Shown in pieces: positions 1-64,000 of a DNA stretch of 64,000 nucleotides. The stretch comes from Herbidospora galbida (GTDB lineage: Bacteria > Actinomycetota > Actinomycetes > Streptosporangiales > Streptosporangiaceae). Location of the stretch: assembly GCF_005233835.1 (NCBI RefSeq), contig NZ_SZQA01000018.1, forward strand, positions 62,001 through 126,000. The letters are read 5' to 3'. A program made the position numbers and the translations under genes. Position 1 is the stretch's first letter; each line of letters begins with the position of its first letter. Below the pieces are notes generated by a model. The model worked only from the letters and a program-made list of their open reading frames with translations, was not told where the DNA came from and searched no databases.

Positions 1-801
1 ATCCGCAAGATCAGCGCCCTCTACGGCCCCTACAGCTTCGAGCTCGGCGTCGACCTGCGGGAATCCATCACGATCTGCGACCTGGGCGACATCTTCACCA
101 TCCCGGCCAACATCGAGAAGACCTTCGACCAGATCAGCAAGGGCGTCTCGCACGTCTACGCGTCGGGGGCGTTCCCGGTGGTGCTGGGCGGGGACCACTC
201 GATCGGCTACCCGACCGTCCGGGCGGTGGCCGAGCACCACACCGGGAACGTCGGGATCATCCACTTCGACCGCCACGTCGACACCCAGGAGACCGACCTC
301 GACGAGCGGATGCACACCACGCCCTGGTTCCACGCCACCGACCTGCCGAACGTGCCGCCGAAGAACCTCGTCCAGATCGGGATCGGCGGCTGGCAGGCGC
401 CGAGGCCGGGCGTGAAGGTCGGCCGCGAGCGCGGCACCACGATCATGACCGTCACCGACTGCGTCGAGATGGGCATCGAGGCCGCCGCCGAGCGGGCCCT
501 GGAGGTGGCCTGGGACGGGGCCGAGGCCGTGTGGCTGTCGTTCGACGTCGACTGCCTGGACGCCGCGTTCGTGCCCGGCACCGGCTGGCCCGAGCCGGGC
601 GGCTTCCTGCCGCGCGAGGTGCTGAAGTTCATCCAGCTCATCGCCGACGCCCGGCCGCTGGCCGGCATCGAGGTGGTCGAGTGCGCGCCGCCCTACGACA
701 ACGCCGAGATCACCTCCCTCATCGCCACCCGCGTGATCTGCGACACCCTCGGGTGCCTGGTCCGCGCGGGTCACCTCCCCAAGAAGAAGGGAGCGGCGTG
801 A
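1..801 (+). CDS. Ureohydrolase (agmatinase/arginase family), probable guanidine hydrolase; 5' end outside window
   Basis: The reading frame is open from base 1, so the N-terminus is missing; 266 residues are visible. Ureohydrolase metal-site motifs are present: GGDHS near base 184, a DRHVD version of the usual DAHxD near base 271, and SFDVDCLD...PGTG near base 538. Family members hydrolyse guanidino groups to urea using two Mn or Ni ions. The Arg in DRHVDTQE and the coupling to a nitrate/taurine-type ABC importer resemble, from memory, the Ni-dependent guanidine hydrolases (GdmH, Synechocystis Sll1077) rather than true agmatinases. The stop overlaps the next start by one base (TGATG), so the gene is translationally coupled to the importer. 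Family assignment is firm; the substrate is an inference. Confidence 0.85.
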   Translation: MRKISALYGPYSFELGVDLRESITICDLGDIFTIPANIEKTFDQISKGVSHVYASGAFPVVLGGDHSIGYPTVRAVAEHHTGNVGIIHFDRHVDTQETDLDERMHTTPWFHATDLPNVPPKNLVQIGIGGWQAPRPGVKVGRERGTTIMTVTDCVEMGIEAAAERALEVAWDGAEAVWLSFDVDCLDAAFVPGTGWPEPGGFLPREVLKFIQLIADARPLAGIEVVECAPPYDNAEITSLIATRVICDTLGCLVRAGHLPKKKGAA

Positions 802-1769
802 TGTTCCGTCGCGTGCTCTTGGTCTTGCTGCTCTGTACGGCCTGCGCCGCCGCCCCGGCCGAACAGGCCGCGCCGACGGCCGCCCCGATCACCCTCGGGT
901 TCAGCGCCTGGCCCGGCTGGTTCCCCTGGCAGGTGGCCCAGGAACAGGGCCTGTTCGAGAAGAACGGGGTGACGGTCGAGCTGAAGTACTTCGACAGCTA
1001 CACCGACTCCCTGAACGCCCTGGCGACCGGCACGATCGACGCCAACAGCCAGACCCTCAACGACACCCTGGCCTCGGTGGCCGGCGGCGCGCAGCAGAGC
1101 ATCGTGCTGGTCAACGACAACTCGACCGGCAACGACCAGATCATCGCCGCCCCCGGGATCAAGACCCCGGCCGACCTCAAGGGCAAGACGGTGGCCGCCG
1201 AGCAGGGCACCGTCGACCACTACCTGCTGCTGCTCGCCCTGGAGAAGGCCGGCCTGTCGGAGGCCGACGTGAACTTCACCCCGATGCTCACCGACGCCGC
1301 CGCCGCGGCCTTCGTCGCGGGCCAGGTCGACGCGGTCGGCGCGTTCGCGCCGTTCACCTCGACGGCGCTGGAACGCGAGGGCAGCGCGGCCATCTCGACC
1401 TCGGCCGACTTCCCCGGCGCGATCCCCGACCACCTGGTGGTCACCCGCGACCTGCTCTCCCGCGACGAGAAGGCGGTCCAGGGCCTGGTGAACACGTGGT
1501 TCGACACGATCGAGTGGATCGGCGCGAACCGGGCGAAGGCCGTGGAGATCATGGCCAAGCGGGGCGGGGTGACGCCGGCGGAGTACGAGACGTACGACAA
1601 GGGCACCACGATCTTCACCCTCGACCAGAACCGGACCGCCTTCACCGGCGCGCTCGACCAGCAGGCGAAGCTGATCTCCGACTTCCTGGTCTCGACCAAA
1701 CTCGTCGACGCGGCCCCGCCGCTCGAGGGCCTGTTCATATCCAAATTCGTGGAGGCCGTCCAGCCATGA
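801..1769 (+). CDS. ABC transporter substrate-binding lipoprotein, NMT1/SsuA/TauA-like (probable guanidine binding)
   Basis: A 322-residue protein with a lipoprotein signal: hydrophobic stretch, then a lipobox ending LLLCTAC with Cys at about residue 14. The mature part begins TLGFSAWPGWFPWQVAQEQG, the fold signature of periplasmic proteins for nitrate, taurine, sulfonate and thiamine precursors. It would sit anchored outside the membrane and deliver ligand to the permease at 2159. The start is the ATG overlapping the hydrolase stop. Homologous importers lie beside guanidine hydrolase genes in cyanobacteria, which suggests guanidine as ligand; this is inferred from context. Confidence 0.9.
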   Translation: MFRRVLLVLLLCTACAAAPAEQAAPTAAPITLGFSAWPGWFPWQVAQEQGLFEKNGVTVELKYFDSYTDSLNALATGTIDANSQTLNDTLASVAGGAQQSIVLVNDNSTGNDQIIAAPGIKTPADLKGKTVAAEQGTVDHYLLLLALEKAGLSEADVNFTPMLTDAAAAAFVAGQVDAVGAFAPFTSTALEREGSAAISTSADFPGAIPDHLVVTRDLLSRDEKAVQGLVNTWFDTIEWIGANRAKAVEIMAKRGGVTPAEYETYDKGTTIFTLDQNRTAFTGALDQQAKLISDFLVSTKLVDAAPPLEGLFISKFVEAVQP

Positions 1770-2029
1770 CCCTCGCCAACCGCCACCGCGTCCGCGTGAC
1801 CTCGCCGGGAACCCCCGCCCGCGACCGCCGAGACACCGCCGGCACGACGAACCTTGCCGGGGACGACCGCAGCCGGGTGACGTCCCTGACCGGCGTGCCT
1901 GGTATGGCCCACGAGTTCGCCCCGGCCCTGCCGCCCGGGCCGGTGGCCAACGCGGCCCGCCAGGTGGTCGTGGCCGTGACCGACGGGTCGTGGCAGGTCG
2001 AGCCGTCGGGCGGGGTGAACGATGGCTGA
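1766..2029 (+). CDS. Possible small coupled ORF of unknown function
   Basis: An 87-codon frame starts at an ATG overlapping the stop of the binding-protein gene (ATGA), an arrangement common in this operon. The product is basic at the N-terminus, then contains AHEFAPALPPGPVANAARQ and a short beta-like stretch; no signal peptide, membrane segment or family is recognised. It fills most of the 389-nt gap before the permease, which is unusual in an otherwise tightly packed operon. It may be a real small protein, a decayed gene or untranslated spacer. Confidence 0.3.
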   Translation: MTLANRHRVRVTSPGTPARDRRDTAGTTNLAGDDRSRVTSLTGVPGMAHEFAPALPPGPVANAARQVVVAVTDGSWQVEPSGGVNDG

Positions 2030-2137
2030 CGTGACGACGGGACGGAGCGGCCGTAGAAGCGGAGACGCCGCCGAGACGCCATTCGGCACATCGGCAGGTC
2101 GAACCGATGGGGTCATCCGGGATTTCCTGACCTCACC

Positions 2138-2152
2138 CCTCCCGGCGGGAGG
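2138..2152 (+). promoter_or_regulatory. Hairpin covering the permease Shine-Dalgarno sequence
   Basis: CCTCCC at 2138-2143 pairs with GGGAGG at 2147-2152 across a 3-nt loop. GGGAGG is also the ribosome binding site of the permease, six bases before its ATG at 2159. Folding of the mRNA would hide the site, so permease translation could depend on ribosomes arriving from upstream. This is a structural reading only. Confidence 0.4.
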
Positions 2153-2158
2153 TCGGTC

Positions 2159-2986
2159 ATGGTGAGCGTGGAGTCGCCTCCGGTCGAGCGGGCCACCGCC
2201 CCCGCCCCCCGTGTGAAGCTGCTCAAAACAAAGGTCTCGCGCCGGACCGCCTGGATCCTGCGGGTCGCCTCGGTGGCGGTGCCGTTCGCCTTGTGGTGGG
2301 CGGTCAGCGGCTCGGGGGTCGTCCCCGACCGGTTCCTGCCCGCGCCCCCGCAGGTCTGGGCCGCCTTCACGGACATGGTCGCCAGCGGTGACCTGCAGAA
2401 CGATCTCCTGGCCAGCCTCGGCCGGATCGGGGCCGGGTTCGGGCTGGCGGTCCTCGTCTCCGTCCCGCTGGGGTTCCTGATGGGGACGGTCGGCTGGGCG
2501 CAGCCCCTGTTCGAGCCGATCATCGGAATCCTCCGCTATCTCCCGGCCTCGGCGTTCATCCCGTTGCTGATCATCTGGCTGGGCATCGGGGAGACGTCCA
2601 AGATCGCGCTGCTGGTGCTGGGCGTGGTGTTCTTCAACACGCTCATGACCGCCGACGTCGTCAGGCAGGTCCCGAGGAGGCTGCTCGACGTCTCGGCCAC
2701 CCTCGGGGCCGGGCGGGCGCGGGTCGCCGCGCGGGTGGTGTTCCCCCATTCCCTCCCCGGCATCCTGGACGCCCTCCGCGTCAACGCCGCCGTAGCCTAC
2801 AACCTCGTCGTCGTGGCCGAGCTGATCGCGGCGACCTCCGGCCTGGGCTACCGGATCACCCGGGCCCAGCGGTTCCTCCAGACCGACAAGATCTTCGCCA
2901 TCCTCATCGTCATCGGCCTCATCGGCCTGACCATCGACGTCACGCTCAGACTCGTCCGGGCCCGGGTCGGCAGGTGGTCGGTGTGA
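2159..2986 (+). CDS. ABC transporter permease, nitrate/taurine/SsuC type
   Basis: A 275-residue integral membrane protein with about six hydrophobic segments, starting near residue 35 after a cytoplasmic tail. The binding-protein-dependent transport loop is visible as the region around VSATLGAGRARVAARVVFPHSLPGI (about 180-205), which docks on the ATPase. It forms the membrane channel for the lipoprotein at 801 and the ATPase at 2983. The start is chosen from GGGAGG six bases upstream. Its stop lies inside the next start region (GTGA). Confidence 0.9.
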   Translation: MVSVESPPVERATAPAPRVKLLKTKVSRRTAWILRVASVAVPFALWWAVSGSGVVPDRFLPAPPQVWAAFTDMVASGDLQNDLLASLGRIGAGFGLAVLVSVPLGFLMGTVGWAQPLFEPIIGILRYLPASAFIPLLIIWLGIGETSKIALLVLGVVFFNTLMTADVVRQVPRRLLDVSATLGAGRARVAARVVFPHSLPGILDALRVNAAVAYNLVVVAELIAATSGLGYRITRAQRFLQTDKIFAILIVIGLIGLTIDVTLRLVRARVGRWSV

Positions 2987-3753
2987 GCCTGCGCTTCGAG
3001 AGCGTGTCGATGGCGTACACGCCCGGCACCCCGGTGCTGGAAGACATCGACCTGGACATCGCGCCCGGCGAGTTCGTCACGATCGTCGGGGCCAGCGGCT
3101 CGGGGAAGTCGACCCTGTTGTCGCTGGTGGCGGGCCTGACGAAACCCACGAAGGGCCGGATCGCCCTCGACGGCCGGACCGTCGGGGGGCCGGGCCCCGA
3201 CCGGGGCATGGCCTTCCAGTCGCCCAGCCTCTACCCGTGGCGCACGGTGGCGCAGAACGTCGCGTTCGGGCTGGAGACGCGGGGTTTCTCCCGTCAGGCC
3301 AGGAAGGAGCGCGTCGCCTGGCTCCTCGACGAGGTCGGCCTCACCGAACACGCCGGGAAACTGCCCGGGAGCCTGTCCGGCGGCCAGCAGCAGCGGGTCT
3401 CGATCGCGCGGGCGCTGGCCCGCTCCCCCAAGGTCCTGCTCCTCGACGAGCCGTTCGGGGCGCTGGACGTCCAGACGAAGGAGGACATGCAGCTGTTCAT
3501 CCGCCAGGTCTGGCGGGATCTGGGCACCACGGTGGTCATGGTCACCCACGACGTGGAGGAGGCCGTCTTCCTCGGCCGGCGGGTGCTGGTGCTGGCCAGC
3601 GACCCCGGCCGGGTCGCCCGCGACCTGCGGGTCGAGCCGCTCGGCGAGGGCCTGGAGGTGAAGCGGAGCGCCGAGTTCCTGGCGGTCCGGGCGCAGGTGG
3701 AAGACCTGGTCCGGCGCGAACACCGTGCCCACCTGGCAGCCGCGCACGCCTGA
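2983..3753 (+). CDS. ABC transporter ATP-binding protein, nitrate/taurine type
   Basis: A nucleotide-binding subunit of about 256 residues. Walker A GASGSGKST, Q-loop region AFQSPSLYPW, signature LSGGQQQR, Walker B LLLLDEPF and H-loop VTHDVEEA are all intact. It powers the importer with the two preceding genes. The GTG at 2983 overlaps the permease stop (GTGA) and is preferred; a GTG at 2974 would add three residues. Substrate follows the operon (probably guanidine or another small nitrogen compound). Confidence 0.9.
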   Translation: MSLRFESVSMAYTPGTPVLEDIDLDIAPGEFVTIVGASGSGKSTLLSLVAGLTKPTKGRIALDGRTVGGPGPDRGMAFQSPSLYPWRTVAQNVAFGLETRGFSRQARKERVAWLLDEVGLTEHAGKLPGSLSGGQQQRVSIARALARSPKVLLLDEPFGALDVQTKEDMQLFIRQVWRDLGTTVVMVTHDVEEAVFLGRRVLVLASDPGRVARDLRVEPLGEGLEVKRSAEFLAVRAQVEDLVRREHRAHLAAAHA

Positions 3754-3800
3754 GGCGTTATGTTCGTCGGTGGCATCACCGTTATCGAAGGGATATCGCT

Positions 3801-4229
3801 ATGGCGACCACTCGTACCGCGACGACCCAGTGGAAGGGCGCGCTCCTCGACGGCTCCGGCTCGGTGTCGCTGGACACGTCCGGCGTCGGCACGTTCGACG
3901 TCAGCTGGCCGTCGCGCGCCGAGGCGGCCAACGGTAAGACCAGCCCTGAAGAGCTCATCGCGGCCGCGCACTCCTCGTGCTTCTCGATGGCCCTCTCGCA
4001 CGGCCTCGCCCAGGCGGGCACCCCGCCGCAGACGGTCGAGACCAAGGCCGACGTGACCTTCCAGCCCGGCCAGGGCATCACCGGCATCGTCCTGTCGGTC
4101 AAGGCCCAGGTCCCCGGCATCACCGCCGAGGAGTTCCAGGCCGCCGCCGAGAACGCCAAGGCCAACTGCCCGGTCAGCAAGGCCCTCACCGGCACCGAGA
4201 TCACCCTGAACGCCGAGCTCCTCAGCTAG
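3801..4229 (+). CDS. OsmC/Ohr-family peroxiredoxin
   Basis: A 142-residue OsmC-type protein that reduces organic hydroperoxides with a cysteine pair. The two conserved cysteines are seen in HSSCFSMAL (about residue 60) and ANCPVSKAL (about 125), separated as in the family. The ATG at 3801 has GAAGGG about eight bases upstream. It is a separate transcription unit, followed by a strong terminator. The pattern resembles OsmC rather than Ohr, but the subfamily cannot be fixed by eye. Confidence 0.9.
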   Translation: MATTRTATTQWKGALLDGSGSVSLDTSGVGTFDVSWPSRAEAANGKTSPEELIAAAHSSCFSMALSHGLAQAGTPPQTVETKADVTFQPGQGITGIVLSVKAQVPGITAEEFQAAAENAKANCPVSKALTGTEITLNAELLS

Positions 4230-4244
4230 GCCGTTCCGCTGAAG

Positions 4245-4277
4245 GCCCCCGTCCACAAGGCGGGGGCTTTCTCCTTT
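4245..4277 (+). terminator. Rho-independent terminator of the OsmC gene
   Basis: GCCCCCG (4245-4251) and CGGGGGC (4261-4267) form a 7-bp stem with a 9-nt loop, followed by a T/C-rich run. It lies 15 bases after the OsmC stop. Confidence 0.75.
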
Positions 4278-4375
4278 CCGTTACGGCTCCGCCCACCCCG
4301 GCCCCGCCCCCCGTGCCCGGCCCGCCCCGCGACCGGCGCCAACCGGCCGCTCCCGCTGCGACTCACGACGCCGGA

Positions 4376-4831
4376 TCACGGCCAGAACCGGAACCGCAAG
4401 ACCTGGCCCCGCACCTCGTGCACGGCGAACTCCGGCCGGAGCGCCTCCCGCAACGACCACCAGTCGACCCGGACGTTCCACTCGGCCCCCGCCCGGCCGA
4501 GGTCGAACTCCTCGTAGGTCTCGTTCTCCTCGTCGAGTGTGTAGGCCGCGAGCCGCCCCGAGGCGAAGTGGACACGACCCGTCCAGCTCCGCTCGGCAGG
4601 GTCTCCCGGATCGGCGTCCCAGAGCTCGTAGCGCAGGTGGAACGGGCCCGGGCCATATTGCGTCATCAGCAGACCGTTGCGGCCGGGGGTGAGCCAGCTC
4701 GGCCCCTCGTCCTGCTTCCACTCGATCTCCCAGACGCCGGGCTCGCCGGGAAGGTCGAGCGCTCCGAGGTCGGTCACCCCGTAGATGGAATCGAGCGGGA
4801 CGACGTCGGATAATCCGGCGATCAGTCTCAT
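4376..4831 (-). CDS. Conserved hypothetical protein, 151 aa
   Basis: The product is acidic and rich in Trp and Asp with no membrane segment or signal peptide; I recognise no family. The beginning reads MRLIAGLSDVVPLDSIYG and later parts are beta-like (FHLRYELWDAD, GRVHFASGRLAAY). Its start overlaps the stop of the DNA ligase (ATGA), so it is the third gene of a translationally coupled set: RibD-like reductase, ligase, this protein. The coupling argues that it is expressed, but whether it works in repair is unknown. Confidence 0.7.
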   Translation of the reverse strand: MRLIAGLSDVVPLDSIYGVTDLGALDLPGEPGVWEIEWKQDEGPSWLTPGRNGLLMTQYGPGPFHLRYELWDADPGDPAERSWTGRVHFASGRLAAYTLDEENETYEEFDLGRAGAEWNVRVDWWSLREALRPEFAVHEVRGQVLRFRFWP

Positions 4832-5970
4832 CGCGCGAGGATGTCGTCGAGGTTGTAGGCCACCGGGACCTCCAGCTGCTCATAGGTGCACGACTCGGGT
4901 GTGCGGTCGGTGCGCCAGCGGCGGAACTGGGCCGTGTGCCGGAAGCGGACGCCCTCCATGTGGTCGTAGGCCACCTCGATCACCAGCTCGGGCCGCAGCG
5001 GGATGAACGACAGGTCCTTGTTGGCGTTCCACCGCGAGACCGCCCCGGGCAGGCGCTGGCCCTCGGGGCCGCCGCCGACCCCGGCCGACGCCCACTGCGC
5101 CCACTCGCCCCACGGATGCCCGGCGGGGTCGTCGACCTTGTAGGGCGCCAGTTCGGCCACCAGTTCCTCGCGCCGCTTCATCGGGAACGACGCCGACACC
5201 CCCACGTGGTGGAGCTTGCCGTCGTCGCCGTAGAGGCCCAGCAGCAGGGAGCCCACGATCGGGCCCGACTTGTGCTCGCGGTAGCCGGCCACCACCACGT
5301 CACAGGTGCGTTCGTGCTTGACCTTGAACATGACGCGTTTGTCCTGCTCGTAGGGCAGCCCGCCCGGCTTCACGATGATCCCGTCGAGCCCGGCGCCCTC
5401 GAACATCTCGAACCATTCGAGCGCCTGCTCGTGGTTGGTCGTGATCGGCGTGAGCCGGATCGAGTCGCCCGCCTTGGCGGTCGCCTCGACGAGCAGCCGC
5501 CGCCGCTCGGAGAACGGCCGGGCCATCAGGTCGTCGTCGCCCAGGGCCAGCAGGTCGAAGGCGATGAACGAGGCGGGCGTCGACTCCGCCAACAGCTTCA
5601 CCCGCGAGGCGGCGGGGTGGATGCGCTGCTGGAGCTGGTCGAAGTCGAGGGCGGGGCCGCGCATGACCACGATCTCGCCGTCGAGCACGCACCGCTCGGG
5701 CAGCTCGCGCTTCACCGCCTCGATGAGCTCGGGGAAGTAACGGGTGAACGGGCGCTCGTTGCGGCTGCCGAGGAACACCGTGTCGCCGTCGCGGAACACG
5801 ATGCACCGGAAGCCGTCCCATTTGGGCTCGTAGAACAGGGTGCCGTCCTGCTCGGGCATCTTCTTGACCGCCTTGGCCAGCATGGGCGAGACGGGCGGCC
5901 GGACGGGCAGGTCGAGCGCGGCGGGATCGGGCTCGGCCGCCTTGGCGTCTTTGGGCTCGCGCGTGGTCAT
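4828..5970 (-). CDS. ligC: ATP-dependent DNA ligase, LigC type
   Basis: A 380-residue stand-alone ATP-dependent ligase that seals nicked DNA through a lysine-AMP intermediate. Motif I is EPKWDGFR with the nucleophile Lys at about residue 50; motif III-like LDGEIVVM is near 97 and motif V FKVKHER lies in the second half, followed by an OB-fold region. It lacks polymerase and nuclease domains, so it matches mycobacterial LigC rather than LigD. LigC enzymes work with a separate primase-polymerase in repair, and such a gene is present at 9455. The start overlaps the upstream stop (ATGA). Confidence 0.9.
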   Translation of the reverse strand: MTTREPKDAKAAEPDPAALDLPVRPPVSPMLAKAVKKMPEQDGTLFYEPKWDGFRCIVFRDGDTVFLGSRNERPFTRYFPELIEAVKRELPERCVLDGEIVVMRGPALDFDQLQQRIHPAASRVKLLAESTPASFIAFDLLALGDDDLMARPFSERRRLLVEATAKAGDSIRLTPITTNHEQALEWFEMFEGAGLDGIIVKPGGLPYEQDKRVMFKVKHERTCDVVVAGYREHKSGPIVGSLLLGLYGDDGKLHHVGVSASFPMKRREELVAELAPYKVDDPAGHPWGEWAQWASAGVGGGPEGQRLPGAVSRWNANKDLSFIPLRPELVIEVAYDHMEGVRFRHTAQFRRWRTDRTPESCTYEQLEVPVAYNLDDILAR

Positions 5971-6704
5971 CGAGCCTCCTCCTGGTGTGGGTCACGGACG
6001 TAGCGGCAGAACAGCGAGCCCTCCTCCTCCAGCACCCCGGCCAGCGCGAACCGGGTGTGGGAGGCGGTGCCGTTGAGCACGCGGGCGGCGTCGCCGCCGA
6101 TCATCAGGGGGGAGACGGTCAGGCAGAGCTCGTCGACCAGAGAGGCCGCCGCGAGGTGGGCGTTGAGACGCGGGCCGCCCTCGCACAGGATGCGCCCGAG
6201 GCCGCGGGAGCGCAGCTCGCCGATCGCCTCGGCCAGGTCGACCCGCTGCTCCCCGGCCACGATCACGTCGGCGTGGCGGGCCGCCTCGGCCCTGCGGTCG
6301 GCGGGGGCCGACTCGGTGGTGATCACGATGGTGCGGGACTCGGGGGCGCACTCGGTGAACAGGGCGCCGCCGAGGTCGAGGTCGATCTTGCGGGTGATCA
6401 CGGCCACCGGCGGGGCGGCGAAGCGGCCCTCGCGCAGCGGACGCCACGTGTCACGGGGCTTCGACGGGCCGTAGCCCTCTATGCGGACGGTCGCGCCGCC
6501 CGCCAGCACGACGTCGGCGAGGCCGCGCAGAACCATGAAGATCCGCCGGTCGCCCGGCGAGGACAGCCCCTTCGACAGGCCCTTCAGCCACGCGCCGCCG
6601 TCGGCGCTGGCCACCATGTTGAGGCGCAGCCACTCGGCCTGAGGGTAGGCGTAGACCGACGGGAGGTCGGGGTCGTCGGCCGGCTCGGGATGTATCTGGC
6701 GCAC
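5967..6704 (-). CDS. Pyrimidine reductase family protein (RibD C-terminal/DHFR-like)
   Basis: A 245-residue protein with the RibD C-terminal, dihydrofolate-reductase-like fold: LNMVASADGGAWLKGLSKGL near residue 28, ADVVLAGGATVRIEGYG near 63, ILCEGGPRLNAHL near 170 and ELCLTVSPLMIGG near 190. Such enzymes use NADPH to reduce aminopyrimidine-type substrates. There is no deaminase domain and no other riboflavin gene nearby, so riboflavin synthesis is not certain. It is the first gene of the set with the ligase. Confidence 0.8.
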   Translation of the reverse strand: MRQIHPEPADDPDLPSVYAYPQAEWLRLNMVASADGGAWLKGLSKGLSSPGDRRIFMVLRGLADVVLAGGATVRIEGYGPSKPRDTWRPLREGRFAAPPVAVITRKIDLDLGGALFTECAPESRTIVITTESAPADRRAEAARHADVIVAGEQRVDLAEAIGELRSRGLGRILCEGGPRLNAHLAAASLVDELCLTVSPLMIGGDAARVLNGTASHTRFALAGVLEEEGSLFCRYVRDPHQEEAR

Positions 6705-6832
6705 GTCCCCACCCTGTCACAGCGGTCCGACAAGCTGGGAGGGCCTCCCGGGAGTAACGGTTTGATGTCAAGCGGTCGCCGATTGTCAGGTTCGGTGTTG
6801 GATCGAACCAGATGTGGTCGGAGGGGGTTTTC

Positions 6833-7230
6833 GTGCCGCTTGTCGTGTTGATCGTGTGGTTGGTCGCCGCATCCGTCGGGGTCTACCTGCTCTACCTGTG
6901 GTTACGCGGCGGGGGCCTGCGTCAGCAGGCCACCAAGGTGACCCGGTTCCCCAAAGCGCTGATCTTCAGCCATCCGCTGCTGGCGGTGACCGGGCTGGGG
7001 TTGTGGGCGGCCTTCATGGTCACCAGGACCGGCGCCTACGCCTGGGGGTCGTTCGGCGCGCTGTGCGTGGTGGCGCTGCTGGGGTTCGTGATGTTCACCC
7101 GCTGGCTCGGCGGCGGCCGGCACGCGCGCGGGGCCGAGAACCACTTCCCCGTGGTGGCGGTGGGGCTCCACGGGCTGGCCGGGGTGAGCACGTTCGTGCT
7201 GGTCTTGCTGACGGCGGCCGAGCTGACCCG

Positions 7231-7234
<4 letters not shown>
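6833..7234 (+). CDS. Small integral membrane protein
   Basis: About 133 residues with four hydrophobic segments: residues 1-20, 45-62, 72-92 and 112-130. The segments are joined by short basic loops (RGGGLRQQATKVTRF, ARGAENHF). No family is recognised. The start is set at GTG 6833 because GGAGGGG lies six bases upstream; an in-frame ATG at 6812 lacks a ribosome site. It is divergent from the reductase gene and convergent with glgX, whose stop it overlaps by four bases. Confidence 0.7.
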
Positions 7235-9351
<2,117 letters not shown>

Positions 9352-9454
9352 GCAGGTCCCATTCTCGCTTCCCGGGATTTTCCCTACCCGTTCATCCGAT
9401 TTAACACAGGTGGGAGCCCAGCCCAACAGGAGCCGGGAACGCCACATGAATGGA

Positions 9455-10450
9455 TCAACGGTCGCGGTCCTTCGAAGGCTGGACCCGCTTGGGCTCACCG
9501 GGCATCTTCGGGTAGTTGGGCGGATAGGGCAGGTCGCCCCGGCCGTCCTTCTCGTAGACCTCCAGGAGGCCCGTCAGGTCGCAGGCCACCTCGTCGATGG
9601 CCTCGTGGGGGTCGCCGACCTCGGCGAACCGCGCCGGCATGGTGCGGAGCGTGAAGTCGGCGGGGTCGCACGACTCCAGTTCCTCCCACGTCACCGGCGC
9701 CGAGACCTGCCCGTCGGGCCGGGCCCGCACCGAGTATGCCGCCACGACGGTCCGGTCGAGGGCGTTCTGGTTGAAGTCGATGAAGACGCGCTCGCCGCGC
9801 TCCTCCTTCCACCAGGCCGTGGTCGCCAGGTCGGGAATCCGTTTCTCGACCTCCCGGGCGAACCCGATTCCGGCGTATCTGACCTCGGTGAACGTCCATC
9901 GCTGCTGGACCCGGACCGAGATGTGGATCCCCCGGTTCCCGGACGTCTTCGGGAAGCCGATCAGGCCCAGATCGGCCAGCACCTCGCGGGCCGCGAACGC
10001 GACCTTGCGGGCCTCGGCGAAGCCCGTGCCGGGCTGCGGGTCGATGTCGATGCGCAGTTCGTCGGGGTGGTGGAGGTCGGGGACCCGGGCCGCCCACGGG
10101 TGGAAGTCGATCGTGCCCAGATTGGCGCACCAGGCGATGCCGGCCACCTCGGTCGGGCGGAACGCGTCTGCGGTGCGCCCGCTCGGGAAGTGGACCTCGG
10201 CGGTCTCCAGCCAGTCGGGGTGCTTGGGCATGCGCTTCTGGTAGATCGCGTCGGTCTGCACGCCGTCGGGGTGCCGTTTGATGTACGTCGGCCGGTCGCG
10301 GACCGCGCGCATGATGCCGTCGCCGACGCTCAGGTAGTACTCGACGAGGTCGCGCTTGGTGGCGCCGATGCCCGGGAAGTAGACCTTGTCGGGGTTGGTG
10401 ACCTTGACGGTCCGTTCCCCGGCCTCGATTTCGATGAACGGCGAAGGCAT
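9455..10450 (-). CDS. Non-homologous end-joining primase-polymerase domain protein (LigD PolDom-like, stand-alone)
   Basis: 331 residues equivalent to the LigD polymerase domain. Visible family marks are [10 protein letters not shown] near the N-terminus, the metal-binding motif [10 protein letters not shown], the substrate motif TSGNRGIHI and a third acidic site in VFIDFNQNA. Stand-alone proteins of this kind in mycobacteria (PolD/Prim-PolC) fill short gaps and partner with LigC in repair. Here LigC is 3.5 kb away on the same strand with glgX between. There is no ligase or nuclease domain and the length is normal for the isolated domain. Confidence 0.9.
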
Positions 10451-10534
10451 GTTCGAACCCTACCCACCGGGAAGGTTCCACCCCTCTTGTGGGTTGGATC
10501 AGGTGGAATCCCGTCCAGAAAAGGCTGGTGGCTG

Positions 10535-10945
10535 ATGAACAAGGTCATGAAGACGGACGCCGAGTGGCGCGCCCAGCTCAGCCCCGAGGAGTACCGGGTG
10601 CTGCGCCAGGCCGGCACCGAGCGGCCCTTCACCGGGGAGTACGTCGACACCAAGACCGAGGGCGTCTACTCCTGCCGCGCCTGCGGCGCGGAGCTGTTCA
10701 CCTCGGACACCAAGTTCGAGTCGCACTGCGGCTGGCCCTCGTTCTACGAGCCCAGCGCGGGCGACCACGTGACCCTGATCGAGGATCGCAGCCTCGGCAT
10801 GGTGCGGGTCGAGGTGCGCTGCGCCTCCTGCGACTCCCACCTGGGCCACGTCTTCCACGGTGAGGGCTACCCGACGCCCACCGACGACCGCTACTGCATC
10901 AACTCCGTCGCGCTCACGCTCAGGACTTCGGCTTCGGATAAGTGA
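10535..10945 (+). CDS. msrB: Peptide-methionine (R)-S-oxide reductase MsrB
   Basis: A 136-residue MsrB that repairs oxidised methionine in proteins. The two zinc-binding CxxC pairs (CRAC near 50, CASC near 98), the substrate motif [10 protein letters not shown] and the catalytic Cys in [11 protein letters not shown] near the C-terminus are all present. Start ATG 10535 is used; ATG 10547 with AAGG seven bases upstream is an equal alternative. It is convergent with the next gene and overlaps it by 26 bases. Confidence 0.95.
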
Positions 10946-11489
10946 CCCGGCAGTCGTCGTCCTTCGGGCCGAGCACGTTGGCCAGCACCGGGTTGCCGTT
11001 GCCCCCGGTGCGGGCCTGCACGAACACCACCCGCTTCTTGACGCCGAGCTCCGCCAGATACTCCATCCCCCGCTCACAGAGCCGGAGCGAGACCGGGGAG
11101 TTGTCTTTCGAATCGGGTAAGTCGGTGTAGATGCGCAGGTAGGTGCCGGTGGTGCGGATGTCGGTGATGTGGCGGTGCGTCTCGTCGTCCCAGCGCTGGT
11201 CGAAGTAGGCGAGCGCGTCCTTGTCGGAGTACTTCGACTCCTTGCGCTTCGCCGCCTTCTTCTCGTCCTTCTCCGCCGGCGGCGGGGCCTGCGCCGCCGG
11301 GACGACCGACGCCGTCGTGGGCTCCTCGATCGAGGCGGTGCGTACGGGGGCCTGTTCCCCGCGCGCGGCCAGGAGAGGCACCACGACGGCCGTCACTCCG
11401 AGCCCCAGGCACGAGACACCGACGACCACTTCGGCCGTCCGAGATCGCGACCTGCGGCGTTTCCCCGTGGATCGTGCCATTTTCATCAT
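10920..11489 (-). CDS. Membrane-anchored protein of unknown function, 189 aa
   Basis: A basic N-terminus is followed by one transmembrane segment (about 20-42), an Ala/Pro/Glu/Lys-rich linker (45-85) and an extracytoplasmic domain with [18 protein letters not shown] and [14 protein letters not shown], ending in a Cys-containing tail. Two cysteines could form a disulfide outside the cell. No family is recognised. The domain's start (DQRW...[13 protein letters not shown]) looks conserved-like rather than random. Confidence 0.7.
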
Positions 11490-11518
11490 TTGCCCACGAG
11501 TATGCCAAGAACTGAGGC

Positions 11519-12220
11519 TTACGGCAGGGCGTTGACCAGTTCGGCGATGGGTTTGCGCGATCCCGTGTAGAAGGGGATCTCCACCCGGGTGTGCTCACGG
11601 GCCTTGGCGCCACGCAGGTGACGCATGAGGTCGACGATGCGGTGCAGCTCGTCGGCCTCGAAGGCGAGCATCCACTCGTAGTCGTTCAACGCGAAGCAGG
11701 CGACCGTGTTGGCGCGGACGTCGGGGTAGTCGCGGGCCATCTGGCCGTGCTCGGCCAGCATCGCCCGGCGCTCGGAGTCGTCGAGCAGATACCACTCCAG
11801 CGACCGCACGAACGGGTAGACGCACACGAAGCCGCGCGGCTCCTCCTCGGCCAGGAACGCCGGGATGTGGGACTTGTTGAACTCGGCCGGGCGGTGCAGC
11901 GCCATCGCCGACCAGACCGGCTCGCTGGCCCGCCCGAGGGCGGTGCGGCGGAACCGGGCGTAGACCTCCTGGAGGTCTTCGGGGGTCGGGGCGTGCCACC
12001 AGAACATGAAGTCGGCGTCGGCGCGGAACCCGGCCACGTCGTAGGCGCCGCGGGTCACCACGTCTTTCTGCCCGAGCTGGTCGAGCAGCTCGGCCACCTC
12101 TTCGGCCACGGCGTCGCGTTCGGCCGGGAGGCCCTCGCGCAGCCGGAAGACCGACCACATGGTGTAGCGGATCACATTGTTGAGGTCACGCGCCTTGAGC
12201 CGCGGGGTGCCGTCCGTCAT
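11519..12220 (-). CDS. hemQ: Coproheme decarboxylase HemQ/ChdC (chlorite dismutase family)
   Basis: A 233-residue chlorite-dismutase-fold protein that makes heme b from Fe-coproporphyrin III by oxidative decarboxylation, the last step of the Gram-positive pathway. Family features seen are [10 protein letters not shown] at the start, [47 protein letters not shown], and the C-terminal [12 protein letters not shown]. Its start lies inside the end of hemY (35-base overlap), so the two are co-transcribed. Its presence with hemY/cgoX and hemE marks the coproporphyrin branch. Confidence 0.95.
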
Positions 12221-13616
12221 GCCGCCATTCTGCCCGGGGATCCAGGTGGTCGAGAATCCGGGAGGCCGCCGCGCGGGCGGTCGCGGCCGTGGCGGGGATG
12301 CCGACGCCGTCGTAGGCCGCGCCGCAGACGGCCAGGCCGGGGACCGCGGCCACGGCCGCGCGGATGCGGGCGACCCGGTCGTTGTGGCCGACCTCGTATT
12401 GCGGCAGGGCGCCGCCCCAGCGGGTGACCCGGGTGTCGGCCGGGAGGCCGCGTACCCCCATGATCTCGGTCATCTCGTTCATGGCCAGGGCGACCAGCTC
12501 GGTGTCGTCGCGCTGGAGCAGGCGCTCCTCGCCCAGGCGGCCGAGCGAGCAGCGGGCGAAGACGTAGCCGTGACCGGCCAGGTGGGGCCACTTCACGCTG
12601 GAGAAGGTGACCGCCTTCACCGCGCGGCCCTCGACCGGCGGGGTCAGGTAGCCGCTGCCCTCGGGGAGCCGCGGGAAGGCCTCGATGGGGTAGGCGAGGG
12701 TGACGATCGCCATGCTGGCGTAATCGATCCTGGCCAGTTCGGCGGCGGCCTTGGGGACCTCGCGTTCGAGGAGGCGGGCGGCCGGGGTCGCCGGCACGGC
12801 CACCACGACCGCGTCGGCGTCGAGGGCGTGCTCGTCGCGGGTGGGGCCGGTGGTCAGGCGCCAGCCGCCGGGCGTACGGGACAGCTCCCGCACCATCACC
12901 CCGGTGCGGACCTCGGCGCCGGACGCGGCGGCCAGCGCGGGCGGCAGGCTCCCCATCCCGTTCTTCAGCGACGTGAACACGTGCCCGGCGTTCTTGGGCG
13001 CGGCGCCGGCGATCTCGCGCGCGGCCCGCAGCAGCGACGCCTCGGACCGGGCCGCCGCGGCCACCGCCGGCATGGTCGCCTCCAGCGAGAGCCGGTCGGC
13101 GAACCCGGCGTAGACGCCGCCGAGCAGCGGCTCGACCAGCCGGTCGACCACCTCGTCGCCCATCCGCGCCCGGATGTAGGAGCCGACCGAGACGTCGGTG
13201 GTCACGAGGGTCGCGGGCAGCACCTGGTCGAGCGGCACCCGGGCCAGCCCCGCGGCGGACAGCACGCCCGAGCGGGCCAGCGCCACCAGATCGGACGGCA
13301 CGCCCATGACCTGGCCCTTCGGCATCGGCCGCAGCTCGCCCCTGGACAGGATGGAGGCGCTGGTCGTGCCGGGATCGACCAGTTCATCGCCGAGCCCGGC
13401 CAGGCGGGCGAGCTCGACGCCCTCGGGGCGGCGGGCCAGCAGCGCCTCGGCGCCCGCGTCGACCGGCACCCCGGCCACCTCGGTGGCGACCAGCTTGCCA
13501 CCGATCCGGCTCGCGCCGTCGAGCACGGTCACCCGCACGCGGTCGTTCCTCAGGTGCCATGCGGCGGCGAGACCGGCGATGCCGCCACCCACGACGACGA
13601 CGTGAAAGCGCTCCAT
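12186..13616 (-). CDS. hemY: Coproporphyrinogen/protoporphyrinogen oxidase HemY (CgoX)
   Basis: A 476-residue FAD enzyme with the dinucleotide fold [17 protein letters not shown] directly after the start and the C-terminal FAD motif [13 protein letters not shown]. It oxidises coproporphyrinogen III (and protoporphyrinogen IX) in heme synthesis. ATG 13616 is chosen because it places the FAD motif at residue 5; an ATG six bases upstream is possible. It is followed in the same operon by hemQ and is divergent from the DUF4349 lipoprotein. Confidence 0.93.
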
Positions 13617-13693
13617 GAGCATCACCCTAAGGCCGTGACTGAGTCGTGACGCGCCGTCCAAAACCGTTCACGCGCGAAGAACGTCAATGGGTC

Positions 13694-14668
13694 ATGAACA
13701 CTTTGCGCTCACGCGCGGTACTGCCGCTTGTGATGGCGGCGTTCCTCCTGACGGCGTGTGGCGGCGGCGGCGAGTCGGCGAGCGGCGTCGCCGACATGCC
13801 GGCCTCGGCACCCTCGGTCGCGGGCGAGGAAGCCGCCGCCCCCGCCCCGGCGGCCCGGGAGAACCTCGCCGGCGGCTCCGACGAAGGAGATGCCAAGGCG
13901 GCCCCCGCGACCACCAATGTGACGGTCGCCCCCGCCGACCGGTCGATCATCTACACGGCCGAGATGACGGTCCGGGCCAAGGACGTGGCCGCCGCCGCCG
14001 AATCGGCCAAGCGCATGGTCACCGAGGCCGGCGGCTACGTCGCGGAGGAGCGCTCCAACTCCTTCGCCTCGCGGCAGGAGTCGCAGCTCACGTTCAAGAT
14101 CCCGCCGGGTCAGTACCCCGGCACGCTGAGCCGCCTGGGCAAGGAACTCGGTGAGACCGAGTCGCTGCACCAGGGCACCCAGGACGTCACCGGCGAGGTC
14201 GCCGACGTCGCGGCCCGGGTGAAGTCGGCCGAGGCCGCGGTGGCGCAGTTCCGCACGCTGCTCGGCAAGGCCGAGAAGATCGGCGAGATCATGGACATCG
14301 AGCGGGAGATCCAGTCCCGCACCGCCGACCTGGAGGCCCTCCAGGCCCGGCAGAAGTCGCTGGCCGAGCAGACCGGCATGGCGACGGTGACGATCACCCT
14401 CGTCGGCCCGTCGGCGCCGCCGGTCGAGCCGGTGGAGGAGGAGACGGGCTTCCTGGCCGGTCTGAAGGCGGGCTGGACCGGCCTGAAGAACTTCGCCGAG
14501 GCCCTGTCGACGATCGTCGGCGCGCTGCTGCCGTGGCTGGTCGTGCTGGCCGTCCTGGCCGTGCTCGCGCTGCCGTGGTGGCGGCGGATGCGCCGGCGTC
14601 AGCAGCCGGTCCCGGCTCCCGTCGCGGCCTCGCCGGCGCGGGACGAGGAGCTAGTCGAAAAGGAATGA
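13694..14668 (+). CDS. DUF4349 domain lipoprotein
   Basis: 324 residues starting with a lipoprotein signal (VMAAFLLTACGGGG, lipobox LTAC), an Ala/Pro linker, then a DUF4349 region with IIYTAEMTVRAKDVAAAAES and GGYVAEERSNSF. This is followed by a helical coiled-coil-like stretch (EAAVAQFRTLLGKAEKIGEIM) and one C-terminal transmembrane segment (about 275-297) with a basic tail. It would therefore be held in the membrane at both ends. Function of the family is unknown. ATG 13694 is chosen because the signal peptide begins there. Confidence 0.85.
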   Translation: MNTLRSRAVLPLVMAAFLLTACGGGGESASGVADMPASAPSVAGEEAAAPAPAARENLAGGSDEGDAKAAPATTNVTVAPADRSIIYTAEMTVRAKDVAAAAESAKRMVTEAGGYVAEERSNSFASRQESQLTFKIPPGQYPGTLSRLGKELGETESLHQGTQDVTGEVADVAARVKSAEAAVAQFRTLLGKAEKIGEIMDIEREIQSRTADLEALQARQKSLAEQTGMATVTITLVGPSAPPVEPVEEETGFLAGLKAGWTGLKNFAEALSTIVGALLPWLVVLAVLAVLALPWWRRMRRRQQPVPAPVAASPARDEELVEKE

Positions 14669-15412
14669 CCTCCAGTGCGGTGGTCCGGCGTCGCGGGACT
14701 CGTACCAGCCCTGCTGGTTGCGGATCCGGGCGTCGGACCACAGCAGCACCCAGGAGGCGTGGCTCGGCATCAGGTGCCGGTCGGCCGGGTTGTAGACGAC
14801 GAACTCCCTGGTCCCGAACGCGTCGAAGAAGAACCTGGGGAGCTCGAAGGAGATGTCGTACGACTCCCCGCCCTTCGCGTAGCGATACCCCTCGACCCCC
14901 CGCACCCCCGGCCGGTAGTCGGGCCAGACGGCGGTGAGCGCGTCGGGGTAGCCGCCGTGGTCGGCGTGCCGCTTCTCGACGGCGGCGATCATCTCGGCGG
15001 CGTTGGCGACGGCGGTGTCGCGGGCGTACGCCGTCAGCGGGCGGTTGAGCACGGCCTGCCCGGCCAGCGCGACCAGCGGCAGCGCCACGAAGTAGACGGG
15101 CGAGGGCCGCCGGGCGAGCACGGCCACCCACAGCACGAGCGCCCCCAGCCCCAGGAGCGGCCCCGACTCGGCCGCCGCGGCGGCCGAGACCGCCAGCGCG
15201 GTGATCGTCAGGGCGACCGTCTGGGCGACCCGCCAGAACCGGTTGCGCGGCCACACGAGCAGCGGGACCGAGGTGACCACGGCGAGCAGGCCCACCGCCC
15301 CGAAGATCTGCGCCAGCGTCGAGAGGGGCAGCGCCAGGGGATCGTGTCCGCCGGGCAGGAAGGGGGAGGCGATCAGCAGCAGGAGCAGCGCCGAGAGGAG
15401 GACGACCCGCAT
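14651..15412 (-). CDS. Hypothetical membrane protein with C-terminal soluble domain
   Basis: 253 residues: five or so hydrophobic segments in the first 130 residues, then a soluble domain with ANAAEMIAAVEKRHADHGGY and VWPDYRPGVRGVEGYRYAKG, resembling the helix-plus-sheet layout of pilin-like or DUF-type extracytoplasmic domains. No firm family. It overlaps the end of the DUF4349 gene (convergent) by 18 bases and precedes the GNAT gene on the same strand. Confidence 0.65.
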   Translation of the reverse strand: MRVVLLSALLLLLIASPFLPGGHDPLALPLSTLAQIFGAVGLLAVVTSVPLLVWPRNRFWRVAQTVALTITALAVSAAAAAESGPLLGLGALVLWVAVLARRPSPVYFVALPLVALAGQAVLNRPLTAYARDTAVANAAEMIAAVEKRHADHGGYPDALTAVWPDYRPGVRGVEGYRYAKGGESYDISFELPRFFFDAFGTREFVVYNPADRHLMPSHASWVLLWSDARIRNQQGWYESRDAGPPHWRSFLFD

Positions 15413-15424
15413 GGCCTCACCCTG

Positions 15425-15883
15425 TCAGCTCAGGGTCCTCGTCATGAAGACGCTGAGCGGATCGGGCCGGTAGTCGGCGAAGGGTTCGCAGTAGGTGAAG
15501 CCGAACTTCTCGTACAGGGACCTCGCCGGTGCGAAGAACTCGGCCGAGCCCGTCTCCAGGCTCAGCCGGGTGAAGCCCATGCGCGCCGCCTCGGCGATGA
15601 GGTGGCCGAGGAGCAGTGAGGCGACCCCGCTGCGCTTGCGCGCCGCGGCGGTCCGCATCGACTTCACCTCGGCGTGGACGTCGTCGAGCGCCTTGATCGC
15701 GCCGCATCCGACGATCACGCCCTCGTCGCGGACCGACCAGAAGGTCACCTCGGGGCGGCGCAGGCCGTCGAGGGCGAGGGCGTGCTTGCTCTCGGGCGGG
15801 GTGGTCGCCCGCATCTCCCGGATGTGCTCCTCCAGGAAGGCCGCGATCTCCGGCCCCGAGAGGTCGTCGACCACGATTCTCAT
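15425..15883 (-). CDS. GNAT-family N-acetyltransferase
   Basis: 152 residues with the GNAT fold: acetyl-CoA binding loop VKSMRTAAARKRSGVASLLL (R/Q-x-x-G-x-A type) near residue 74-93, then LSLETGSAEFFAPARSLYEKFGF, typical of the PA2271/YafP-like group. It transfers an acetyl group to an unknown amine. It is coupled to hemE: the hemE stop and this start share one base (TGATG). Confidence 0.88.
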   Translation of the reverse strand: MRIVVDDLSGPEIAAFLEEHIREMRATTPPESKHALALDGLRRPEVTFWSVRDEGVIVGCGAIKALDDVHAEVKSMRTAAARKRSGVASLLLGHLIAEAARMGFTRLSLETGSAEFFAPARSLYEKFGFTYCEPFADYRPDPLSVFMTRTLS

Positions 15884-16920
15884 CAGCGGGCGCTGAACTC
15901 GTGGACGAACTCGGTCAGCCGGGCCACCTGGCCGGGGTCGGTCGAGGGGAGCACGCCGTGGCCGAGGTTGAACACGTGGCCCTCGGCCACCCGCCCGGCC
16001 TCGATCACCCCGCGGGCCTGCTTCTCGACGACCTCCCACGGCGCCAGCAGGATCGCCGGGTCGAGGTTGCCCTGCAGCGCCTTGCCGGCGCCGACGCGCG
16101 TGGCCGCCTCGTCGAGCGGCACCCGCCAGTCGACCCCGACGACGTCGGCCCCGGCCTCGCCCATGACCGGCAGCAGCTCGCCGGTGCCCACCCCGAAGTG
16201 GATGCGCGGGACGCCGAGCTCTTCGAGCCCGGCGAAGATCTTCGAGGTGTACGGCAGCACGAACTCGCGGTAGTCGCGCGGCGCGACCGCCCCGACCCAC
16301 GAGTCGAACAGCTGCAGCGCCGAGGCGCCCGCGTCGGCCTGCACCTTCAGCCAGGCCAGCGTGATGGTGGTCAGCCGGTCCATGAGCGCGTGCCAGAGCT
16401 CGGGGGCGCCGTACATCATGGCCTTGGTGTGGTCGTGGTTCTTCGAGGGCCCGCCCTCGATCAGGTAGGACGCGAGGGTGAACGGCCCGCCGGCGAACCC
16501 GATCAGCGGGGTCGCGCCGAGCTCCCTGACCAGTTCGGTCACGGCCTCGGTGATGTAGGGGACGTCGTCGGGCGACAGCGGGCGCAGCCGCCCGACCGCG
16601 GCCGCGTCGCGGATCGGGTCGGCGACGACGGGGCCCACGCCGGGCTTGATGTCGATGTCGATCCCGATGGCCTTGAGCGGCACCACGATGTCGCTGAAGA
16701 AGATGGCCGCGTCGACGCCGTAGCGGCGGACCGGCTGCATCGTGATCTCCACGACCAGGTCGGGGGTGGCGCACGCGGCGAGCATCTCGGTGCCCTCGCG
16801 GACCTTGCGGTATTCGGGCAGCGAACGCCCCGCCTGACGCATGAACCAGACGGGCGTGTGGGGCACTGGCTGGCGGCGGCAGGCCAGCAGGAAGGGCGAC
16901 TCGGCCAGCTGGGGATTCAC
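15883..16920 (-). CDS. hemE: Uroporphyrinogen decarboxylase HemE
   Basis: HemE removes four carboxyl groups from uroporphyrinogen III to give coproporphyrinogen III. The two family signatures are visible: [16 protein letters not shown] near the N-terminus and [17 protein letters not shown] near residue 135. GTG 16920 gives 345 residues, the usual length; an in-frame upstream start at 16983 would add 21 poorly conserved residues. It is separated from hemY by the DUF4349 and membrane protein genes. Confidence 0.95.
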
Positions 16921-17172
16921 CCCACCAGAGTCCCACGCCCGGGCGTCGGTCCGTGCCAGGACCCCGGGTACAGGACCACCCAATGATCGGTATCGTTGGG
17001 CCCTCGCGACACCCCGGTCAAACGCCTCGCGAGCGCCGCTCTAGGCAAAGTGTTCGCCAAATGGGGCTCCGGCATCGATTCCAATACCACTTTCGAGACA
17101 CGCCGAGCGCGATGCGGGGTTTTGTCGGCGCGACGTGCCACCGTCGGACGCACCGGTTCCGATGAAAGGGCG

Positions 17173-17397
17173 ATGACTTCGATGTGGAGTTCCCCCGAAC
17201 ACCGCACTGAGCGCTGTGCCTCCTGCGACACCGAGCGCGAGTTCACGCAGCCGCCCTGCGAGGAGGGTCACGAGGTGTGCCCCGAGTGGTCGTGCGTGAC
17301 CTGCGGGAGCGCCCTGTTCTTCGAGATAGGTTCACAACGCGCGCCACAGGCGGCCTCCGGCCGGCCGCGTCCCGTTCAGGCAGTGGCGGCGGCTTGA
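17173..17397 (+). CDS. Small zinc-ribbon-like protein, 74 aa
   Basis: This short protein has CASC at about 16-19, a second group CEEGHEVC at about 29-36 and CVTC at about 41-44, a pattern that suggests a zinc-binding ribbon. The C-terminus is Ala/Pro-rich and probably disordered. The ATG at 17173 has AAAGGG very close upstream; an ATG at 17182 has better spacing and is an alternative. It lies nine bases before the DUF3000 gene. Function unknown. Confidence 0.65.
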   Translation: MTSMWSSPEHRTERCASCDTEREFTQPPCEEGHEVCPEWSCVTCGSALFFEIGSQRAPQAASGRPRPVQAVAAA

Positions 17398-17406
17398 TCA
17401 CCACCG

Positions 17407-18069
17407 ATGACCGCGACGACCACCCCCCTGCTCCGTCTCGTTCCGCGACCCGCCTCCGCGCCCGTCATGTCGATCGGTGACCGCCCGGGGCCGCCGGAGG
17501 CGTTCACCCGTGCCATGGCCACGCTGCGCCCCGCGACCGTGCGCCCCGAGATCGAGCTGGAGGACATCCCCGCGCCGCAGCGGCTGGCCCCCTATTCGGG
17601 CGCCGTGGGCGCGTCGGTCTACCGCGACGACGACGAACTGGCCATGGGCCGGCTCATCGTCCTGTTCGACCCCGACGGCCAGCGCGGCTGGGAGGGCCCG
17701 TTCCGGCTGGTGGCCTACGTGCGCGCCGACATGGAGCCGGAGATCACCTCTGACCCGTTGCTCGGCCCGGTGGCGTGGAGCTGGCTCACCGACGCGCTGG
17801 AGACCCACGGCGCCGGGTTCGCCGCCGCGGGAGGTACGGTTACCAGAGCGGTGTCGGAGGGTTTCGGGAACAAGGACAACGATCCCGTCACGACCGAGCT
17901 GGAACTGCGCGCGTCATGGTCGCCTCTGGACGAGGATCTTTCCGCGCACGTCGCCGCCTGGTGCGACCTGATGTGCATCGCCGCCGGGATACCTCCCCTG
18001 CCGCCCGATGTCACGGCCCTGCGGCCGAGACGCACCGATGAAGAGACAGACCGGAAGACCAGTACGTGA
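17407..18069 (+). CDS. DUF3000 family protein
   Basis: 220 residues matching the actinobacterial DUF3000 family, usually found just upstream of ribonuclease D as here. Recognisable stretches are PPEAFTRAMATLRPATVRPE, RLAPYSGAVGASVYRDDDEL and FRLVAYVRADMEPE. It is cytoplasmic with no membrane segment. Its stop overlaps the RNase D start (GTGA), so the two are translationally coupled. The function is unknown; the conserved neighbourhood suggests a link with RNA metabolism. Confidence 0.88.
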   Translation: MTATTTPLLRLVPRPASAPVMSIGDRPGPPEAFTRAMATLRPATVRPEIELEDIPAPQRLAPYSGAVGASVYRDDDELAMGRLIVLFDPDGQRGWEGPFRLVAYVRADMEPEITSDPLLGPVAWSWLTDALETHGAGFAAAGGTVTRAVSEGFGNKDNDPVTTELELRASWSPLDEDLSAHVAAWCDLMCIAAGIPPLPPDVTALRPRRTDEETDRKTST

Positions 18070-19292
18070 CCGATGAGACAGCCGTTCAGCCTCTGCTGGA
18101 ACCTCGCGAAGGGATCCCGCCCGTCATAGCGGAGGCCGCCGACCTCGCGGCGGCCGTGAGCGCTTTCGCGGGCGGGTCCGGCCCCGTGGCCGTCGACGCC
18201 GAGAGGGCGTCCGGCTACCGCTACAGCGGCCGGGCCTACCTCGTGCAACTCCGGCGATCGGGCAGTGGGAGCGCGCTCATCGACCCGATCGCCTGCCCCG
18301 ACCTGTCGCAGCTCGACGCCGCCCTGTCGGGCGCCGAGGTCGTGCTCCACGCCGCGACGCAGGACCTGCCGTGCCTGGCCGAGATCGGCTTCCGGCCACG
18401 GCGGCTGTTCGACACCGAGCTGGCCGGCCGGCTGCTCGGCTACGAACGCGTCGGCCTCGGCACCATGGTCGAGGTCGTCTTGGGCTTCGGCCTGGTGAAG
18501 GGCCACTCGGCCGCCGACTGGTCGACCCGCCCGCTGCCCGAAGACTGGCTCCGCTACGCCGCCCTCGACGTCGAGGTCCTGATCGAGCTCCGCGACGCCC
18601 TGCACGCCGAGCTGACCGAGACCGGGAAGCTCGACTGGGCCATGGAGGAGTTCGCGGCCATCCTGACCGCCCCCACGGCTCCCCCGCGCACCGACCCGTG
18701 GCGCCGCACCAGCGGCATCCACCGCGTCCGCGCCCTGCGCGGCCTGGCGGTGGTCCGCGAGCTGTGGACCATCCGTGACGCATTGGCCCGCGAGACCGAC
18801 CTGGCCCCGGGCCGGGTGCTGCCCGACTCGGCGATCGTCCAGGCGGCTCTCGACCTGCCCCGCACGACCAAGGGCCTGACCGAGATCGCCCCCTTCACCG
18901 GCCGCAGCGCCCGCCGCCACCTGCGCGAATGGCTGGCCGCCATCACCCGCGGCCGCACCATGCCCGAGTCGGAGCTGCCCCAGCCGCTGGGCCCGGGCGA
19001 CGGCCCGCCCCCGGCGAACCGCTGGGCCGACCGCGACCCGGCGGCGGCCAAACGCCTCGCCGCCGCCCGCGCCGTGGTCGCCGCCCTGGCCGACGAACAC
19101 CGCATGCCGACCGAGAACCTCCTCCAGCCCGACGCCGTCAGGCGTCTGACGTGGGAGCCCCCGGCCGACCTCGACGAAGACGCGATCTCCGACCGGCTCC
19201 GGGCGCTTGGGGCGCGCGAGTGGCAGATCGGGCTGGCGGCCCACCCGATGTCACGGGCGCTGCAGCGACTGGAGACCAAGGGCGAGATCTAA
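18066..19292 (+). CDS. rnd: Ribonuclease D (3'-5' exonuclease with HRDC domain)
   Basis: 408 residues. The DEDD exonuclease domain shows VAVDAERASGYRYSGRAYLV (the first motif is D-x-E), VLHAATQDLPCL and YAALDVEVLIELRDAL; the HRDC domain follows from about residue 215 (RGLAVVRELWTIRDALARET). It trims RNA 3' ends such as tRNA precursors. The GTG start overlaps the DUF3000 stop. Confidence 0.93.
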   Translation: MTDETAVQPLLEPREGIPPVIAEAADLAAAVSAFAGGSGPVAVDAERASGYRYSGRAYLVQLRRSGSGSALIDPIACPDLSQLDAALSGAEVVLHAATQDLPCLAEIGFRPRRLFDTELAGRLLGYERVGLGTMVEVVLGFGLVKGHSAADWSTRPLPEDWLRYAALDVEVLIELRDALHAELTETGKLDWAMEEFAAILTAPTAPPRTDPWRRTSGIHRVRALRGLAVVRELWTIRDALARETDLAPGRVLPDSAIVQAALDLPRTTKGLTEIAPFTGRSARRHLREWLAAITRGRTMPESELPQPLGPGDGPPPANRWADRDPAAAKRLAAARAVVAALADEHRMPTENLLQPDAVRRLTWEPPADLDEDAISDRLRALGAREWQIGLAAHPMSRALQRLETKGEI

Positions 19293-19615
19293 GGGTGCTG
19301 GTGGCGGGGTCTGCCCGTCACGGTTTCGGAGCCGGTGAAATAGGCCATCCAGCCGGTCGAATTGAAATAGAGCACGGTGACTCCTCTGCCATAAAAGTCC
19401 GTCTGCCAGTCAAAGGCCACGCCAGGATAGAGGGCCCGGCTGCCGCATAAAACGGCGCCCGCCGAAAGGCCCAGGAGGTCCTCCCCGAAGCAGCCGATGG
19501 AGCCGGGGCGACTGGTCGACGTGCACCTCCGAGTCGGCGAGCGTCCGATCTGATCGGCCGCGTCAGAGGGCCACCCGACCGCCGCCCGCGCCACGACATG
19601 ACCTCGACGCGACAT
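19289..19615 (-). CDS. Possible small protein or gene remnant
   Basis: This frame ends four bases inside the rnd stop. The last 60 residues look protein-like, rich in aromatic and small residues (LYPGVAFDWQTDFYGRG, VTVLYFNSTGWMAYF), while the first part is Arg-rich and unconvincing. The local base composition is lower in GC than its neighbours, which fits horizontally acquired or decaying DNA. No family is recognised. The remaining sequence up to 19740 shows no better gene. Confidence 0.3.
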   Translation of the reverse strand: MSRRGHVVARAAVGWPSDAADQIGRSPTRRCTSTSRPGSIGCFGEDLLGLSAGAVLCGSRALYPGVAFDWQTDFYGRGVTVLYFNSTGWMAYFTGSETVTGRPRHQHP

Positions 19616-19758
19616 TCACCTTTCTGGGCGGACATCCATTCCTGCATTCGCCATTTTCTGATCCTTCGCAATGCCGGGCCGTTCTGTCGGTGCGGGGTGT
19701 TTCCATGTCTCTCAGCGCCGATCGGCGGAAACACACCCCCATGAAATGAGGATCAGTC

Positions 19759-19965
19759 ATGCCCACGGGAAAGCATTGGCGAAAGGGCCACTACGTGAGC
19801 AACCCGCGCCGGAGGAAGCACGCCTCGGGGTGGGGCGTCGCCGCCGTCATCGCCCTCGTGGCGCTGGTGGTCGTCCAGGGCCGGACCGATGACGGCGATC
19901 AGGGCACCCAGCCGGGCTCCGTCATCCCCGCCTCCGCTCCCCCGGCCGACGGCGGGGCTCCGTGA
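19759..19965 (+). CDS. Small single-pass membrane protein, 68 aa
   Basis: A basic N-terminus (MPTGKHWRKGHYVSNPRRRKH) is followed by one transmembrane helix (GWGVAAVIALVALVVV) and a short acidic and proline-rich tail. Start ATG has GAGGA upstream. Its stop overlaps the start of the Mrr-like gene (GTGA), so it is probably produced together with that nuclease and may be a partner at the membrane. Confidence 0.65.
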   Translation: MPTGKHWRKGHYVSNPRRRKHASGWGVAAVIALVALVVVQGRTDDGDQGTQPGSVIPASAPPADGGAP

Positions 19966-20699
19966 GACCTCGCCTGCTCAAGCGACTTCCCGACTTCGGG
20001 TTGGGCACGCCCCAGACCGTCGGACAGTGGACGGCCTTCGCCATAGCCGTGGGCGTCACGGGCTGGCTGGCCTTCCGGCTGATCCTGGCCGTGATCGGAT
20101 TCCTCCTCGACCACTGGTACCTGGCGCTTCTGCTCTCGCTGGTCCTGATCGGCACGACAGTCGCGTGGTGGCGACAGCGGGTGCGCGCCGAACAGATCCG
20201 CAGGAGGCGCCTCGGCCAGCTCCGGCTGACCCTGCCGCAGATCGACGGCATGCGACCGGTGGAGTTCGAACTCGCCGTCCGCGACCTCATGGATCGTGAC
20301 GGCCTCACCGCCCGGCACACCGGCCGCAGAGGCGACAAGGCCGCCGACGTCATCGCCCGAGACGCCGGCGCCAGAACGATCGTGGTGCAGTGCAAGCACA
20401 CCACCATGGGGCGCAGGGTCGGAGCCCCTGTCCTTTACGCGGTCAACGGCACCGCGGCCGCCCTCCACCGGGCCCAGCTCGCCGTGATCGTCACGAACGG
20501 CGGCTTCACCCGCGACGCACGGCAGACCGCCCGCGAGCTCGGCATCCATCTCGTCGGGCGCGACGACCTCGAACGATGGGCCACGCACGGCGTCGGCTTC
20601 CATCGTCTCCTCAGGCTGCGCGACCCCTCAGCCGACCGTGACGCCGTCCGATGGCCGTTCTCCGCCTGGCCGGCCGACAGATTCGGCGTCAAGCCATAG
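19962..20699 (+). CDS. Membrane-anchored Mrr-like restriction endonuclease domain protein
   Basis: 245 residues: two transmembrane helices (about 23-42 and 47-66), a basic linker, then an Mrr-type nuclease domain. The PD-(D/E)xK core is visible as GRRGDKAADVIARDAG followed by IVVQCKH, with Asp and the Q-x-K signature in place, and a helix-strand after it (AQLAVIVTNGGFTRDARQTA). Mrr proteins cleave modified DNA; membrane-tethered versions are of unclear role and may act on incoming DNA. It is coupled to the small membrane protein upstream. Confidence 0.8.
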   Translation: MRPRLLKRLPDFGLGTPQTVGQWTAFAIAVGVTGWLAFRLILAVIGFLLDHWYLALLLSLVLIGTTVAWWRQRVRAEQIRRRRLGQLRLTLPQIDGMRPVEFELAVRDLMDRDGLTARHTGRRGDKAADVIARDAGARTIVVQCKHTTMGRRVGAPVLYAVNGTAAALHRAQLAVIVTNGGFTRDARQTARELGIHLVGRDDLERWATHGVGFHRLLRLRDPSADRDAVRWPFSAWPADRFGVKP

Positions 20700-20747
20700 C
20701 GCTCGACCTATCGAATTTCGGGCGGCGCGAGCCGCCCGAAGCCTCGG

Positions 20748-22295
20748 CTATGACCTGACCCAGACCGCCGTGTCCGGCGGCAGGCCGCCCTCCAGCGGCC
20801 CGCTCGCCAGGATGACCTCCCCCTCCACCGGCAGCGTCTGCGCCGACAGGTTGACCACGCACGTGAACCCCTCGCCCCGGGTGAAGGCGATCACGTCGTC
20901 GCCCCGGTCGAGCCAGGCGAAGGCGCCCCCGCGCGGGCGCGCCGCGATGGCCCGCTTGTAGAGGTTCAGCGTCGAGCCGGGGTCGGCCTGCTGGGCTTCC
21001 ACGGTCAACCCGCCCCAGTTCGTCGGCTGGGGCAGCCAGGTCGACTCCGCTTCGGTGAAGCCGTAGGGCTTGGCCGTGCCGGACCACGGGATCGGCACGC
21101 GGCAGCCGTCGCGGCCCAGGCGGGCGCCCCCGGTGCGGTGGAAGACCGGGTCGTCGCGGAAGGCGTCGGGGATGTCGATGACCTCCGGGAGGCCGAGTTC
21201 CTCGCCCTGGTAGACGTAGGAGGAGCCGGGAAGCGCGAGCAGCAGCAGGGCCGCGGCGCGGGCGCGGCGGGTGCCCAGGGCGACGTCCACGTCGAGGTCG
21301 CGGCTGGCCAGGGGGCCGCCGCCGTAGCGGGTCACCGGGCGGACCACGTCGTGGTTGCTGATCACCCAGGGGGCGACCACGTCTGATTCGGCGGCCAGGC
21401 CGATCGAGGTGGTGATGGTGTGCTTGAGGGCGGCGGCGTCCCAGGCGGTCTGGAACAGGAAGAAGTTGAAGGCCTGGGGCATGCCGCCGGGGCGGAAGTA
21501 GGGCTCCAGGTGGGTGATCTCGGTGCCCCAGAACTCGCCGACGGCCGTGCGTTCGCCGGGGAAGACGTCGGGCGAGTAGGAGTCGAGGATCGCCCGCCAC
21601 GACGCGTAGTGGCCGATGAGCTCGGGGCGGTGGAACCAGGGCGAGGGGCGGTCGGAGGGCGCCGGGTCGGGGACGCTCGGCAGTTCGGGGTCTTTGAACA
21701 GGCCGTGGGCGACGTCGACGCGCAGGCCCGCGACGCCCCGGTCGAGCCAGAAGCGGATGACCTTCTCGAACATCGCCGGGACGGCCGGGTTGCGCCAGTT
21801 CCAGTCGGGCTGGGAGGAGTCGAACAGGTGCAGGTACCACTGGCCGTCGGCGACCTGCGTCCAGGCGGGGCCGCCGAAGATCGACTGCCAGTTGTTGGGC
21901 TCGTCGCGGAACATGAACAGGTCGCGCTCGGGGCTGCCCGGACCGGCCTCCAGGGCCGCCTGGAACGCCGGGTGGGCCGACGAGCAGTGGTTCGGGACGA
22001 TGTCGACGATCACCCGGATGCCGTGGGTGGCCGCCGCGGCGACGAAGGCGTCGAAGTCGGCGAGGGTGCCGAAGCGGGGGTCGACGTCGCAGTAGTCGGC
22101 GACGTCGTAGCCGCCGTCGGCCAGCGGCGAGGGGTAGAAGGGCGAGAACCAGACGGCCTCGACGCCCAGATCGGCCAGATAGGGCAGCCGGGCCAGGGCT
22201 CCGGCGAAGTCGCCGGTGCCGTCGCCGCTGCCGTCGGCGAAGCTCCGGGGGTAGACCTGGTAGACGACGGCGTCACGCCACCACTGACTCAACAC
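20748..22295 (-). CDS. Alpha-glucosidase / oligo-1,6-glucosidase (GH13)
   Basis: 515 residues. The GH13 signature regions are present: WWRDAVVYQVYPRSF at the N-terminus, IVDIVPNHCS (region I), GLRVDVAHGL (nucleophile Asp), AVGEFWG (acid/base Glu) and VISNHDVVR (region IV). No signal peptide, so it works on imported oligosaccharides. It is divergent from the oxidoreductase gene and shares the intergenic region containing a LacI-type operator. Confidence 0.93.
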   Translation of the reverse strand: MLSQWWRDAVVYQVYPRSFADGSGDGTGDFAGALARLPYLADLGVEAVWFSPFYPSPLADGGYDVADYCDVDPRFGTLADFDAFVAAAATHGIRVIVDIVPNHCSSAHPAFQAALEAGPGSPERDLFMFRDEPNNWQSIFGGPAWTQVADGQWYLHLFDSSQPDWNWRNPAVPAMFEKVIRFWLDRGVAGLRVDVAHGLFKDPELPSVPDPAPSDRPSPWFHRPELIGHYASWRAILDSYSPDVFPGERTAVGEFWGTEITHLEPYFRPGGMPQAFNFFLFQTAWDAAALKHTITTSIGLAAESDVVAPWVISNHDVVRPVTRYGGGPLASRDLDVDVALGTRRARAAALLLLALPGSSYVYQGEELGLPEVIDIPDAFRDDPVFHRTGGARLGRDGCRVPIPWSGTAKPYGFTEAESTWLPQPTNWGGLTVEAQQADPGSTLNLYKRAIAARPRGGAFAWLDRGDDVIAFTRGEGFTCVVNLSAQTLPVEGEVILASGPLEGGLPPDTAVWVRS

Positions 22296-22370
22296 GCACT
22301 CCCTTTTTGCTGGTCGTTTGCCTAGTTAACCAGACCCCTTGCGTTCCCGGACGGAAGCGACGTACCGTGC

Positions 22371-22384
22371 GGAAAGCGCTTTCC
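22371..22384. promoter_or_regulatory. LacI-type operator in the GH13/oxidoreductase divergent promoter
   Basis: GGAAAGCGCTTTCC is a perfect 14-bp palindrome with the central CG typical of LacI-family sites. It lies 16 bases before the oxidoreductase ATG at 22401 and about 75 bases before the glucosidase start. A near-identical site precedes the LacI gene at 27071, which suggests that this repressor controls both ends of the cluster. Confidence 0.75.
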
Positions 22385-22400
22385 ACTGAAGGAGGACCGC

Positions 22401-23537
22401 ATGGCCGAGCTTGGCGTGGTGATGAACGGGGTCACCGGGCGGATGGGATACCGGCAGCATCTGGTGCGGTCGGTGCTGGCGATCAACGCCGAGGGCGGGG
22501 TGGTGCTCGCCGACGGCTCGAAGGTCAGGCTGCGGCCGGTGCTGGTCGGGCGGAGCGAGGCCAAGCTCAAGGAGCTGGCCGCCAAGCACGACGTCGCCGA
22601 CTGGACCACCGACCTCGACGCCGCCCTGGCCGACCCCGCGAACACGATCTATTTCGACGCGCAGATCACGCAGGCGCGCGTCGAGGCGACGAAGAAGGCG
22701 ATCGCGGCCGGCAAGCACGTCTACTGCGAGAAGCCGACCGCCGAGACCTCGGCCGAGGCGCTCGAACTGGCCGCCACCGCCGAGGCCGCCGGGGTGAAGA
22801 ACGGCGTCGTCCAGGACAAGCTGTTCCTGCCGGGCCTGCTGAAGCTGAAGCGGCTCATCGACGGCGGGTTCTTCGGGCGGATCCTGTCGATCCGGGGCGA
22901 GTTCGGCTACTGGGTGTTCGAGGGCGACTGGCAGGCCGCGCAGCGTCCGTCGTGGAACTACCGCGCCGAAGACGGCGGCGGGATCGTGCTCGACATGTTC
23001 CCCCACTGGGCCTACGTGCTGGAGAACCTGTTCGGCTCGGTGACCTCGGTCTACGCCCACGTCACGACGCACATCCCCGAGCGGTGGGACGAGCGCGGGC
23101 AGGCGTACCGGGCGAGCGCCGACGACGCCGCCTACGCGGTGTTCGAGCTCGACGGCGGCGCGGTCGCGCAGATCAACTCGTCGTGGGCGGTGCGGGTGAA
23201 CCGCGACGAACTGGTGGAGTTCCAGGTCGACGGCACTCACGGCAGCGCGGTCGCCGGGTTGCGCGACTGCCGCGTACAGCACCGCAGCGCCACCCCCAAG
23301 CCGGTCTGGAACCCCGACCTGCCCGCGACGGCCCGGTTCCGCGACGGCTGGCAGGAGGTCCCCGACAACGCCGAGTTCGACAACGGCTTCAAGGTCCAGT
23401 GGGAGCGGTTCGTCCGCCACGTGGCCGACGACGAGCCGTTCCCCTACACGCTGCGCTCCGGGGCGCGCGGCGTCCTGCTCGCGGAGCTGGGCCTGAAGTC
23501 GGCGGCCGAGGGCCGCCGCATGGCGGTGTCGTCGTGA
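22401..23537 (+). CDS. Gfo/Idh/MocA family oxidoreductase
   Basis: 378 residues: an N-terminal Rossmann domain ([19 protein letters not shown]) with the family motif [16 protein letters not shown] near residue 107, and a C-terminal domain of mixed sheet ([33 protein letters not shown]). The Lys of EKP and His in MFPHW match the catalytic positions. NAD(P)-dependent oxidation of a sugar or cyclitol derivative is expected. AAGGAGG precedes the ATG. First gene of a four-protein catabolic set under the LacI operator. Confidence 0.88.
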
Positions 23538-24583
23538 AGACCTTCAAGAGCCGGGTCGTGTACGCCGCCGCGCACGTCGTGGCCGATCCCCTCGCCGACA
23601 ACACGCCCGGCAGTCCCGCCAAGGTCGACTGGGAGGCGACCCTGCGCTTCCGCAGGCACCTGTGGTCGCACGGCTTCCGCGTCGCCGACGCCATGGACAC
23701 CGCCCAGCGCAACGCCGGCCTCGACTGGGCGGCGACGAAAGAGCTGATCAGGCTGAGCGCGGCCGAGGCCCCCGACCTGGTGGCCTGCGGCGCCGGCACC
23801 GACCAGCTGACCGGCCCGGCCGACCTGACCGACATCCTCGGCGCCTACCTGGAGCAGATCGCCACCGTCCAGGAGGCCGGGGCGGGCGTGATCATCATGG
23901 CGTCGCGCCAGCTGGCGGCGGCCGCCCGGCACCCGGAGGACTACCACCGGGTCTACGGCCGCCTGCTGGCCGAGGTCGACCGCCCGGCGATCCTCCACTG
24001 GCTCGGCGAGATGTTCGACCCCAACCTGGCGGGCTACTGGGGTTCCCGGGACGTCGAGAAGGCGACCGCCGAGTTCCTGACCCTGGTGAGGGAGAACGCC
24101 GCCAAGATCGAAGGGGTGAAGGTCTCGCTGCTCGACGAGGCCCACGAGGTGGCCCTGCGCGCCGCGCTGCCGGAGGGGGTGCGCCTCTACACGGGCGACG
24201 ACTTCAACTACCCGTCCCTCATCAAGTCGGGCTCCCACGCCCTGCTGGGCATCTTCGACGCCATCGCCCCTGTGGCCTCGGCGGCCCTGACCGCCCTGGA
24301 CGACGGCGACCTCGACGCCTACGACCGCATCCTGGCCCCCACGGTCGACCTGTCCCGGAAGATCTTCGAAGCTCCCACCTTCCACTACAAGACGGGCATC
24401 GTCTTCCTGGCCTGGCTCAACGGCCACCAGGACGCCTTCGTGATGGTCAACGGCGCCCAGTCGGCGCGCTCCCTCCCCCACCTCCGCGAGGTGCACCGCC
24501 TGGCCGCCCGCGCCGGGCTGATCGCCGACCCCGACCTGGCCGCCGCCCGCATGCGCTCTCTTGAGGCGGTGTACGGCCGGTGA
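23534..24583 (+). CDS. DUF993 family, dihydrodipicolinate synthase-like protein
   Basis: 349 residues, start GTG overlapping the upstream stop (GTGA). It has a TIM-barrel-like pattern: [57 protein letters not shown] with a Lys in the position of a Schiff-base lysine of class I aldolases, and [16 protein letters not shown]993 proteins are related to DHDPS/NAL aldolases but have no characterised reaction that I know of. Context suggests cleavage of a keto-sugar acid. Confidence 0.8.
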
Positions 24584-25410
24584 GCCTGTCACTGAACCAG
24601 TGGACGACGAAGCGCTGGACCGTCCGCGAGGCGGTCGACGGCTGTGCCCGGCACGGTCTGGAGGCCATCGGCCTGTGGCGGCAGAACGTCGCCGAACAGG
24701 GCCTGGAGGCGTCGGCGAAGCTGGTGCGCGACGCGGGCCTGCGGGTCTCCTCCCTGTGCCGGGGCGGCTTCCTGACCGGCGACGACGCCCTCGACGACAA
24801 CCGCCGCGCCATCGACGAGGCGGCCGCGTTGAACGCGTCGTGCCTGGTCATGGTGGTCGGCGGCCTCCCGGGCGTGGTCCCCGGCGAACCTCTGGGCCGG
24901 TTCTCGCGCGACCTGCCCGCCGCGCGGGCGAAGGTCGCGGAGTCACTGGAGGTCCTCGCCCCCTACGCCGCCGAGGCGGGGGTACGCCTGGCGCTCGAAC
25001 CCCTCCATCCCATGTACTGCGCCGACCGGGCCGTGCTGTCGACCCTGCGGCAGGCCAACGACCTGGCCGAGCCGTTCGCCAACGTCGGGGTGGTGGTCGA
25101 CACCTTCCACGTGTGGTGGGACCCGGAGGTCCTCACCGAGATCGCCCGCGCCAAGATCTTCAGCTACCAGGTCTGCGACTTCCTGGTCCCGCTCCCGGCC
25201 GACGTCCTGCTGGGCCGGGGCATGATGGGCGACGGCGTGATCGACTTCGGCCCGCTGACCGAGGCGGTCGGCGCGGCCGGCTACGACGGCGACGTCGAGG
25301 TCGAGATCTTCAACGCCGACGTCTGGGCGCGCGACCCCGACGAGGTCGTGGCCGAGATGATCACCCGCTACGAACGACTGATCGCACCCACTCCCGCGCC
25401 CCGGGGATGA
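24580..25410 (+). CDS. Sugar phosphate isomerase/epimerase (xylose isomerase-like TIM barrel)
   Basis: 276 residues, GTG start overlapping the upstream stop. The AP-endonuclease-2/xylose-isomerase barrel is recognisable by LALEPLHPMYCADRAV (metal ligand Glu), VGVVVDTFHVWWDP (Asp, His) and DVEVEIFNADVW (Glu). Such proteins isomerise, epimerise or lyse sugars and keto-glycosides. It is the third protein of the oxidoreductase-DUF993 operon, convergent with a second protein of the same fold. Confidence 0.85.
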   Translation: MSLSLNQWTTKRWTVREAVDGCARHGLEAIGLWRQNVAEQGLEASAKLVRDAGLRVSSLCRGGFLTGDDALDDNRRAIDEAAALNASCLVMVVGGLPGVVPGEPLGRFSRDLPAARAKVAESLEVLAPYAAEAGVRLALEPLHPMYCADRAVLSTLRQANDLAEPFANVGVVVDTFHVWWDPEVLTEIARAKIFSYQVCDFLVPLPADVLLGRGMMGDGVIDFGPLTEAVGAAGYDGDVEVEIFNADVWARDPDEVVAEMITRYERLIAPTPAPRG

Positions 25411-26080
25411 CCTCGTCGAGGGGTTCGACCTCGGGGTGCCAGGCCTTCTCCCACTCCAGGGAGAGCCACCCCGGATAACCCCGGAGCAGGTCGCCGACCA
25501 CGTCCAGTGGCACCTCCCCCAGTCCCATGGGCCGGGGCGTGGTGCCGGCGGCGTCCTTGATCTGGACGTAGGCGAGGTGCGGCCGCAGGGCCTCGTACGT
25601 GGCGGCGGGCTCCTCGCCGTTCCGCCAGGGATGCAGGACGTCCCAGATCGCCCCGGCGGCCTCGGGCCGCCCGAAGCGGTCGAGCAGCGCCCCCACGGCG
25701 GCCCCGGTGGCCATGTGGTCGTGCGTCTCGACGAGCACGCGCGCCCGGGTCTCGCCTGCGACCGCGTCGAGCCGCCGCAGCGCGGCCTCGACGTCTGAGC
25801 CGCCGGGGAAGACCCGCACCCCGAGCGCCCCGAACCGATCGGCCAGCACGAGCTGCTCCCGCAGCGCGGCGATCACCGGCCCGTCCGGCCCGGACTCGGC
25901 GATCCGGACGTATCCGCAGATCGAGACGGCCTCCAGACCCGCGTCGCGCGGATCGAGGTCCAGCGGCATGTCCTCGTGCAGCCGCAGCTCCAGCCCGTCG
26001 ACCCCGTGCCGGACCGCCAGTTCGACCGCCTCGGCGAGGGAGGAGCCCGGCAGCCCGAGCGTGCTGACCGCGAACCTCAT
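25361..26080 (-). CDS. Sugar phosphate isomerase/epimerase (second paralogue, shorter)
   Basis: 239 residues, same TIM-barrel family as the convergent neighbour but clearly divergent: LVETHDHMATGAAVG (metal ligands), AAGAIWDVLHPW, LAYVQIKDAAGT and GWLSLEWEKAWHPE. The start overlaps the LacI stop (ATGA), so it is made with the regulator. The 50-base convergent overlap with the upstream gene's 3' end is compact but not unusual. Confidence 0.85.
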   Translation of the reverse strand: MRFAVSTLGLPGSSLAEAVELAVRHGVDGLELRLHEDMPLDLDPRDAGLEAVSICGYVRIAESGPDGPVIAALREQLVLADRFGALGVRVFPGGSDVEAALRRLDAVAGETRARVLVETHDHMATGAAVGALLDRFGRPEAAGAIWDVLHPWRNGEEPAATYEALRPHLAYVQIKDAAGTTPRPMGLGEVPLDVVGDLLRGYPGWLSLEWEKAWHPEVEPLDEVIPGAREWVRSVVRSG

Positions 26081-27057
26081 CGGGCCCGCACGCTTTCCCT
26101 GATCACGACCTCGCCCTCGACGTGGACGACCGACGGCCCGGCCTCCTCCGACAGCGCCAGTTCCACGGCCCGTGCCCCCATCTCGGCCAGTGGCAGCCGG
26201 ACCGTCGTCAGGGCCGGGACCAGGTCGCGCAGGGTCGCGATGTCGTCGAACCCGGCCAGCGACACGTCGTCGGGCACCCGGATCCCCCGGTCGCGGAAGG
26301 CCGCCAGCGCGCCCACCGCCATCACGTCGTTGACCGCGAACACGCACGTCACCCCGGGGTCGATCGACAGGGCGGCGCCGTAGCCGCCGTCGCGGTCGAA
26401 GGGGCCGTGGATGATCTGCGGCGAGAGGCCGGGCAGCGCCCCGGCGAAGCCCTCGCACCGCTCGACGGCGGTGATCAGGCGCGGCGGGCCGGCCAGGACG
26501 GCGAACTCCCGGTGGCCCATCGCGTGCAGGGCCTCCGCCAGGGCGGCGGCGCCCGCCCGGTTGGCCACGGCGACGGTGTCGGCGCCGAGGAGGTCCTGCC
26601 CGACGACCGCGACCCGGCCGCCCCCGGCCCGGTAGCGGTCGAGTTCGGCGCGCAGGCCGGCGGCCGAGGGGTCGTCCATCCGCGAGCCGGCCAGGATCAC
26701 CGCCCTGGCGCGCTGCGCCCCCAGAGAGGACACGTAGGCGATCTCCTTGGCGGGGTCGCGGTGGGTCGTGCCGACCATGACGACCATCCCGTGGTCTTCG
26801 GCCGCCTTCACCGCCCCGTCGGCGATGGCCGCGAAGTAGGGGTCGACCAGGTCGTGGACGACCAGGCCGATCACGTTCCCGGCCCCGCGCGCGAGCGTCT
26901 GGGCCGCCACGTTGGTGCGGTAGCCCAGTTCGGCCGCCGCCTGCTCGACCTTGGCCCGGAGCCCGGCGCCGACCTGGCGGGCGCTCCCGTTCAGGACGCG
27001 CGAGGCGGTCGCGAGGGACACCCCGGCGTGTCGTGCGACGTCTTCCAGCGTGACCAC
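26077..27057 (-). CDS. LacI-family transcriptional regulator
   Basis: 326 residues: N-terminal helix-turn-helix VTLEDVARHAGVSLATASRVLNG, then a periplasmic-binding-like effector domain (VIGLVVHDLVDPYFAAIADG, TCVFAVNDVMAVGAL, DDVSLAGFDDIATL). The GTG at 27057 is chosen because GGGAGGA lies six bases upstream and the HTH begins directly. A LacI-type operator sits just upstream at 27071, so it probably represses itself and, through 22371, the catabolic genes. The inducer is unknown. Confidence 0.92.
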   Translation of the reverse strand: MVTLEDVARHAGVSLATASRVLNGSARQVGAGLRAKVEQAAAELGYRTNVAAQTLARGAGNVIGLVVHDLVDPYFAAIADGAVKAAEDHGMVVMVGTTHRDPAKEIAYVSSLGAQRARAVILAGSRMDDPSAAGLRAELDRYRAGGGRVAVVGQDLLGADTVAVANRAGAAALAEALHAMGHREFAVLAGPPRLITAVERCEGFAGALPGLSPQIIHGPFDRDGGYGAALSIDPGVTCVFAVNDVMAVGALAAFRDRGIRVPDDVSLAGFDDIATLRDLVPALTTVRLPLAEMGARAVELALSEEAGPSVVHVEGEVVIRESVRAR

Positions 27058-27070
27058 GAAGAATCCTCCC

Positions 27071-27084
27071 GGAAAGCGATTTCC
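27071..27084. promoter_or_regulatory. LacI-type operator, autoregulatory
   Basis: GGAAAGCGATTTCC matches the perfect palindrome at 22371 in 13 of 14 positions. It lies directly upstream of the ribosome site of the LacI gene. Confidence 0.7.
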
Positions 27085-27108
27085 CAGTATGCCGCACATC
27101 CGGCTAGT

Positions 27109-27120
27109 TACTCGCGAGTA
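27109..27120. promoter_or_regulatory. Palindromic operator candidate upstream of the thiolase gene
   Basis: TACTCGCGAGTA is a perfect 12-bp palindrome, 38 bases before the fadA start. TetR-type regulators of fatty acid degradation in actinomycetes use short palindromes of this general kind; the regulator is not in the window. Confidence 0.5.
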
Positions 27121-27157
27121 GCATTAGGGTGTCAGCCCACGCAGATAGGGAGATACC

Positions 27158-28342
27158 GTGCCCGCGTCACGTGAAGTCGTCTTCGTCGACGGCGTTCGCA
27201 CGCCGTTCGGCAAGTCGGGCCCGAAGGGCCTCTACGCCGAGACCAGGGCGGACGATCTGGTCGTCCGCGTCATCCGCGAACTGCTGCGCCGCAACCCGTC
27301 GCTGCCGCCCGAGCGCGTCGACGAGGTCGCCGTCGCGGCCACCACCCAGATCGGCGACCAGGGCCTCACGATCGGCCGGTCGGCCGCGATCCTGGCGGGC
27401 CTGCCCAAGACCGTCCCCGGCTACGCCGTCGACCGCATGTGCGCGGGCGCGATGACCGCCGTGACGACCGTGGCGGGCGGGATCTCCTTCGGCGCCTACG
27501 ACGTCGCCATCGCCGGCGGCGTGGAGCACATGGGCCGCCACCCGATGGGCGAGGGGGTCGACCCCAACCCGCGTTTCCTTTCGGAGCAGCTGGTCGACGG
27601 CTCCGCCCTGGTCATGGGCATGACGGCGGAGAACCTCCACGACCGCTACCCCGAGATCACCAAGCAGCGGGCCGACGCCTACGCCGTGCTCTCGCAGGAG
27701 CGCGCCGCCAAGGCCTACGCCGACGGGGTGATCCAGCCCGACCTGGTGCCGATGGCCACCCGGAAGGCCGCCGAGGGCTGGGGCCTGGCCACGGCCGACG
27801 AGGCCATGCGGCCCGGCACCTCCATGGAGGGCCTGGCCAGGCTCAAGACCCCCTTCCGCCCCCACGGCAACGTGACGGCGGGCAACGCCTCCGGCATCAA
27901 CGACGGCGCCACCGGCTGCATCGTCGCCGCCGAGGACGTCGCGGCCGAGCTCGGGCTGACCGGGCGGATGCGCCTGGTGTCCTACGCCTTCGCGGGCGTC
28001 GACCCCGAGCTGATGGGCGTCGGGCCGATCCCCTCGACCGAGCGGGCGCTGCGGCTGGCGGGGCTGTCGATCGGCGACATCGGGCTGTTCGAGATCAACG
28101 AGGCGTTCGCGGTCCAGGTGCTGGCCTTCCTCGACCACTTCGGCATCGCCGACGACGACCCCCGGGTGAACCCCTACGGCGGCGCGATCGCCTACGGCCA
28201 CCCGCTCGCGTCGAGCGGCGTGCGGCTGATGACCCAGCTGTCGCGCAGCATGGCCGAGCACCCCGAGGTCCGCTACGGCATCACCACCATGTGCGTCGGC
28301 CTCGGCATGGGCGGCACCGTCATCTGGGAGAACCTGGCATGA
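27158..28342 (+). CDS. fadA: Acetyl-CoA acyltransferase (3-ketoacyl-CoA thiolase) FadA
   Basis: 394 residues. Thiolase active-site features are complete: Cys in DRMCAGAMT (about residue 95), the GHP motif in YGGAIAYGHPLASSG and the second Cys in TTMCVGLGMGG near the C-terminus. It cleaves 3-ketoacyl-CoA to acetyl-CoA in beta-oxidation. GTG start with AGGGAG upstream. Its stop overlaps the fadB start (ATGA). Confidence 0.95.
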   Translation: MPASREVVFVDGVRTPFGKSGPKGLYAETRADDLVVRVIRELLRRNPSLPPERVDEVAVAATTQIGDQGLTIGRSAAILAGLPKTVPGYAVDRMCAGAMTAVTTVAGGISFGAYDVAIAGGVEHMGRHPMGEGVDPNPRFLSEQLVDGSALVMGMTAENLHDRYPEITKQRADAYAVLSQERAAKAYADGVIQPDLVPMATRKAAEGWGLATADEAMRPGTSMEGLARLKTPFRPHGNVTAGNASGINDGATGCIVAAEDVAAELGLTGRMRLVSYAFAGVDPELMGVGPIPSTERALRLAGLSIGDIGLFEINEAFAVQVLAFLDHFGIADDDPRVNPYGGAIAYGHPLASSGVRLMTQLSRSMAEHPEVRYGITTMCVGLGMGGTVIWENLA

Positions 28343-30330
28343 GCGAACTCGTCACCCACGCGCTGGTCCGCGACGTCGAGCTCCCCTACGGCGCCGGCAC
28401 GATGGCGCTGATCACCCTCGACAACGGCGAAGACCACACCAAGCCGAACACGTTCGGCGAGGGCGGCCTCAACGAGCTGCGCAACGCCCTCGACGCGATC
28501 GAGAAGCGCACCGACCTGACCGCCGTCGGCGTCACCGGCAAGCCGTTCATCTTCGCCGTGGGGGCCGACCTCAAGGAGGCCTCCACCATCTCCGGCCGGG
28601 AGCAGGCCCACCTCGTCGGGCAGCTCGGCCACGCCGTGTTCCGGCGGCTCGGGGAGCTGGCGATCCCCTCGTTCGCGTTCGTGAACGGCGCCGCGATGGG
28701 CGGCGGCCTGGAGCTGGCGTTGCACTGCACCTACCGGACGATCTCCGCCGGGGTCCCCGCGGTCGCCTTCCCCGAGTGCTTCCTCGGGCTGGTGCCGGGC
28801 TGGGGCGGGACCTACCTGACGCCCCGGCTGATCGGGCCCGAGAAGGCGATCAAGCTGATCGTCGAGAACCCGCTGTCGCAGAACCGCATGATCAAGGGGC
28901 CGGAGGCCTACGGGCTGGGGCTCGCCGACGCCCTGTTCGAGCCGGCCGACTTCCTGGAGGAGTCGCTGCGCTGGGCCGCCAGGGTGGTCAACGGCGACGT
29001 CGTGGTCGACCGGCCGGGGCACGAGGCCGCCGACTGGGCGCCCGTCGTGGCGCAGGCCCGTCAGCTGGTCGACCTGAAGCTCCGGGGGGCGGCGCCGGCT
29101 CCGTACCGGGCTCTGGAGCTCATCGAGAAGGCCCGCACGAGCGACCGCGACACCGGTTTCGCGGCCGAGGACGACGTGCTGGCCGACCTCATCATGAGCG
29201 ACGAGCTGCGCGCCGGGCTCTACGCCTTCGACCTGACGCAGCGGCGGGCCAAGAAGCCGGCCGGGGTGCCCGAGGTGCCGGGCCGCGCGATCACCAAGAT
29301 CGGTGTGGTCGGCGCCGGGCTGATGGCCTCGCAGTTCGCGCTGCTGTTCGCGCGGCGCCTGCAGGTGCCGGTCGTGCTGACCGACCTCGACCAGGAACGC
29401 GTCGACATGGGCGTCGGTCACGTCCACCGGGAGGTCGACGCGCTCCGGGCCAAGGGCCGCGTCACCGCCGACCAGGCCACCCGGCTCAAGAAGCTGGTCA
29501 CCGGGTCGATGACCAAGGAGGCGTTCGCCGACGCCGACTTCGTCATCGAGGCGGTGTTCGAGGACCTGAAGGTCAAGCAGAAGGTGTTCGCCGAGGTCGA
29601 GGAGGTCGTCTCCGACACCTGCGTGCTGGCGACCAACACCTCTTCTCTGTCGGTCACCGAGATGGCCTCGCAGCTGCGCCACCCCGAGCGGCTCGTCGGC
29701 TTCCACTTCTTCAACCCGGTCGCGGTCATGCCGCTGCTGGAGATCGTGCGCGGCGACGCGACCGACGACGTGACCGTGGCGACCGCGTTCACGGCGGCCA
29801 AGCAGCTGCGCAAGTCGGCGGTGCTGGTCAAGGACGCGCCCGCGTTCGTGGTCAACCGGCTGCTCACCCGGTTCATGGGCGAGGTGCTGGCCTCGGTCGA
29901 CAGCGGCACCTCGGCCGACGTCGCCGACCACGCGCTCGACGGGCTCGGCCTGCCGATGACGCCGTTCACGCTGCTCAAGCTGGTCGGCCCGGCGGTCGCG
30001 CTGCACGTCGCCGAGACGATGAACGCCGCCTACCCCGAGCGCTTCCCGGTCTCGGCCGCGCTGGCCACGATGGTGTCCACCGGCGGCGACACGCTCCACC
30101 CGGGCCGGGGGTTCGTCTCGAACGAGCAGGAGGTGCGGGAGCGGGCGCTGCGCGGGCTGGCGGAGGAGATCCGCATCATGCTCGACGAGGGGGTCGTCTC
30201 CGCGCCGCAGGACATCGACCTGTGCCTGATCCTGGGCGCGGGCTGGCCGTTCCACCTGGGGGGCATCACGCCCTACCTCGACCGGACCGGCGTCTCCGAG
30301 GCGGTCAACGGAGCCCGGTTCCTCCCCTAG
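28339..30330 (+). CDS. fadB: Multifunctional fatty acid oxidation protein FadB/FadJ (enoyl-CoA hydratase/3-hydroxyacyl-CoA dehydrogenase)
   Basis: 663 residues in two parts. The crotonase domain (about 1-300) carries the oxyanion and catalytic regions AVGADLKEAS, NGAAMGGGLELALHC and PECFLGLVPGWGGTY. The dehydrogenase domain (about 315-663) starts KIGVVGAGLMASQFAL, with ATNTSSLSVTEMA and VGFHFFNPVAVMPLLEIV (catalytic His). It carries out hydration and oxidation steps before FadA. Coupled to fadA by overlap. Confidence 0.95.
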   Translation: MSELVTHALVRDVELPYGAGTMALITLDNGEDHTKPNTFGEGGLNELRNALDAIEKRTDLTAVGVTGKPFIFAVGADLKEASTISGREQAHLVGQLGHAVFRRLGELAIPSFAFVNGAAMGGGLELALHCTYRTISAGVPAVAFPECFLGLVPGWGGTYLTPRLIGPEKAIKLIVENPLSQNRMIKGPEAYGLGLADALFEPADFLEESLRWAARVVNGDVVVDRPGHEAADWAPVVAQARQLVDLKLRGAAPAPYRALELIEKARTSDRDTGFAAEDDVLADLIMSDELRAGLYAFDLTQRRAKKPAGVPEVPGRAITKIGVVGAGLMASQFALLFARRLQVPVVLTDLDQERVDMGVGHVHREVDALRAKGRVTADQATRLKKLVTGSMTKEAFADADFVIEAVFEDLKVKQKVFAEVEEVVSDTCVLATNTSSLSVTEMASQLRHPERLVGFHFFNPVAVMPLLEIVRGDATDDVTVATAFTAAKQLRKSAVLVKDAPAFVVNRLLTRFMGEVLASVDSGTSADVADHALDGLGLPMTPFTLLKLVGPAVALHVAETMNAAYPERFPVSAALATMVSTGGDTLHPGRGFVSNEQEVRERALRGLAEEIRIMLDEGVVSAPQDIDLCLILGAGWPFHLGGITPYLDRTGVSEAVNGARFLP

Positions 30331-30341
30331 GCTCCCGTGAT

Positions 30342-30944
30342 GTGCGCGAACTGATGCTCGGAATCGGCCTCGGCCTCGGCGCCGGGGTCGCCCCGGGCGC
30401 GCTGCTCGGCCTGGTCATCACCGCGAGCCTTCGCGGGGGTTTCCCGGCCGGGCTGCGCATGGCGTGCGTGCCGCTGCTCTCCGACCTGCCCGTCGTGGTG
30501 CTCTCGATCGTGCTCGCGGGCGCGCTCCCCTCGGGCCTGCTGCGGGGTCTGTCGATCGCCGGGGGTCTGTACGTCGTCTACCTCGGCGCCGAGGCCGTCA
30601 TGGCGGCCCGCACGGCCGTCGTCCCGGCCCCCGGCGAGAAGGTGCCCTCGCAGGTCGGCAAGGGCGTGCTGGTCAACCTGACCAACCCGCACCCGTGGCT
30701 GTTCTGGATCACCGTGGGCGGGCCGCTCGTCGTGGCCGCCTGGGAGAAGGGCGTCGGCCCGGCCGCCGCGTTCATGATCGGCTTCTACCTGCTCCTCGTC
30801 GGCGCGAAGGTGGTCTTGGCGGGTCTCGTCGCCGCCGGGCGGCACCGGCTCGGCCCGCGCGCCTACCGCGCGACCCTGGCCGCGAGCGGGTTGCTGCTGG
30901 CCGGGGCCGGGGTGTGGCTGGTGGTCCAAGGCGTGACCGGGTAG
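30342..30944 (+). CDS. LysE/RhtB-family amino acid exporter-like membrane protein
   Basis: 200 residues with about six transmembrane segments; the LysE-type start GLGLGAGVAPGALLGLVITA and NLTNPHPWLFWITVG in the middle are typical of the translocator family. GTG 30342 gives the family length; ATG 30354 is an alternative and the ribosome site is weak for both. Substrate unknown. It is on the same strand as fadB but without coupling. Confidence 0.8.
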   Translation: MRELMLGIGLGLGAGVAPGALLGLVITASLRGGFPAGLRMACVPLLSDLPVVVLSIVLAGALPSGLLRGLSIAGGLYVVYLGAEAVMAARTAVVPAPGEKVPSQVGKGVLVNLTNPHPWLFWITVGGPLVVAAWEKGVGPAAAFMIGFYLLLVGAKVVLAGLVAAGRHRLGPRAYRATLAASGLLLAGAGVWLVVQGVTG

Positions 30945-30964
30945 CCGCTGGGCAGAGAAAGACG

Positions 30965-31570
30965 ATGTTCGATGCCGTGGACCAGCTCCTCGACTGGCTG
31001 ACCAACCAGAGCCCCCTCCTCGTCGCCACCGTCACCCTCTTGTACGTCGCGCTCGAAGGCATGCTGCTCATCGGCGTGATCGTGCCCGGCGACCTGTCGT
31101 TGATCATCGCCGGAACCACGGTCGACAGCATCCCCGAAGTCCCGCTGGTGGTCGCGGGCGGCCTGGGCGGGGTCGCGGTGAGCGCGTTCTCGGGCCACTG
31201 GATCGGCAGCCACTTCGGTCCGCGCGTACGGGCGAGCAGGCTGGGCCGGTGGGTCGGCGACGAGAAGTGGAAGCAGGCCGAAGAGCTGCTCCAGGGCACC
31301 GGCTGGCTGATCGCGCTGACCTATTTCGTGCCGGGCCTGAACGCGCTGACCCCGGTCTTGGCCGGGATCCTGAACATGCCGCGCCGCCGGTTCGGCTTCT
31401 GGGCCATGATCGGCGGCGCGATCTGGGTGGTCGGCTACGTGTCCCTCGGCGCGCTCGCCGGTGAGGCGGCCCGCCAGAACGAGGGGCTCATCATGCCGAT
31501 CGCGGCCGGGGTCGCGGTGGTCGCGGCCACGATCGGCTTCGTCGTCAGGCGCGTGGTCGAGCGCCGTTAG
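30965..31570 (+). CDS. DedA-family membrane protein
   Basis: 201 residues with four to five membrane segments; the DedA/VTT signature regions VIVPGDLSLIIAGT, GHWIGSHFG and TYFVPGLNALTPVLAGILNMPRRRF are visible. Family members affect membrane lipid transport and envelope homeostasis. It begins 20 bases after the LysE-type gene, so they may be co-transcribed. Confidence 0.88.
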   Translation: MFDAVDQLLDWLTNQSPLLVATVTLLYVALEGMLLIGVIVPGDLSLIIAGTTVDSIPEVPLVVAGGLGGVAVSAFSGHWIGSHFGPRVRASRLGRWVGDEKWKQAEELLQGTGWLIALTYFVPGLNALTPVLAGILNMPRRRFGFWAMIGGAIWVVGYVSLGALAGEAARQNEGLIMPIAAGVAVVAATIGFVVRRVVERR

Positions 31571-31577
31571 TACTCGA

Positions 31578-33455
31578 TTAGTACTCGATCGAGGCGCGGC
31601 GGCGCAGCGCGTCGGCCAGCTCGCCCGCCAGGTCGATCGCGGTCAGCCCGGCGTCGGCCAGGATCTTCGGCCGCTTGGCGTGGTCGAGGAACTCCTGGGC
31701 CAGCCCGAAGTTGCGCACCGGCACGTCGATGTCGTGGTCGCGCAGCAGCCGCGAGACGGCGTCGCCGACCGCGCCCACGCGCCCGTTGTCCTCCACCACC
31801 GCGACCAGCTTGTGGGCGGCGGCCAGCAGCGTCAGCGACTCGTCGAGCGGCTTGACCCAGCGCGGGTCGACGACCGTGACGGAGATGCCCTGGGCGGCCA
31901 GCAGCCCGGCGGCGTCGAGGCTGACCTCGGCCATCGGGCCGACCGCGACGATGAGCACGTCGGGCTCGCCCTCGCCCTCGCGCAGCAGCTCCATCGAGCC
32001 GATCTCGCCGATCGCCTCGACCTCTTTGACCAGGGCGCCCTTGGGGAAGCGCACCACGGTCGGGCCGTCGGTGACCCGCAGCGCCTCGCCGAGCAGCTCG
32101 CGCAGCCGGGTGGCGTCGCGCGGCACCGCGACCTGGATGCCGGGCACGACCTGGAGGATCGACAGGTCCCACATGCCGTTGTGGCTGGCGCCGTCGTCGC
32201 CGGTCACGCCGGCCCGGTCGAGCACCACGGTCACCGGGAGGCGGTGCAGGGCGACGTCCATGAGCAGCTGGTCGAAGGCGCGGTTGAGGAAGGTCGCGTA
32301 GATCGCGACGACCGGCTTCAGGCCGCCGACGCACAGGCCCGCCGCGCTGGTCAGGGCGTGCTGCTCGGCGATGCCGACGTCGAAGATGCGGTCGGGGTAG
32401 AGGGCGGCGAAGTCGGCCAGGCCGGTCGGGTGGAGCATCGCGGCGGTGATGGCGACGACGTCGGGCCGCTCGGCGCCGATGCGGACCATCTCCTCGCTGA
32501 ACACGTTGGTCCAGCCGAGCTGCTTGGGCCGCTCCTCGCCGGTGACGATGTCGAACGGCTGCGGCGCGTGGAAGCAGTCTTCGTCGTGGTTCTCGGCCGG
32601 CTCGTAGCCCTGGCCCTTCTTCGTCACGACGTGGACGATGACCGGCCCGCCGTAGGACTTGGCCTTGCGGAGCGCGGTCTCCATCGCGGGCTCGTCGTGG
32701 CCGTCGATCGGGCCGACGTATTTGATGCCGAGGTCTTCGAACATGACCTGCGGGGCCAGGACGTCTTTGAGGCCCTTCTTGATGCCGTGGAGGGTGTCGT
32801 AGAGGACCGGCACGTTGCCGAACTTGTCTTTGACGAACTCCAGGACCTGCTCGTAGCTCTGGGTGACGCGCAGCTTGGCCAGGTGGGTGGCCAGGCCGCC
32901 GATCGTCGGGGAGTAGGAGCGGCCGTTGTCGTTGACCACGATGACCAGGGGCAGGTCTTTGGTCAGCGCGATGTTGTTGAGCGCCTCCCAGGCCATGCCG
33001 CCGGTGAGGGCGCCGTCGCCGATGACGGCGACGACGTGGCGGTCGCTCCCGGACAGGCGGAAACCCTTGGCGATGCCGTCGCCCCAGGACAGGGCGGTGG
33101 AGGCGTGGGAGTTCTCGACGATGTCGTGGGGCGACTCGGCCTGGCTCGGGTAGCCCGACAGGCCGCCCTCCTGGCGCAGGCCGTCGAACTGGTCGGCCCG
33201 GCCGGTCAGCATCTTGTGGACGTAGGACTGGTGCCCGGTGTCCCAGACGATGCGGTCGTGGGGGGAGTCGAAGACCCGGTGGAGCGCGATCGTCAGCTCG
33301 ACCACCCCGAGGTTGGGACCCAGGTGACCACCTGCCTTCGAGTTCGCGACGGAGCGGACCAGAAGGTCACGGATCTCCTCGGCGAGCCGGGGCAGCTCGC
33401 TCGCGTCGAGTGCTTTGAGGTCGGTCGGTCCGCTCAGGGACTCCAGAAGGCCCAC
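31578..33455 (-). CDS. dxs: 1-deoxy-D-xylulose-5-phosphate synthase Dxs
   Basis: 625 residues. Thiamine diphosphate motif [16 protein letters not shown] near residue 150, N-terminal [16 protein letters not shown], transketolase-type [15 protein letters not shown] and the C-terminal domain are complete. It makes DXP from pyruvate and glyceraldehyde 3-phosphate for the MEP isoprenoid pathway. The last codons lie in an 11-bp direct repeat next to the dedA stop (31567-31589). Confidence 0.95.
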
Positions 33456-33579
33456 TGCGATTCCTTTCCCGTTCGCCGTCGAACAGTAGGAGTGTAGTTC
33501 GACAGTGCCCGGCTTCCTGCCCCAAGGGCGGGGGAATCCCTTTACGCGTGGTTGGCTTGTCCCCTACTCTCCTGAATTC

Positions 33580-34350
33580 GTGCGAAAAATCATTCCCTTA
33601 CTCCTCGCGGGCTTGGTAGCGCCACTGCTGGCGCCCGGAACGGTCCACGCACGGCCTGTTCCTACCGGTCTGTCCGCTCTCACGAAGAACCCTATCTACT
33701 CGTCCGGCAAGCTGCCGGTGCGGTCGTGTCCGGAATACTCCACGACGATCGAGGACTTCCTGACCGCGCAGAACTACCTGCGCGAGGGCGCCGAGTGCCT
33801 CGACGCCACCTGGACGTCCTTCTTCAAGAAGGCCAAGCTCCCGTTCCGCAAGCCGGGCATGGAGTTCATCAGCAAGCCGACCAAGACCCGTGCGTGCGGG
33901 AACATGGACGGCTTCTGGGGCGGCGCCTACTGCCAGGACACGCAGGGCCTCGTGGTCCTCGTCGACGGCTGGATGCTCGAGTACGAGGGCACCCCCTTCC
34001 TCTTCTATGTGCTGGCGCACGAGTACGGCCACCACGTGCAGCAGCGGTCGGGCATCATCAAGGCCCACTACAAGCTGATGCCGAAGAGCACGAAGGCGGC
34101 CTACAAGTGGCACGCCCGCCTGGAGCTGCAGGCCGACTGCCTCTCCGGGGCGTTCCTGCGCAGCATCTGGGCCTCCACCGGGCGCGACTCCCATGACTGG
34201 CAGCAGCTCCTGACGTACATCAAGGAGGACATGGGGGACCCCACGCACGGCGGCGGCAAGAGCCGGGCGGCGTGGACCGACCGCGGCTTCAAGGCGGGTT
34301 CGCCCAGCGTGTGCAACACCTATAAGGCTCCGGCCTCACAGGTGGCCTGA
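33580..34350 (+). CDS. Secreted neutral zinc metallopeptidase (YpfJ-like), first paralogue
   Basis: About 256 residues. A signal peptide (IIPLLLAGLVAPLLAPGTVHA) directs export. The zinc motif HEYGHH with a distant Glu/Asp region (ELQADCLSGAF) matches the putative neutral zinc metallopeptidase family, and Cys residues suggest disulfides. The GTG start at 33580 sits just before the signal peptide. The next gene encodes a paralogue with the same layout, so this looks like a local duplication. Confidence 0.85.
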   Translation: MRKIIPLLLAGLVAPLLAPGTVHARPVPTGLSALTKNPIYSSGKLPVRSCPEYSTTIEDFLTAQNYLREGAECLDATWTSFFKKAKLPFRKPGMEFISKPTKTRACGNMDGFWGGAYCQDTQGLVVLVDGWMLEYEGTPFLFYVLAHEYGHHVQQRSGIIKAHYKLMPKSTKAAYKWHARLELQADCLSGAFLRSIWASTGRDSHDWQQLLTYIKEDMGDPTHGGGKSRAAWTDRGFKAGSPSVCNTYKAPASQVA

Positions 34351-34435
34351 CCTGCGGTGCGGCGGTCATCCACGGGGGGTGGCCGCCGTAAATATCCGTA
34401 TTTACCCGACTTTACTCGTCATTAAGACCTGCAAT

Positions 34436-34451
34436 ATGGTCTGCAGACCAT
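34436..34451. promoter_or_regulatory. 16-bp palindrome overlapping the start of the second metallopeptidase
   Basis: ATGGTCTGCAGACCAT is a perfect palindrome whose right end includes the first two bases of the ATG at 34450. No Shine-Dalgarno sequence is seen, so the transcript may be leaderless with this element at or near the transcription start. It could be an operator. Confidence 0.4.
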
Positions 34452-35301
34452 GCGAAAACCCCTGATCGCACTGGCCTCCGGCGCGCTCTCCGTCCTCGTC
34501 GTGACGGGCTCCGCCGCTCAGGCCACCTCCTCCCCCCCGCCCTTGGCCGCCGCGCCGTCGGCCGCGACCGCCCAGGCCCCGCTGGCCGCGCCGGCCGCCG
34601 CGAAGCGCGTGTTCCCCACGGTGCTGACGAAGAACCGGCTCTACCGGTCGGGCGCCGTCGACTCGTTCACGTGCTCGCCCGGCGAGCCACGCCGGGGCAG
34701 CGCGAACTCCCTCAAGACCTACCTGCTCAAGGTCGCCCGCTGTGTGAACGGGATGTACGCCCGCCAGTTCAGGGCGGCCGGTCTGGGCACGTACCGGGTC
34801 CCGAAGATCATCATCCGGGCCAGCGGCACCAAGACGCCGTGCGGCAAGCTCACCAACACCTACACCGCCCACTACTGCCCGTCGTCGCAGACGATCTACC
34901 AGTTCCTCCCGAAGGCCACGATCCGCAACCCGTGGGGCCTGACGCTGGCCAAGACCATGGCCCACGAGATCGGCCACCACGCCCAGCAGCGCGCCGGCAT
35001 CGTGCCGGCGTTCAACCGGCTCTACGCGCAGGCCCGCACCAAGACGGCCCGCAACTACCTGAGCCACCGGGTCGAGCAGCAGGCCGAGTGCATGGCCGGC
35101 GTCTTCCTCGGGGCGACGCAGGAGAGCCTGCCGGTCATCTTCGAAGAGTGGGACCAGGTCGTCGACTGGGCCGCCAAGCACGCCTCGGACACCGTCCACG
35201 GCAAGGGCCGCAACCAGGCCTTCTGGCTGGAGCGCGGCTTCGACTCGCAGTCGTTCCTGTCGTGCAACACCTGGACCGCCCCCAACGCGCGGGTCGCCTA
35301 G
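34450..35301 (+). CDS. Secreted neutral zinc metallopeptidase (YpfJ-like), second paralogue
   Basis: 283 residues: signal peptide (IALASGALSVLVVTGSAAQA), an Ala/Pro linker to about residue 50, then the protease domain with HEIGHH and VEQQAECMAGVFLGA. Layout, motif spacing, and the conserved ends (N-terminal LTKNRLYRSG versus LTKNPIYSSG; C-terminal CNTWTAP versus CNTYKAP) show that it is a paralogue of the preceding gene. Substrates are unknown. Confidence 0.87.
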   Translation: MRKPLIALASGALSVLVVTGSAAQATSSPPPLAAAPSAATAQAPLAAPAAAKRVFPTVLTKNRLYRSGAVDSFTCSPGEPRRGSANSLKTYLLKVARCVNGMYARQFRAAGLGTYRVPKIIIRASGTKTPCGKLTNTYTAHYCPSSQTIYQFLPKATIRNPWGLTLAKTMAHEIGHHAQQRAGIVPAFNRLYAQARTKTARNYLSHRVEQQAECMAGVFLGATQESLPVIFEEWDQVVDWAAKHASDTVHGKGRNQAFWLERGFDSQSFLSCNTWTAPNARVA

Positions 35302-35332
35302 TCCTCCCCAAACGGACGATCCGGTACGGGAA

Positions 35333-35369
35333 GCGAGACGCGGGCGGCCGAAGGCCGTCCGCGTCTCGC
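35333..35369. terminator. Long hairpin after the metallopeptidase gene
   Basis: A 17-bp stem with one G-T pair (35333-35349 with 35353-35369) and a 3-nt GAA loop lies 31 bases after the stop. It lacks a clear T tail, as often seen in actinomycete terminators. Confidence 0.6.
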
Positions 35370-35412
35370 GCTGTGAACCTGCCACCGAAAGCAGGTTGTC
35401 TATCCTGGGGAG

Positions 35413-35901
35413 ATGACCGCGATGGCGCCCTCCCGTACCGAACCGGATCTGTCCTTCCTGCTCGACCACACCAGCCATGTGCTGCGGACCCGGATGGCGG
35501 CGGCGCTGGCCGAGATCGGGCTGACCGCCCGGATGCACTGCGTGCTGGTGCACGCCCTCGAAGAGGAGCGCACCCAGATCCAGCTCGCCGAGATCGGCGA
35601 CATGGACAAGACCACGATGGTGGTCACCGTCGACGCCCTGGAACAGGCCGGCCTGGCCGAGCGGCGGCCGTCGAGCACCGACCGCCGGGCCCGGATCATC
35701 GCGGTCACCGACAAGGGAGCCGAGGTCGCCGCGCAGAGCCAGCGCATCGCCGACCGCGTCCACCGCGAGACCCTCGACGCCCTCTCCGCGGAGGAGGGGC
35801 GGACCCTCGTCGGGCTGCTGACCCGGCTGACCGAAGGACATCTCGCCACCCCCGTCGAAGCGCCGCAGGGCGCCCGGCGCGCACGCCAGCGCGCCAAGTA
35901 G
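35413..35901 (+). CDS. MarR-family transcriptional regulator
   Basis: 162 residues with a winged helix: IQLAEIGDMDKTTMVVTVDALEQAG followed by the wing ERRPSSTDRRARIIAVT. GGGGAG precedes the ATG. It is followed after 72 bases by a DHA2 efflux gene, so it probably represses that pump in response to its substrates. The spacer (GTCTACAACAAAACTAT near 35920) is AT-rich relative to neighbours and may hold its operator. Confidence 0.88.
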   Translation: MTAMAPSRTEPDLSFLLDHTSHVLRTRMAAALAEIGLTARMHCVLVHALEEERTQIQLAEIGDMDKTTMVVTVDALEQAGLAERRPSSTDRRARIIAVTDKGAEVAAQSQRIADRVHRETLDALSAEEGRTLVGLLTRLTEGHLATPVEAPQGARRARQRAK

Positions 35902-35973
35902 GTCCGCAAGGGATCGTCTACAACAAAACTATCTGCTACGGTCGCTTCCGTTCCCCCCGAACAGGAGACGACC

Positions 35974-37395
35974 ATGTCCCGTTGGCCCGCGTTGGCGGTC
36001 CTGTCGACCGCCATGCTGATGACCATCCTCGACGGCAGCATCGTGACCGTGGCGCTGCCCGCCATCCAGCACGACCTCGGCTTCTCCTCGGCCGCCCTGA
36101 GCTGGACCGTCAACGCCTACCTGATCCCCTTCGGCGGACTGCTGCTGCTGTCCGGACGACTCGGCGACCTGATCGGCCGCAAGCGCGTGTTCCTGGCCGG
36201 CAACGCGGTCTTCGTCGCGGCCTCGCTGCCGGCCGGGCTGGCCGGCACCCCCGAACTGCTGATCGCCGCCCGGTTCCTGCAGGGCGCGGGCAGCGCGCTG
36301 GCCTCCTCGGTCGTGCTGGGCATCCTGGTGACGCTGTTCACCGACCCCGCCGAACGGGCCAAGGCGATCGGGGTGTTCAGCTTCACCGGCGCGGCCGGGG
36401 CCTCGATCGGGCAGGTGCTCGGCGGGGTGCTCACCGACGCCCTCGACTGGCACTGGATCTTCTTCATCAACGTGCCGATCGGGCTGGCCACGATCGCGCT
36501 CGCGGTCAGGGCGCTGCCCGCCGAGCGCGGCACCGGCCTGTCCGCCGGGGCCGACGTCGCCGGAGCGGTGCTGGTCACCGCCGGGCTGATGCTGGGCGTC
36601 TACACCGTGGTCGGGACCGAGGGCCACGGCGCCGGGCAGACCCTCGCCTACGGCGGGCTGTCGGTCGCGCTGCTGGCCGGGTTCTTCGCCCGCCAGGCGA
36701 CCGCGCGCACCCCGCTGATGCCGCTGCGGGTGTTCCGGTCGAGGAACGTGTCGGGCGCGAACGCGGTGCAGATCCTCGCGCTGTCGGCCATGTTCTCGTT
36801 CCAGATCCTGGTCGCCCTCTACATGCAGCGGGTCCTCGGCTACGGCGCCCTGGCGACCGGCCTGGCCATGCTGCCGGCCGCCGTGGCCATCGGCGGGGTG
36901 TCGCTGTTCGTCTCGGCCCGGCTCAACAACCGCTACGGCGCGCGGACCGTGCTGCTCGCCGGGCTGGTCCTGCTGGTGGCCGCGATGGGCTGGCTGACCC
37001 GCGTGCCGGTCGACGCCGACTACGTCACCGACCTGCTGCCGGTGATGCTGCTCATCGCCGGGGGCGGGCTGGTGCTGCCGGCCCTGACCAACCTCGGGAT
37101 GTCGGACGCCCGCGACGACGACGCCGGGCTGGCCTCGGGCCTGTTCAACACGACCCAGCAGATCGGCATGGCCCTCGGCGTGGCGGTGCTGTCGACGCTG
37201 GCGGCGGGCCGCACCGAGGGCCTGCTGGCCGGGGGCGCGGCGGAGGCGGTCGCGCTGACCGAGGGCTACCGGCTGGCGTTCACGGTGTCGGCGGGGCTGC
37301 TCGCGGTGGCCTTCGCGGTGGCCGTCGCGGTGCTGCGCCCGGTCAGACGCTCATCCGCGCGAGCACCTCGAGCGGGTCGGCGAGTACCTTCGTGA
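35974..37395 (+). CDS. MFS efflux transporter, DHA2 (EmrB/QacA) family
   Basis: 473 residues with about 14 membrane segments. Motif A appears as GRLGDLIGRKRVF near residue 60 and motif D1 as ILDGSIVTVALPAIQHDLG near 18; motif C-like GAAGASIGQVLGGVLTD near 148 marks a drug antiporter. It likely exports a drug-like compound and is controlled by the MarR gene just upstream. The last 53 bases overlap the convergent ROK gene. Confidence 0.92.
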   Translation: MSRWPALAVLSTAMLMTILDGSIVTVALPAIQHDLGFSSAALSWTVNAYLIPFGGLLLLSGRLGDLIGRKRVFLAGNAVFVAASLPAGLAGTPELLIAARFLQGAGSALASSVVLGILVTLFTDPAERAKAIGVFSFTGAAGASIGQVLGGVLTDALDWHWIFFINVPIGLATIALAVRALPAERGTGLSAGADVAGAVLVTAGLMLGVYTVVGTEGHGAGQTLAYGGLSVALLAGFFARQATARTPLMPLRVFRSRNVSGANAVQILALSAMFSFQILVALYMQRVLGYGALATGLAMLPAAVAIGGVSLFVSARLNNRYGARTVLLAGLVLLVAAMGWLTRVPVDADYVTDLLPVMLLIAGGGLVLPALTNLGMSDARDDDAGLASGLFNTTQQIGMALGVAVLSTLAAGRTEGLLAGGAAEAVALTEGYRLAFTVSAGLLAVAFAVAVAVLRPVRRSSARAPRAGRRVPS

Positions 37396-38563
37396 AGGCC
37401 AGCTCGGCGGCCCCGACCAGCGTCGCGTCGTCGCCGAGCTCGGAGGTGCGCAGCCGCAGGGTCTCCCGCAGCGCGGGATGGGTGGCCAGGTTGAGGCGGC
37501 TGCGGACCTGCGCGGCCGAGCCGAGATAGATCTCGCGCAGGGTGCCGCCGAAGATGACGACCTCGGGGTTGAAGACGTTCACCAGGTTGGCGACGCCGAT
37601 GCCCAGCCAGTCGCCCACCCGGTGGAGCGCGTCCTGAGCGATTATGTCGCCGCGGTCGGCCGCCTCGACCACCGCGTGGATGCCGTCGCGGCCCCGGCCC
37701 GCCGCCAGGCGCTGGATGCCGGAGCTGCCCGCGTGTTCGAGCAGGGCCCGCTCCCCCACCTCGGCCTCCAGGCAGCCGTGGGAGCCGCAGCCGCAGGCCC
37801 GGCCGCCGGGGTTGACCACCATGTGGCCGACCTCGCCGCCGTAGCCGGCCGCGCCGCCGAGCAACTGGCCGTTGACCACGATGCCGCCGCCGATGCCGAC
37901 GTCGCCGTGCAGGTAGACGAGGTCGCGGCAGCCCGTGCCGGTGCCCCGGGTGTGCTCGGCGAGCGCGCCCAGGTTGGCGTCGTTGCCGACGGTCACCGGC
38001 AGGCCCATCGCCAGGCGCTTGGACAGCTCCTCGCCGAACGGGCCGTCTTCCATCTCCAGGTTGGGGCTGAAGCGGACGACGCCGTCGGTCTTGCGGACCG
38101 CGCCGCAGAAGGCCGCCGCCGCGCCGACGCAGACGGTGTCGGCCCGCGTCTTGCGGTGCATCTGGCGGGCGAACCCGGCCAGCGTGGCGACCGACTCGTT
38201 GAGGTCGAAGGCGCCGCGCGGGCGCACCGCCCAGCGGCGGTCGAGGATGACCCCGCCCAGTCCGACGCGGGCGGCGACCAGCCGGTCGACGCCCACGTCG
38301 AAGGCGAGCACGTAGACCCGCGAGGACTCGGGCCGGACCACCAGTGAGGGGCGGCCGGCCCGGCCGGTCTCCTTCGGCAGTTCCTCGCGCACCAGACCCG
38401 CCGCGGTGAGGTCGGCCGTCAGCGCCATGATGGTGCTGCGGTTCAGCCCCATGCGGCTGGTCAGTTCGGCACGCGAGGTCGGACCGCCGAGGTGGACGTG
38501 GCGCAGCAGGGTGCCGAGATTGTGCCTGCGGATCTCCTCCTGAGAGGGACCTGCGCGCAGCAT
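37343..38563 (-). CDS. ROK-family transcriptional regulator (XylR/NagC-like)
   Basis: 406 residues: N-terminal winged helix (NLGTLLRHVHLGGPTSRAEL, MGLNRSTIMALTADL), then a ROK kinase-like domain with GVGIGGGIVVNG and the zinc motif CGCGSHGCLEAEVG. It lies 43 bases from a xylose/ribose-type ABC operon on the same strand and is likely its regulator. ATG 38563 is chosen over upstream starts because the HTH follows at normal distance. Confidence 0.9.
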   Translation of the reverse strand: MLRAGPSQEEIRRHNLGTLLRHVHLGGPTSRAELTSRMGLNRSTIMALTADLTAAGLVREELPKETGRAGRPSLVVRPESSRVYVLAFDVGVDRLVAARVGLGGVILDRRWAVRPRGAFDLNESVATLAGFARQMHRKTRADTVCVGAAAAFCGAVRKTDGVVRFSPNLEMEDGPFGEELSKRLAMGLPVTVGNDANLGALAEHTRGTGTGCRDLVYLHGDVGIGGGIVVNGQLLGGAAGYGGEVGHMVVNPGGRACGCGSHGCLEAEVGERALLEHAGSSGIQRLAAGRGRDGIHAVVEAADRGDIIAQDALHRVGDWLGIGVANLVNVFNPEVVIFGGTLREIYLGSAAQVRSRLNLATHPALRETLRLRTSELGDDATLVGAAELAFTKVLADPLEVLARMSV

Positions 38564-38606
38564 GCGTCCTGCCTCTGGTGCCGGGGGGTCGTCGTTCGCG
38601 CCCACC

Positions 38607-39860
38607 CTATCGGCGGCCGGATGCCGACGCCCGCTTACGGGAGAGGGCGTCCACACCCGCCGCGAGCAGCAGCACCGCGCCGGTGACCACGTACTTCACG
38701 CTGGAGCTGTAGCCCATCAGGCCCATGCCGTTGATGACGACCGCGACGACCGCGCCGCCGAGGACGGCGTCGAGGGCCCGGCCCTTGCCGCCGAACAGCG
38801 ACGTGCCGCCGATGACCGCCGCGCCGACGGCGAACAGCAGCACGTTGCTGCCGCCCGTGTTGGGGTCGACGGAGTTGGCGCGCGAGGCGGCGATGATGCC
38901 GCCGACGGAGGCCATGAAGGAACAGATGACGAACGCGGAGATCTTGATCCGGTCGACGTTGATACCGGCGCGGCGGGCCGCCTCGGCGTTGCCGCCGACG
39001 GCGTAGATGTGCCGGCCGAAGCGGGTGCGGCGCAGCACGAACGTCCAGACCAGCAGCAGCACCAGGATGATCGGCACCACGACCGGCACGCCCGTGAGGG
39101 AGATGACGCCCGGGTTGCGGCTGCGCTCCAGGTTCAGCACGTACACCGCGAAGCCCGACGCGACGGCGAGGGCGCCGACGCGGACGGCGATCAGCGACAG
39201 CGGGTCGGCGACCAGGCCGCGGCCCGCCCTGCGGCGGTTGTTGAGCAGCTGGAGTCCGGCGTAGGCGAGCACGCCGACGACCACGAGGGCCCAGCCGAGC
39301 CACGGGTACATGTTCTCGTTGGCGATGGCCAGGATGACCGAGTCGCGGATCGAGATGTTGGTGCCCTCGTCGAGCAGGATCAGCACGACGCCCTGGAAGG
39401 CCAGGAACGCGGCCAGCGTCACCACGAACGACGGGATGCCGAGCTTGGCCACCAGCCAGCCGATGACCAGGCCGATGACGACGCCGACGACCATCGCGGC
39501 CAGCACGGCGGCGTACCAGGGCCAGCCCTCGTTGGTGAGCAGCACGCCGAGGAAGGCCGCGCAGACGCCGGACGCGAAGCCCGCCGACAGGTCGATCTCG
39601 CCCAGCAGCAGGACGAAGACCAGGCCCATCGCGATGACGGTGACGCCCGCGCCCTGGGTGAACAGGTTGGCGAAGTTGACCGGCGACAGGAAGACCGGCG
39701 AGAGGATCGCGAAGACCGTGCACAGCACGATGAGCCCGATGACCGCCGGGAGGGCGCCGAGTTCACCTCCGCGCACCCGCTCCACGTAGTCGCGGACCTG
39801 CTTGTTCAGCCCGGCGGATGGCGCGACGGCCTTCTCCTCCGGGGCGGTTGTGGTGGTCAT
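38607..39860 (-). CDS. Sugar ABC transporter permease (XylH/RbsC-like)
   Basis: 417 residues with about ten membrane segments. Family features are LLGEIDLSAGFASGVCAAFLG and GGNAEAARRAGINVDRIKIS, seen in xylose and ribose permeases. Its start overlaps the ATPase stop (ATGA). With the ATPase and the lipoprotein at 40711 it forms a complete importer; the ligand is probably a pentose, from the XylF-like binding protein. Confidence 0.92.
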   Translation of the reverse strand: MTTTTAPEEKAVAPSAGLNKQVRDYVERVRGGELGALPAVIGLIVLCTVFAILSPVFLSPVNFANLFTQGAGVTVIAMGLVFVLLLGEIDLSAGFASGVCAAFLGVLLTNEGWPWYAAVLAAMVVGVVIGLVIGWLVAKLGIPSFVVTLAAFLAFQGVVLILLDEGTNISIRDSVILAIANENMYPWLGWALVVVGVLAYAGLQLLNNRRRAGRGLVADPLSLIAVRVGALAVASGFAVYVLNLERSRNPGVISLTGVPVVVPIILVLLLVWTFVLRRTRFGRHIYAVGGNAEAARRAGINVDRIKISAFVICSFMASVGGIIAASRANSVDPNTGGSNVLLFAVGAAVIGGTSLFGGKGRALDAVLGGAVVAVVINGMGLMGYSSSVKYVVTGAVLLLAAGVDALSRKRASASGRR

Positions 39861-40633
39861 GCGGTCGCTTCCTTGCCGTTCTGCAGGCCGAGCTCCCCGC
39901 TGCGCCCGGCCGTGATGAGCTCCACGATCTGGGAGTGGGTGACGTCGGAGGTCTTCACCTGGGCGGCCATGCGGCCGAGGTACAACGCGGCGATCCGGTC
40001 GGAGACCGCGAAGACGTCGTTCATGTTGTGCGAGATGAGCACGACCGCGAGGCCCTTGTCGGCCAGACGGCGGACCAGCTCCAGGACCTGCGCGGTCTGC
40101 GCGACGCCCAGAGCGGCGGTCGGTTCGTCGAGGATGACGACCTTGCTGTTCCACAGGACGGCCTTGGCGATCGCGACCGTCTGCCGCTGGCCGCCGGACA
40201 GGCTGGAGACGTGCTGGCGGAGGGACTTGACCGTCCGGACCGACAGGCCCACGAGGGTCTTGGCCGCCATCTCCTCCATCGTGTCCTCGTCGAGGACCAG
40301 GCCGCGCTTGCGCTCCCGGCCGAGGAACATGTTCTGGACGATGTCGAGGTTGTCGCAGAGCGCGAGGTCCTGGTAGACGATCTCGACGCCGAGCGCGGCC
40401 GCGTCGCGGGGGCCGCCGACGCTGACCTGCCTGCCCTCGAAGTAGTACTCGCCCGAGTCGAAGGGGTGGATGCCCCCGATGCACTTGACGAGGGTGGACT
40501 TACCGGCGCCGTTGTCGCCGACAAGAGCGGTCACCTCTCCGGGATACACCGAAAAGGCGACATCGTGAAGGACCTGCACGGGGCCGAAACTCTTGTCGAT
40601 TCCGCGCAGTTCCAGAACGGGTGCCGTGGACAC
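39857..40633 (-). CDS. Sugar ABC transporter ATP-binding protein (single domain, XylG-like half)
   Basis: 258 residues: Walker A GDNGAGKST, Q-loop EIVYQDLAL, signature LSGGQRQTV, Walker B VVILDEPTAAL and H-loop LISHNMNDV. It has only one nucleotide domain where XylG and RbsA have two, so it presumably works as a homodimer. It is coupled to the permease by an ATGA overlap. Confidence 0.93.
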   Translation of the reverse strand: MSTAPVLELRGIDKSFGPVQVLHDVAFSVYPGEVTALVGDNGAGKSTLVKCIGGIHPFDSGEYYFEGRQVSVGGPRDAAALGVEIVYQDLALCDNLDIVQNMFLGRERKRGLVLDEDTMEEMAAKTLVGLSVRTVKSLRQHVSSLSGGQRQTVAIAKAVLWNSKVVILDEPTAALGVAQTAQVLELVRRLADKGLAVVLISHNMNDVFAVSDRIAALYLGRMAAQVKTSDVTHSQIVELITAGRSGELGLQNGKEATA

Positions 40634-40660
40634 GATGGGCTACTCCTGGTTCCAGAGAGA

Positions 40661-40701
40661 GGGGTACGGCCCACGCGTCGAGCGTGCGTGGGCCGTACCC
40701 C
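40661..40701. terminator. Perfect 16-bp hairpin between binding-protein and ATPase genes
   Basis: Bases 40661-40676 pair perfectly with 40686-40701 around a 9-nt loop. It sits between the stop of the lipoprotein gene and the ATPase start. Hairpins here usually protect or partially end the transcript so that more binding protein than ATPase is made. Confidence 0.7.
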
Positions 40702-40710
40702 CGGAATGAC

Positions 40711-41838
40711 TTAGCTGATTCCGGCTTCGGTGCACAGGGCGGCGAAGTCGCCGGTGCAGAGCTCTTCCTTCGTGACGTAGCCGTCGGCGACGACGTCCTT
40801 CACGTTGTCCTTGTAGATGGCGACCGGGGTCAGCAGGACGGCCGGCACGTCGGCGCCGGTCTCGCTGTCCTTGACGGTGCCGGTGGCGGCGGGCTTCTCA
40901 CCCTTGGCCAGCGCGATGGCCAGCTGCGCGGTGGCGTCGGCCTCCTGCTTGACGGCCTTGTAGACGGTCATGCACTGGTCGCCGGCGAGGATGTTCTGCA
41001 GGCCCTGCGCGGTGGCGTCCTGGCCGGTGACCGGGACCTTGCCGTTGAGGTTGTTCTTCTTCAGCACCGCGATGGCGGCGTTGCCGAGGCCGTCGTTCGC
41101 GGCGAGCACGCCGGCGATCTTCGGCTCCTTGGTGAGCTGCTGCTCGAAGAGGGTGCCGGCCTGGGCGTTGTCCCAGTCGGGAACCGAGTCCTCCGGGCCC
41201 TTGACGTAGTCGCCCGAGTCGAACTTCGGCTTGAGCACGCCGTCGTAGCCCTCCTTGAAGAGGGTGGCGTTGTTGTCGGTCGGCGAGCCGTTCAGGTAGG
41301 AGATGATCGGCTTCTCGGCCTTGGCGTCGTCGAGGCACTTCGACAGGCCCTCGCCCTGGAGCTTGCCCACGGCGGTGTTGTCGAAGGAGACGTAGTAGTC
41401 GGCCTTGCCGCCGAGGGTGAGGCGGTCGTAGTCGATGGTGGCGATGCCCTGGGCCTTGGCCTTGTCGAGGACGGCCTTGCCGGTGCCCGAGTCGAGGTTG
41501 ACGATCGCGAGCACGGTCACGCCGCCGGTGATCATCTGGTCGGCGATGGTCTGGAACTGGGTCTTGTCACCCTGGGCGTTCTGGATGTCGTAGGCGACAC
41601 CCGCGGCCTTGAACGCCTCTTCGAGGTACTTGCGGTCGGCGGTCTCCCACCGGGCGGAGGACTTGCTGTCGGGGAGGATGACGCCGATCTTGCCCTGGGG
41701 AGCGGCGGCGGACGTCGCGGGGGCGGCGCCGGTCGTCTCGGGAGCTGCGCCGGTGCCCTCGTCACCCCCGCCACACGCGGTGAGACCGAGGGAAAGGGCC
41801 GCGAAGGCGGCGCCGATGCTGAGGATCCCCTTGCGCAT
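40711..41838 (-). CDS. Sugar ABC transporter substrate-binding lipoprotein (XylF-like)
   Basis: 375 residues with lipobox GLTACGGG (Cys at about 22), a short Thr/Ala linker, and a type-1 periplasmic binding fold beginning KIGVILPDSKSSARWETADRKY, typical of XylF. Further marks are YVSFDNTAVGKLQG and VLAANDGLGNAAIAVLKK. It feeds the XylG/XylH-like subunits encoded downstream. Confidence 0.93.
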   Translation of the reverse strand: MRKGILSIGAAFAALSLGLTACGGGDEGTGAAPETTGAAPATSAAAPQGKIGVILPDSKSSARWETADRKYLEEAFKAAGVAYDIQNAQGDKTQFQTIADQMITGGVTVLAIVNLDSGTGKAVLDKAKAQGIATIDYDRLTLGGKADYYVSFDNTAVGKLQGEGLSKCLDDAKAEKPIISYLNGSPTDNNATLFKEGYDGVLKPKFDSGDYVKGPEDSVPDWDNAQAGTLFEQQLTKEPKIAGVLAANDGLGNAAIAVLKKNNLNGKVPVTGQDATAQGLQNILAGDQCMTVYKAVKQEADATAQLAIALAKGEKPAATGTVKDSETGADVPAVLLTPVAIYKDNVKDVVADGYVTKEELCTGDFAALCTEAGIS

Positions 41839-41900
41839 GATGCGTGGGTCCTTTCTGGCCGGGGGTCTATCGGGGGGTGTGACTCACCTAATGGGTGAAT

Positions 41901-41915
41901 GTTGTTTGAGACAAC
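41901..41915. promoter_or_regulatory. Inverted repeat in the sugar-importer promoter, candidate ROK operator
   Basis: GTTGTTTGAGACAAC has 5-bp arms around a 5-nt centre, 63 bases before the lipoprotein start. On the minus strand it overlaps a plausible -35 (TTGTCT) spaced 17 bases from TTAGGT. ROK repressors bind T/A-rich repeats of this sort. Confidence 0.45.
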
Positions 41916-42035
41916 GTAAGCCCAAGGGAACTTGGGGGAAAGACACGGGACGGTAACGTTTGTTGCCCGGGGTAACAATGGAGAAACGTACCCGCAAAGA
42001 ACCCCGCCACCCCACCAAGGCCGGGTAAAAAGCAT

Positions 42036-42068
42036 CGAGCCGCCCAGGTCACAGACCTGAGCGGCTCG
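42036..42068 (-). terminator. Rho-independent terminator of the SdpI-like gene
   Basis: CGAGCCGC pairs with GCGGCTCG and AGGTC with GACCT inside a two-part stem; on the minus strand a TTTTT run follows after four bases. It lies 12 bases beyond the stop of the SdpI-like gene. Confidence 0.8.
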
Positions 42069-42080
42069 CGGTGAGACGCG

Positions 42081-42743
42081 TCAGCGCGTCCGGACCGCCG
42101 CGCGCAGCAGCATCACCCCGAAGATGACGGCGACGAGCGCCGCCGATCCCACGGCGGCCAGCATGGGCGGCACCCAGAACGCCGCCACCGCGCAGACCGC
42201 GCCCAGCGCCACCATCGCGACCCCGCCCCAGCGCTGCGACCGCTGCCAGGCCAGCGCCCAGCGGCCCCGCGCGTCGTCGGGTCCGACGGCCGACGGGGCG
42301 ATCTTCGGCAGCACGTTGCCGAGTCCCATGAGCAGCACCCCGAACCCCACCGCGACCGCCCGCTCCAGCGGGAAGCCGTGCCCGGCCGCGGTGAGCAGGA
42401 ACCCGGTGTGCACCACGATGAGGAACAGCGGCAGCAGCGTGAACAGCGTGTTCATGGTCCGGACCTGCGCGTCGGGGCTGGCCACCAGGCGGGGGTCGAC
42501 GTGCGGCTTGAGCCGGTTGCCGAGCTTCGTGGACGCGACCATGACCCCCGCGATGACCAGCAGCACCCCCGGCGTCGCGGCCACCGCGACGAGTTTGGGC
42601 ACCGCCGAGCCCGCCCGCGTCGGAGTGGGGTCACGGGTCACGACGAGGTCGGGGAGGGAGTCCCACAGCGCCACGCCCACGCCGGCCATGACGGCCACGC
42701 TCAGGGCGGACACCGCGATCCCCGTCCACGGCCGCTGGTTCAT
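42081..42743 (-). CDS. SdpI/DUF1648-like membrane protein (possible immunity protein)
   Basis: 220 residues with about six membrane segments; an N-terminal DUF1648-like region (GVALWDSLPDLVVTRDPTPT) and the SdpI-type middle GNVLPKIAPSAVGP near residue 143 are recognisable. SdpI gives immunity to the killing peptide SdpC in Bacillus and is paired with the ArsR-like SdpR, as here. Start overlaps the regulator stop (ATGA). Its closeness to the lanthipeptide locus may be coincidental. Confidence 0.75.
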   Translation of the reverse strand: MNQRPWTGIAVSALSVAVMAGVGVALWDSLPDLVVTRDPTPTRAGSAVPKLVAVAATPGVLLVIAGVMVASTKLGNRLKPHVDPRLVASPDAQVRTMNTLFTLLPLFLIVVHTGFLLTAAGHGFPLERAVAVGFGVLLMGLGNVLPKIAPSAVGPDDARGRWALAWQRSQRWGGVAMVALGAVCAVAAFWVPPMLAAVGSAALVAVIFGVMLLRAAVRTR

Positions 42744-43060
42744 ACCGCCTCCTTCATCGGCCGCAGGGCGCCCAGGCGGGCGACGGTGGCGTGCTCCTGG
42801 CTCATCAGGCCGAACACCAGGCAGAGCACGTCGTCCATGACGGAGGTGTTGAGCCGGTACCAGATCGTGGTGCCGTCGCGTTCGCCGACGATCAGGTCGG
42901 CGTCCTTCAGCACGTTGAGGTGTCCGGACAGAGTGGGCCGGGCGATGGTCAGGTGGTCGGCGATCTCGCCGGCCGACAGCTGGTCGTGTTCGTGCAGGAT
43001 CCGGAGGACCTCGCGGCGCCGGGTGTGCGCGAGTGCCTCGAACGTGCGGCCGGTAACCAT
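42740..43060 (-). CDS. ArsR-family regulator (SdpR-like)
   Basis: 106 residues with the ArsR winged helix: TRRREVLRILHEHDQLSAGE, IARPTLSGHLNVLKDADLI and VGERDGTTIWYRLN. No metal-binding Cys pair is seen. ATG 43060 has GGGGAG upstream. It is coupled to the SdpI-like gene, the same two-gene arrangement as sdpR-sdpI. Confidence 0.88.
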   Translation of the reverse strand: MVTGRTFEALAHTRRREVLRILHEHDQLSAGEIADHLTIARPTLSGHLNVLKDADLIVGERDGTTIWYRLNTSVMDDVLCLVFGLMSQEHATVARLGALRPMKEAV

Positions 43061-43158
43061 GGACAGCTCCCCGATCTGCCGGAAACTGATCACGACTCTA
43101 GGGAGACGCCGCACGGGGCACATCCGGCCCGCGACATGTGCGGGTCACGTCGTCGACC

Positions 43159-43198
43159 ATGACGATCGTCATTGCCGCAGATGGGCACAGATGGGCAC
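43159..43198. promoter_or_regulatory. Palindrome plus tandem repeat in the SdpR/kinase divergent region
   Basis: ATGACGATCGTCAT (43159-43172) is a perfect 14-bp palindrome. Seven bases further AGATGGGCAC occurs twice in tandem (43179-43198), within 50 bases of the kinase start. They may be binding sites for the SdpR-like regulator and for the response regulator. A TATGCT -10-like box lies just before the kinase ATG. Confidence 0.45.
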
Positions 43199-43243
43199 GT
43201 CTGCGCCCTGTGCCCCCTCCTCCGGCGCCGTTATGCTCCGCCT

Positions 43244-44473
43244 ATGCCGGACGTCATGCCATTGGCCCAAGTCGGGCCGTGGGTGAATTTCCCGCAGGGT
43301 CGTCCCCCGATCGTGTTCAAGATCTTCTTCTGGGGGTCGGCCCTCGTCAGCGCGCTGGTCGTGGGCATCAACCTGCTCGCGCTCGACCGCGTGGCCGGCG
43401 ACGGGCCGATGCGGGCGTTCTTCGTGCTGAGCGCGGTGGCGCTGCCGGTGACCTGCCTGCTCTGGCCGCTGCTGCCCTGGCAGGCGTCGGTGTCGCCGCT
43501 GCGGAAGACGGCCACCGTGGTCTTCCTCGGGTCGAGCCTGCTGCTCATCTCGGGCGGCGGGGTGGCCGCGCTGCTGGTGGTCAGCGTGGCGGTCGGCAAC
43601 GCGCTGGTGGTGTACGGCCTGCGCGGCGGCATCGCCTTCGCCGCCATCACCGGCCTGTTCTACCTCGTGCTCGGCCTGCTCAACCCCGGCCAGAGCCTGG
43701 TCGCCTCGATCGTGTCGGGCGCGGTCGTGCTGCTGCTCTGCCTGATCATCCTGGTCGTGGTGGTGGCGATGATCGAGGCCAACCGCCGCTCGGAGGAGAC
43801 CGCCGCCCTGCTGGCCGAACTGGAGGAGGCCCACGCGGAGCTGCGCGGATACGCCGACCGGGCCCGCGAGCTGGCCATCGCCGAGGAGCGCGCCCGCCTC
43901 GCCCGCGACATGCACGACTCCGTCGGTCACTACCTGACCGTCATCAACCTGGGGCTGAGCAACGCCCGCCGCTACCGCGACCGCGACCCGCAGGAGGCCT
44001 GGAACGAGGTGCACCAGGCCCAGGACCTCACCCGGGAGGCCCTGGCCGACTCCCGCCGCTGGGTCAGGGCGTTACGCCCGCTGCGCATGGACGGCAAACG
44101 CGGCGTCGAGGCGCTGGCCACCCTGGTCGAGTCGTTCGGCGGCGCCGACACCACGCTGACCTTCACCGCCCGCGGCGACTGGCCCGGCCTCGACGGCGAC
44201 CGGGAACTGCTGTGCTTCCGCGCCGTACAGGAGGGACTGACCAACGTGCTGCGGCACGCCAAGGCGGCCAACGTCGAGGTCACCCTCGACTGCACCCCCG
44301 AGAAGGTGACCATCGTCATCTCCGACGACGGCCGCGGCGCCGACCGCGCGGCCCGCACCGACGGCGCCGGCCTGCGCGGCCTGCGCGAACGGGCCGAAGC
44401 GGTCGACGGCACCGTCGAGTCGTGCACCGCGCCCGGCGAAGGGTTCACCCTCCGCGTGACGGTGCCCGCATGA
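43244..44473 (+). CDS. Two-component sensor histidine kinase (NarL/DesK-type, HisKA_3)
   Basis: About 409 residues: six membrane segments in the first 170 residues, a linker helix (SEETAALLAELEEAHAELRG), the HisKA_3 box ERARLARDMHDSVGHYLTVI with the phosphorylated His, and an ATPase domain with VQEGLTNVLRHAKA (N box) and DDGRGA. ATG 43244 lies seven bases after a TATGCT -10-like box, so the transcript may be leaderless. Coupled to the response regulator (ATGA). Confidence 0.88.
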   Translation: MPDVMPLAQVGPWVNFPQGRPPIVFKIFFWGSALVSALVVGINLLALDRVAGDGPMRAFFVLSAVALPVTCLLWPLLPWQASVSPLRKTATVVFLGSSLLLISGGGVAALLVVSVAVGNALVVYGLRGGIAFAAITGLFYLVLGLLNPGQSLVASIVSGAVVLLLCLIILVVVVAMIEANRRSEETAALLAELEEAHAELRGYADRARELAIAEERARLARDMHDSVGHYLTVINLGLSNARRYRDRDPQEAWNEVHQAQDLTREALADSRRWVRALRPLRMDGKRGVEALATLVESFGGADTTLTFTARGDWPGLDGDRELLCFRAVQEGLTNVLRHAKAANVEVTLDCTPEKVTIVISDDGRGADRAARTDGAGLRGLRERAEAVDGTVESCTAPGEGFTLRVTVPA

Positions 44474-45126
44474 TCCGTGTGCTCCTCGTGGACGACCAGC
44501 TCCTCATGCGCGAGGGCCTGCGCAAACTGCTGGAGATCGAGCCCGGCATCGAGGTCGCCGGGGCGGCCGACGACGGCGTGGAGGCGCTCGACCTGCTCGA
44601 CCGGCTGCCGCCGGAGCACTATCCGCACGTCGCGCTCATCGACGTGCGGATGCCGCGGATGAACGGGGTCGAACTGGTCGCCCGGCTGCGCGAGGAGCAC
44701 CCCGACGTCGCCCCGGTGATGCTGACGACCTTCGACGACGACGACTTCATCTTCGGCGGGCTGCGCGCCGGCGCGCAGGGCTACCTGCTCAAGGACATCG
44801 CCCCCGACCAGCTCGTCGACGCGATCGGCCGGGCGGCCAGGGGCGAGACCGTGCTCGGCGGCCCGGCCGCCGAGCGGGTGGTGGCCGCGCTGCGCGGCCT
44901 GCCCGACGAGCCGGCCCGCGACGACGAACCGGCCCCCCTCTCCGATCGCGAGTTCGAGGTCGCGCAACTGGTGGGCGAGGGCGCGTCGACCCGCGACATC
45001 GCCAGGAAGCTGCACATCACCACCGGCACCGCCAAGAACCACATCTCCAGCTGCCTGCGCAAACTCGGCCTGCGCGACCGCACCCAGCTGGCGGTGTGGG
45101 CCGTTCAGCACACCGGCGAGGCCTGA
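44470..45126 (+). CDS. LuxR/NarL-type response regulator
   Basis: 218 residues: receiver domain with phospho-acceptor Asp at about 58 (ALIDVRMPRMNG), conserved Lys in YLLKDIAP, and a LuxR helix-turn-helix (LSDREFEVAQLVGEGASTRDIARKL...). Coupled to the kinase. It converges on the exporter operon of the lanthipeptide locus, in the place RamR occupies in the SapB (ram) cluster, and may control the LanKC promoter repeats. Confidence 0.9.
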   Translation: MIRVLLVDDQLLMREGLRKLLEIEPGIEVAGAADDGVEALDLLDRLPPEHYPHVALIDVRMPRMNGVELVARLREEHPDVAPVMLTTFDDDDFIFGGLRAGAQGYLLKDIAPDQLVDAIGRAARGETVLGGPAAERVVAALRGLPDEPARDDEPAPLSDREFEVAQLVGEGASTRDIARKLHITTGTAKNHISSCLRKLGLRDRTQLAVWAVQHTGEA

Positions 45127-46805
45127 GCTCCGACGAGTTCGGCGTAGAGCGGCGAGGCGGCGACCAGCGTCTCGTGCCGTCCGAACCAGGCCCGCGCGCC
45201 GTCGAGCAGCAGGATCTCGTCGGCCCGCAGCGCCGAGGCGGCCCGGTGGGCGATCACGACGAGCGTGCCGGGCCGCTCCCGGAAGGCCCGCTCGGCCCGC
45301 GCCTCGGCGGCGGGGTCGAGATGGCAGGTGGCCTCGTCGAGCACGACGAGGCGGGCACGGCTCGCGTGGGCGCGCGCGAGGGCGACCAGCTGCCGCTGCC
45401 CGAGCGACAGCGCGTCCGGATCGAGCCGGGCGTCGAGGTCGTCGCCCAGCAGGGCGTCCGCGCCGACCGCGCGGACCGCCTCGCGCAGTTCCGCGTCGGT
45501 GGCCTCCGGGTGCAGGTAGCGGAGGTTGTCGCGGACCGTGCCGGTGAAGACGTAGGACTCCTGCGGCAGCAGCGCGACGTGTTCGCGGGCCGGGGGCGAC
45601 CCGCCGACGGTGACGAGGCCGCCGTCAGGGGCCCCCAGCCCGGCCAGCAGCAGGGCGAGGGTGGACTTGCCGATGCCGCTGGGACCGATGACGGCCAGGT
45701 GGCCGCCGTCGGGGACGTGGAAGCTCAGGTCGCGCAGGACGGGTTCGGCGCCGGGGTCGTAGGCGAAGGTGAGCCGGTCGGCGCGCACCTCCGCCGTCGC
45801 CGGAGCCGGCGCCGTCGCGGGCGGGGCGGCCGGGGTGGCCCTGATCGTCTCGGTCAGCCGGCCGAGTGTGACCGAGAGCTGCAGGCCCGAGCCGCCGACC
45901 AGGTCGGTGAGGGTCTTCATGGCCGGGTCGAGGTGCATCGTCAGGTAGGTGGCCGCGCCGATGACCAGGCCCACGGTCAGCCCCCGGCCGAGCAGCCACG
46001 GCGTCGCGACGATGAGCGACAGCAGTGGCAGGTAGCCGCCGATCGCGGTGACGACGCTCCGCGCGGCCAGCGCCCGCGCCATCCGCTGCTGGGCGTGCCG
46101 TTCGGCCGCCATGGCCGCGCCCACCTCGGCGGTGACCTGGCCGGCGCGGCCGAACGCGGCGATGTCGCGGTGCCCGGCGAACGCGGCGGCGGCGTCGGCC
46201 GAGACCCGCTCCCCCGCCGTCAGCGCCGCCCGCTGCCGCCGCGCGAGGCTGGGCAGCAGCAGCCCGAACAGCGCCGCCGACACGATCACCGGCGGGATCG
46301 TCACCCAGACGACCTCCCCGGCCAGCGCGCTCAGCCCGAACACGGCCGCCGCCGTGGTGAAGACGAACCGGCGCAGCCCGTTCAGCAGAGCCGTCACGGT
46401 CCGGCGCACCGACTCGACCTGCTGGGTGATCCGCGCGGTCGACGCCCCGTCGGGCAGCGCGTGTTCCGGCCCGTGGACGAGTCCCGCCACCACCGCCCGC
46501 AGCAGGTCGTCGCGTAAGGGCTCGATGACCGAGCCCAGCAGCGGATAGGTGAACCGCGACGCCACCGCCCCCACGGCGTACGCCGCCAGCACCCCCGCCA
46601 GCCACCACAGCCCGGTCGCCAGGTCGCCGGCGAGGAAGCCCCGGTCGACCGCCCTGGCCATGAACAGCCCCGACGCCATCGCGGGCAGCGCCTCCACCGC
46701 CGACCAGAACCCCAGCAGGACGAGCTCCCGCCTCCTGGCCCGCAGCGACCGGCCGAGCAGCCGGAACCCGGTTTCACGCCCGGTGTCACGCCCGGTGTCA
46801 GACAT
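45105..46805 (-). CDS. ABC exporter subunit (fused membrane and ATPase domain), RamB-like
   Basis: 566 residues: six-helix membrane domain, then the ATPase with Walker A GPSGIGKST, a degenerate signature LSLGQRQL and a normal Walker B LVVLDEATCHLD. The degenerate signature complements the degenerate Walker B of the partner at 46798, the mark of a heterodimeric exporter with one active site. It overlaps the partner by eight bases and the convergent regulator by 22. It likely exports the lanthipeptides encoded upstream. Confidence 0.85.
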   Translation of the reverse strand: MSDTGRDTGRETGFRLLGRSLRARRRELVLLGFWSAVEALPAMASGLFMARAVDRGFLAGDLATGLWWLAGVLAAYAVGAVASRFTYPLLGSVIEPLRDDLLRAVVAGLVHGPEHALPDGASTARITQQVESVRRTVTALLNGLRRFVFTTAAAVFGLSALAGEVVWVTIPPVIVSAALFGLLLPSLARRQRAALTAGERVSADAAAAFAGHRDIAAFGRAGQVTAEVGAAMAAERHAQQRMARALAARSVVTAIGGYLPLLSLIVATPWLLGRGLTVGLVIGAATYLTMHLDPAMKTLTDLVGGSGLQLSVTLGRLTETIRATPAAPPATAPAPATAEVRADRLTFAYDPGAEPVLRDLSFHVPDGGHLAVIGPSGIGKSTLALLLAGLGAPDGGLVTVGGSPPAREHVALLPQESYVFTGTVRDNLRYLHPEATDAELREAVRAVGADALLGDDLDARLDPDALSLGQRQLVALARAHASRARLVVLDEATCHLDPAAEARAERAFRERPGTLVVIAHRAASALRADEILLLDGARAWFGRHETLVAASPLYAELVGAQASPVC

Positions 46806-48462
46806 GGATCGGCTCCCGTTCCGCGCCGAACAGGCCGCGATAGTCGGCCTGTTCGAGCAGGTCGGCGTGGGGGGCGACGGCGCGGATCCCGGTGCCGTCG
46901 AGCCAGATGACCAGGTCGGCGCGGGCGGCCAGGGAGGCGCGGTGGGTGGCCACCAGCCGGGTCGCCGGATGCGCCGCCAGGGCGCGGCTGATGTGCAGTT
47001 CGGTCACGCTGTCGACGCTGGAGACGGCGTCGTCGAGGAGCAGCAGCCGGGCGGGGCGGGCCAGCGCCCGCGCCAGGCCGAGCCGCTGGCGTTCCCCGCC
47101 CGACAGGGGCGCGTCGGCGCACGGGGTGGCGTATCCGGCGGGCAGGCGGCGGACGAACGTGTCGGCCCTTGCCAGCCGCGCCGCCTCCTCAGCGCCGCCG
47201 CCCGATCCGAACCCGATCGCGTCGGCGACGGTCCCCGGCAGGTACGCGGGCCGTTCGAAGGCCCAGCTCACCGCGCCGGCCAGGGCGGGCGGCGACAGGT
47301 CGCGCAGCGGCACGCCGTCGAGCCGCACCTCGCCCTCCTCGGGGTCGAGCAGGCGTCCGGCGAGCATGAGCAGGGTGGATTTGCCCGCGCCCGACTCCCC
47401 CACCACGGCGGCCATCGCGCCGCCGGGGATCGTGAGGTCGGCGTACCGGCCGGGACCGCAGACCCCCCGGAAGGTCAGTTCGCCGGGACCGGCGGGCAGC
47501 TCCCGGGTGCCGCGCGCGGTCGCCCCGACGGTCAGCACCTCGGCGAGGCGGCGGGCGCCGGCCCGCGCCTGGGCCAGCGCCATGAAGGCGTTGGCCTGGT
47601 TGAACAGGCCGAAGGCCATGCCGGCGTAGGCGGTCGCCGCGGTGAACTGGCCGGGGGTCAGCGAGCCCGCCAGCAGCGTGTATCCGGCGGTGGCCACCAC
47701 CGCGACCTGGATGAGCGGCAGCACCAGCGACGCGTGCAGGTTCATCCGGCCCTGCAGCAGCCACGACGCCCGCCCGGCGCGGTGGAGCTCGGGCAGGCCG
47801 GTGAGGATCCGGTCGATCTCGCGGCCCTCTGCCCCGGCGGCGCGGACGCTGCGCAGGCCGGTCAGCACCTCGGTCAGCCGGCCCGCGATCGAGCCCTGGA
47901 CGGTCATGTAGTCGGTCATCAGCGGCGAGGCGCGCCCGACGAAGAACCGGATGATGAGGGTCACGATCGGCGCGCCGACCGCGAAGGCGACGCACAGCCG
48001 CCAGTCGATCAGGAACAGCGCGACCAGCGCGCCGCCCGACATCAGCAGCGACCCGATCCACCCGGCGGCCAGCGGCACCACCGAGGCGACCTCGCCCGTG
48101 TTGGTCAGGAGCCGGGTCGTCAGGTCGCCGGTCGAGAACGCCGCCCGTTCGCGCACCCCGAGCCGCAGCACGTGTCCGAGCAGGTCACGCCGCAGGCCCA
48201 GCACGAGCGTGTTGACATGCCATGGCGACACGAGCAGGCTGGCGATGTCAAGGAGGATCAGGACGGCCACCAGTCCGGCCAACCGGCCGACGGTGCCGAG
48301 ATCACCCCCGGTGGTCTGGGCGTCGACGGCCGCGGCGAGCAACGCCGGCAGGGCGAGTGCGGCGGCCGAACGGCTCAGGTCGAGGAGCAGCAGCACGACG
48401 CTCCAGGCCGGGTTGGCCGTCACCGTCTCGATCAGCAGCCGGGCGGCAGGGGTGCGCGGCAT
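46798..48462 (-). CDS. ABC exporter subunit (fused membrane and ATPase domain), RamA-like
   Basis: 554 residues: membrane domain followed by an ATPase domain with Walker A GESGAGKST, signature LSGGERQRL and a Walker B reading LLLLDDAVSS, where Asp replaces the catalytic Glu. This matches the inactive side of a heterodimeric exporter. No peptidase C39 domain is present, so leader removal must be done by another enzyme. GGAGG precedes the ATG. It follows the five precursor genes after a hairpin. Confidence 0.88.
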   Translation of the reverse strand: MPRTPAARLLIETVTANPAWSVVLLLLDLSRSAAALALPALLAAAVDAQTTGGDLGTVGRLAGLVAVLILLDIASLLVSPWHVNTLVLGLRRDLLGHVLRLGVRERAAFSTGDLTTRLLTNTGEVASVVPLAAGWIGSLLMSGGALVALFLIDWRLCVAFAVGAPIVTLIIRFFVGRASPLMTDYMTVQGSIAGRLTEVLTGLRSVRAAGAEGREIDRILTGLPELHRAGRASWLLQGRMNLHASLVLPLIQVAVVATAGYTLLAGSLTPGQFTAATAYAGMAFGLFNQANAFMALAQARAGARRLAEVLTVGATARGTRELPAGPGELTFRGVCGPGRYADLTIPGGAMAAVVGESGAGKSTLLMLAGRLLDPEEGEVRLDGVPLRDLSPPALAGAVSWAFERPAYLPGTVADAIGFGSGGGAEEAARLARADTFVRRLPAGYATPCADAPLSGGERQRLGLARALARPARLLLLDDAVSSVDSVTELHISRALAAHPATRLVATHRASLAARADLVIWLDGTGIRAVAPHADLLEQADYRGLFGAEREPIHV

Positions 48463-48490
48463 GATGAGATGTCCTCCGATAAGCGGCGGG

Positions 48491-48517
48491 AGCCGGGGCG
48501 TTACGGTCGCCCCGGCT
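48491..48517 (-). terminator. Hairpin between precursor array and exporter genes (attenuator)
   Basis: AGCCGGGGCG and CGCCCCGGCT form a perfect 10-bp stem with a 7-nt loop, between the last precursor gene and the exporter. It probably ends a fraction of transcripts so that precursors are made in excess over the exporter. Confidence 0.7.
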
Positions 48518-48548
48518 CACGCTGACGGTCACGTCACATGCGGGTCGC

Positions 48549-48713
48549 TCACATGCAGACGACGAGGCTCGCGGTGCTCGTGGTGAGGCAGGCCGAGAAG
48601 CTGGCGGTGCTGCCGAGGCAGACGCCCCCGGCGCTGACGGTGCTGTAGATGCTGTTCGGTCCGGCGCCGGCGTCGCCGGAACCCTGGCCCTGGAGGTTGA
48701 GGACGTATCCCAT
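48549..48713 (-). CDS. Class III lanthipeptide precursor E (54 aa, three ring motifs)
   Basis: MGYVLNLQ leader box, Gly/Ala-rich spacer, then a core beginning near NSIY. Ring motifs: STVSAGGVC (Ser-x2-Ser-x4-Cys, one residue longer than usual), STASFSAC and STASLVVC (both Ser-x2-Ser-x3-Cys). It ends Cys-Met. The longest of the five peptides, with three rather than two predicted rings. No database check was possible. Confidence 0.85.
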   Translation of the reverse strand: MGYVLNLQGQGSGDAGAGPNSIYSTVSAGGVCLGSTASFSACLTTSTASLVVCM

Positions 48714-48743
48714 GGTCTTCTCTTTTCTGGTGAGGGAGATGGA

Positions 48744-48872
48744 CTAGCAGAGGGCGAGGCTGGTGGTGGAGAAGCAGGTGACCGGGCTCAGGAAGCTGAG
48801 CCAGGAGTCGGCGCCGTCGCCGGGGGCCTCGGCGGCGACCTTGGTGGCCTGCAGGTTCAGGACGTAGCTCAT
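48744..48872 (-). CDS. Class III lanthipeptide precursor D (42 aa)
   Basis: Leader box MSYVLNLQ, acidic/Ala-rich linker (KVAAEAPGDGAD), then ring motifs SFLSPVTC and STTSLALC, both Ser-x2-Ser-x3-Cys; the peptide ends on the last Cys. AAGGGAA lies upstream of the ATG at 48872. Same design as its neighbours. Confidence 0.87.
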   Translation of the reverse strand: MSYVLNLQATKVAAEAPGDGADSWLSFLSPVTCFSTTSLALC

Positions 48873-48896
48873 GAGTGGGGTTCCCTTCTCGGGGTC

Positions 48897-49031
48897 TCAG
48901 GTCCAGGGGCAGAGGAAGAGGCTGGCGCCGCTCTGGCAGTTGATCCAGCTGTTGGTCGAGAACGACAACGCCGCGTTGCGGTCGGCGTGGGCCGAGCGGG
49001 TGGTGTTCTGGAGGTTCAGGACGTAACCCAT
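48897..49031 (-). CDS. Class III lanthipeptide precursor C (44 aa)
   Basis: Leader box MGYVLNLQ, a linker with TTRSAHADRNAAL, then ring motifs STNSWINC and SGASLFLC, both Ser-x2-Ser-x3-Cys. It differs from the others by a three-residue C-terminal tail (Pro-Trp-Thr) after the final Cys. The ribosome site (GAGG) is weaker than those of its neighbours. Confidence 0.86.
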   Translation of the reverse strand: MGYVLNLQNTTRSAHADRNAALSFSTNSWINCQSGASLFLCPWT

Positions 49032-49050
49032 GGGTGGTGCCTCGCTTTCG

Positions 49051-49170
49051 CTAGCAGATGGAGATGCTCCAGTTGGAGAAGCAGAGCGACAGGCTGGGCG
49101 TGCTGGGCATGAGCGCGGTCTGGTCGGCCGACTCGGCGGCGATGCCCTGCAGGTTCAGGACGTACGACAT
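49051..49170 (-). CDS. Class III lanthipeptide precursor B (39 aa)
   Basis: Leader box MSYVLNLQ, linker GIAAESADQTALMP, then ring motifs STPSLSLC and SNWSISIC, both Ser-x2-Ser-x3-Cys; the peptide ends on the last Cys. GGAAAGGAA precedes the ATG. Same length and layout as precursor A but a different core. Confidence 0.88.
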   Translation of the reverse strand: MSYVLNLQGIAAESADQTALMPSTPSLSLCFSNWSISIC

Positions 49171-49186
49171 GGCGGTTCCTTTCCGG

Positions 49187-49306
49187 TCAGCAGAGGAAGA
49201 GGGTCAGCCCGCTGATGCAGAACGACGGGCTGAGGCTGGACGGGCCCATGAGCTGGGCGGGTTCCTTGGAGACCTCGCGGGCCTGGAGGTCGAGCACGAA
49301 GGCCAT
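49187..49306 (-). CDS. Class III lanthipeptide precursor A (39 aa)
   Basis: Leader box MAFVLDLQ, linker EVSKEPAQLMGP, then ring motifs SSLSPSFC (Ser-x2-Ser-x3-Cys) and SGLTLFLC (Ser-x2-Thr-x3-Cys), ending on Cys. SapB has the same SSLS-x3-C arrangement in its second ring. It starts 40 bases after the LanKC stop with AAAGGAA upstream. The LDLQ box is the recognition element for class III kinase-lyases. Confidence 0.9.
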   Translation of the reverse strand: MAFVLDLQAREVSKEPAQLMGPSSLSPSFCISGLTLFLC

Positions 49307-49346
49307 CGGGGTGTTCCTTTCTGTGACGGGTGGAGCGGTGGGGTGG

Positions 49347-51932
49347 TCACCTCCCCGTGAACGGCCGCAGGAAGGGCAGCAGCTCCAGGGAGGGGTCACG
49401 GAGCGCGGCGAGCGCGTGGAGGATGCCGGCGGCGCCGGTGCCGAAGTCCATCGACAGCCGCATCAGCTGATCGCCGGGGAAGGCGACCTCTCCGCGCAGC
49501 CCGACCATGTGCAGCTTCAGCCGCTCGCGCTTGACCGCGATCAGGCCGTCGAGGGTCGGGTCGCCGGGGTAGTGGTCGCGCAGGTGGTTCAGGAAGCCCA
49601 TCTGGCCGGCCGTGCCGTAGAAGACCATCGGGCAGATGTGGAACTCGGCGTGCCCGGCGCGGCGGAGCCCGTCGAGCGAGGTGAGCAGGTCGTCGCGGCG
49701 CCGGTGGCGCAGCAGCTCGGCCAGCGCCAGCCCGACCCCCGCCGACCCGAGCCCGATGTACGGCATCAGCCGCCACCCCTCGTCGACCAGCAGCGAGTCG
49801 CCCTCGGTCGTGGTGCAGCAGTCGAGGTCGAGCCTGATGGCGTGCTCGGCGGCGTCGAGGTGGGCGGGGTCGCCGGTCTCCTCGTAGAGGCGGGTGAACA
49901 GCAGTGACGAGCCCGAGGTGCCGTGCAGCAGGCCGGCCTTGCGGTGGCGGCCGGTCTCGTCGACCGGTTTGGGGGGATCGTGGCGCAGCCGGTCGGCCAG
50001 GTCGGCGGCGATCTTGATGGCGAGGTCGCGGCGGCCCGGGTCGTCGAGTTTCCTGGCGAAGTAGAGCTGGGTGAGCGCGACGCCGCTGACGCCGGTCATG
50101 ATCTCGTCGGCCATCTGCGGGGTGCCGCTCCGCTCGATGACGCCGAGCACCTCCAGGGCGGCGTCGCGGTTGCCGATCTCCTCGAAGGCGTAGGCGATGC
50201 CGTGGAGGCCGTCGTAGAGGCCGAGGCGGTGCAGGCCTTTGTGCTCACGGACCCGGCTGAGCAGCCATTCCTCGTGTTCCTCGCGGCGGCCGTAGCCCGC
50301 CTTGGCCATCGCGTAGAGCACGCCGGCCGCGCCGTAGCCGAAGCCGAGACCGCCGAGGTTGAACTGCTCGACGTCGCCGGGGAACAGCCGGTCGTCGCGG
50401 TCGGGGGTGGCGCTGGCCCAGACGGTCTTGGCCACGGAGTCCTCGATCTCCCGCCAGTCGCCGCTCTCGATCAGCCGGGCCGAGCGGGCCATCTGCTCGG
50501 GCGTGCCGGCGAAGTCGGACGGGCCCAGGTCGAGCAGGTCGAGCACCTGCTCACCCCAGCCGGCCGGCACCGGGAAGCGCTGCTCCACGAACCGCACGAG
50601 CGCCTCGGCGCGGGTGCTGTCGAGCGTGAACAGCACGGTCAGCGGCACGAACGGGGCGACCTTCAGGCAGCCCAGCGCATAGCGGTCGGCCGCCAGGGCG
50701 TCGCGCTGGTCGGGCGGCACGAAGCCGGGGGCGCCCATGCCGATCCGCTGCTCGGCGGCGGCGTAGGTGGACAGCTCGAAGTCGATCAGCTTGACCCTGC
50801 CGTCTTCGGTGATCATCACGTTGTTGGGGTGGAGGTCGCCGAACGCGATGCCGCGTTCGTGCAGCCGGCCGACCACCTCGACGATCTGGTCGGTGGTGTC
50901 GACCGCCCAGGCGGTGAACTCGGCGATCTCCTCCTCGCTGGGGTCGGCCTTGATGAGGGGCGCCCGCAGGATCATGCGCTTGTTGAACGTGACGCCGTCG
51001 ACCAGTTCCTGGACGAGGAAGTGGTGCTCCCAGAGCTGGAAGTAGTCGTAGACGTCGACCACCGCGTCGAGGTCGGCCAGCTTGCCGAGGAACTCGTGCT
51101 CGCGCTTCAACCGGCTGACCGCGTCGCGGCCCTTCTGGTCGAGCCCGGCGCCCGGCCGGGCCTCCTTCAGCACGACCTTCCGGCCGGTGGCCTTCTCGAC
51201 GGCGACGTAGAGCCCGCCGCCGTTCGAGAAGTGCATGGCCGACTCGATCTCGTACGGGAAGTCGGCCGGCGCCTCGTTCGACTGCCGCTCCTCCAGATGG
51301 GGCGCCAGCCAGGCCGGCGGCGACACCCAGTCGGGCACGTAGAAGACCGGGTCACGCCGGTCGACGACGAGCTCGCCGTCGGGGTCTTCGATGGCCATCG
51401 CCGGCTCGCCGAGCTCGTTGCGGGTCATCCGCTCGACGAAGCCGCCGTAGCGCAGGTAGAGCGGCCCGTCCTTCCAGCGCAGGTCGGACAGGATGTAGGG
51501 ACCGCCCATGCCTTCGAGCAGCGGGCCGAGGTCGTCGAGGATCTCGCGCAGCCGGTCGTCGTCGGCGGGGTAGATCGTCATGAACTTGCCGCTGCCGCCG
51601 CGGTCGGCGTACTTGAGGTTGCGCCCGATGAAGGCCGCCTCGCTGACCAGGAACTTGAAGCTGACCTTCGCGTCGAGGCAGTAGCGGCTCACGATGTCGA
51701 GCACCTGCTGGGCGTTCTCCCGCCGGGCCGAGACGTGGATCTTCCACCCCTGGGGCGGCAACTCGACCGAGGCGCACATGACGTTGAACCACGGCCCCTT
51801 CCGCCCGGTCACCCAGCCTTCCGGGGCCGCCTCCCCGGCCTGCCGATAACCCGCCTGCGTCGCGGCCCAGGTGTGGGACTCGTCGTAGAAGAGGCGATCG
51901 GCGAAACAGTACTCGATGTATTGGAGTTTCAT
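49347..51932 (-). CDS. Class III lanthipeptide synthetase LanKC (RamC/AmfT-like)
   Basis: 861 residues from ATG 51932; the family begins with an aromatic Tyr-Cys-x-Ala-Asp stretch like YIEYCFADRLFYDE. The N-terminal phospho-Ser/Thr lyase domain (about 1-215) is followed by a kinase domain: VVLKEARP (ATP Lys about 256), GDLHPNN (about 365) and IDFE (about 383). The C-terminal LanC-like domain (about 490-861) has LYDGLHGIAYAFEEIG and GLLHGTSGSS but lacks the zinc-binding Cys-Cys-His set, as in class III. It phosphorylates, eliminates and cyclises Ser/Thr and Cys of the peptides encoded just downstream. Confidence 0.95.
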   Translation of the reverse strand: MKLQYIEYCFADRLFYDESHTWAATQAGYRQAGEAAPEGWVTGRKGPWFNVMCASVELPPQGWKIHVSARRENAQQVLDIVSRYCLDAKVSFKFLVSEAAFIGRNLKYADRGGSGKFMTIYPADDDRLREILDDLGPLLEGMGGPYILSDLRWKDGPLYLRYGGFVERMTRNELGEPAMAIEDPDGELVVDRRDPVFYVPDWVSPPAWLAPHLEERQSNEAPADFPYEIESAMHFSNGGGLYVAVEKATGRKVVLKEARPGAGLDQKGRDAVSRLKREHEFLGKLADLDAVVDVYDYFQLWEHHFLVQELVDGVTFNKRMILRAPLIKADPSEEEIAEFTAWAVDTTDQIVEVVGRLHERGIAFGDLHPNNVMITEDGRVKLIDFELSTYAAAEQRIGMGAPGFVPPDQRDALAADRYALGCLKVAPFVPLTVLFTLDSTRAEALVRFVEQRFPVPAGWGEQVLDLLDLGPSDFAGTPEQMARSARLIESGDWREIEDSVAKTVWASATPDRDDRLFPGDVEQFNLGGLGFGYGAAGVLYAMAKAGYGRREEHEEWLLSRVREHKGLHRLGLYDGLHGIAYAFEEIGNRDAALEVLGVIERSGTPQMADEIMTGVSGVALTQLYFARKLDDPGRRDLAIKIAADLADRLRHDPPKPVDETGRHRKAGLLHGTSGSSLLFTRLYEETGDPAHLDAAEHAIRLDLDCCTTTEGDSLLVDEGWRLMPYIGLGSAGVGLALAELLRHRRRDDLLTSLDGLRRAGHAEFHICPMVFYGTAGQMGFLNHLRDHYPGDPTLDGLIAVKRERLKLHMVGLRGEVAFPGDQLMRLSMDFGTGAAGILHALAALRDPSLELLPFLRPFTGR

Positions 51933-51980
51933 GCGCACCGTCCTGGGACCGTTTACCGGGGCTTCGGAGGAACTGATTAA

Positions 51981-52066
51981 TACGGTACTCGGCGGCGTTT
52001 GAATGTCCAATTACGGTACGTGTCATTCATATTCTCGGGGGCCCGGTTCAGACGGGCGTTTGAATG
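51981..52066 (-). promoter_or_regulatory. LanKC promoter with two families of direct repeats
   Basis: On the minus strand TTGGAC (52005-52010) and TACCGT (51982-51987) are spaced 17 bases and fit a sigma-70-type promoter. TACGGTAC occurs at 51981-51988 and 52012-52019 (31 bases apart), and GGCGTTTGAATG at 51994-52005 and 52055-52066 (61 bases apart). Copies overlap the -10 and the spacer, which suits binding of a response regulator. Confidence 0.6.
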
Positions 52067-52568
52067 CGCGCGGGAATCGGGTGTGCGCGGTCGGTTATTT
52101 CGGCCGCAGGCTACCGCAGGTTACGGAACTCTGTTGCGGTTGGCCAGCACCGCAGGTAGAGTACTCAACTTTCGGCCGGTGAGGTTGCGGAGAGTTACGC
52201 GGGCGGAGAAAAAATCATGCGTTTTGCTCCGCACCGAAAGACCGAAAAACCGCCCGGGCCGACGAGAGCCTATTGCTTCGGCGCAACACGAAAGAAGGGC
52301 GGCCGGATTATTTCGCCACTCGGCGAAACACCGGCGCCGACGCTTCCGTGATCCGGCTCACGCAATTTCGGAGCCGGGCGAAAAACGAACCACCCGCTAT
52401 TTCGGCGGCCGGTGAAACATCCATTCTTGAGATAAGCCCGAGCCCGGCCACACCCGGAAACCGGCCTGCTGTCGGCAAGGCCAGAGGTCATGCGTCAGGG
52501 AGGCGCCGGCACGCGGGTCAGATGGCAGAGCGACCCGCGCCGAGGCGGCTTCGCCGTGGCAGGGCGAT
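52067..52568. other. Intergenic region without a convincing gene
   Basis: Upstream of the LanKC promoter. Several short frames exist on both strands but none shows codon bias, a ribosome site or a recognisable product. The first 350 bases are poorer in GC than the rest of the window. I see no RNA gene or operator here. Confidence 0.6.
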
Positions 52569-52740
52569 ATCGCTTCCCGCCGCAAAGGCGCGGGGGAACG
52601 GCGGGCTTGGGCATTCGCATCGCTCCCCGCCGCAAAGGCACAGGTCGAACGACAGGCCGCTCGTATCGCTCCCCGTCGCAAAGGCGCAGGTCGAACGACA
52701 GGCCAGGCCGCTCGCATCGCCTTCCCCAGCGCAAGGTGAG
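52569..52740. repeat. Four degenerate intergenic repeats of 46-51 bp
   Basis: Units beginning at 52569, 52619, 52665 and 52716 share ATCGCTYCCCGYCGCAAAGG followed by GCRCAGGTCGAACGACAGGC in the middle two copies. The first is divergent and the last truncated. Periods are 50, 46 and 51 bases, so it is not CRISPR (no constant spacing or clean repeat borders). It may be a family of dispersed intergenic repeats. Confidence 0.6.
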
Positions 52741-52897
52741 GTCATGGGTCAGGTGGCTGGGTCTGGTTCCTTGCCAGGCCTCCTCGGCGTTGCGGGGCGA
52801 GGCGGGAGCGGGTGGTTGGCGCCGGATGCGGTGGGGAGCAGGAGCGGTGGGCGGGGTTGGGGGGCGGAGCCGTAACGGAAGAAGGGTGGGAAATGGT

Positions 52898-53093
52898 GGA
52901 AGCCGCCCGGTACGGACCGGGCGTGCTTCTTGGGTGAGGCGTAGTTGCTTCGCGAGCAGGGTGGAAAACGGCGGAAGCCGCCCGGTACGGACCGGGCGTG
53001 CTTCTTGGGTGAGGCGTAGTTGCTTCGCGAGCAGGGTGGAAAACGGCGGAAGCCGCCCGGAACGGACCGGGCGGCTTCCTGGGTGGGACGTGG

Positions 53094-53110
<17 letters not shown>
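52898..53110. repeat. 75-bp tandem repeat derived from the 3' end and terminator of acnA
   Basis: Units start at 52898, 52973 and 53048, exactly 75 bases apart; the third is the native aconitase terminator plus stop region. Each earlier copy contains an altered hairpin (GGAAGCCGCCCGG and a mispaired partner) and the sequence GCTTCGCGAGCAGGG, which copies the last aconitase codons. Bases 52884-52897 look like the edge of an older copy. Confidence 0.85.
53048..53079 (-). terminator. Rho-independent terminator of acnA
   Basis: GGAAGCCGCCCGG (53048-53060) and CCGGGCGGCTTCC (53067-53079) form a perfect 13-bp stem with a 6-nt loop, 15 bases past the aconitase stop. Confidence 0.85.
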
Positions 53111-55832
<2,722 letters not shown>

Positions 55833-55910
55833 GAAGTCTCGCCTCCCCAAAGGTTCTCTGTTGACAACTCGCCCGGCCATCCTCCCGTACGCACAGGAGG
55901 GGTTGATCGG

Positions 55911-55929
55911 TCAGGCTCGCCTAACCTTG
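55911..55929. promoter_or_regulatory. Candidate iron box (DmdR/IdeR-like) upstream of acnA
   Basis: TCAGGCTCGCCTAACCTTG matches the consensus TTAGGTTAGCCTAACCTAA at 14 of 19 positions. It lies about 80 bases before the aconitase start, near the expected -10/transcription start region. Iron-box control of an Fe-S enzyme would be logical, but the match is partial. Confidence 0.4.
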
Positions 55930-55939
55930 GGCGAATATC

Positions 55940-55953
55940 TCTTGATGTCAAGA
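55940..55953. promoter_or_regulatory. Palindrome overlapping the acnA -35
   Basis: TCTTGA-TG-TCAAGA is a 14-bp inverted repeat; on the minus strand it contains TTGACA, a perfect -35, with a plausible AGGTTA box 18 bases downstream. A regulator bound here would control acnA. Its identity is unknown. Confidence 0.6.
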
Positions 55954-55975
55954 TATCGCATTCTCGCGGGGGATC

Positions 55976-56695
55976 TCACATCGGCATGAGGCGCAGGAAG
56001 AGCAGCGCGAACACGGCGACCGACAGCGTCGGCGCGAGGATCTTGGTCTCGAACTTCCGGCCGGTCTTCAGCCCCCAGTCCCACGGCAGCAGCCACTTGT
56101 GCTTGAGCGGCCACAGCACCGGGCACCCCCGCTCGGTCAGGCAGTCGCCCAGGACGTGGACGAAACACCCGATCCCGATCGCGAACCCCAGCCAGGCATA
56201 GGTCACCCCCAGCCCCCAGAAGGCGGCGAATATCCCCCCGGTCAGCACGATATTGACCACCGCCGAAGCGATCTTGTTCCCCGGTACGCCGATGCCCACC
56301 GCGCGTAACGCGAGCCCGATCGACAGCACGACGAGGATGTCCTGCCCCACGGTGAAGCGCTCGGCCAGCAGGTGGGCCCCCACCCCCATGAGGATCGCGA
56401 ACAGCAGCGAGTGGGTCGCCTTGCGATGCCCCCCGCTGACGAAGTTCACGCCCTTACTGAGCAGCCACGTGACCGGACCGAACGTCTGCGCGATCGTGGC
56501 GCTGGGGTGATCGAGGTCGGGCAGCATGGCCGCCCCAGCGCAGATGATCGCCCCCGCGATCAACTCGGCCGGGGACATCGCGGTGGCGAACGCCAGCGAC
56601 GGCTGAAAGTCGAACACCGAGGGCAGCGCCTGTAACCCGGGCGCGATGCCCAGCCAGACGATCGCCCCGGTCAGCGCGTGGGAATGGCCCATCAT
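55976..56695 (-). CDS. YdjM/DUF457-like membrane-bound metal-dependent hydrolase
   Basis: 239 residues with about five membrane segments. Metal-binding motifs fit the family: GHSHALTGA at the start, LPDLDHPSAT, GGHRKATHSLLF and HVLGDCLTERG. Members are inner-membrane proteins of unknown reaction. Start at ATG 56695; the next ATG is three bases on. A 16-bp palindrome lies directly upstream. Confidence 0.8.
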   Translation of the reverse strand: MMGHSHALTGAIVWLGIAPGLQALPSVFDFQPSLAFATAMSPAELIAGAIICAGAAMLPDLDHPSATIAQTFGPVTWLLSKGVNFVSGGHRKATHSLLFAILMGVGAHLLAERFTVGQDILVVLSIGLALRAVGIGVPGNKIASAVVNIVLTGGIFAAFWGLGVTYAWLGFAIGIGCFVHVLGDCLTERGCPVLWPLKHKWLLPWDWGLKTGRKFETKILAPTLSVAVFALLFLRLMPM

Positions 56696-56710
56696 GTCGT
56701 GATCACGACA
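56695..56710. promoter_or_regulatory. 16-bp palindrome at the start of the YdjM-like gene
   Basis: TGTCGTGATCACGACA is a perfect palindrome sharing its first base with the start codon. It has some resemblance to Crp/Fnr-type sites (central TGATCA) but is not a clean match. Confidence 0.45.
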
Positions 56711-56737
56711 CGGCAGCGTACGGCAAAGGTATGACAA

Positions 56738-56937
56738 AACCCGCGAGCCACACCCACTCGGTCAAGCTCGGGATTTCGATCTTGCGCCTTGAATCTGCCC
56801 AAATAAACAAGACGGGATCGCTCCGCTCCAAGAGCACCCCCCAGCCCTCTCAGCGCGGAACAATCCCGTCTCTGCCCAATGTAACGGAGCGGTCTCGGTA
56901 CCTGTTCCCTGAGATCCCATCTTTTTTCGTGACTTGA
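56738..56937 (+). ncRNA. Candidate structured small RNA with C-rich loop and terminator
   Basis: AGACGGGAT (56810-56818) pairs with ATCCCGTCT (56863-56871); inside, TCCGC pairs with GCGGA and AGAG with CTCT around a loop containing CCCCCC. A second stem GGTCTCGG/CTGAGATC (from 56891) is followed by TTTTTT near 56931, a plus-strand terminator. No gene is found in this 277-nt gap. The C-rich loop recalls actinobacterial 6C RNA, but only one such loop is seen. A minus-strand terminator is the main alternative. Confidence 0.35.
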
Positions 56938-57014
56938 GTCACTTGTGGCTTTAGCTTGTCGACGACATGTTCTCGATATATCTTTGAGGCATCGCGTAAC
57001 ACTCTGGAGGAAAC

Positions 57015-57740
57015 ATGACCAACGCACACGCAGCGGGCGGCCCCTGGGCCCACCCCCACGAGTTCCACCGGGAGCTCCGCAACCTCAAGGCCGCGCTCAA
57101 AGACAACCTGCGCGGCCTCGCCGCCACCTGGGAGACCTCCGGCGGCGGCCCGCACGACCATCGCCATCGAGGTCACCGCGGCGGCCGGGGCGGCCCCTGG
57201 GGCGGCGGTCCGGGGTTCGGCCCCGGCGGGCCCTTCGGTCCGGGCTTCCCGTTCGGGCCGCGCGGCTTCGGCCGGGGGCGCAAGGCCAAGCGGGGCGACG
57301 TCCGCGCCGCGATCCTGGCCCTGCTGTCGGAGGAGCCGCGCAACGGCTACCAGATCATCCAGGAGATCGCCGAGCGGTCGCAGGGCGGCTGGAAGCCCAG
57401 CCCCGGCGCGGTCTACCCGGCGCTCCAGCAGCTCACCGACGAGGGGCTGGTGCGCTCGGAGGAGGCCGACGGCCGCAAGACCTTCACGCTCACCGACGCC
57501 GGCCGCGCCTACGTCGCCGAGCACCAGGACGAGGTCCGCGCTCCGTGGGAGGAGATGACTCCCGACATCGGAGACAACGTCCACGAATTGTTTGATTTGT
57601 CGCGTCAGGCCGCGTCCGCTTTGTTCCAAATCGCGCAGACTGGAAGTGAGAGCCAGGTGCGTCAGGCCAAGAAGATCCTGGCCGAGACCCGGCGCAAGCT
57701 CTACCAGGTCCTGGCCGACGGCGACACCGACGAGGAGTAG
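57015..57740 (+). CDS. PadR-family transcriptional regulator with Gly-rich N-terminus
   Basis: 241 residues. The first 95 are helical then Gly/His/Phe/Pro-rich (GGPGFGPGGPFGPGF), the rest is a PadR winged helix: AAILALLSEEPRNGYQIIQ, PSPGAVYPALQQLTDEGLV, RKTFTLTDAGRAYV. GGAGGAA precedes the ATG. It is followed immediately by a DUF1707 gene, a common actinobacterial pairing. The upstream GATATATC element near 56972 may be its operator. Confidence 0.9.
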   Translation: MTNAHAAGGPWAHPHEFHRELRNLKAALKDNLRGLAATWETSGGGPHDHRHRGHRGGRGGPWGGGPGFGPGGPFGPGFPFGPRGFGRGRKAKRGDVRAAILALLSEEPRNGYQIIQEIAERSQGGWKPSPGAVYPALQQLTDEGLVRSEEADGRKTFTLTDAGRAYVAEHQDEVRAPWEEMTPDIGDNVHELFDLSRQAASALFQIAQTGSESQVRQAKKILAETRRKLYQVLADGDTDEE

Positions 57741-57749
57741 TGACCCGTC

Positions 57750-58223
57750 ATGACCGCTGACCGTGTTCCGCCCGCCGCGATGCGCATCGGCGACAAGGAG
57801 CGCGACGAGGTGACCGTCTTCCTGCACGACGCGTTCGCGCAGGGGCGGCTCAGCCGCGAGGAGCTCGACGAGCGCCTCGACGTCACGCTCGCCGCCAAGA
57901 CCGCCGGTGACCTGGGCGTCGTCCTGGCCGACCTGCCCGGCGGGCAGGGGGTCGGCGCGCCTCCGGTCCCGAAGGTCCAGTCGCCTCCGGGGATCGACAT
58001 GGGCAATTGGGGATACCACCTGGCCCGTCCGCCGCACGCCCGCGTCCGGCGCGGACCGGGGATCGGGCCGTTCGTGCCCTTGATCGTCGTCGCGATGATC
58101 GCGATGATCCTTACGGGTGCGGTGTTCACGGTGTTCAAGATCCTGTTCCTCCTGTGGATCATCTCGCTGGTCGTGGGGGCGGCCACGCGGCACGGACGCC
58201 GTACACCCACGCGCCACAGGTAG
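57750..58223 (+). CDS. DUF1707 and membrane-domain protein
   Basis: 157 residues: the N-terminal DUF1707 (SHOCT-like) motif MRIGDKERDEVTVFLHDAFAQG and GRLSREELDERLD, a proline-rich linker, then two adjacent membrane segments (FVPLIVVAMIAMILTGAVFT and FKILFLLWIISLVVG) and a basic tail. It starts nine bases after the PadR stop, so the two are in one operon. Function unknown. Confidence 0.87.
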   Translation: MTADRVPPAAMRIGDKERDEVTVFLHDAFAQGRLSREELDERLDVTLAAKTAGDLGVVLADLPGGQGVGAPPVPKVQSPPGIDMGNWGYHLARPPHARVRRGPGIGPFVPLIVVAMIAMILTGAVFTVFKILFLLWIISLVVGAATRHGRRTPTRHR

Positions 58224-58247
58224 GCCGTCGCACGGGGGAGTTCGAGA

Positions 58248-59327
58248 TTGCGGTTCCCGCGGGTCAAAGCGGAGCACCGCCCGTTCCGCACCACGGAGGG
58301 AACCGTCCGGATCGGCGGCGAGATCTACGGACTCGCCGCCGAGATCGACGACCCCGGGGGCTGGGTCTGGGCGGCCCTGTCGCTGCTCGACGGGCGGCGC
58401 GGGCCCGAGGCGGTGGCCGCGCGGCTGATCGTGATGTTCCCCGAGCTCAGTCCCGACGAGGCGCGCGGCGTCGTCGACGACCTGGTCGGCTCCGGCTACC
58501 TGGAGGAGGCCACCGCTCCCCCGCCGCGCGGGCTCACCCCGCGTGAGGTCGACCGCTACAGCCGCAACCAGGCCTTCTTCCGGGGCGTGGACCTGGTGCC
58601 CGGCCACAGCGCCTGGGAGACCCAGCTCGCCCTGAAGCGGGCGCGCGTGGTCGTGGTGGGGCTCGGCGGCACCGGCACGCACGCCTCCTGGGCGCTGGCC
58701 GCGATCGGCGTGGGGCGGCTCCACTGCGTCGACCCCGACCTGGTCGAGCTGTCGAACCTCAACCGGCAGCTGCTCTACACCGAGGCCGACGTCGGCCGCC
58801 CCAAGGCCGACCTGGCGCGCGAGCGGCTGGGCGAGGCCAACAGCGACATCGTGGTCACCGCGGCCCGCCATCGCGTCACCGGCGAGGCCGACCTGCGATC
58901 ACTGGTCGACGGCTACGACGCCCTCGCCCTCTGCGCCGACGAGCCCAGGGGCGAGGGCATCCGCGTCTGGGCCAGCCGGGCCTGCGCGGCGGCCCGGGTG
59001 CCGTGGGCGGGCGGCGGCTACAACGGGCCGCTCGTCACCGTCGGCGTCTTCGACCCGCCCCACGGCGCCTGCTACGAGTGCGTCGCGGCGGCCGAGCACG
59101 CCCACCGGCCCGAGGGCGGGATCCCCGATCTCGGCGGCCCCGGCGTGACCGGCACGTCGGCCGGGATCTCCGGCCATCTCGTCGCGCAGGCGATCGTCTC
59201 CCTGGTCACGGGGGTGCCCGAAGTGGCGCCGGGCTACGTCCACGGCATCAATCTGCTCTCGCCCGACCACCACGTCTACGCCCGCCATCCCGCCCGCGCG
59301 GGATGCCCGACGTGCTTTGGGTCTTGA
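58248..59327 (+). CDS. E1/ThiF-like adenylyltransferase with N-terminal RRE-like domain (RiPP enzyme candidate)
   Basis: 359 residues from TTG 58248 with GGGGGAG seven bases upstream. An N-terminal winged-helix-like part (GWVWAALSLLDGRRGPEAVA, about 38-57) resembles a RiPP recognition element. The E1 domain follows: ATP loop VVGLGGTGTHASWAL (136-150), VDPDLVELSNLNRQL (161-175) and zinc pairs CYEC (275) and CPTC (353). The length and layout resemble microcin C7 synthetase MccB. The next gene encodes a small peptide ending in Asn, the MccA hallmark. TOMM-type cyclodehydratase partner proteins are an alternative. Confidence 0.82.
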   Translation: MRFPRVKAEHRPFRTTEGTVRIGGEIYGLAAEIDDPGGWVWAALSLLDGRRGPEAVAARLIVMFPELSPDEARGVVDDLVGSGYLEEATAPPPRGLTPREVDRYSRNQAFFRGVDLVPGHSAWETQLALKRARVVVVGLGGTGTHASWALAAIGVGRLHCVDPDLVELSNLNRQLLYTEADVGRPKADLARERLGEANSDIVVTAARHRVTGEADLRSLVDGYDALALCADEPRGEGIRVWASRACAAARVPWAGGGYNGPLVTVGVFDPPHGACYECVAAAEHAHRPEGGIPDLGGPGVTGTSAGISGHLVAQAIVSLVTGVPEVAPGYVHGINLLSPDHHVYARHPARAGCPTCFGS

Positions 59328-59388
59328 CGGCTCCGAGGGCCGCTTTACGATCACCTCGTGTCGGGGAACCGGGACGGAAGGTAACGGG

Positions 59389-59502
59389 ATGAAACAGTCG
59401 CAAAACGACGCCACGCCCAGTACGCCCGTCAGACGGCAGATCACCATTCGCCGCCTGGAGCGTAACGAGACAGCCATCTGCAGCAACTCGTACGGCAACT
59501 GA
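59389..59502 (+). CDS. Small peptide ending in Asn, candidate RiPP precursor
   Basis: 37 residues, with GGAAGG eight bases before ATG 59389. The N-terminal part is polar (MKQSQNDATPSTPVRRQITI), then RRLERNETAI and a C-terminal CSNSYGN. A Cys, Ser and Asn-rich tail after a leader-like part suits modification by the ThiF-like enzyme next door. The final Asn matches the residue that MccB-type enzymes activate. No known family is recognised. Confidence 0.6.
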   Translation: MKQSQNDATPSTPVRRQITIRRLERNETAICSNSYGN

Positions 59503-59555
59503 CCACCACTTCGGGCCGGCGAGCGGCGCGGGTCGCCGGACCGCCAGGAGGATGT

Positions 59556-60164
59556 GTGCGGGAGATCGTGCAAGGCGCCCCCGGGGTCATGCTCGACCGG
59601 AAGGCGTACACGACCGAGTTCTACGGCCTCTACCGGGAGATGGAGGGGGTGCTCTGGAAGCTCGAACGAGCCCAGCACTTTCACGAGCCCTACAGTCCGA
59701 GCTGGGTCGCCTGGTCCGAGGGCGACTGGGACCGGTCGATGGAGCTCATCGAGGAGTCGGCCGGGGAGTTCGCCGCCGACGTGCCCGATTCGGTGGAGCT
59801 GCGGCGGCTGCGGATCGCCGAACGGCCGCTGACGGCGTACCTGCGATGGGAACTTCAGGTGCTGAAGGCGCGGGCCAGAGCGGGTGAACGCACCCGCGTG
59901 CTCGACGCCGAGGCGGTGCGGCACCTGGAGCGGGCGGGGCCGCTCCCGGAGATCCTGATCCTGTCCCGCGAGCTCATGTACGAGGTCCGCTACGACGACG
60001 TCGGCGCCCACGTCGGCGGGCGGCGGATCGTCGAGAAAGACGTGATCGCGGCCTGCCTGGCGGGGCTGGAGACCCTCTACGGCCAGGCCGGCGCCCTCGA
60101 CCCGTGGCTGACGGAAGCTACCCCATCTCCTCCAGTTTTCGACCCTTCGTCTCCTTCACGATGA
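59556..60164 (+). CDS. DUF6879 family protein
   Basis: 202 residues. The family pattern is visible as FYGLYREMEGVLWKLERAQHF, SWVAWSEGDWDRSMELIEES and RLRIAERPLTAYLRWELQVLKARARAGER. DUF6879 proteins are cytoplasmic and of unknown function, often beside XRE regulators. Here the partner is instead a ThiF-like enzyme and its peptide. GTG 59556 has AGGAGG four bases upstream; GTG 59568 is an alternative. The tail overlaps the convergent sugar transporter by 47 bases. Confidence 0.8.
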   Translation: MREIVQGAPGVMLDRKAYTTEFYGLYREMEGVLWKLERAQHFHEPYSPSWVAWSEGDWDRSMELIEESAGEFAADVPDSVELRRLRIAERPLTAYLRWELQVLKARARAGERTRVLDAEAVRHLERAGPLPEILILSRELMYEVRYDDVGAHVGGRRIVEKDVIAACLAGLETLYGQAGALDPWLTEATPSPPVFDPSSPSR

Positions 60165-61527
60165 AGACCACGAACAGGTACGACAGCGCGGCGAACACGG
60201 CGTAGAACAGGTAGGTCAGCGCCAGGTTCCAGTTCGACAGCGACGGGAACGTCACGGTGACCGCCCAGTTGGCCAGCCACTGCGCCGCCGCCGCGACCGA
60301 CAGCGCCGCCGCCCTGATCCGGCCGGGGAACATCTCGCCCAGCAGCACCCACACGATGACTCCCCACGACAACGCGAAGAACAGCACGAACGCGTTGGCC
60401 GCGATCAGGGCGGCGGCGCCCTGCGTGGCGGGCAGCTGCACGATCCCGTCGATGCTGCGGCTGTAGCTGAACGACCACGACGCCACGGCCAGCGCGATCG
60501 CCATGCCGGCCGAGCCGACCAGCAGCAGCGGGCGGCGGCCGACCGTGTCGACCAGGGCCATGGCGATGAACGTGCCGACGATGTTGATGATCGAGCTGGA
60601 GAAGCTGATCAGCAGCGAGTCCGACTGGGTGATGCCGACCGACTGCCAGAGCACCGACGAGTAGTAGAAGATCACGTTGATGCCGACGAACTGCTGGAAG
60701 ACCGACAGGATGATGCCGACCCAGACGATCGGCAGCAGCCCGAAGCGGGGTCCCCTCAGGTCGCCGAGCCGGGGACGCCGCCGGGTGAGCAGCACGCTCC
60801 TGATCTCGGCCACCCGTTCGTCGAGGTCGACGTGGTCGCCCTCGATGTCGCGCAGCACCTCACGGGCCTGCCGCTCGCGCCCGGCCGAGACCAGGTAGCG
60901 GGGCGATTCGGGGATGACGCTGGCGAACACGAGGAAGATCAGGGCGGGCACCAGGCAGGCGCCGAGCATCCACTGCCAGGCCTGCAGGCCGCCCAGGTCG
61001 TTGTTGACCTCTCCCCCGGCCCACAGGTTGATGGCCAGGTTCACCAGCTGCGAGACGGCGATGCCGAGCACGATGGCGAGCTGCTGGAACGACCCGAGCC
61101 GCCCCCGGTAGGCGGGCGGCGCGACCTCGGCGATGTAGGCGGGCCCGAGGACCGAGGCCATGCCGATCGCGGCGCCGGCGAGGACCCGCCAGAAGGCCAG
61201 GTCCCAGATCGCGAAGGGCAGCGCCTGCCCGACGGAGCTGACGGCGAAGATACCGGCGGCCAGCCGCATGGTCTTGGTGCGTCCCCACCGGTCGGCGAGG
61301 CTGCCGGCGAACCAGGCCCCCACGGCCGAGCCGAGCAGCGCGATGGCCACCACCAGGCCGATGGTGAACGGGCCCACGTTGAAATAGCGCTGGATGCCCA
61401 CGACGGCGCCGTTGATCACCGCGCTGTCGTAGCCGAACAGGAATCCGCCTATGGCACCGGCCGCCGCGATGAACGTGACGTAGCCGAGACGCTCCTGACG
61501 TTGCGCGGCTACCGGTGGACCCCCCAT
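60118..61527 (-). CDS. MFS sugar transporter (sugar porter family)
   Basis: 469 residues with 12 membrane segments. Sugar-porter signatures are FGYDSAVINGAVVGIQRYF, SLADRWGRTKTM, PESPRYLVSAGR, QQFVGINVIFYYS, VDTVGRRPLLL and VKETKGRKLEEM at the C-terminus. It is a proton-sugar symporter by family. ATG 61527 is chosen (AGG six bases upstream); GTG 61545 is possible. It is convergent with, and probably unrelated to, the ThiF cassette. Confidence 0.93.
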   Translation of the reverse strand: MGGPPVAAQRQERLGYVTFIAAAGAIGGFLFGYDSAVINGAVVGIQRYFNVGPFTIGLVVAIALLGSAVGAWFAGSLADRWGRTKTMRLAAGIFAVSSVGQALPFAIWDLAFWRVLAGAAIGMASVLGPAYIAEVAPPAYRGRLGSFQQLAIVLGIAVSQLVNLAINLWAGGEVNNDLGGLQAWQWMLGACLVPALIFLVFASVIPESPRYLVSAGRERQAREVLRDIEGDHVDLDERVAEIRSVLLTRRRPRLGDLRGPRFGLLPIVWVGIILSVFQQFVGINVIFYYSSVLWQSVGITQSDSLLISFSSSIINIVGTFIAMALVDTVGRRPLLLVGSAGMAIALAVASWSFSYSRSIDGIVQLPATQGAAALIAANAFVLFFALSWGVIVWVLLGEMFPGRIRAAALSVAAAAQWLANWAVTVTFPSLSNWNLALTYLFYAVFAALSYLFVVFIVKETKGRKLEEMG

Positions 61528-61532
61528 GCAGC

Positions 61533-61560
61533 CTACTTGCCCCACAATTACGGCAAGTAG
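61533..61560. promoter_or_regulatory. 9-bp inverted repeat at the sugar transporter start
   Basis: CTACTTGCC (61533-61541) and GGCAAGTAG (61552-61560) are perfect arms around a 10-nt spacer, six bases upstream of the transporter ATG. Likely an operator for an unseen sugar regulator or a leader hairpin. Confidence 0.55.
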
Positions 61561-61810
61561 CGCAATGGCTACACTAAGGGGCCATTACCGGATACGTACT
61601 CTGCTTTTCAGGCACACAGTGCAGTGCTGCACCACGACGTTCCCGATGCGCTCGGTGTCCTGCCAGTCATGACGCAGGTGAAACCATGGCCTTCTCGGTT
61701 CACGTTCATTCATGAGTGATCGCAAGTTCACGCTCTGTCGTCTGCCCCGATGTTAGGCCCTCCTAGAGGACCCTGGGGGTGACGAACGTGTCGCTCCCGT
61801 GAAACCCCGC

Positions 61811-64000
61811 TCACAACCGGGGGTCGACGGGCTCACACTCCAGGGCGAGCACCGAGAAGACCGCCTCGTGGACGCGGTGGAGCGGCTCACCGGCCGCCAG
61901 TCGCGAGAGCGCCTCGACTCCCAGGCTATGCTCGCGCAGCGCCAGCGACCGCTTCCGGCCGAGAAAACGTCTGCGCAGCTCGTCGAGCGACTCCAGGTAG
62001 TCGGGGCCGTAGATGATGCGCAGATATTCGGGCCCGCGCACCTTGATCCCCGGCTGCACCCGCCCGCCGGGGTGGTCGACCGGCTTGACCACCATGCCCT
62101 CGCCGCCGGCGCCGGTGAGCGCCGTCCACCAGTCGGCCGCCGCCCGGCGCTGGTCTTCCCGCTCCAGGTCCACGTACGTGTGCCGCGTGGCGGCCACCAG
62201 CGGATGGACGACGCCGGCCAGCCGGTCGAGGTGCCAGTCGTGCGGCCGGGTCACGGCGGTGGCGCCCTCGGCGCAGGCGAGGATCTGGAAGGGCGCGAAG
62301 CGCAGACCGGAAAGGCCGGAAACGGGCTCGCAGTAACGGGCATAGGCCTCGCGGAACCGGGCAGCGTTGATCTCGCGGCGCCGGGCGCGGTCCAGTATCG
62401 ATCCCACATCCAGACCTCGCCCGGCCGCCGCCTCGAGCGCCGTCACCGCGACGGGCAGCGCGGCCCCGGCGGCGGCGCCGACCGAGGCGTACTGGCTGCG
62501 GATCAGCTCACCGGCCTTGGCCGACCAGGGCAGCAGCTCGCCGTCGAGCACCAGCCACGGGGAGTCCTCCAGCAGCGGGGCGAAGGCCTCGCGGAGCCCG
62601 GCCGTGAACCGTTCCTGGAGGTCGCCGCCGAAGAAGGGGCGGCCGGTCCTGGTGAAGACCGTGCCGATGCCCTCGATGCCGAATTTCGCCTGGGCGTCCT
62701 CCGGGGTGCGGGCCAGCACGACGATCGCGCGGGAGCCCATGTGCTTCTCCTCGCACACCACCCGGGCCACCCCGGCGGCGGCGAACTCGGCGAAGGCCTC
62801 GTCGGGGTGTTCGAGGTAGCCGTCCTTCTTCGAGGTCTCCGGCGGGGCCATCGTCGGCGGCAGGTAGACCAGCCAGCGCGGGTCGACCGCGAACCGGCTC
62901 ATGATCTCCAGGGCGGCGGTGGCGTTCTCCTCGCGGATCTTGATCGTGCCGGTCGAGGTCTCGACGTAGCGGTCGCCGGTGACGTCGCGGATGTCCAGGA
63001 CGTCGGGCTCACGGCCCCGCGAGGTGAGCGGGCGGGCGGGTTCGTACCAGACCCGCTCGGCCGGGACCGAGACGAGCTCCTTCTCCGGGTAGCGCAGCGC
63101 GGTGAGCCGGCCGCCGAAGACGGCACCGGTGTCGAGGCAGATGGTGTTGTTGACCCACTCGGCGTGAGTGGTCGGGGTGTGGCCGTAGACGACCATGGCC
63201 CGGCCCCGGTACTGCTCGGCCCACGGGTAGCGGACCGGCAGGCCGTACTCGTCGGTCTCGCCGGTGGTGTCGCCGTAGAGGGCGAACGACCGCACCCGGC
63301 CCGAGGCGCGGCCGTGGTAGGCCTCCTTCAGACCGGCGTGCGCGACCACGAGCCGGCCGCCGTCGAGGACGTAGTGGCTGATGAGGCCGTCCATGAACGC
63401 CCTGGCCCGGTCGGTGAACTCGGCGTCCTCGCGGGCGAACTGCTCCAGCGACGTCTCCAGGCCGTGGGCGACCCGCACCTTGCGGCCGTTGAGGGCGCGT
63501 ACCAGCTTCTGCTCGTGGTTGCCCGAGACGCACAGCGCGGTGCCGCGCTCGACCATGCCCATGACCCGGCGCAGCACCCCCGGGCTGTCGGGCCCCCGGT
63601 CGACGAGGTCGCCGACGAACACGGCCGTGCGGCCGTCGGGGTGGACGCCGTCGACGTAGCCGAGGGCGGACAGCAGGGTCTCCAGCTCCGAGGCGCAGCC
63701 GTGCACGTCGCCGACGATGTCGAACGGCCCGGTCAGCTCGGTCTTGTCGGTCCACGCCTTCTCGTAGGAGATCACGGCGTCGTCGATCTCGTCGCCGCGC
63801 AGCACGTGGACGCGGCGGAACCCGTCGCGGGAGATCTTCGACAGCGACTTGCGCAGGTCGCCCCGCTGCCTGCGGATCACGTGGGAGCCGAAGTCGCGGT
63901 CGGGCCGGAAGGCGTTGCGGGCGACCGCGACCTCCTCGGGCACGTCGAGCACGATGGCGTCGCACAGCACGTCGTGGCTCTTGGCCAGGGCGACCAGCGC
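61811..64000 (-). CDS. Bacterial polynucleotide kinase-phosphatase-ligase (Pnkp); N-terminus outside window
   Basis: 729 residues visible; the frame continues past the window edge, so the N-terminal kinase P-loop is missing. The end of the kinase domain (DVPEEVAVARNAFRPDR) leads to a metallophosphatase with FDIVGDVHGC, FVGDLVDRGPDS, SGNHEQK and YGHTPT, and then a ligase-type adenylyltransferase with EEKHMGSRAIVV (Lys nucleophile), LDGELLPW and EGMVVKPVDHPGG. This is the Pnkp of the Pnkp/Hen1 RNA repair system, which heals ribotoxin-cut tRNAs. A hen1 gene would be expected next to it beyond 64000. Confidence 0.93.
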   Translation of the reverse strand, partial: ALVALAKSHDVLCDAIVLDVPEEVAVARNAFRPDRDFGSHVIRRQRGDLRKSLSKISRDGFRRVHVLRGDEIDDAVISYEKAWTDKTELTGPFDIVGDVHGCASELETLLSALGYVDGVHPDGRTAVFVGDLVDRGPDSPGVLRRVMGMVERGTALCVSGNHEQKLVRALNGRKVRVAHGLETSLEQFAREDAEFTDRARAFMDGLISHYVLDGGRLVVAHAGLKEAYHGRASGRVRSFALYGDTTGETDEYGLPVRYPWAEQYRGRAMVVYGHTPTTHAEWVNNTICLDTGAVFGGRLTALRYPEKELVSVPAERVWYEPARPLTSRGREPDVLDIRDVTGDRYVETSTGTIKIREENATAALEIMSRFAVDPRWLVYLPPTMAPPETSKKDGYLEHPDEAFAEFAAAGVARVVCEEKHMGSRAIVVLARTPEDAQAKFGIEGIGTVFTRTGRPFFGGDLQERFTAGLREAFAPLLEDSPWLVLDGELLPWSAKAGELIRSQYASVGAAAGAALPVAVTALEAAAGRGLDVGSILDRARRREINAARFREAYARYCEPVSGLSGLRFAPFQILACAEGATAVTRPHDWHLDRLAGVVHPLVAATRHTYVDLEREDQRRAAADWWTALTGAGGEGMVVKPVDHPGGRVQPGIKVRGPEYLRIIYGPDYLESLDELRRRFLGRKRSLALREHSLGVEALSRLAAGEPLHRVHEAVFSVLALECEPVDPRL

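Follow-up and report, generated by a model that had tools for sequence, protein, structure and literature searches.

Five ordered class III lanthipeptide precursor genes behind one LanKC in Herbidospora galbida and related genomes

What keeps five precursor genes with unlike cores together behind a single class III lanthipeptide synthetase, and what might five such peptides do? The question is raised by a stretch of 64,000 nucleotides from the soil actinomycete Herbidospora galbida (contig NZ_SZQA01000018.1, positions 62,001 to 126,000 of the forward strand), referred to here as the window, for which a sequence-only reading had proposed that one LanKC makes five distinct peptides. In this work we ask whether the five genes are real, whether they recur in relatives and in which company, and which explanation of the set fits these observations best.

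The precursor genes and their synthetase

The synthetase and precursor genes, in order of transcription, are the following:

49347..52010, minus strand: LanKC, class III lanthipeptide synthetase (lyase, kinase, cyclase), matching NF038151, with RamC_N, Pkinase and LANC_like domains
49187..49306, minus strand: precursor P1, ORF of 39 aa, box FVLDLQ, rings SSLSPSFC and SGLTLFLC, Pfam RamS; position-1 gene in 6 other loci
49051..49170, minus strand: precursor P2, ORF of 39 aa, box YVLNLQ, rings STPSLSLC and SNWSISIC; position-2 gene in 6 other loci
48897..49031, minus strand: precursor P3, ORF of 44 aa, box YVLNLQ, rings STNSWINC and SGASLFLC, tail PWT; position-3 gene in 6 other loci
48744..48872, minus strand: precursor P4, ORF of 42 aa, box YVLNLQ, rings SFLSPVTC and STTSLALC; position-4 gene in 6 other loci
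48549..48713, minus strand: precursor P5, ORF of 54 aa, box YVLNLQ, three rings STVSAGGVC, STASFSAC and STASLVVC; three-ring position-5 gene in 6 other loci

The sequence-only reading had placed five consecutive minus-strand genes of 39, 39, 44, 42 and 54 codons at 48549-49306, each with a start, a ribosome site and an [FY]VL[DN]LQ box, and all of them were found as described: an A/G-rich stretch precedes the ATG start of each gene, and the box is present in all five. The gaps from the LanKC stop through P1-P5 are 40, 16, 19, 24 and 30 nt, and GC at codon position 3 reaches 0.93-1.00, versus 0.42-0.62 at positions 1 and 2. The same reading gave every gene two or three Ser-x2-Ser/Thr-x3-Cys motifs, which holds for 10 of the 11 ring motifs in the window (two each in P1-P4, three in P5); the exception is the first motif of P5, STVSAGGVC, which reads Sx2Sx4C and is the sole x4 ring among them. 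In P1-P4, the second ring begins exactly 9 residues past the first. The calculated monoisotopic masses of the full-length peptides before modification are 4185.10 (P1), 4147.96 (P2), 4845.29 (P3), 4364.11 (P4) and 5160.39 (P5).

An origin of P1-P5 as chance reading frames is excluded by a strict search that requires a leader box close to the start and two x3 motifs: it matches only these five genes in the 64-kb window and nothing in 60 random sequences equal to the window in length and first-order Markov composition. Under looser criteria, for which the random mean is 0.78 (maximum 3) per sequence, the search returns P1-P5 and one plus-strand shadow ORF (48987-49112) over P2/P3, which is the only candidate for a sixth precursor in the window and was left out of the counts.

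Curated profile models capture the five genes poorly. P1 is the sole precursor above a curated cut-off (25.1 bits against Pfam RamS PF19402, cut-off 24.3). P2, which has no Pfam match, falls 0.1 bit short of NF038154 (21.9 bits, cut-off 22), and the matches of P3-P5 to RamS and to the class III precursor models all stay under the cut-offs (P3 with sub-threshold matches to RamS and NF033212, P4 with 23.6 bits against RamS, cut-off 24.3, and P5 with 17.3 bits against NF038159, cut-off 30). P1-P5 are real genes, though four of the five fall below curated thresholds, and such arrays may be undercounted for this reason. Further precursors were sought across the genome with leader DNA patterns, of which the first gave none and a later one gave 12 places (backward control 4); five of these are the array, and the other seven loci hold no convincing precursor. 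A sigma-70 promoter scan, uninformative for this organism, found none. Upstream, between LanKC and the aconitase gene, a 20-base stem-loop is present in two copies, spaced 75 bases from each other (52904-52998), and the ORF translations at 52490-53131 in this interval are likewise repetitive.

The proposal that these are class III precursors behind one LanKC is borne out by the synthetase, for which NF038151, the class III model, gives 980.8 bits (cut-off 575) and NF038150, the class IV model, 394.8 bits, under its cut-off of 650. Six of seven lyase residues mutated in ThurKC (all but R191) were mapped, and each of the six has a counterpart here: K90, H92, K119, K142, D176 and R187 correspond to ThurKC K65, H67, K94, K117, D152 and R163. 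Additionally, a DFE kinase motif lies at 410. It is near certain that the biosynthetic part is a class III lanthipeptide system. In ThurKC, a leader helix is described as binding between the lyase and kinase domains via hydrophobic residues and a Gln (PMC10604976), and binding of the VLxLQ leader box by the present LanKC would fit this mode of recognition.

The array and its neighbours in related genomes

Among 345 genomes of the order, the array was found in seven, belonging to four genera, with LanKC proteins 61-100% identical. This search took LanKC at E <= 1e-225, and an array behind a weaker, unread LanKC would be missed. The LanKC searches scored the best few candidates per genome, and loci were read for the best matches only; within the family, LanKC at E <= 1e-120 occurs in 176 of 297 genomes, of which the best 30 loci were read, and a scan of named genomes gave two loci only. 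Counting precursors within 1.5 kb either side of 55 LanKC loci, we found five in seven loci, one in 28, two in 14 and three in six, and no array of four or six, so that five, as the sequence-only reading had supposed, is an unusual number. The count leaves out candidates that overlap LanKC or lie on the minority strand, and for one of two neighbouring LanKCs of a single genome (L038 and L081) the number given for L038 includes the neighbour's precursor. Two loci among those read deserve mention in their own right: in G027, two adjacent LanKC genes are each followed by their own, different precursor (L089:9733-15775), and in L037 (G061:C33:15687-18323) a LanKC with one in-frame TGA lies beside two intact-looking precursors.

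All seven array loci have five precursors each with all rings kept, the leader box being present in 35 of 35 precursors and the rings numbering 77 (73 x3 and 4 x4); in L033, the P5 start was placed 24 nt downstream of the longest reading. The reading frames are preserved in the six other loci; their lack of conservation in relatives was one half of what the sequence-only reading had named as refuting the array. Compared by position across the deepest split, the cores of P1 and P5 match clearly, those of P2 moderately and those of P3 and P4 weakly. With ring residues masked and P5 excluded, same-position matches amount to 56 of 96 (24 expected by chance), P3 and P4 hardly matching across clades; in L031, the cores at positions 2 and 3 come out swapped. 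A tree of the 35 short peptides, which has too few columns and carries a long-branch warning, supports P5 as its sole group (96/100). Each core is conserved at short range. Between the H. galbida locus and L031, dN/dS is 0.66 overall and 0.94 in the cores, and between L031 and L032 it is 0.53 and 0.60, with 0.23 for LanKC in both comparisons; these high ratios at middle distance are compatible with core diversification. The five genes are paralogues that seven genomes retain together and in a fixed order. The expectation of five different cores stands, and that of a freely varied array is not supported.

The genes and the structural element that accompany the array in the window are:

48490..48518, minus strand: GC-rich RNA hairpin between P5 and T1 (z -3.35 for the gap region, a longer stretch)
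46798..48462, minus strand: ABC exporter half 1 (T1), ABC_membrane and ABC_tran; in 6/6 other array loci
45105..46805, minus strand: ABC exporter half 2 (T2), ABC_membrane and ABC_tran; in 6/6 other array loci
44470..45126, plus strand: NarL-type response regulator, Response_reg and GerE; in 6/6 other array loci
43172..44473, plus strand: sensor histidine kinase of HisKA_3 type, probably membrane-bound (hydrophobic N-terminal half); in 6/6 other array loci
42740..43123, minus strand: SdpR-like repressor of ArsR fold, NF033789 being its best NCBIfam match; in 6/6 other array loci
42081..42743, minus strand: SdpI-like membrane protein, probable immunity protein, recognised by profile comparison; in 6/6 other array loci

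The two exporters, the two-component pair, the hairpin and the SdpR/SdpI-type pair are common to all seven array loci, and they say more on function than the number five. Their order varies: in the clade whose LanKC is 61-63% identical, LanKC is preceded by the kinase gene and the regulator gene follows the exporters; in N. harbinensis (L083), the SdpI-like gene precedes LanKC with the repressor on the opposite side of the cluster. The recurrence of the ordered five with these neighbours across four genera suggests, on genomic grounds, that the peptides are used as a set. Since exporter homologues also adjoin a second LanKC of H. galbida (L063), and a kinase/regulator-like pair lies near one outgroup LanKC (L090), only the combination of neighbours is special. 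No peptidase domain was detected in T1 or T2 by domain search, and no protease was found among the scanned cluster genes. A strong GC-rich stem occupies the P5-T1 gap in all seven loci (z -1.8 to -5.8), its sequence differing between the two clades; it is probably a transcript stabiliser or a partial terminator, which would set the precursor dose above the exporter dose.

The repressor and SdpI-like genes overlap in the window. Against NF033789 (SdpR family), the best of 26 matches (the next at 75.9 bits), the repressor scores 92.5 bits, 7.5 bits short of the curated cut-off of 100. The SdpI-like protein has no match to Pfam SdpI (PF13630); of four homologues, three match this model below its cut-off of 28.2 (14.8, 17.3 and 21.2 bits) and one matches DUF1648 instead (13.0 bits, cut-off 28.7). 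Because a Pfam SdpI search of the H. galbida genome gave no match, we relied on profile comparison, in which the protein aligns with four SdpI-family proteins taken from its own bacterial family at 98.2% probability (pairwise E 4.6e-14, 178 columns), versus 0.2% for controls (N-terminal part of the histidine kinase, n=2). As the homology comes from profiles and the Pfam cut-off is not reached, we call the protein SdpI-like and do not file it as a member of the SdpI family. In Bacillus subtilis, sdpRI is described as encoding a repressor and a membrane protein protecting against the SDP toxin (PMC6818787), and the present pair probably protects the producer. In five further class III loci (L063, L087-L090), each read across 18-20 kb, no SdpI-like gene was found. 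SdpI-family genes as such are not rare, occurring in 31 of 150 genomes of the bacterial family; loci of this kind were collected as L107-L120.

Within Herbidospora, the site between a sugar-binding-protein gene and the aconitase gene is readable in seven genomes, and the five-gene cluster is intact in two of them (H. galbida and G002). Remnants lie in three sister genomes (L061:7589-8401, L091:1543-1701 and L092:1897-2329): fragments of the SdpI-like and LanKC genes in G004, pieces of the first exporter gene plus a weak SdpI-like trace in G005, and one SdpI-like gene fragment in G006. At this site, no cluster remnant was detected in G001 and G003, and neither a precursor nor, in any frame, a leader box survives in G001 and G003-G006. 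As the debris differs among genomes, it suggests separate deletions; alternatively, one early inactivation may have been followed by differing decay. All seven genomes hold a second LanKC, 45-46% identical, that is accompanied by a single Gly-rich precursor; the two make up a separate, conserved class III locus (G000:C28:11127-13535 in H. galbida, read as L009 and L063; L003-L008 in the others).

Possible roles of the five peptides

From the genes, their order, ring motifs, conservation and neighbours, and from the debris of lost copies, we infer the following chemistry, export, regulation, immunity and joint action. One LanKC would bind the leader box common to all five precursors, phosphorylate and eliminate Ser/Thr, and close two rings in each of P1-P4 and three in P5, of lanthionine or labionin type (the sequence fits either). 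The products would leave the cell through the two ABC half-exporters, leader trimming would fall to a protease encoded elsewhere than in the cluster, and the two-component pair probably switches the cluster on. Our preferred reading, held with moderate confidence, is a fixed five-component secreted class III lanthipeptide system with self-protection, probably antibacterial; it supposes that all five peptides are produced and active outside the cell, and that the producer is shielded from them by the SdpI-like protein. Given probable self-protection of SdpR/SdpI type, an antibacterial action on membranes is likelier for at least one product than a purely morphogenetic role. Against this, a review characterises actinobacterial class III peptides as limited antimicrobials (PMC12328550).

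As the five are maintained together, they most likely either act as an ensemble or carry out separate, non-redundant tasks. The latter, with a separate task or target for every peptide and a set retained only for the usefulness of each, is a serious competitor that we nevertheless place below the preferred reading: the cores differ, each is conserved at short range, and there is no sign of physical or functional interaction, but occasional single losses would then be expected, and the 55 loci include none with four or six precursors (seven arrays are few for this purpose), the loss seen in Herbidospora being that of the whole cluster instead. We consider it rather improbable that the peptides form a morphogenetic, SapB/AmfS-like surfactant set coating aerial hyphae or spores, with the SdpR/SdpI-like and two-component pairs regulating or buffering membrane effects. 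A gene order resembling ram/amf and the passing of the RamS model by P1 speak for such a role; however, the second, single-precursor LanKC present throughout Herbidospora could fill it, a morphogen is expected to be less dispensable than a cluster intact in two of seven genomes and in debris in three, and an SdpI-like protein accompanies the array and none of the five other class III loci. Still less probable, and in our judgement very unlikely, is a prochlorosin-like core library, i.e. a promiscuous LanKC with freely diversifying precursors, for which the five unlike cores in one genome and the core dN/dS of 0.94 against L031 can be cited and with which the fixed order in seven genomes sits badly.

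The fixed, self-protected system preferred here could be taken further, to an obligate five-component class III lantibiotic in which ring-locked pieces, one from each peptide, form a joint membrane-active assembly, dosed by the hairpin and neutralised by the SdpI-type protein. We regard this stronger version as unlikely, its one basis being the co-conservation of the set; if true, then as far as our searches show no earlier class III system would have an immunity module of its own, and no earlier lanthipeptide ensemble would join more than two fixed partners. The array is in any case a natural test of one LanKC handling five substrates, and it bears on whether lanthipeptides can act in ensembles of three or more and on whether SdpI-type proteins protect against them.

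Comparison with known systems

The ram/amf clusters have the gene order LanKC, precursors, two ABC genes and NarL-type regulator. The present locus shares with the SapB/AmfS (RamS) clusters the LanKC, the LxLQ-type box, the Sx2Sx3C rings, the two ABC genes and the NarL-type regulator, together with a P1 that passes PF19402, and differs from them in its five unlike precursors and in the added sensor kinase and SdpR/SdpI-type pair; the ring starts, 9 residues apart in P1-P4, are 10 apart in RamS-like peptides such as that of L064. Peptides of labyrinthopeptin type are seen in L041, L042 and L047: there, too, differing cores lie behind one LanKC with ring starts 9 residues apart, but the precursors number two against five, and they have an extra Cys near the C-terminus where those here have a single Cys.

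Multiple class III precursors as such are already known. Thirteen identical ones are reported from a Bacillus cereus cluster, in a large survey that gives 57% of class III precursors as alone in their cluster (PMC7268733). The ThurKC/andalusicin cluster of Bacillus thuringiensis resembles ours in having several precursors and a class III LanKC, with the six lyase residues and DFE shared; it differs in belonging to the Firmicutes, in a methyltransferase and in its seven precursors, ThurA1-A7, which are termed nearly identical in a paper that also calls the ThurA1 and ThurA7 cores divergent (PMC10604976). In the literature covered, which lies mostly outside subscription journals, we found no description of an unlike, ordered and conserved five-precursor class III array, which may sit in a published table, and no work linking a lanthipeptide with SdpI. 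The prochlorosins, as reviewed, likewise combine one synthetase with many unlike cores (PMC12328550), but they depend on a class II LanM and number 29 precursors, whereas here a fixed ordered set is under purifying selection between near relatives. Finally, like sdpRI of Bacillus subtilis, as described for that operon, the present pair places a repressor and an integral membrane protein in one operon beside genes for a secreted peptide; the toxin there is SdpC-derived and not a lanthipeptide (PMC6818787), and the immunity role here is a putative one.
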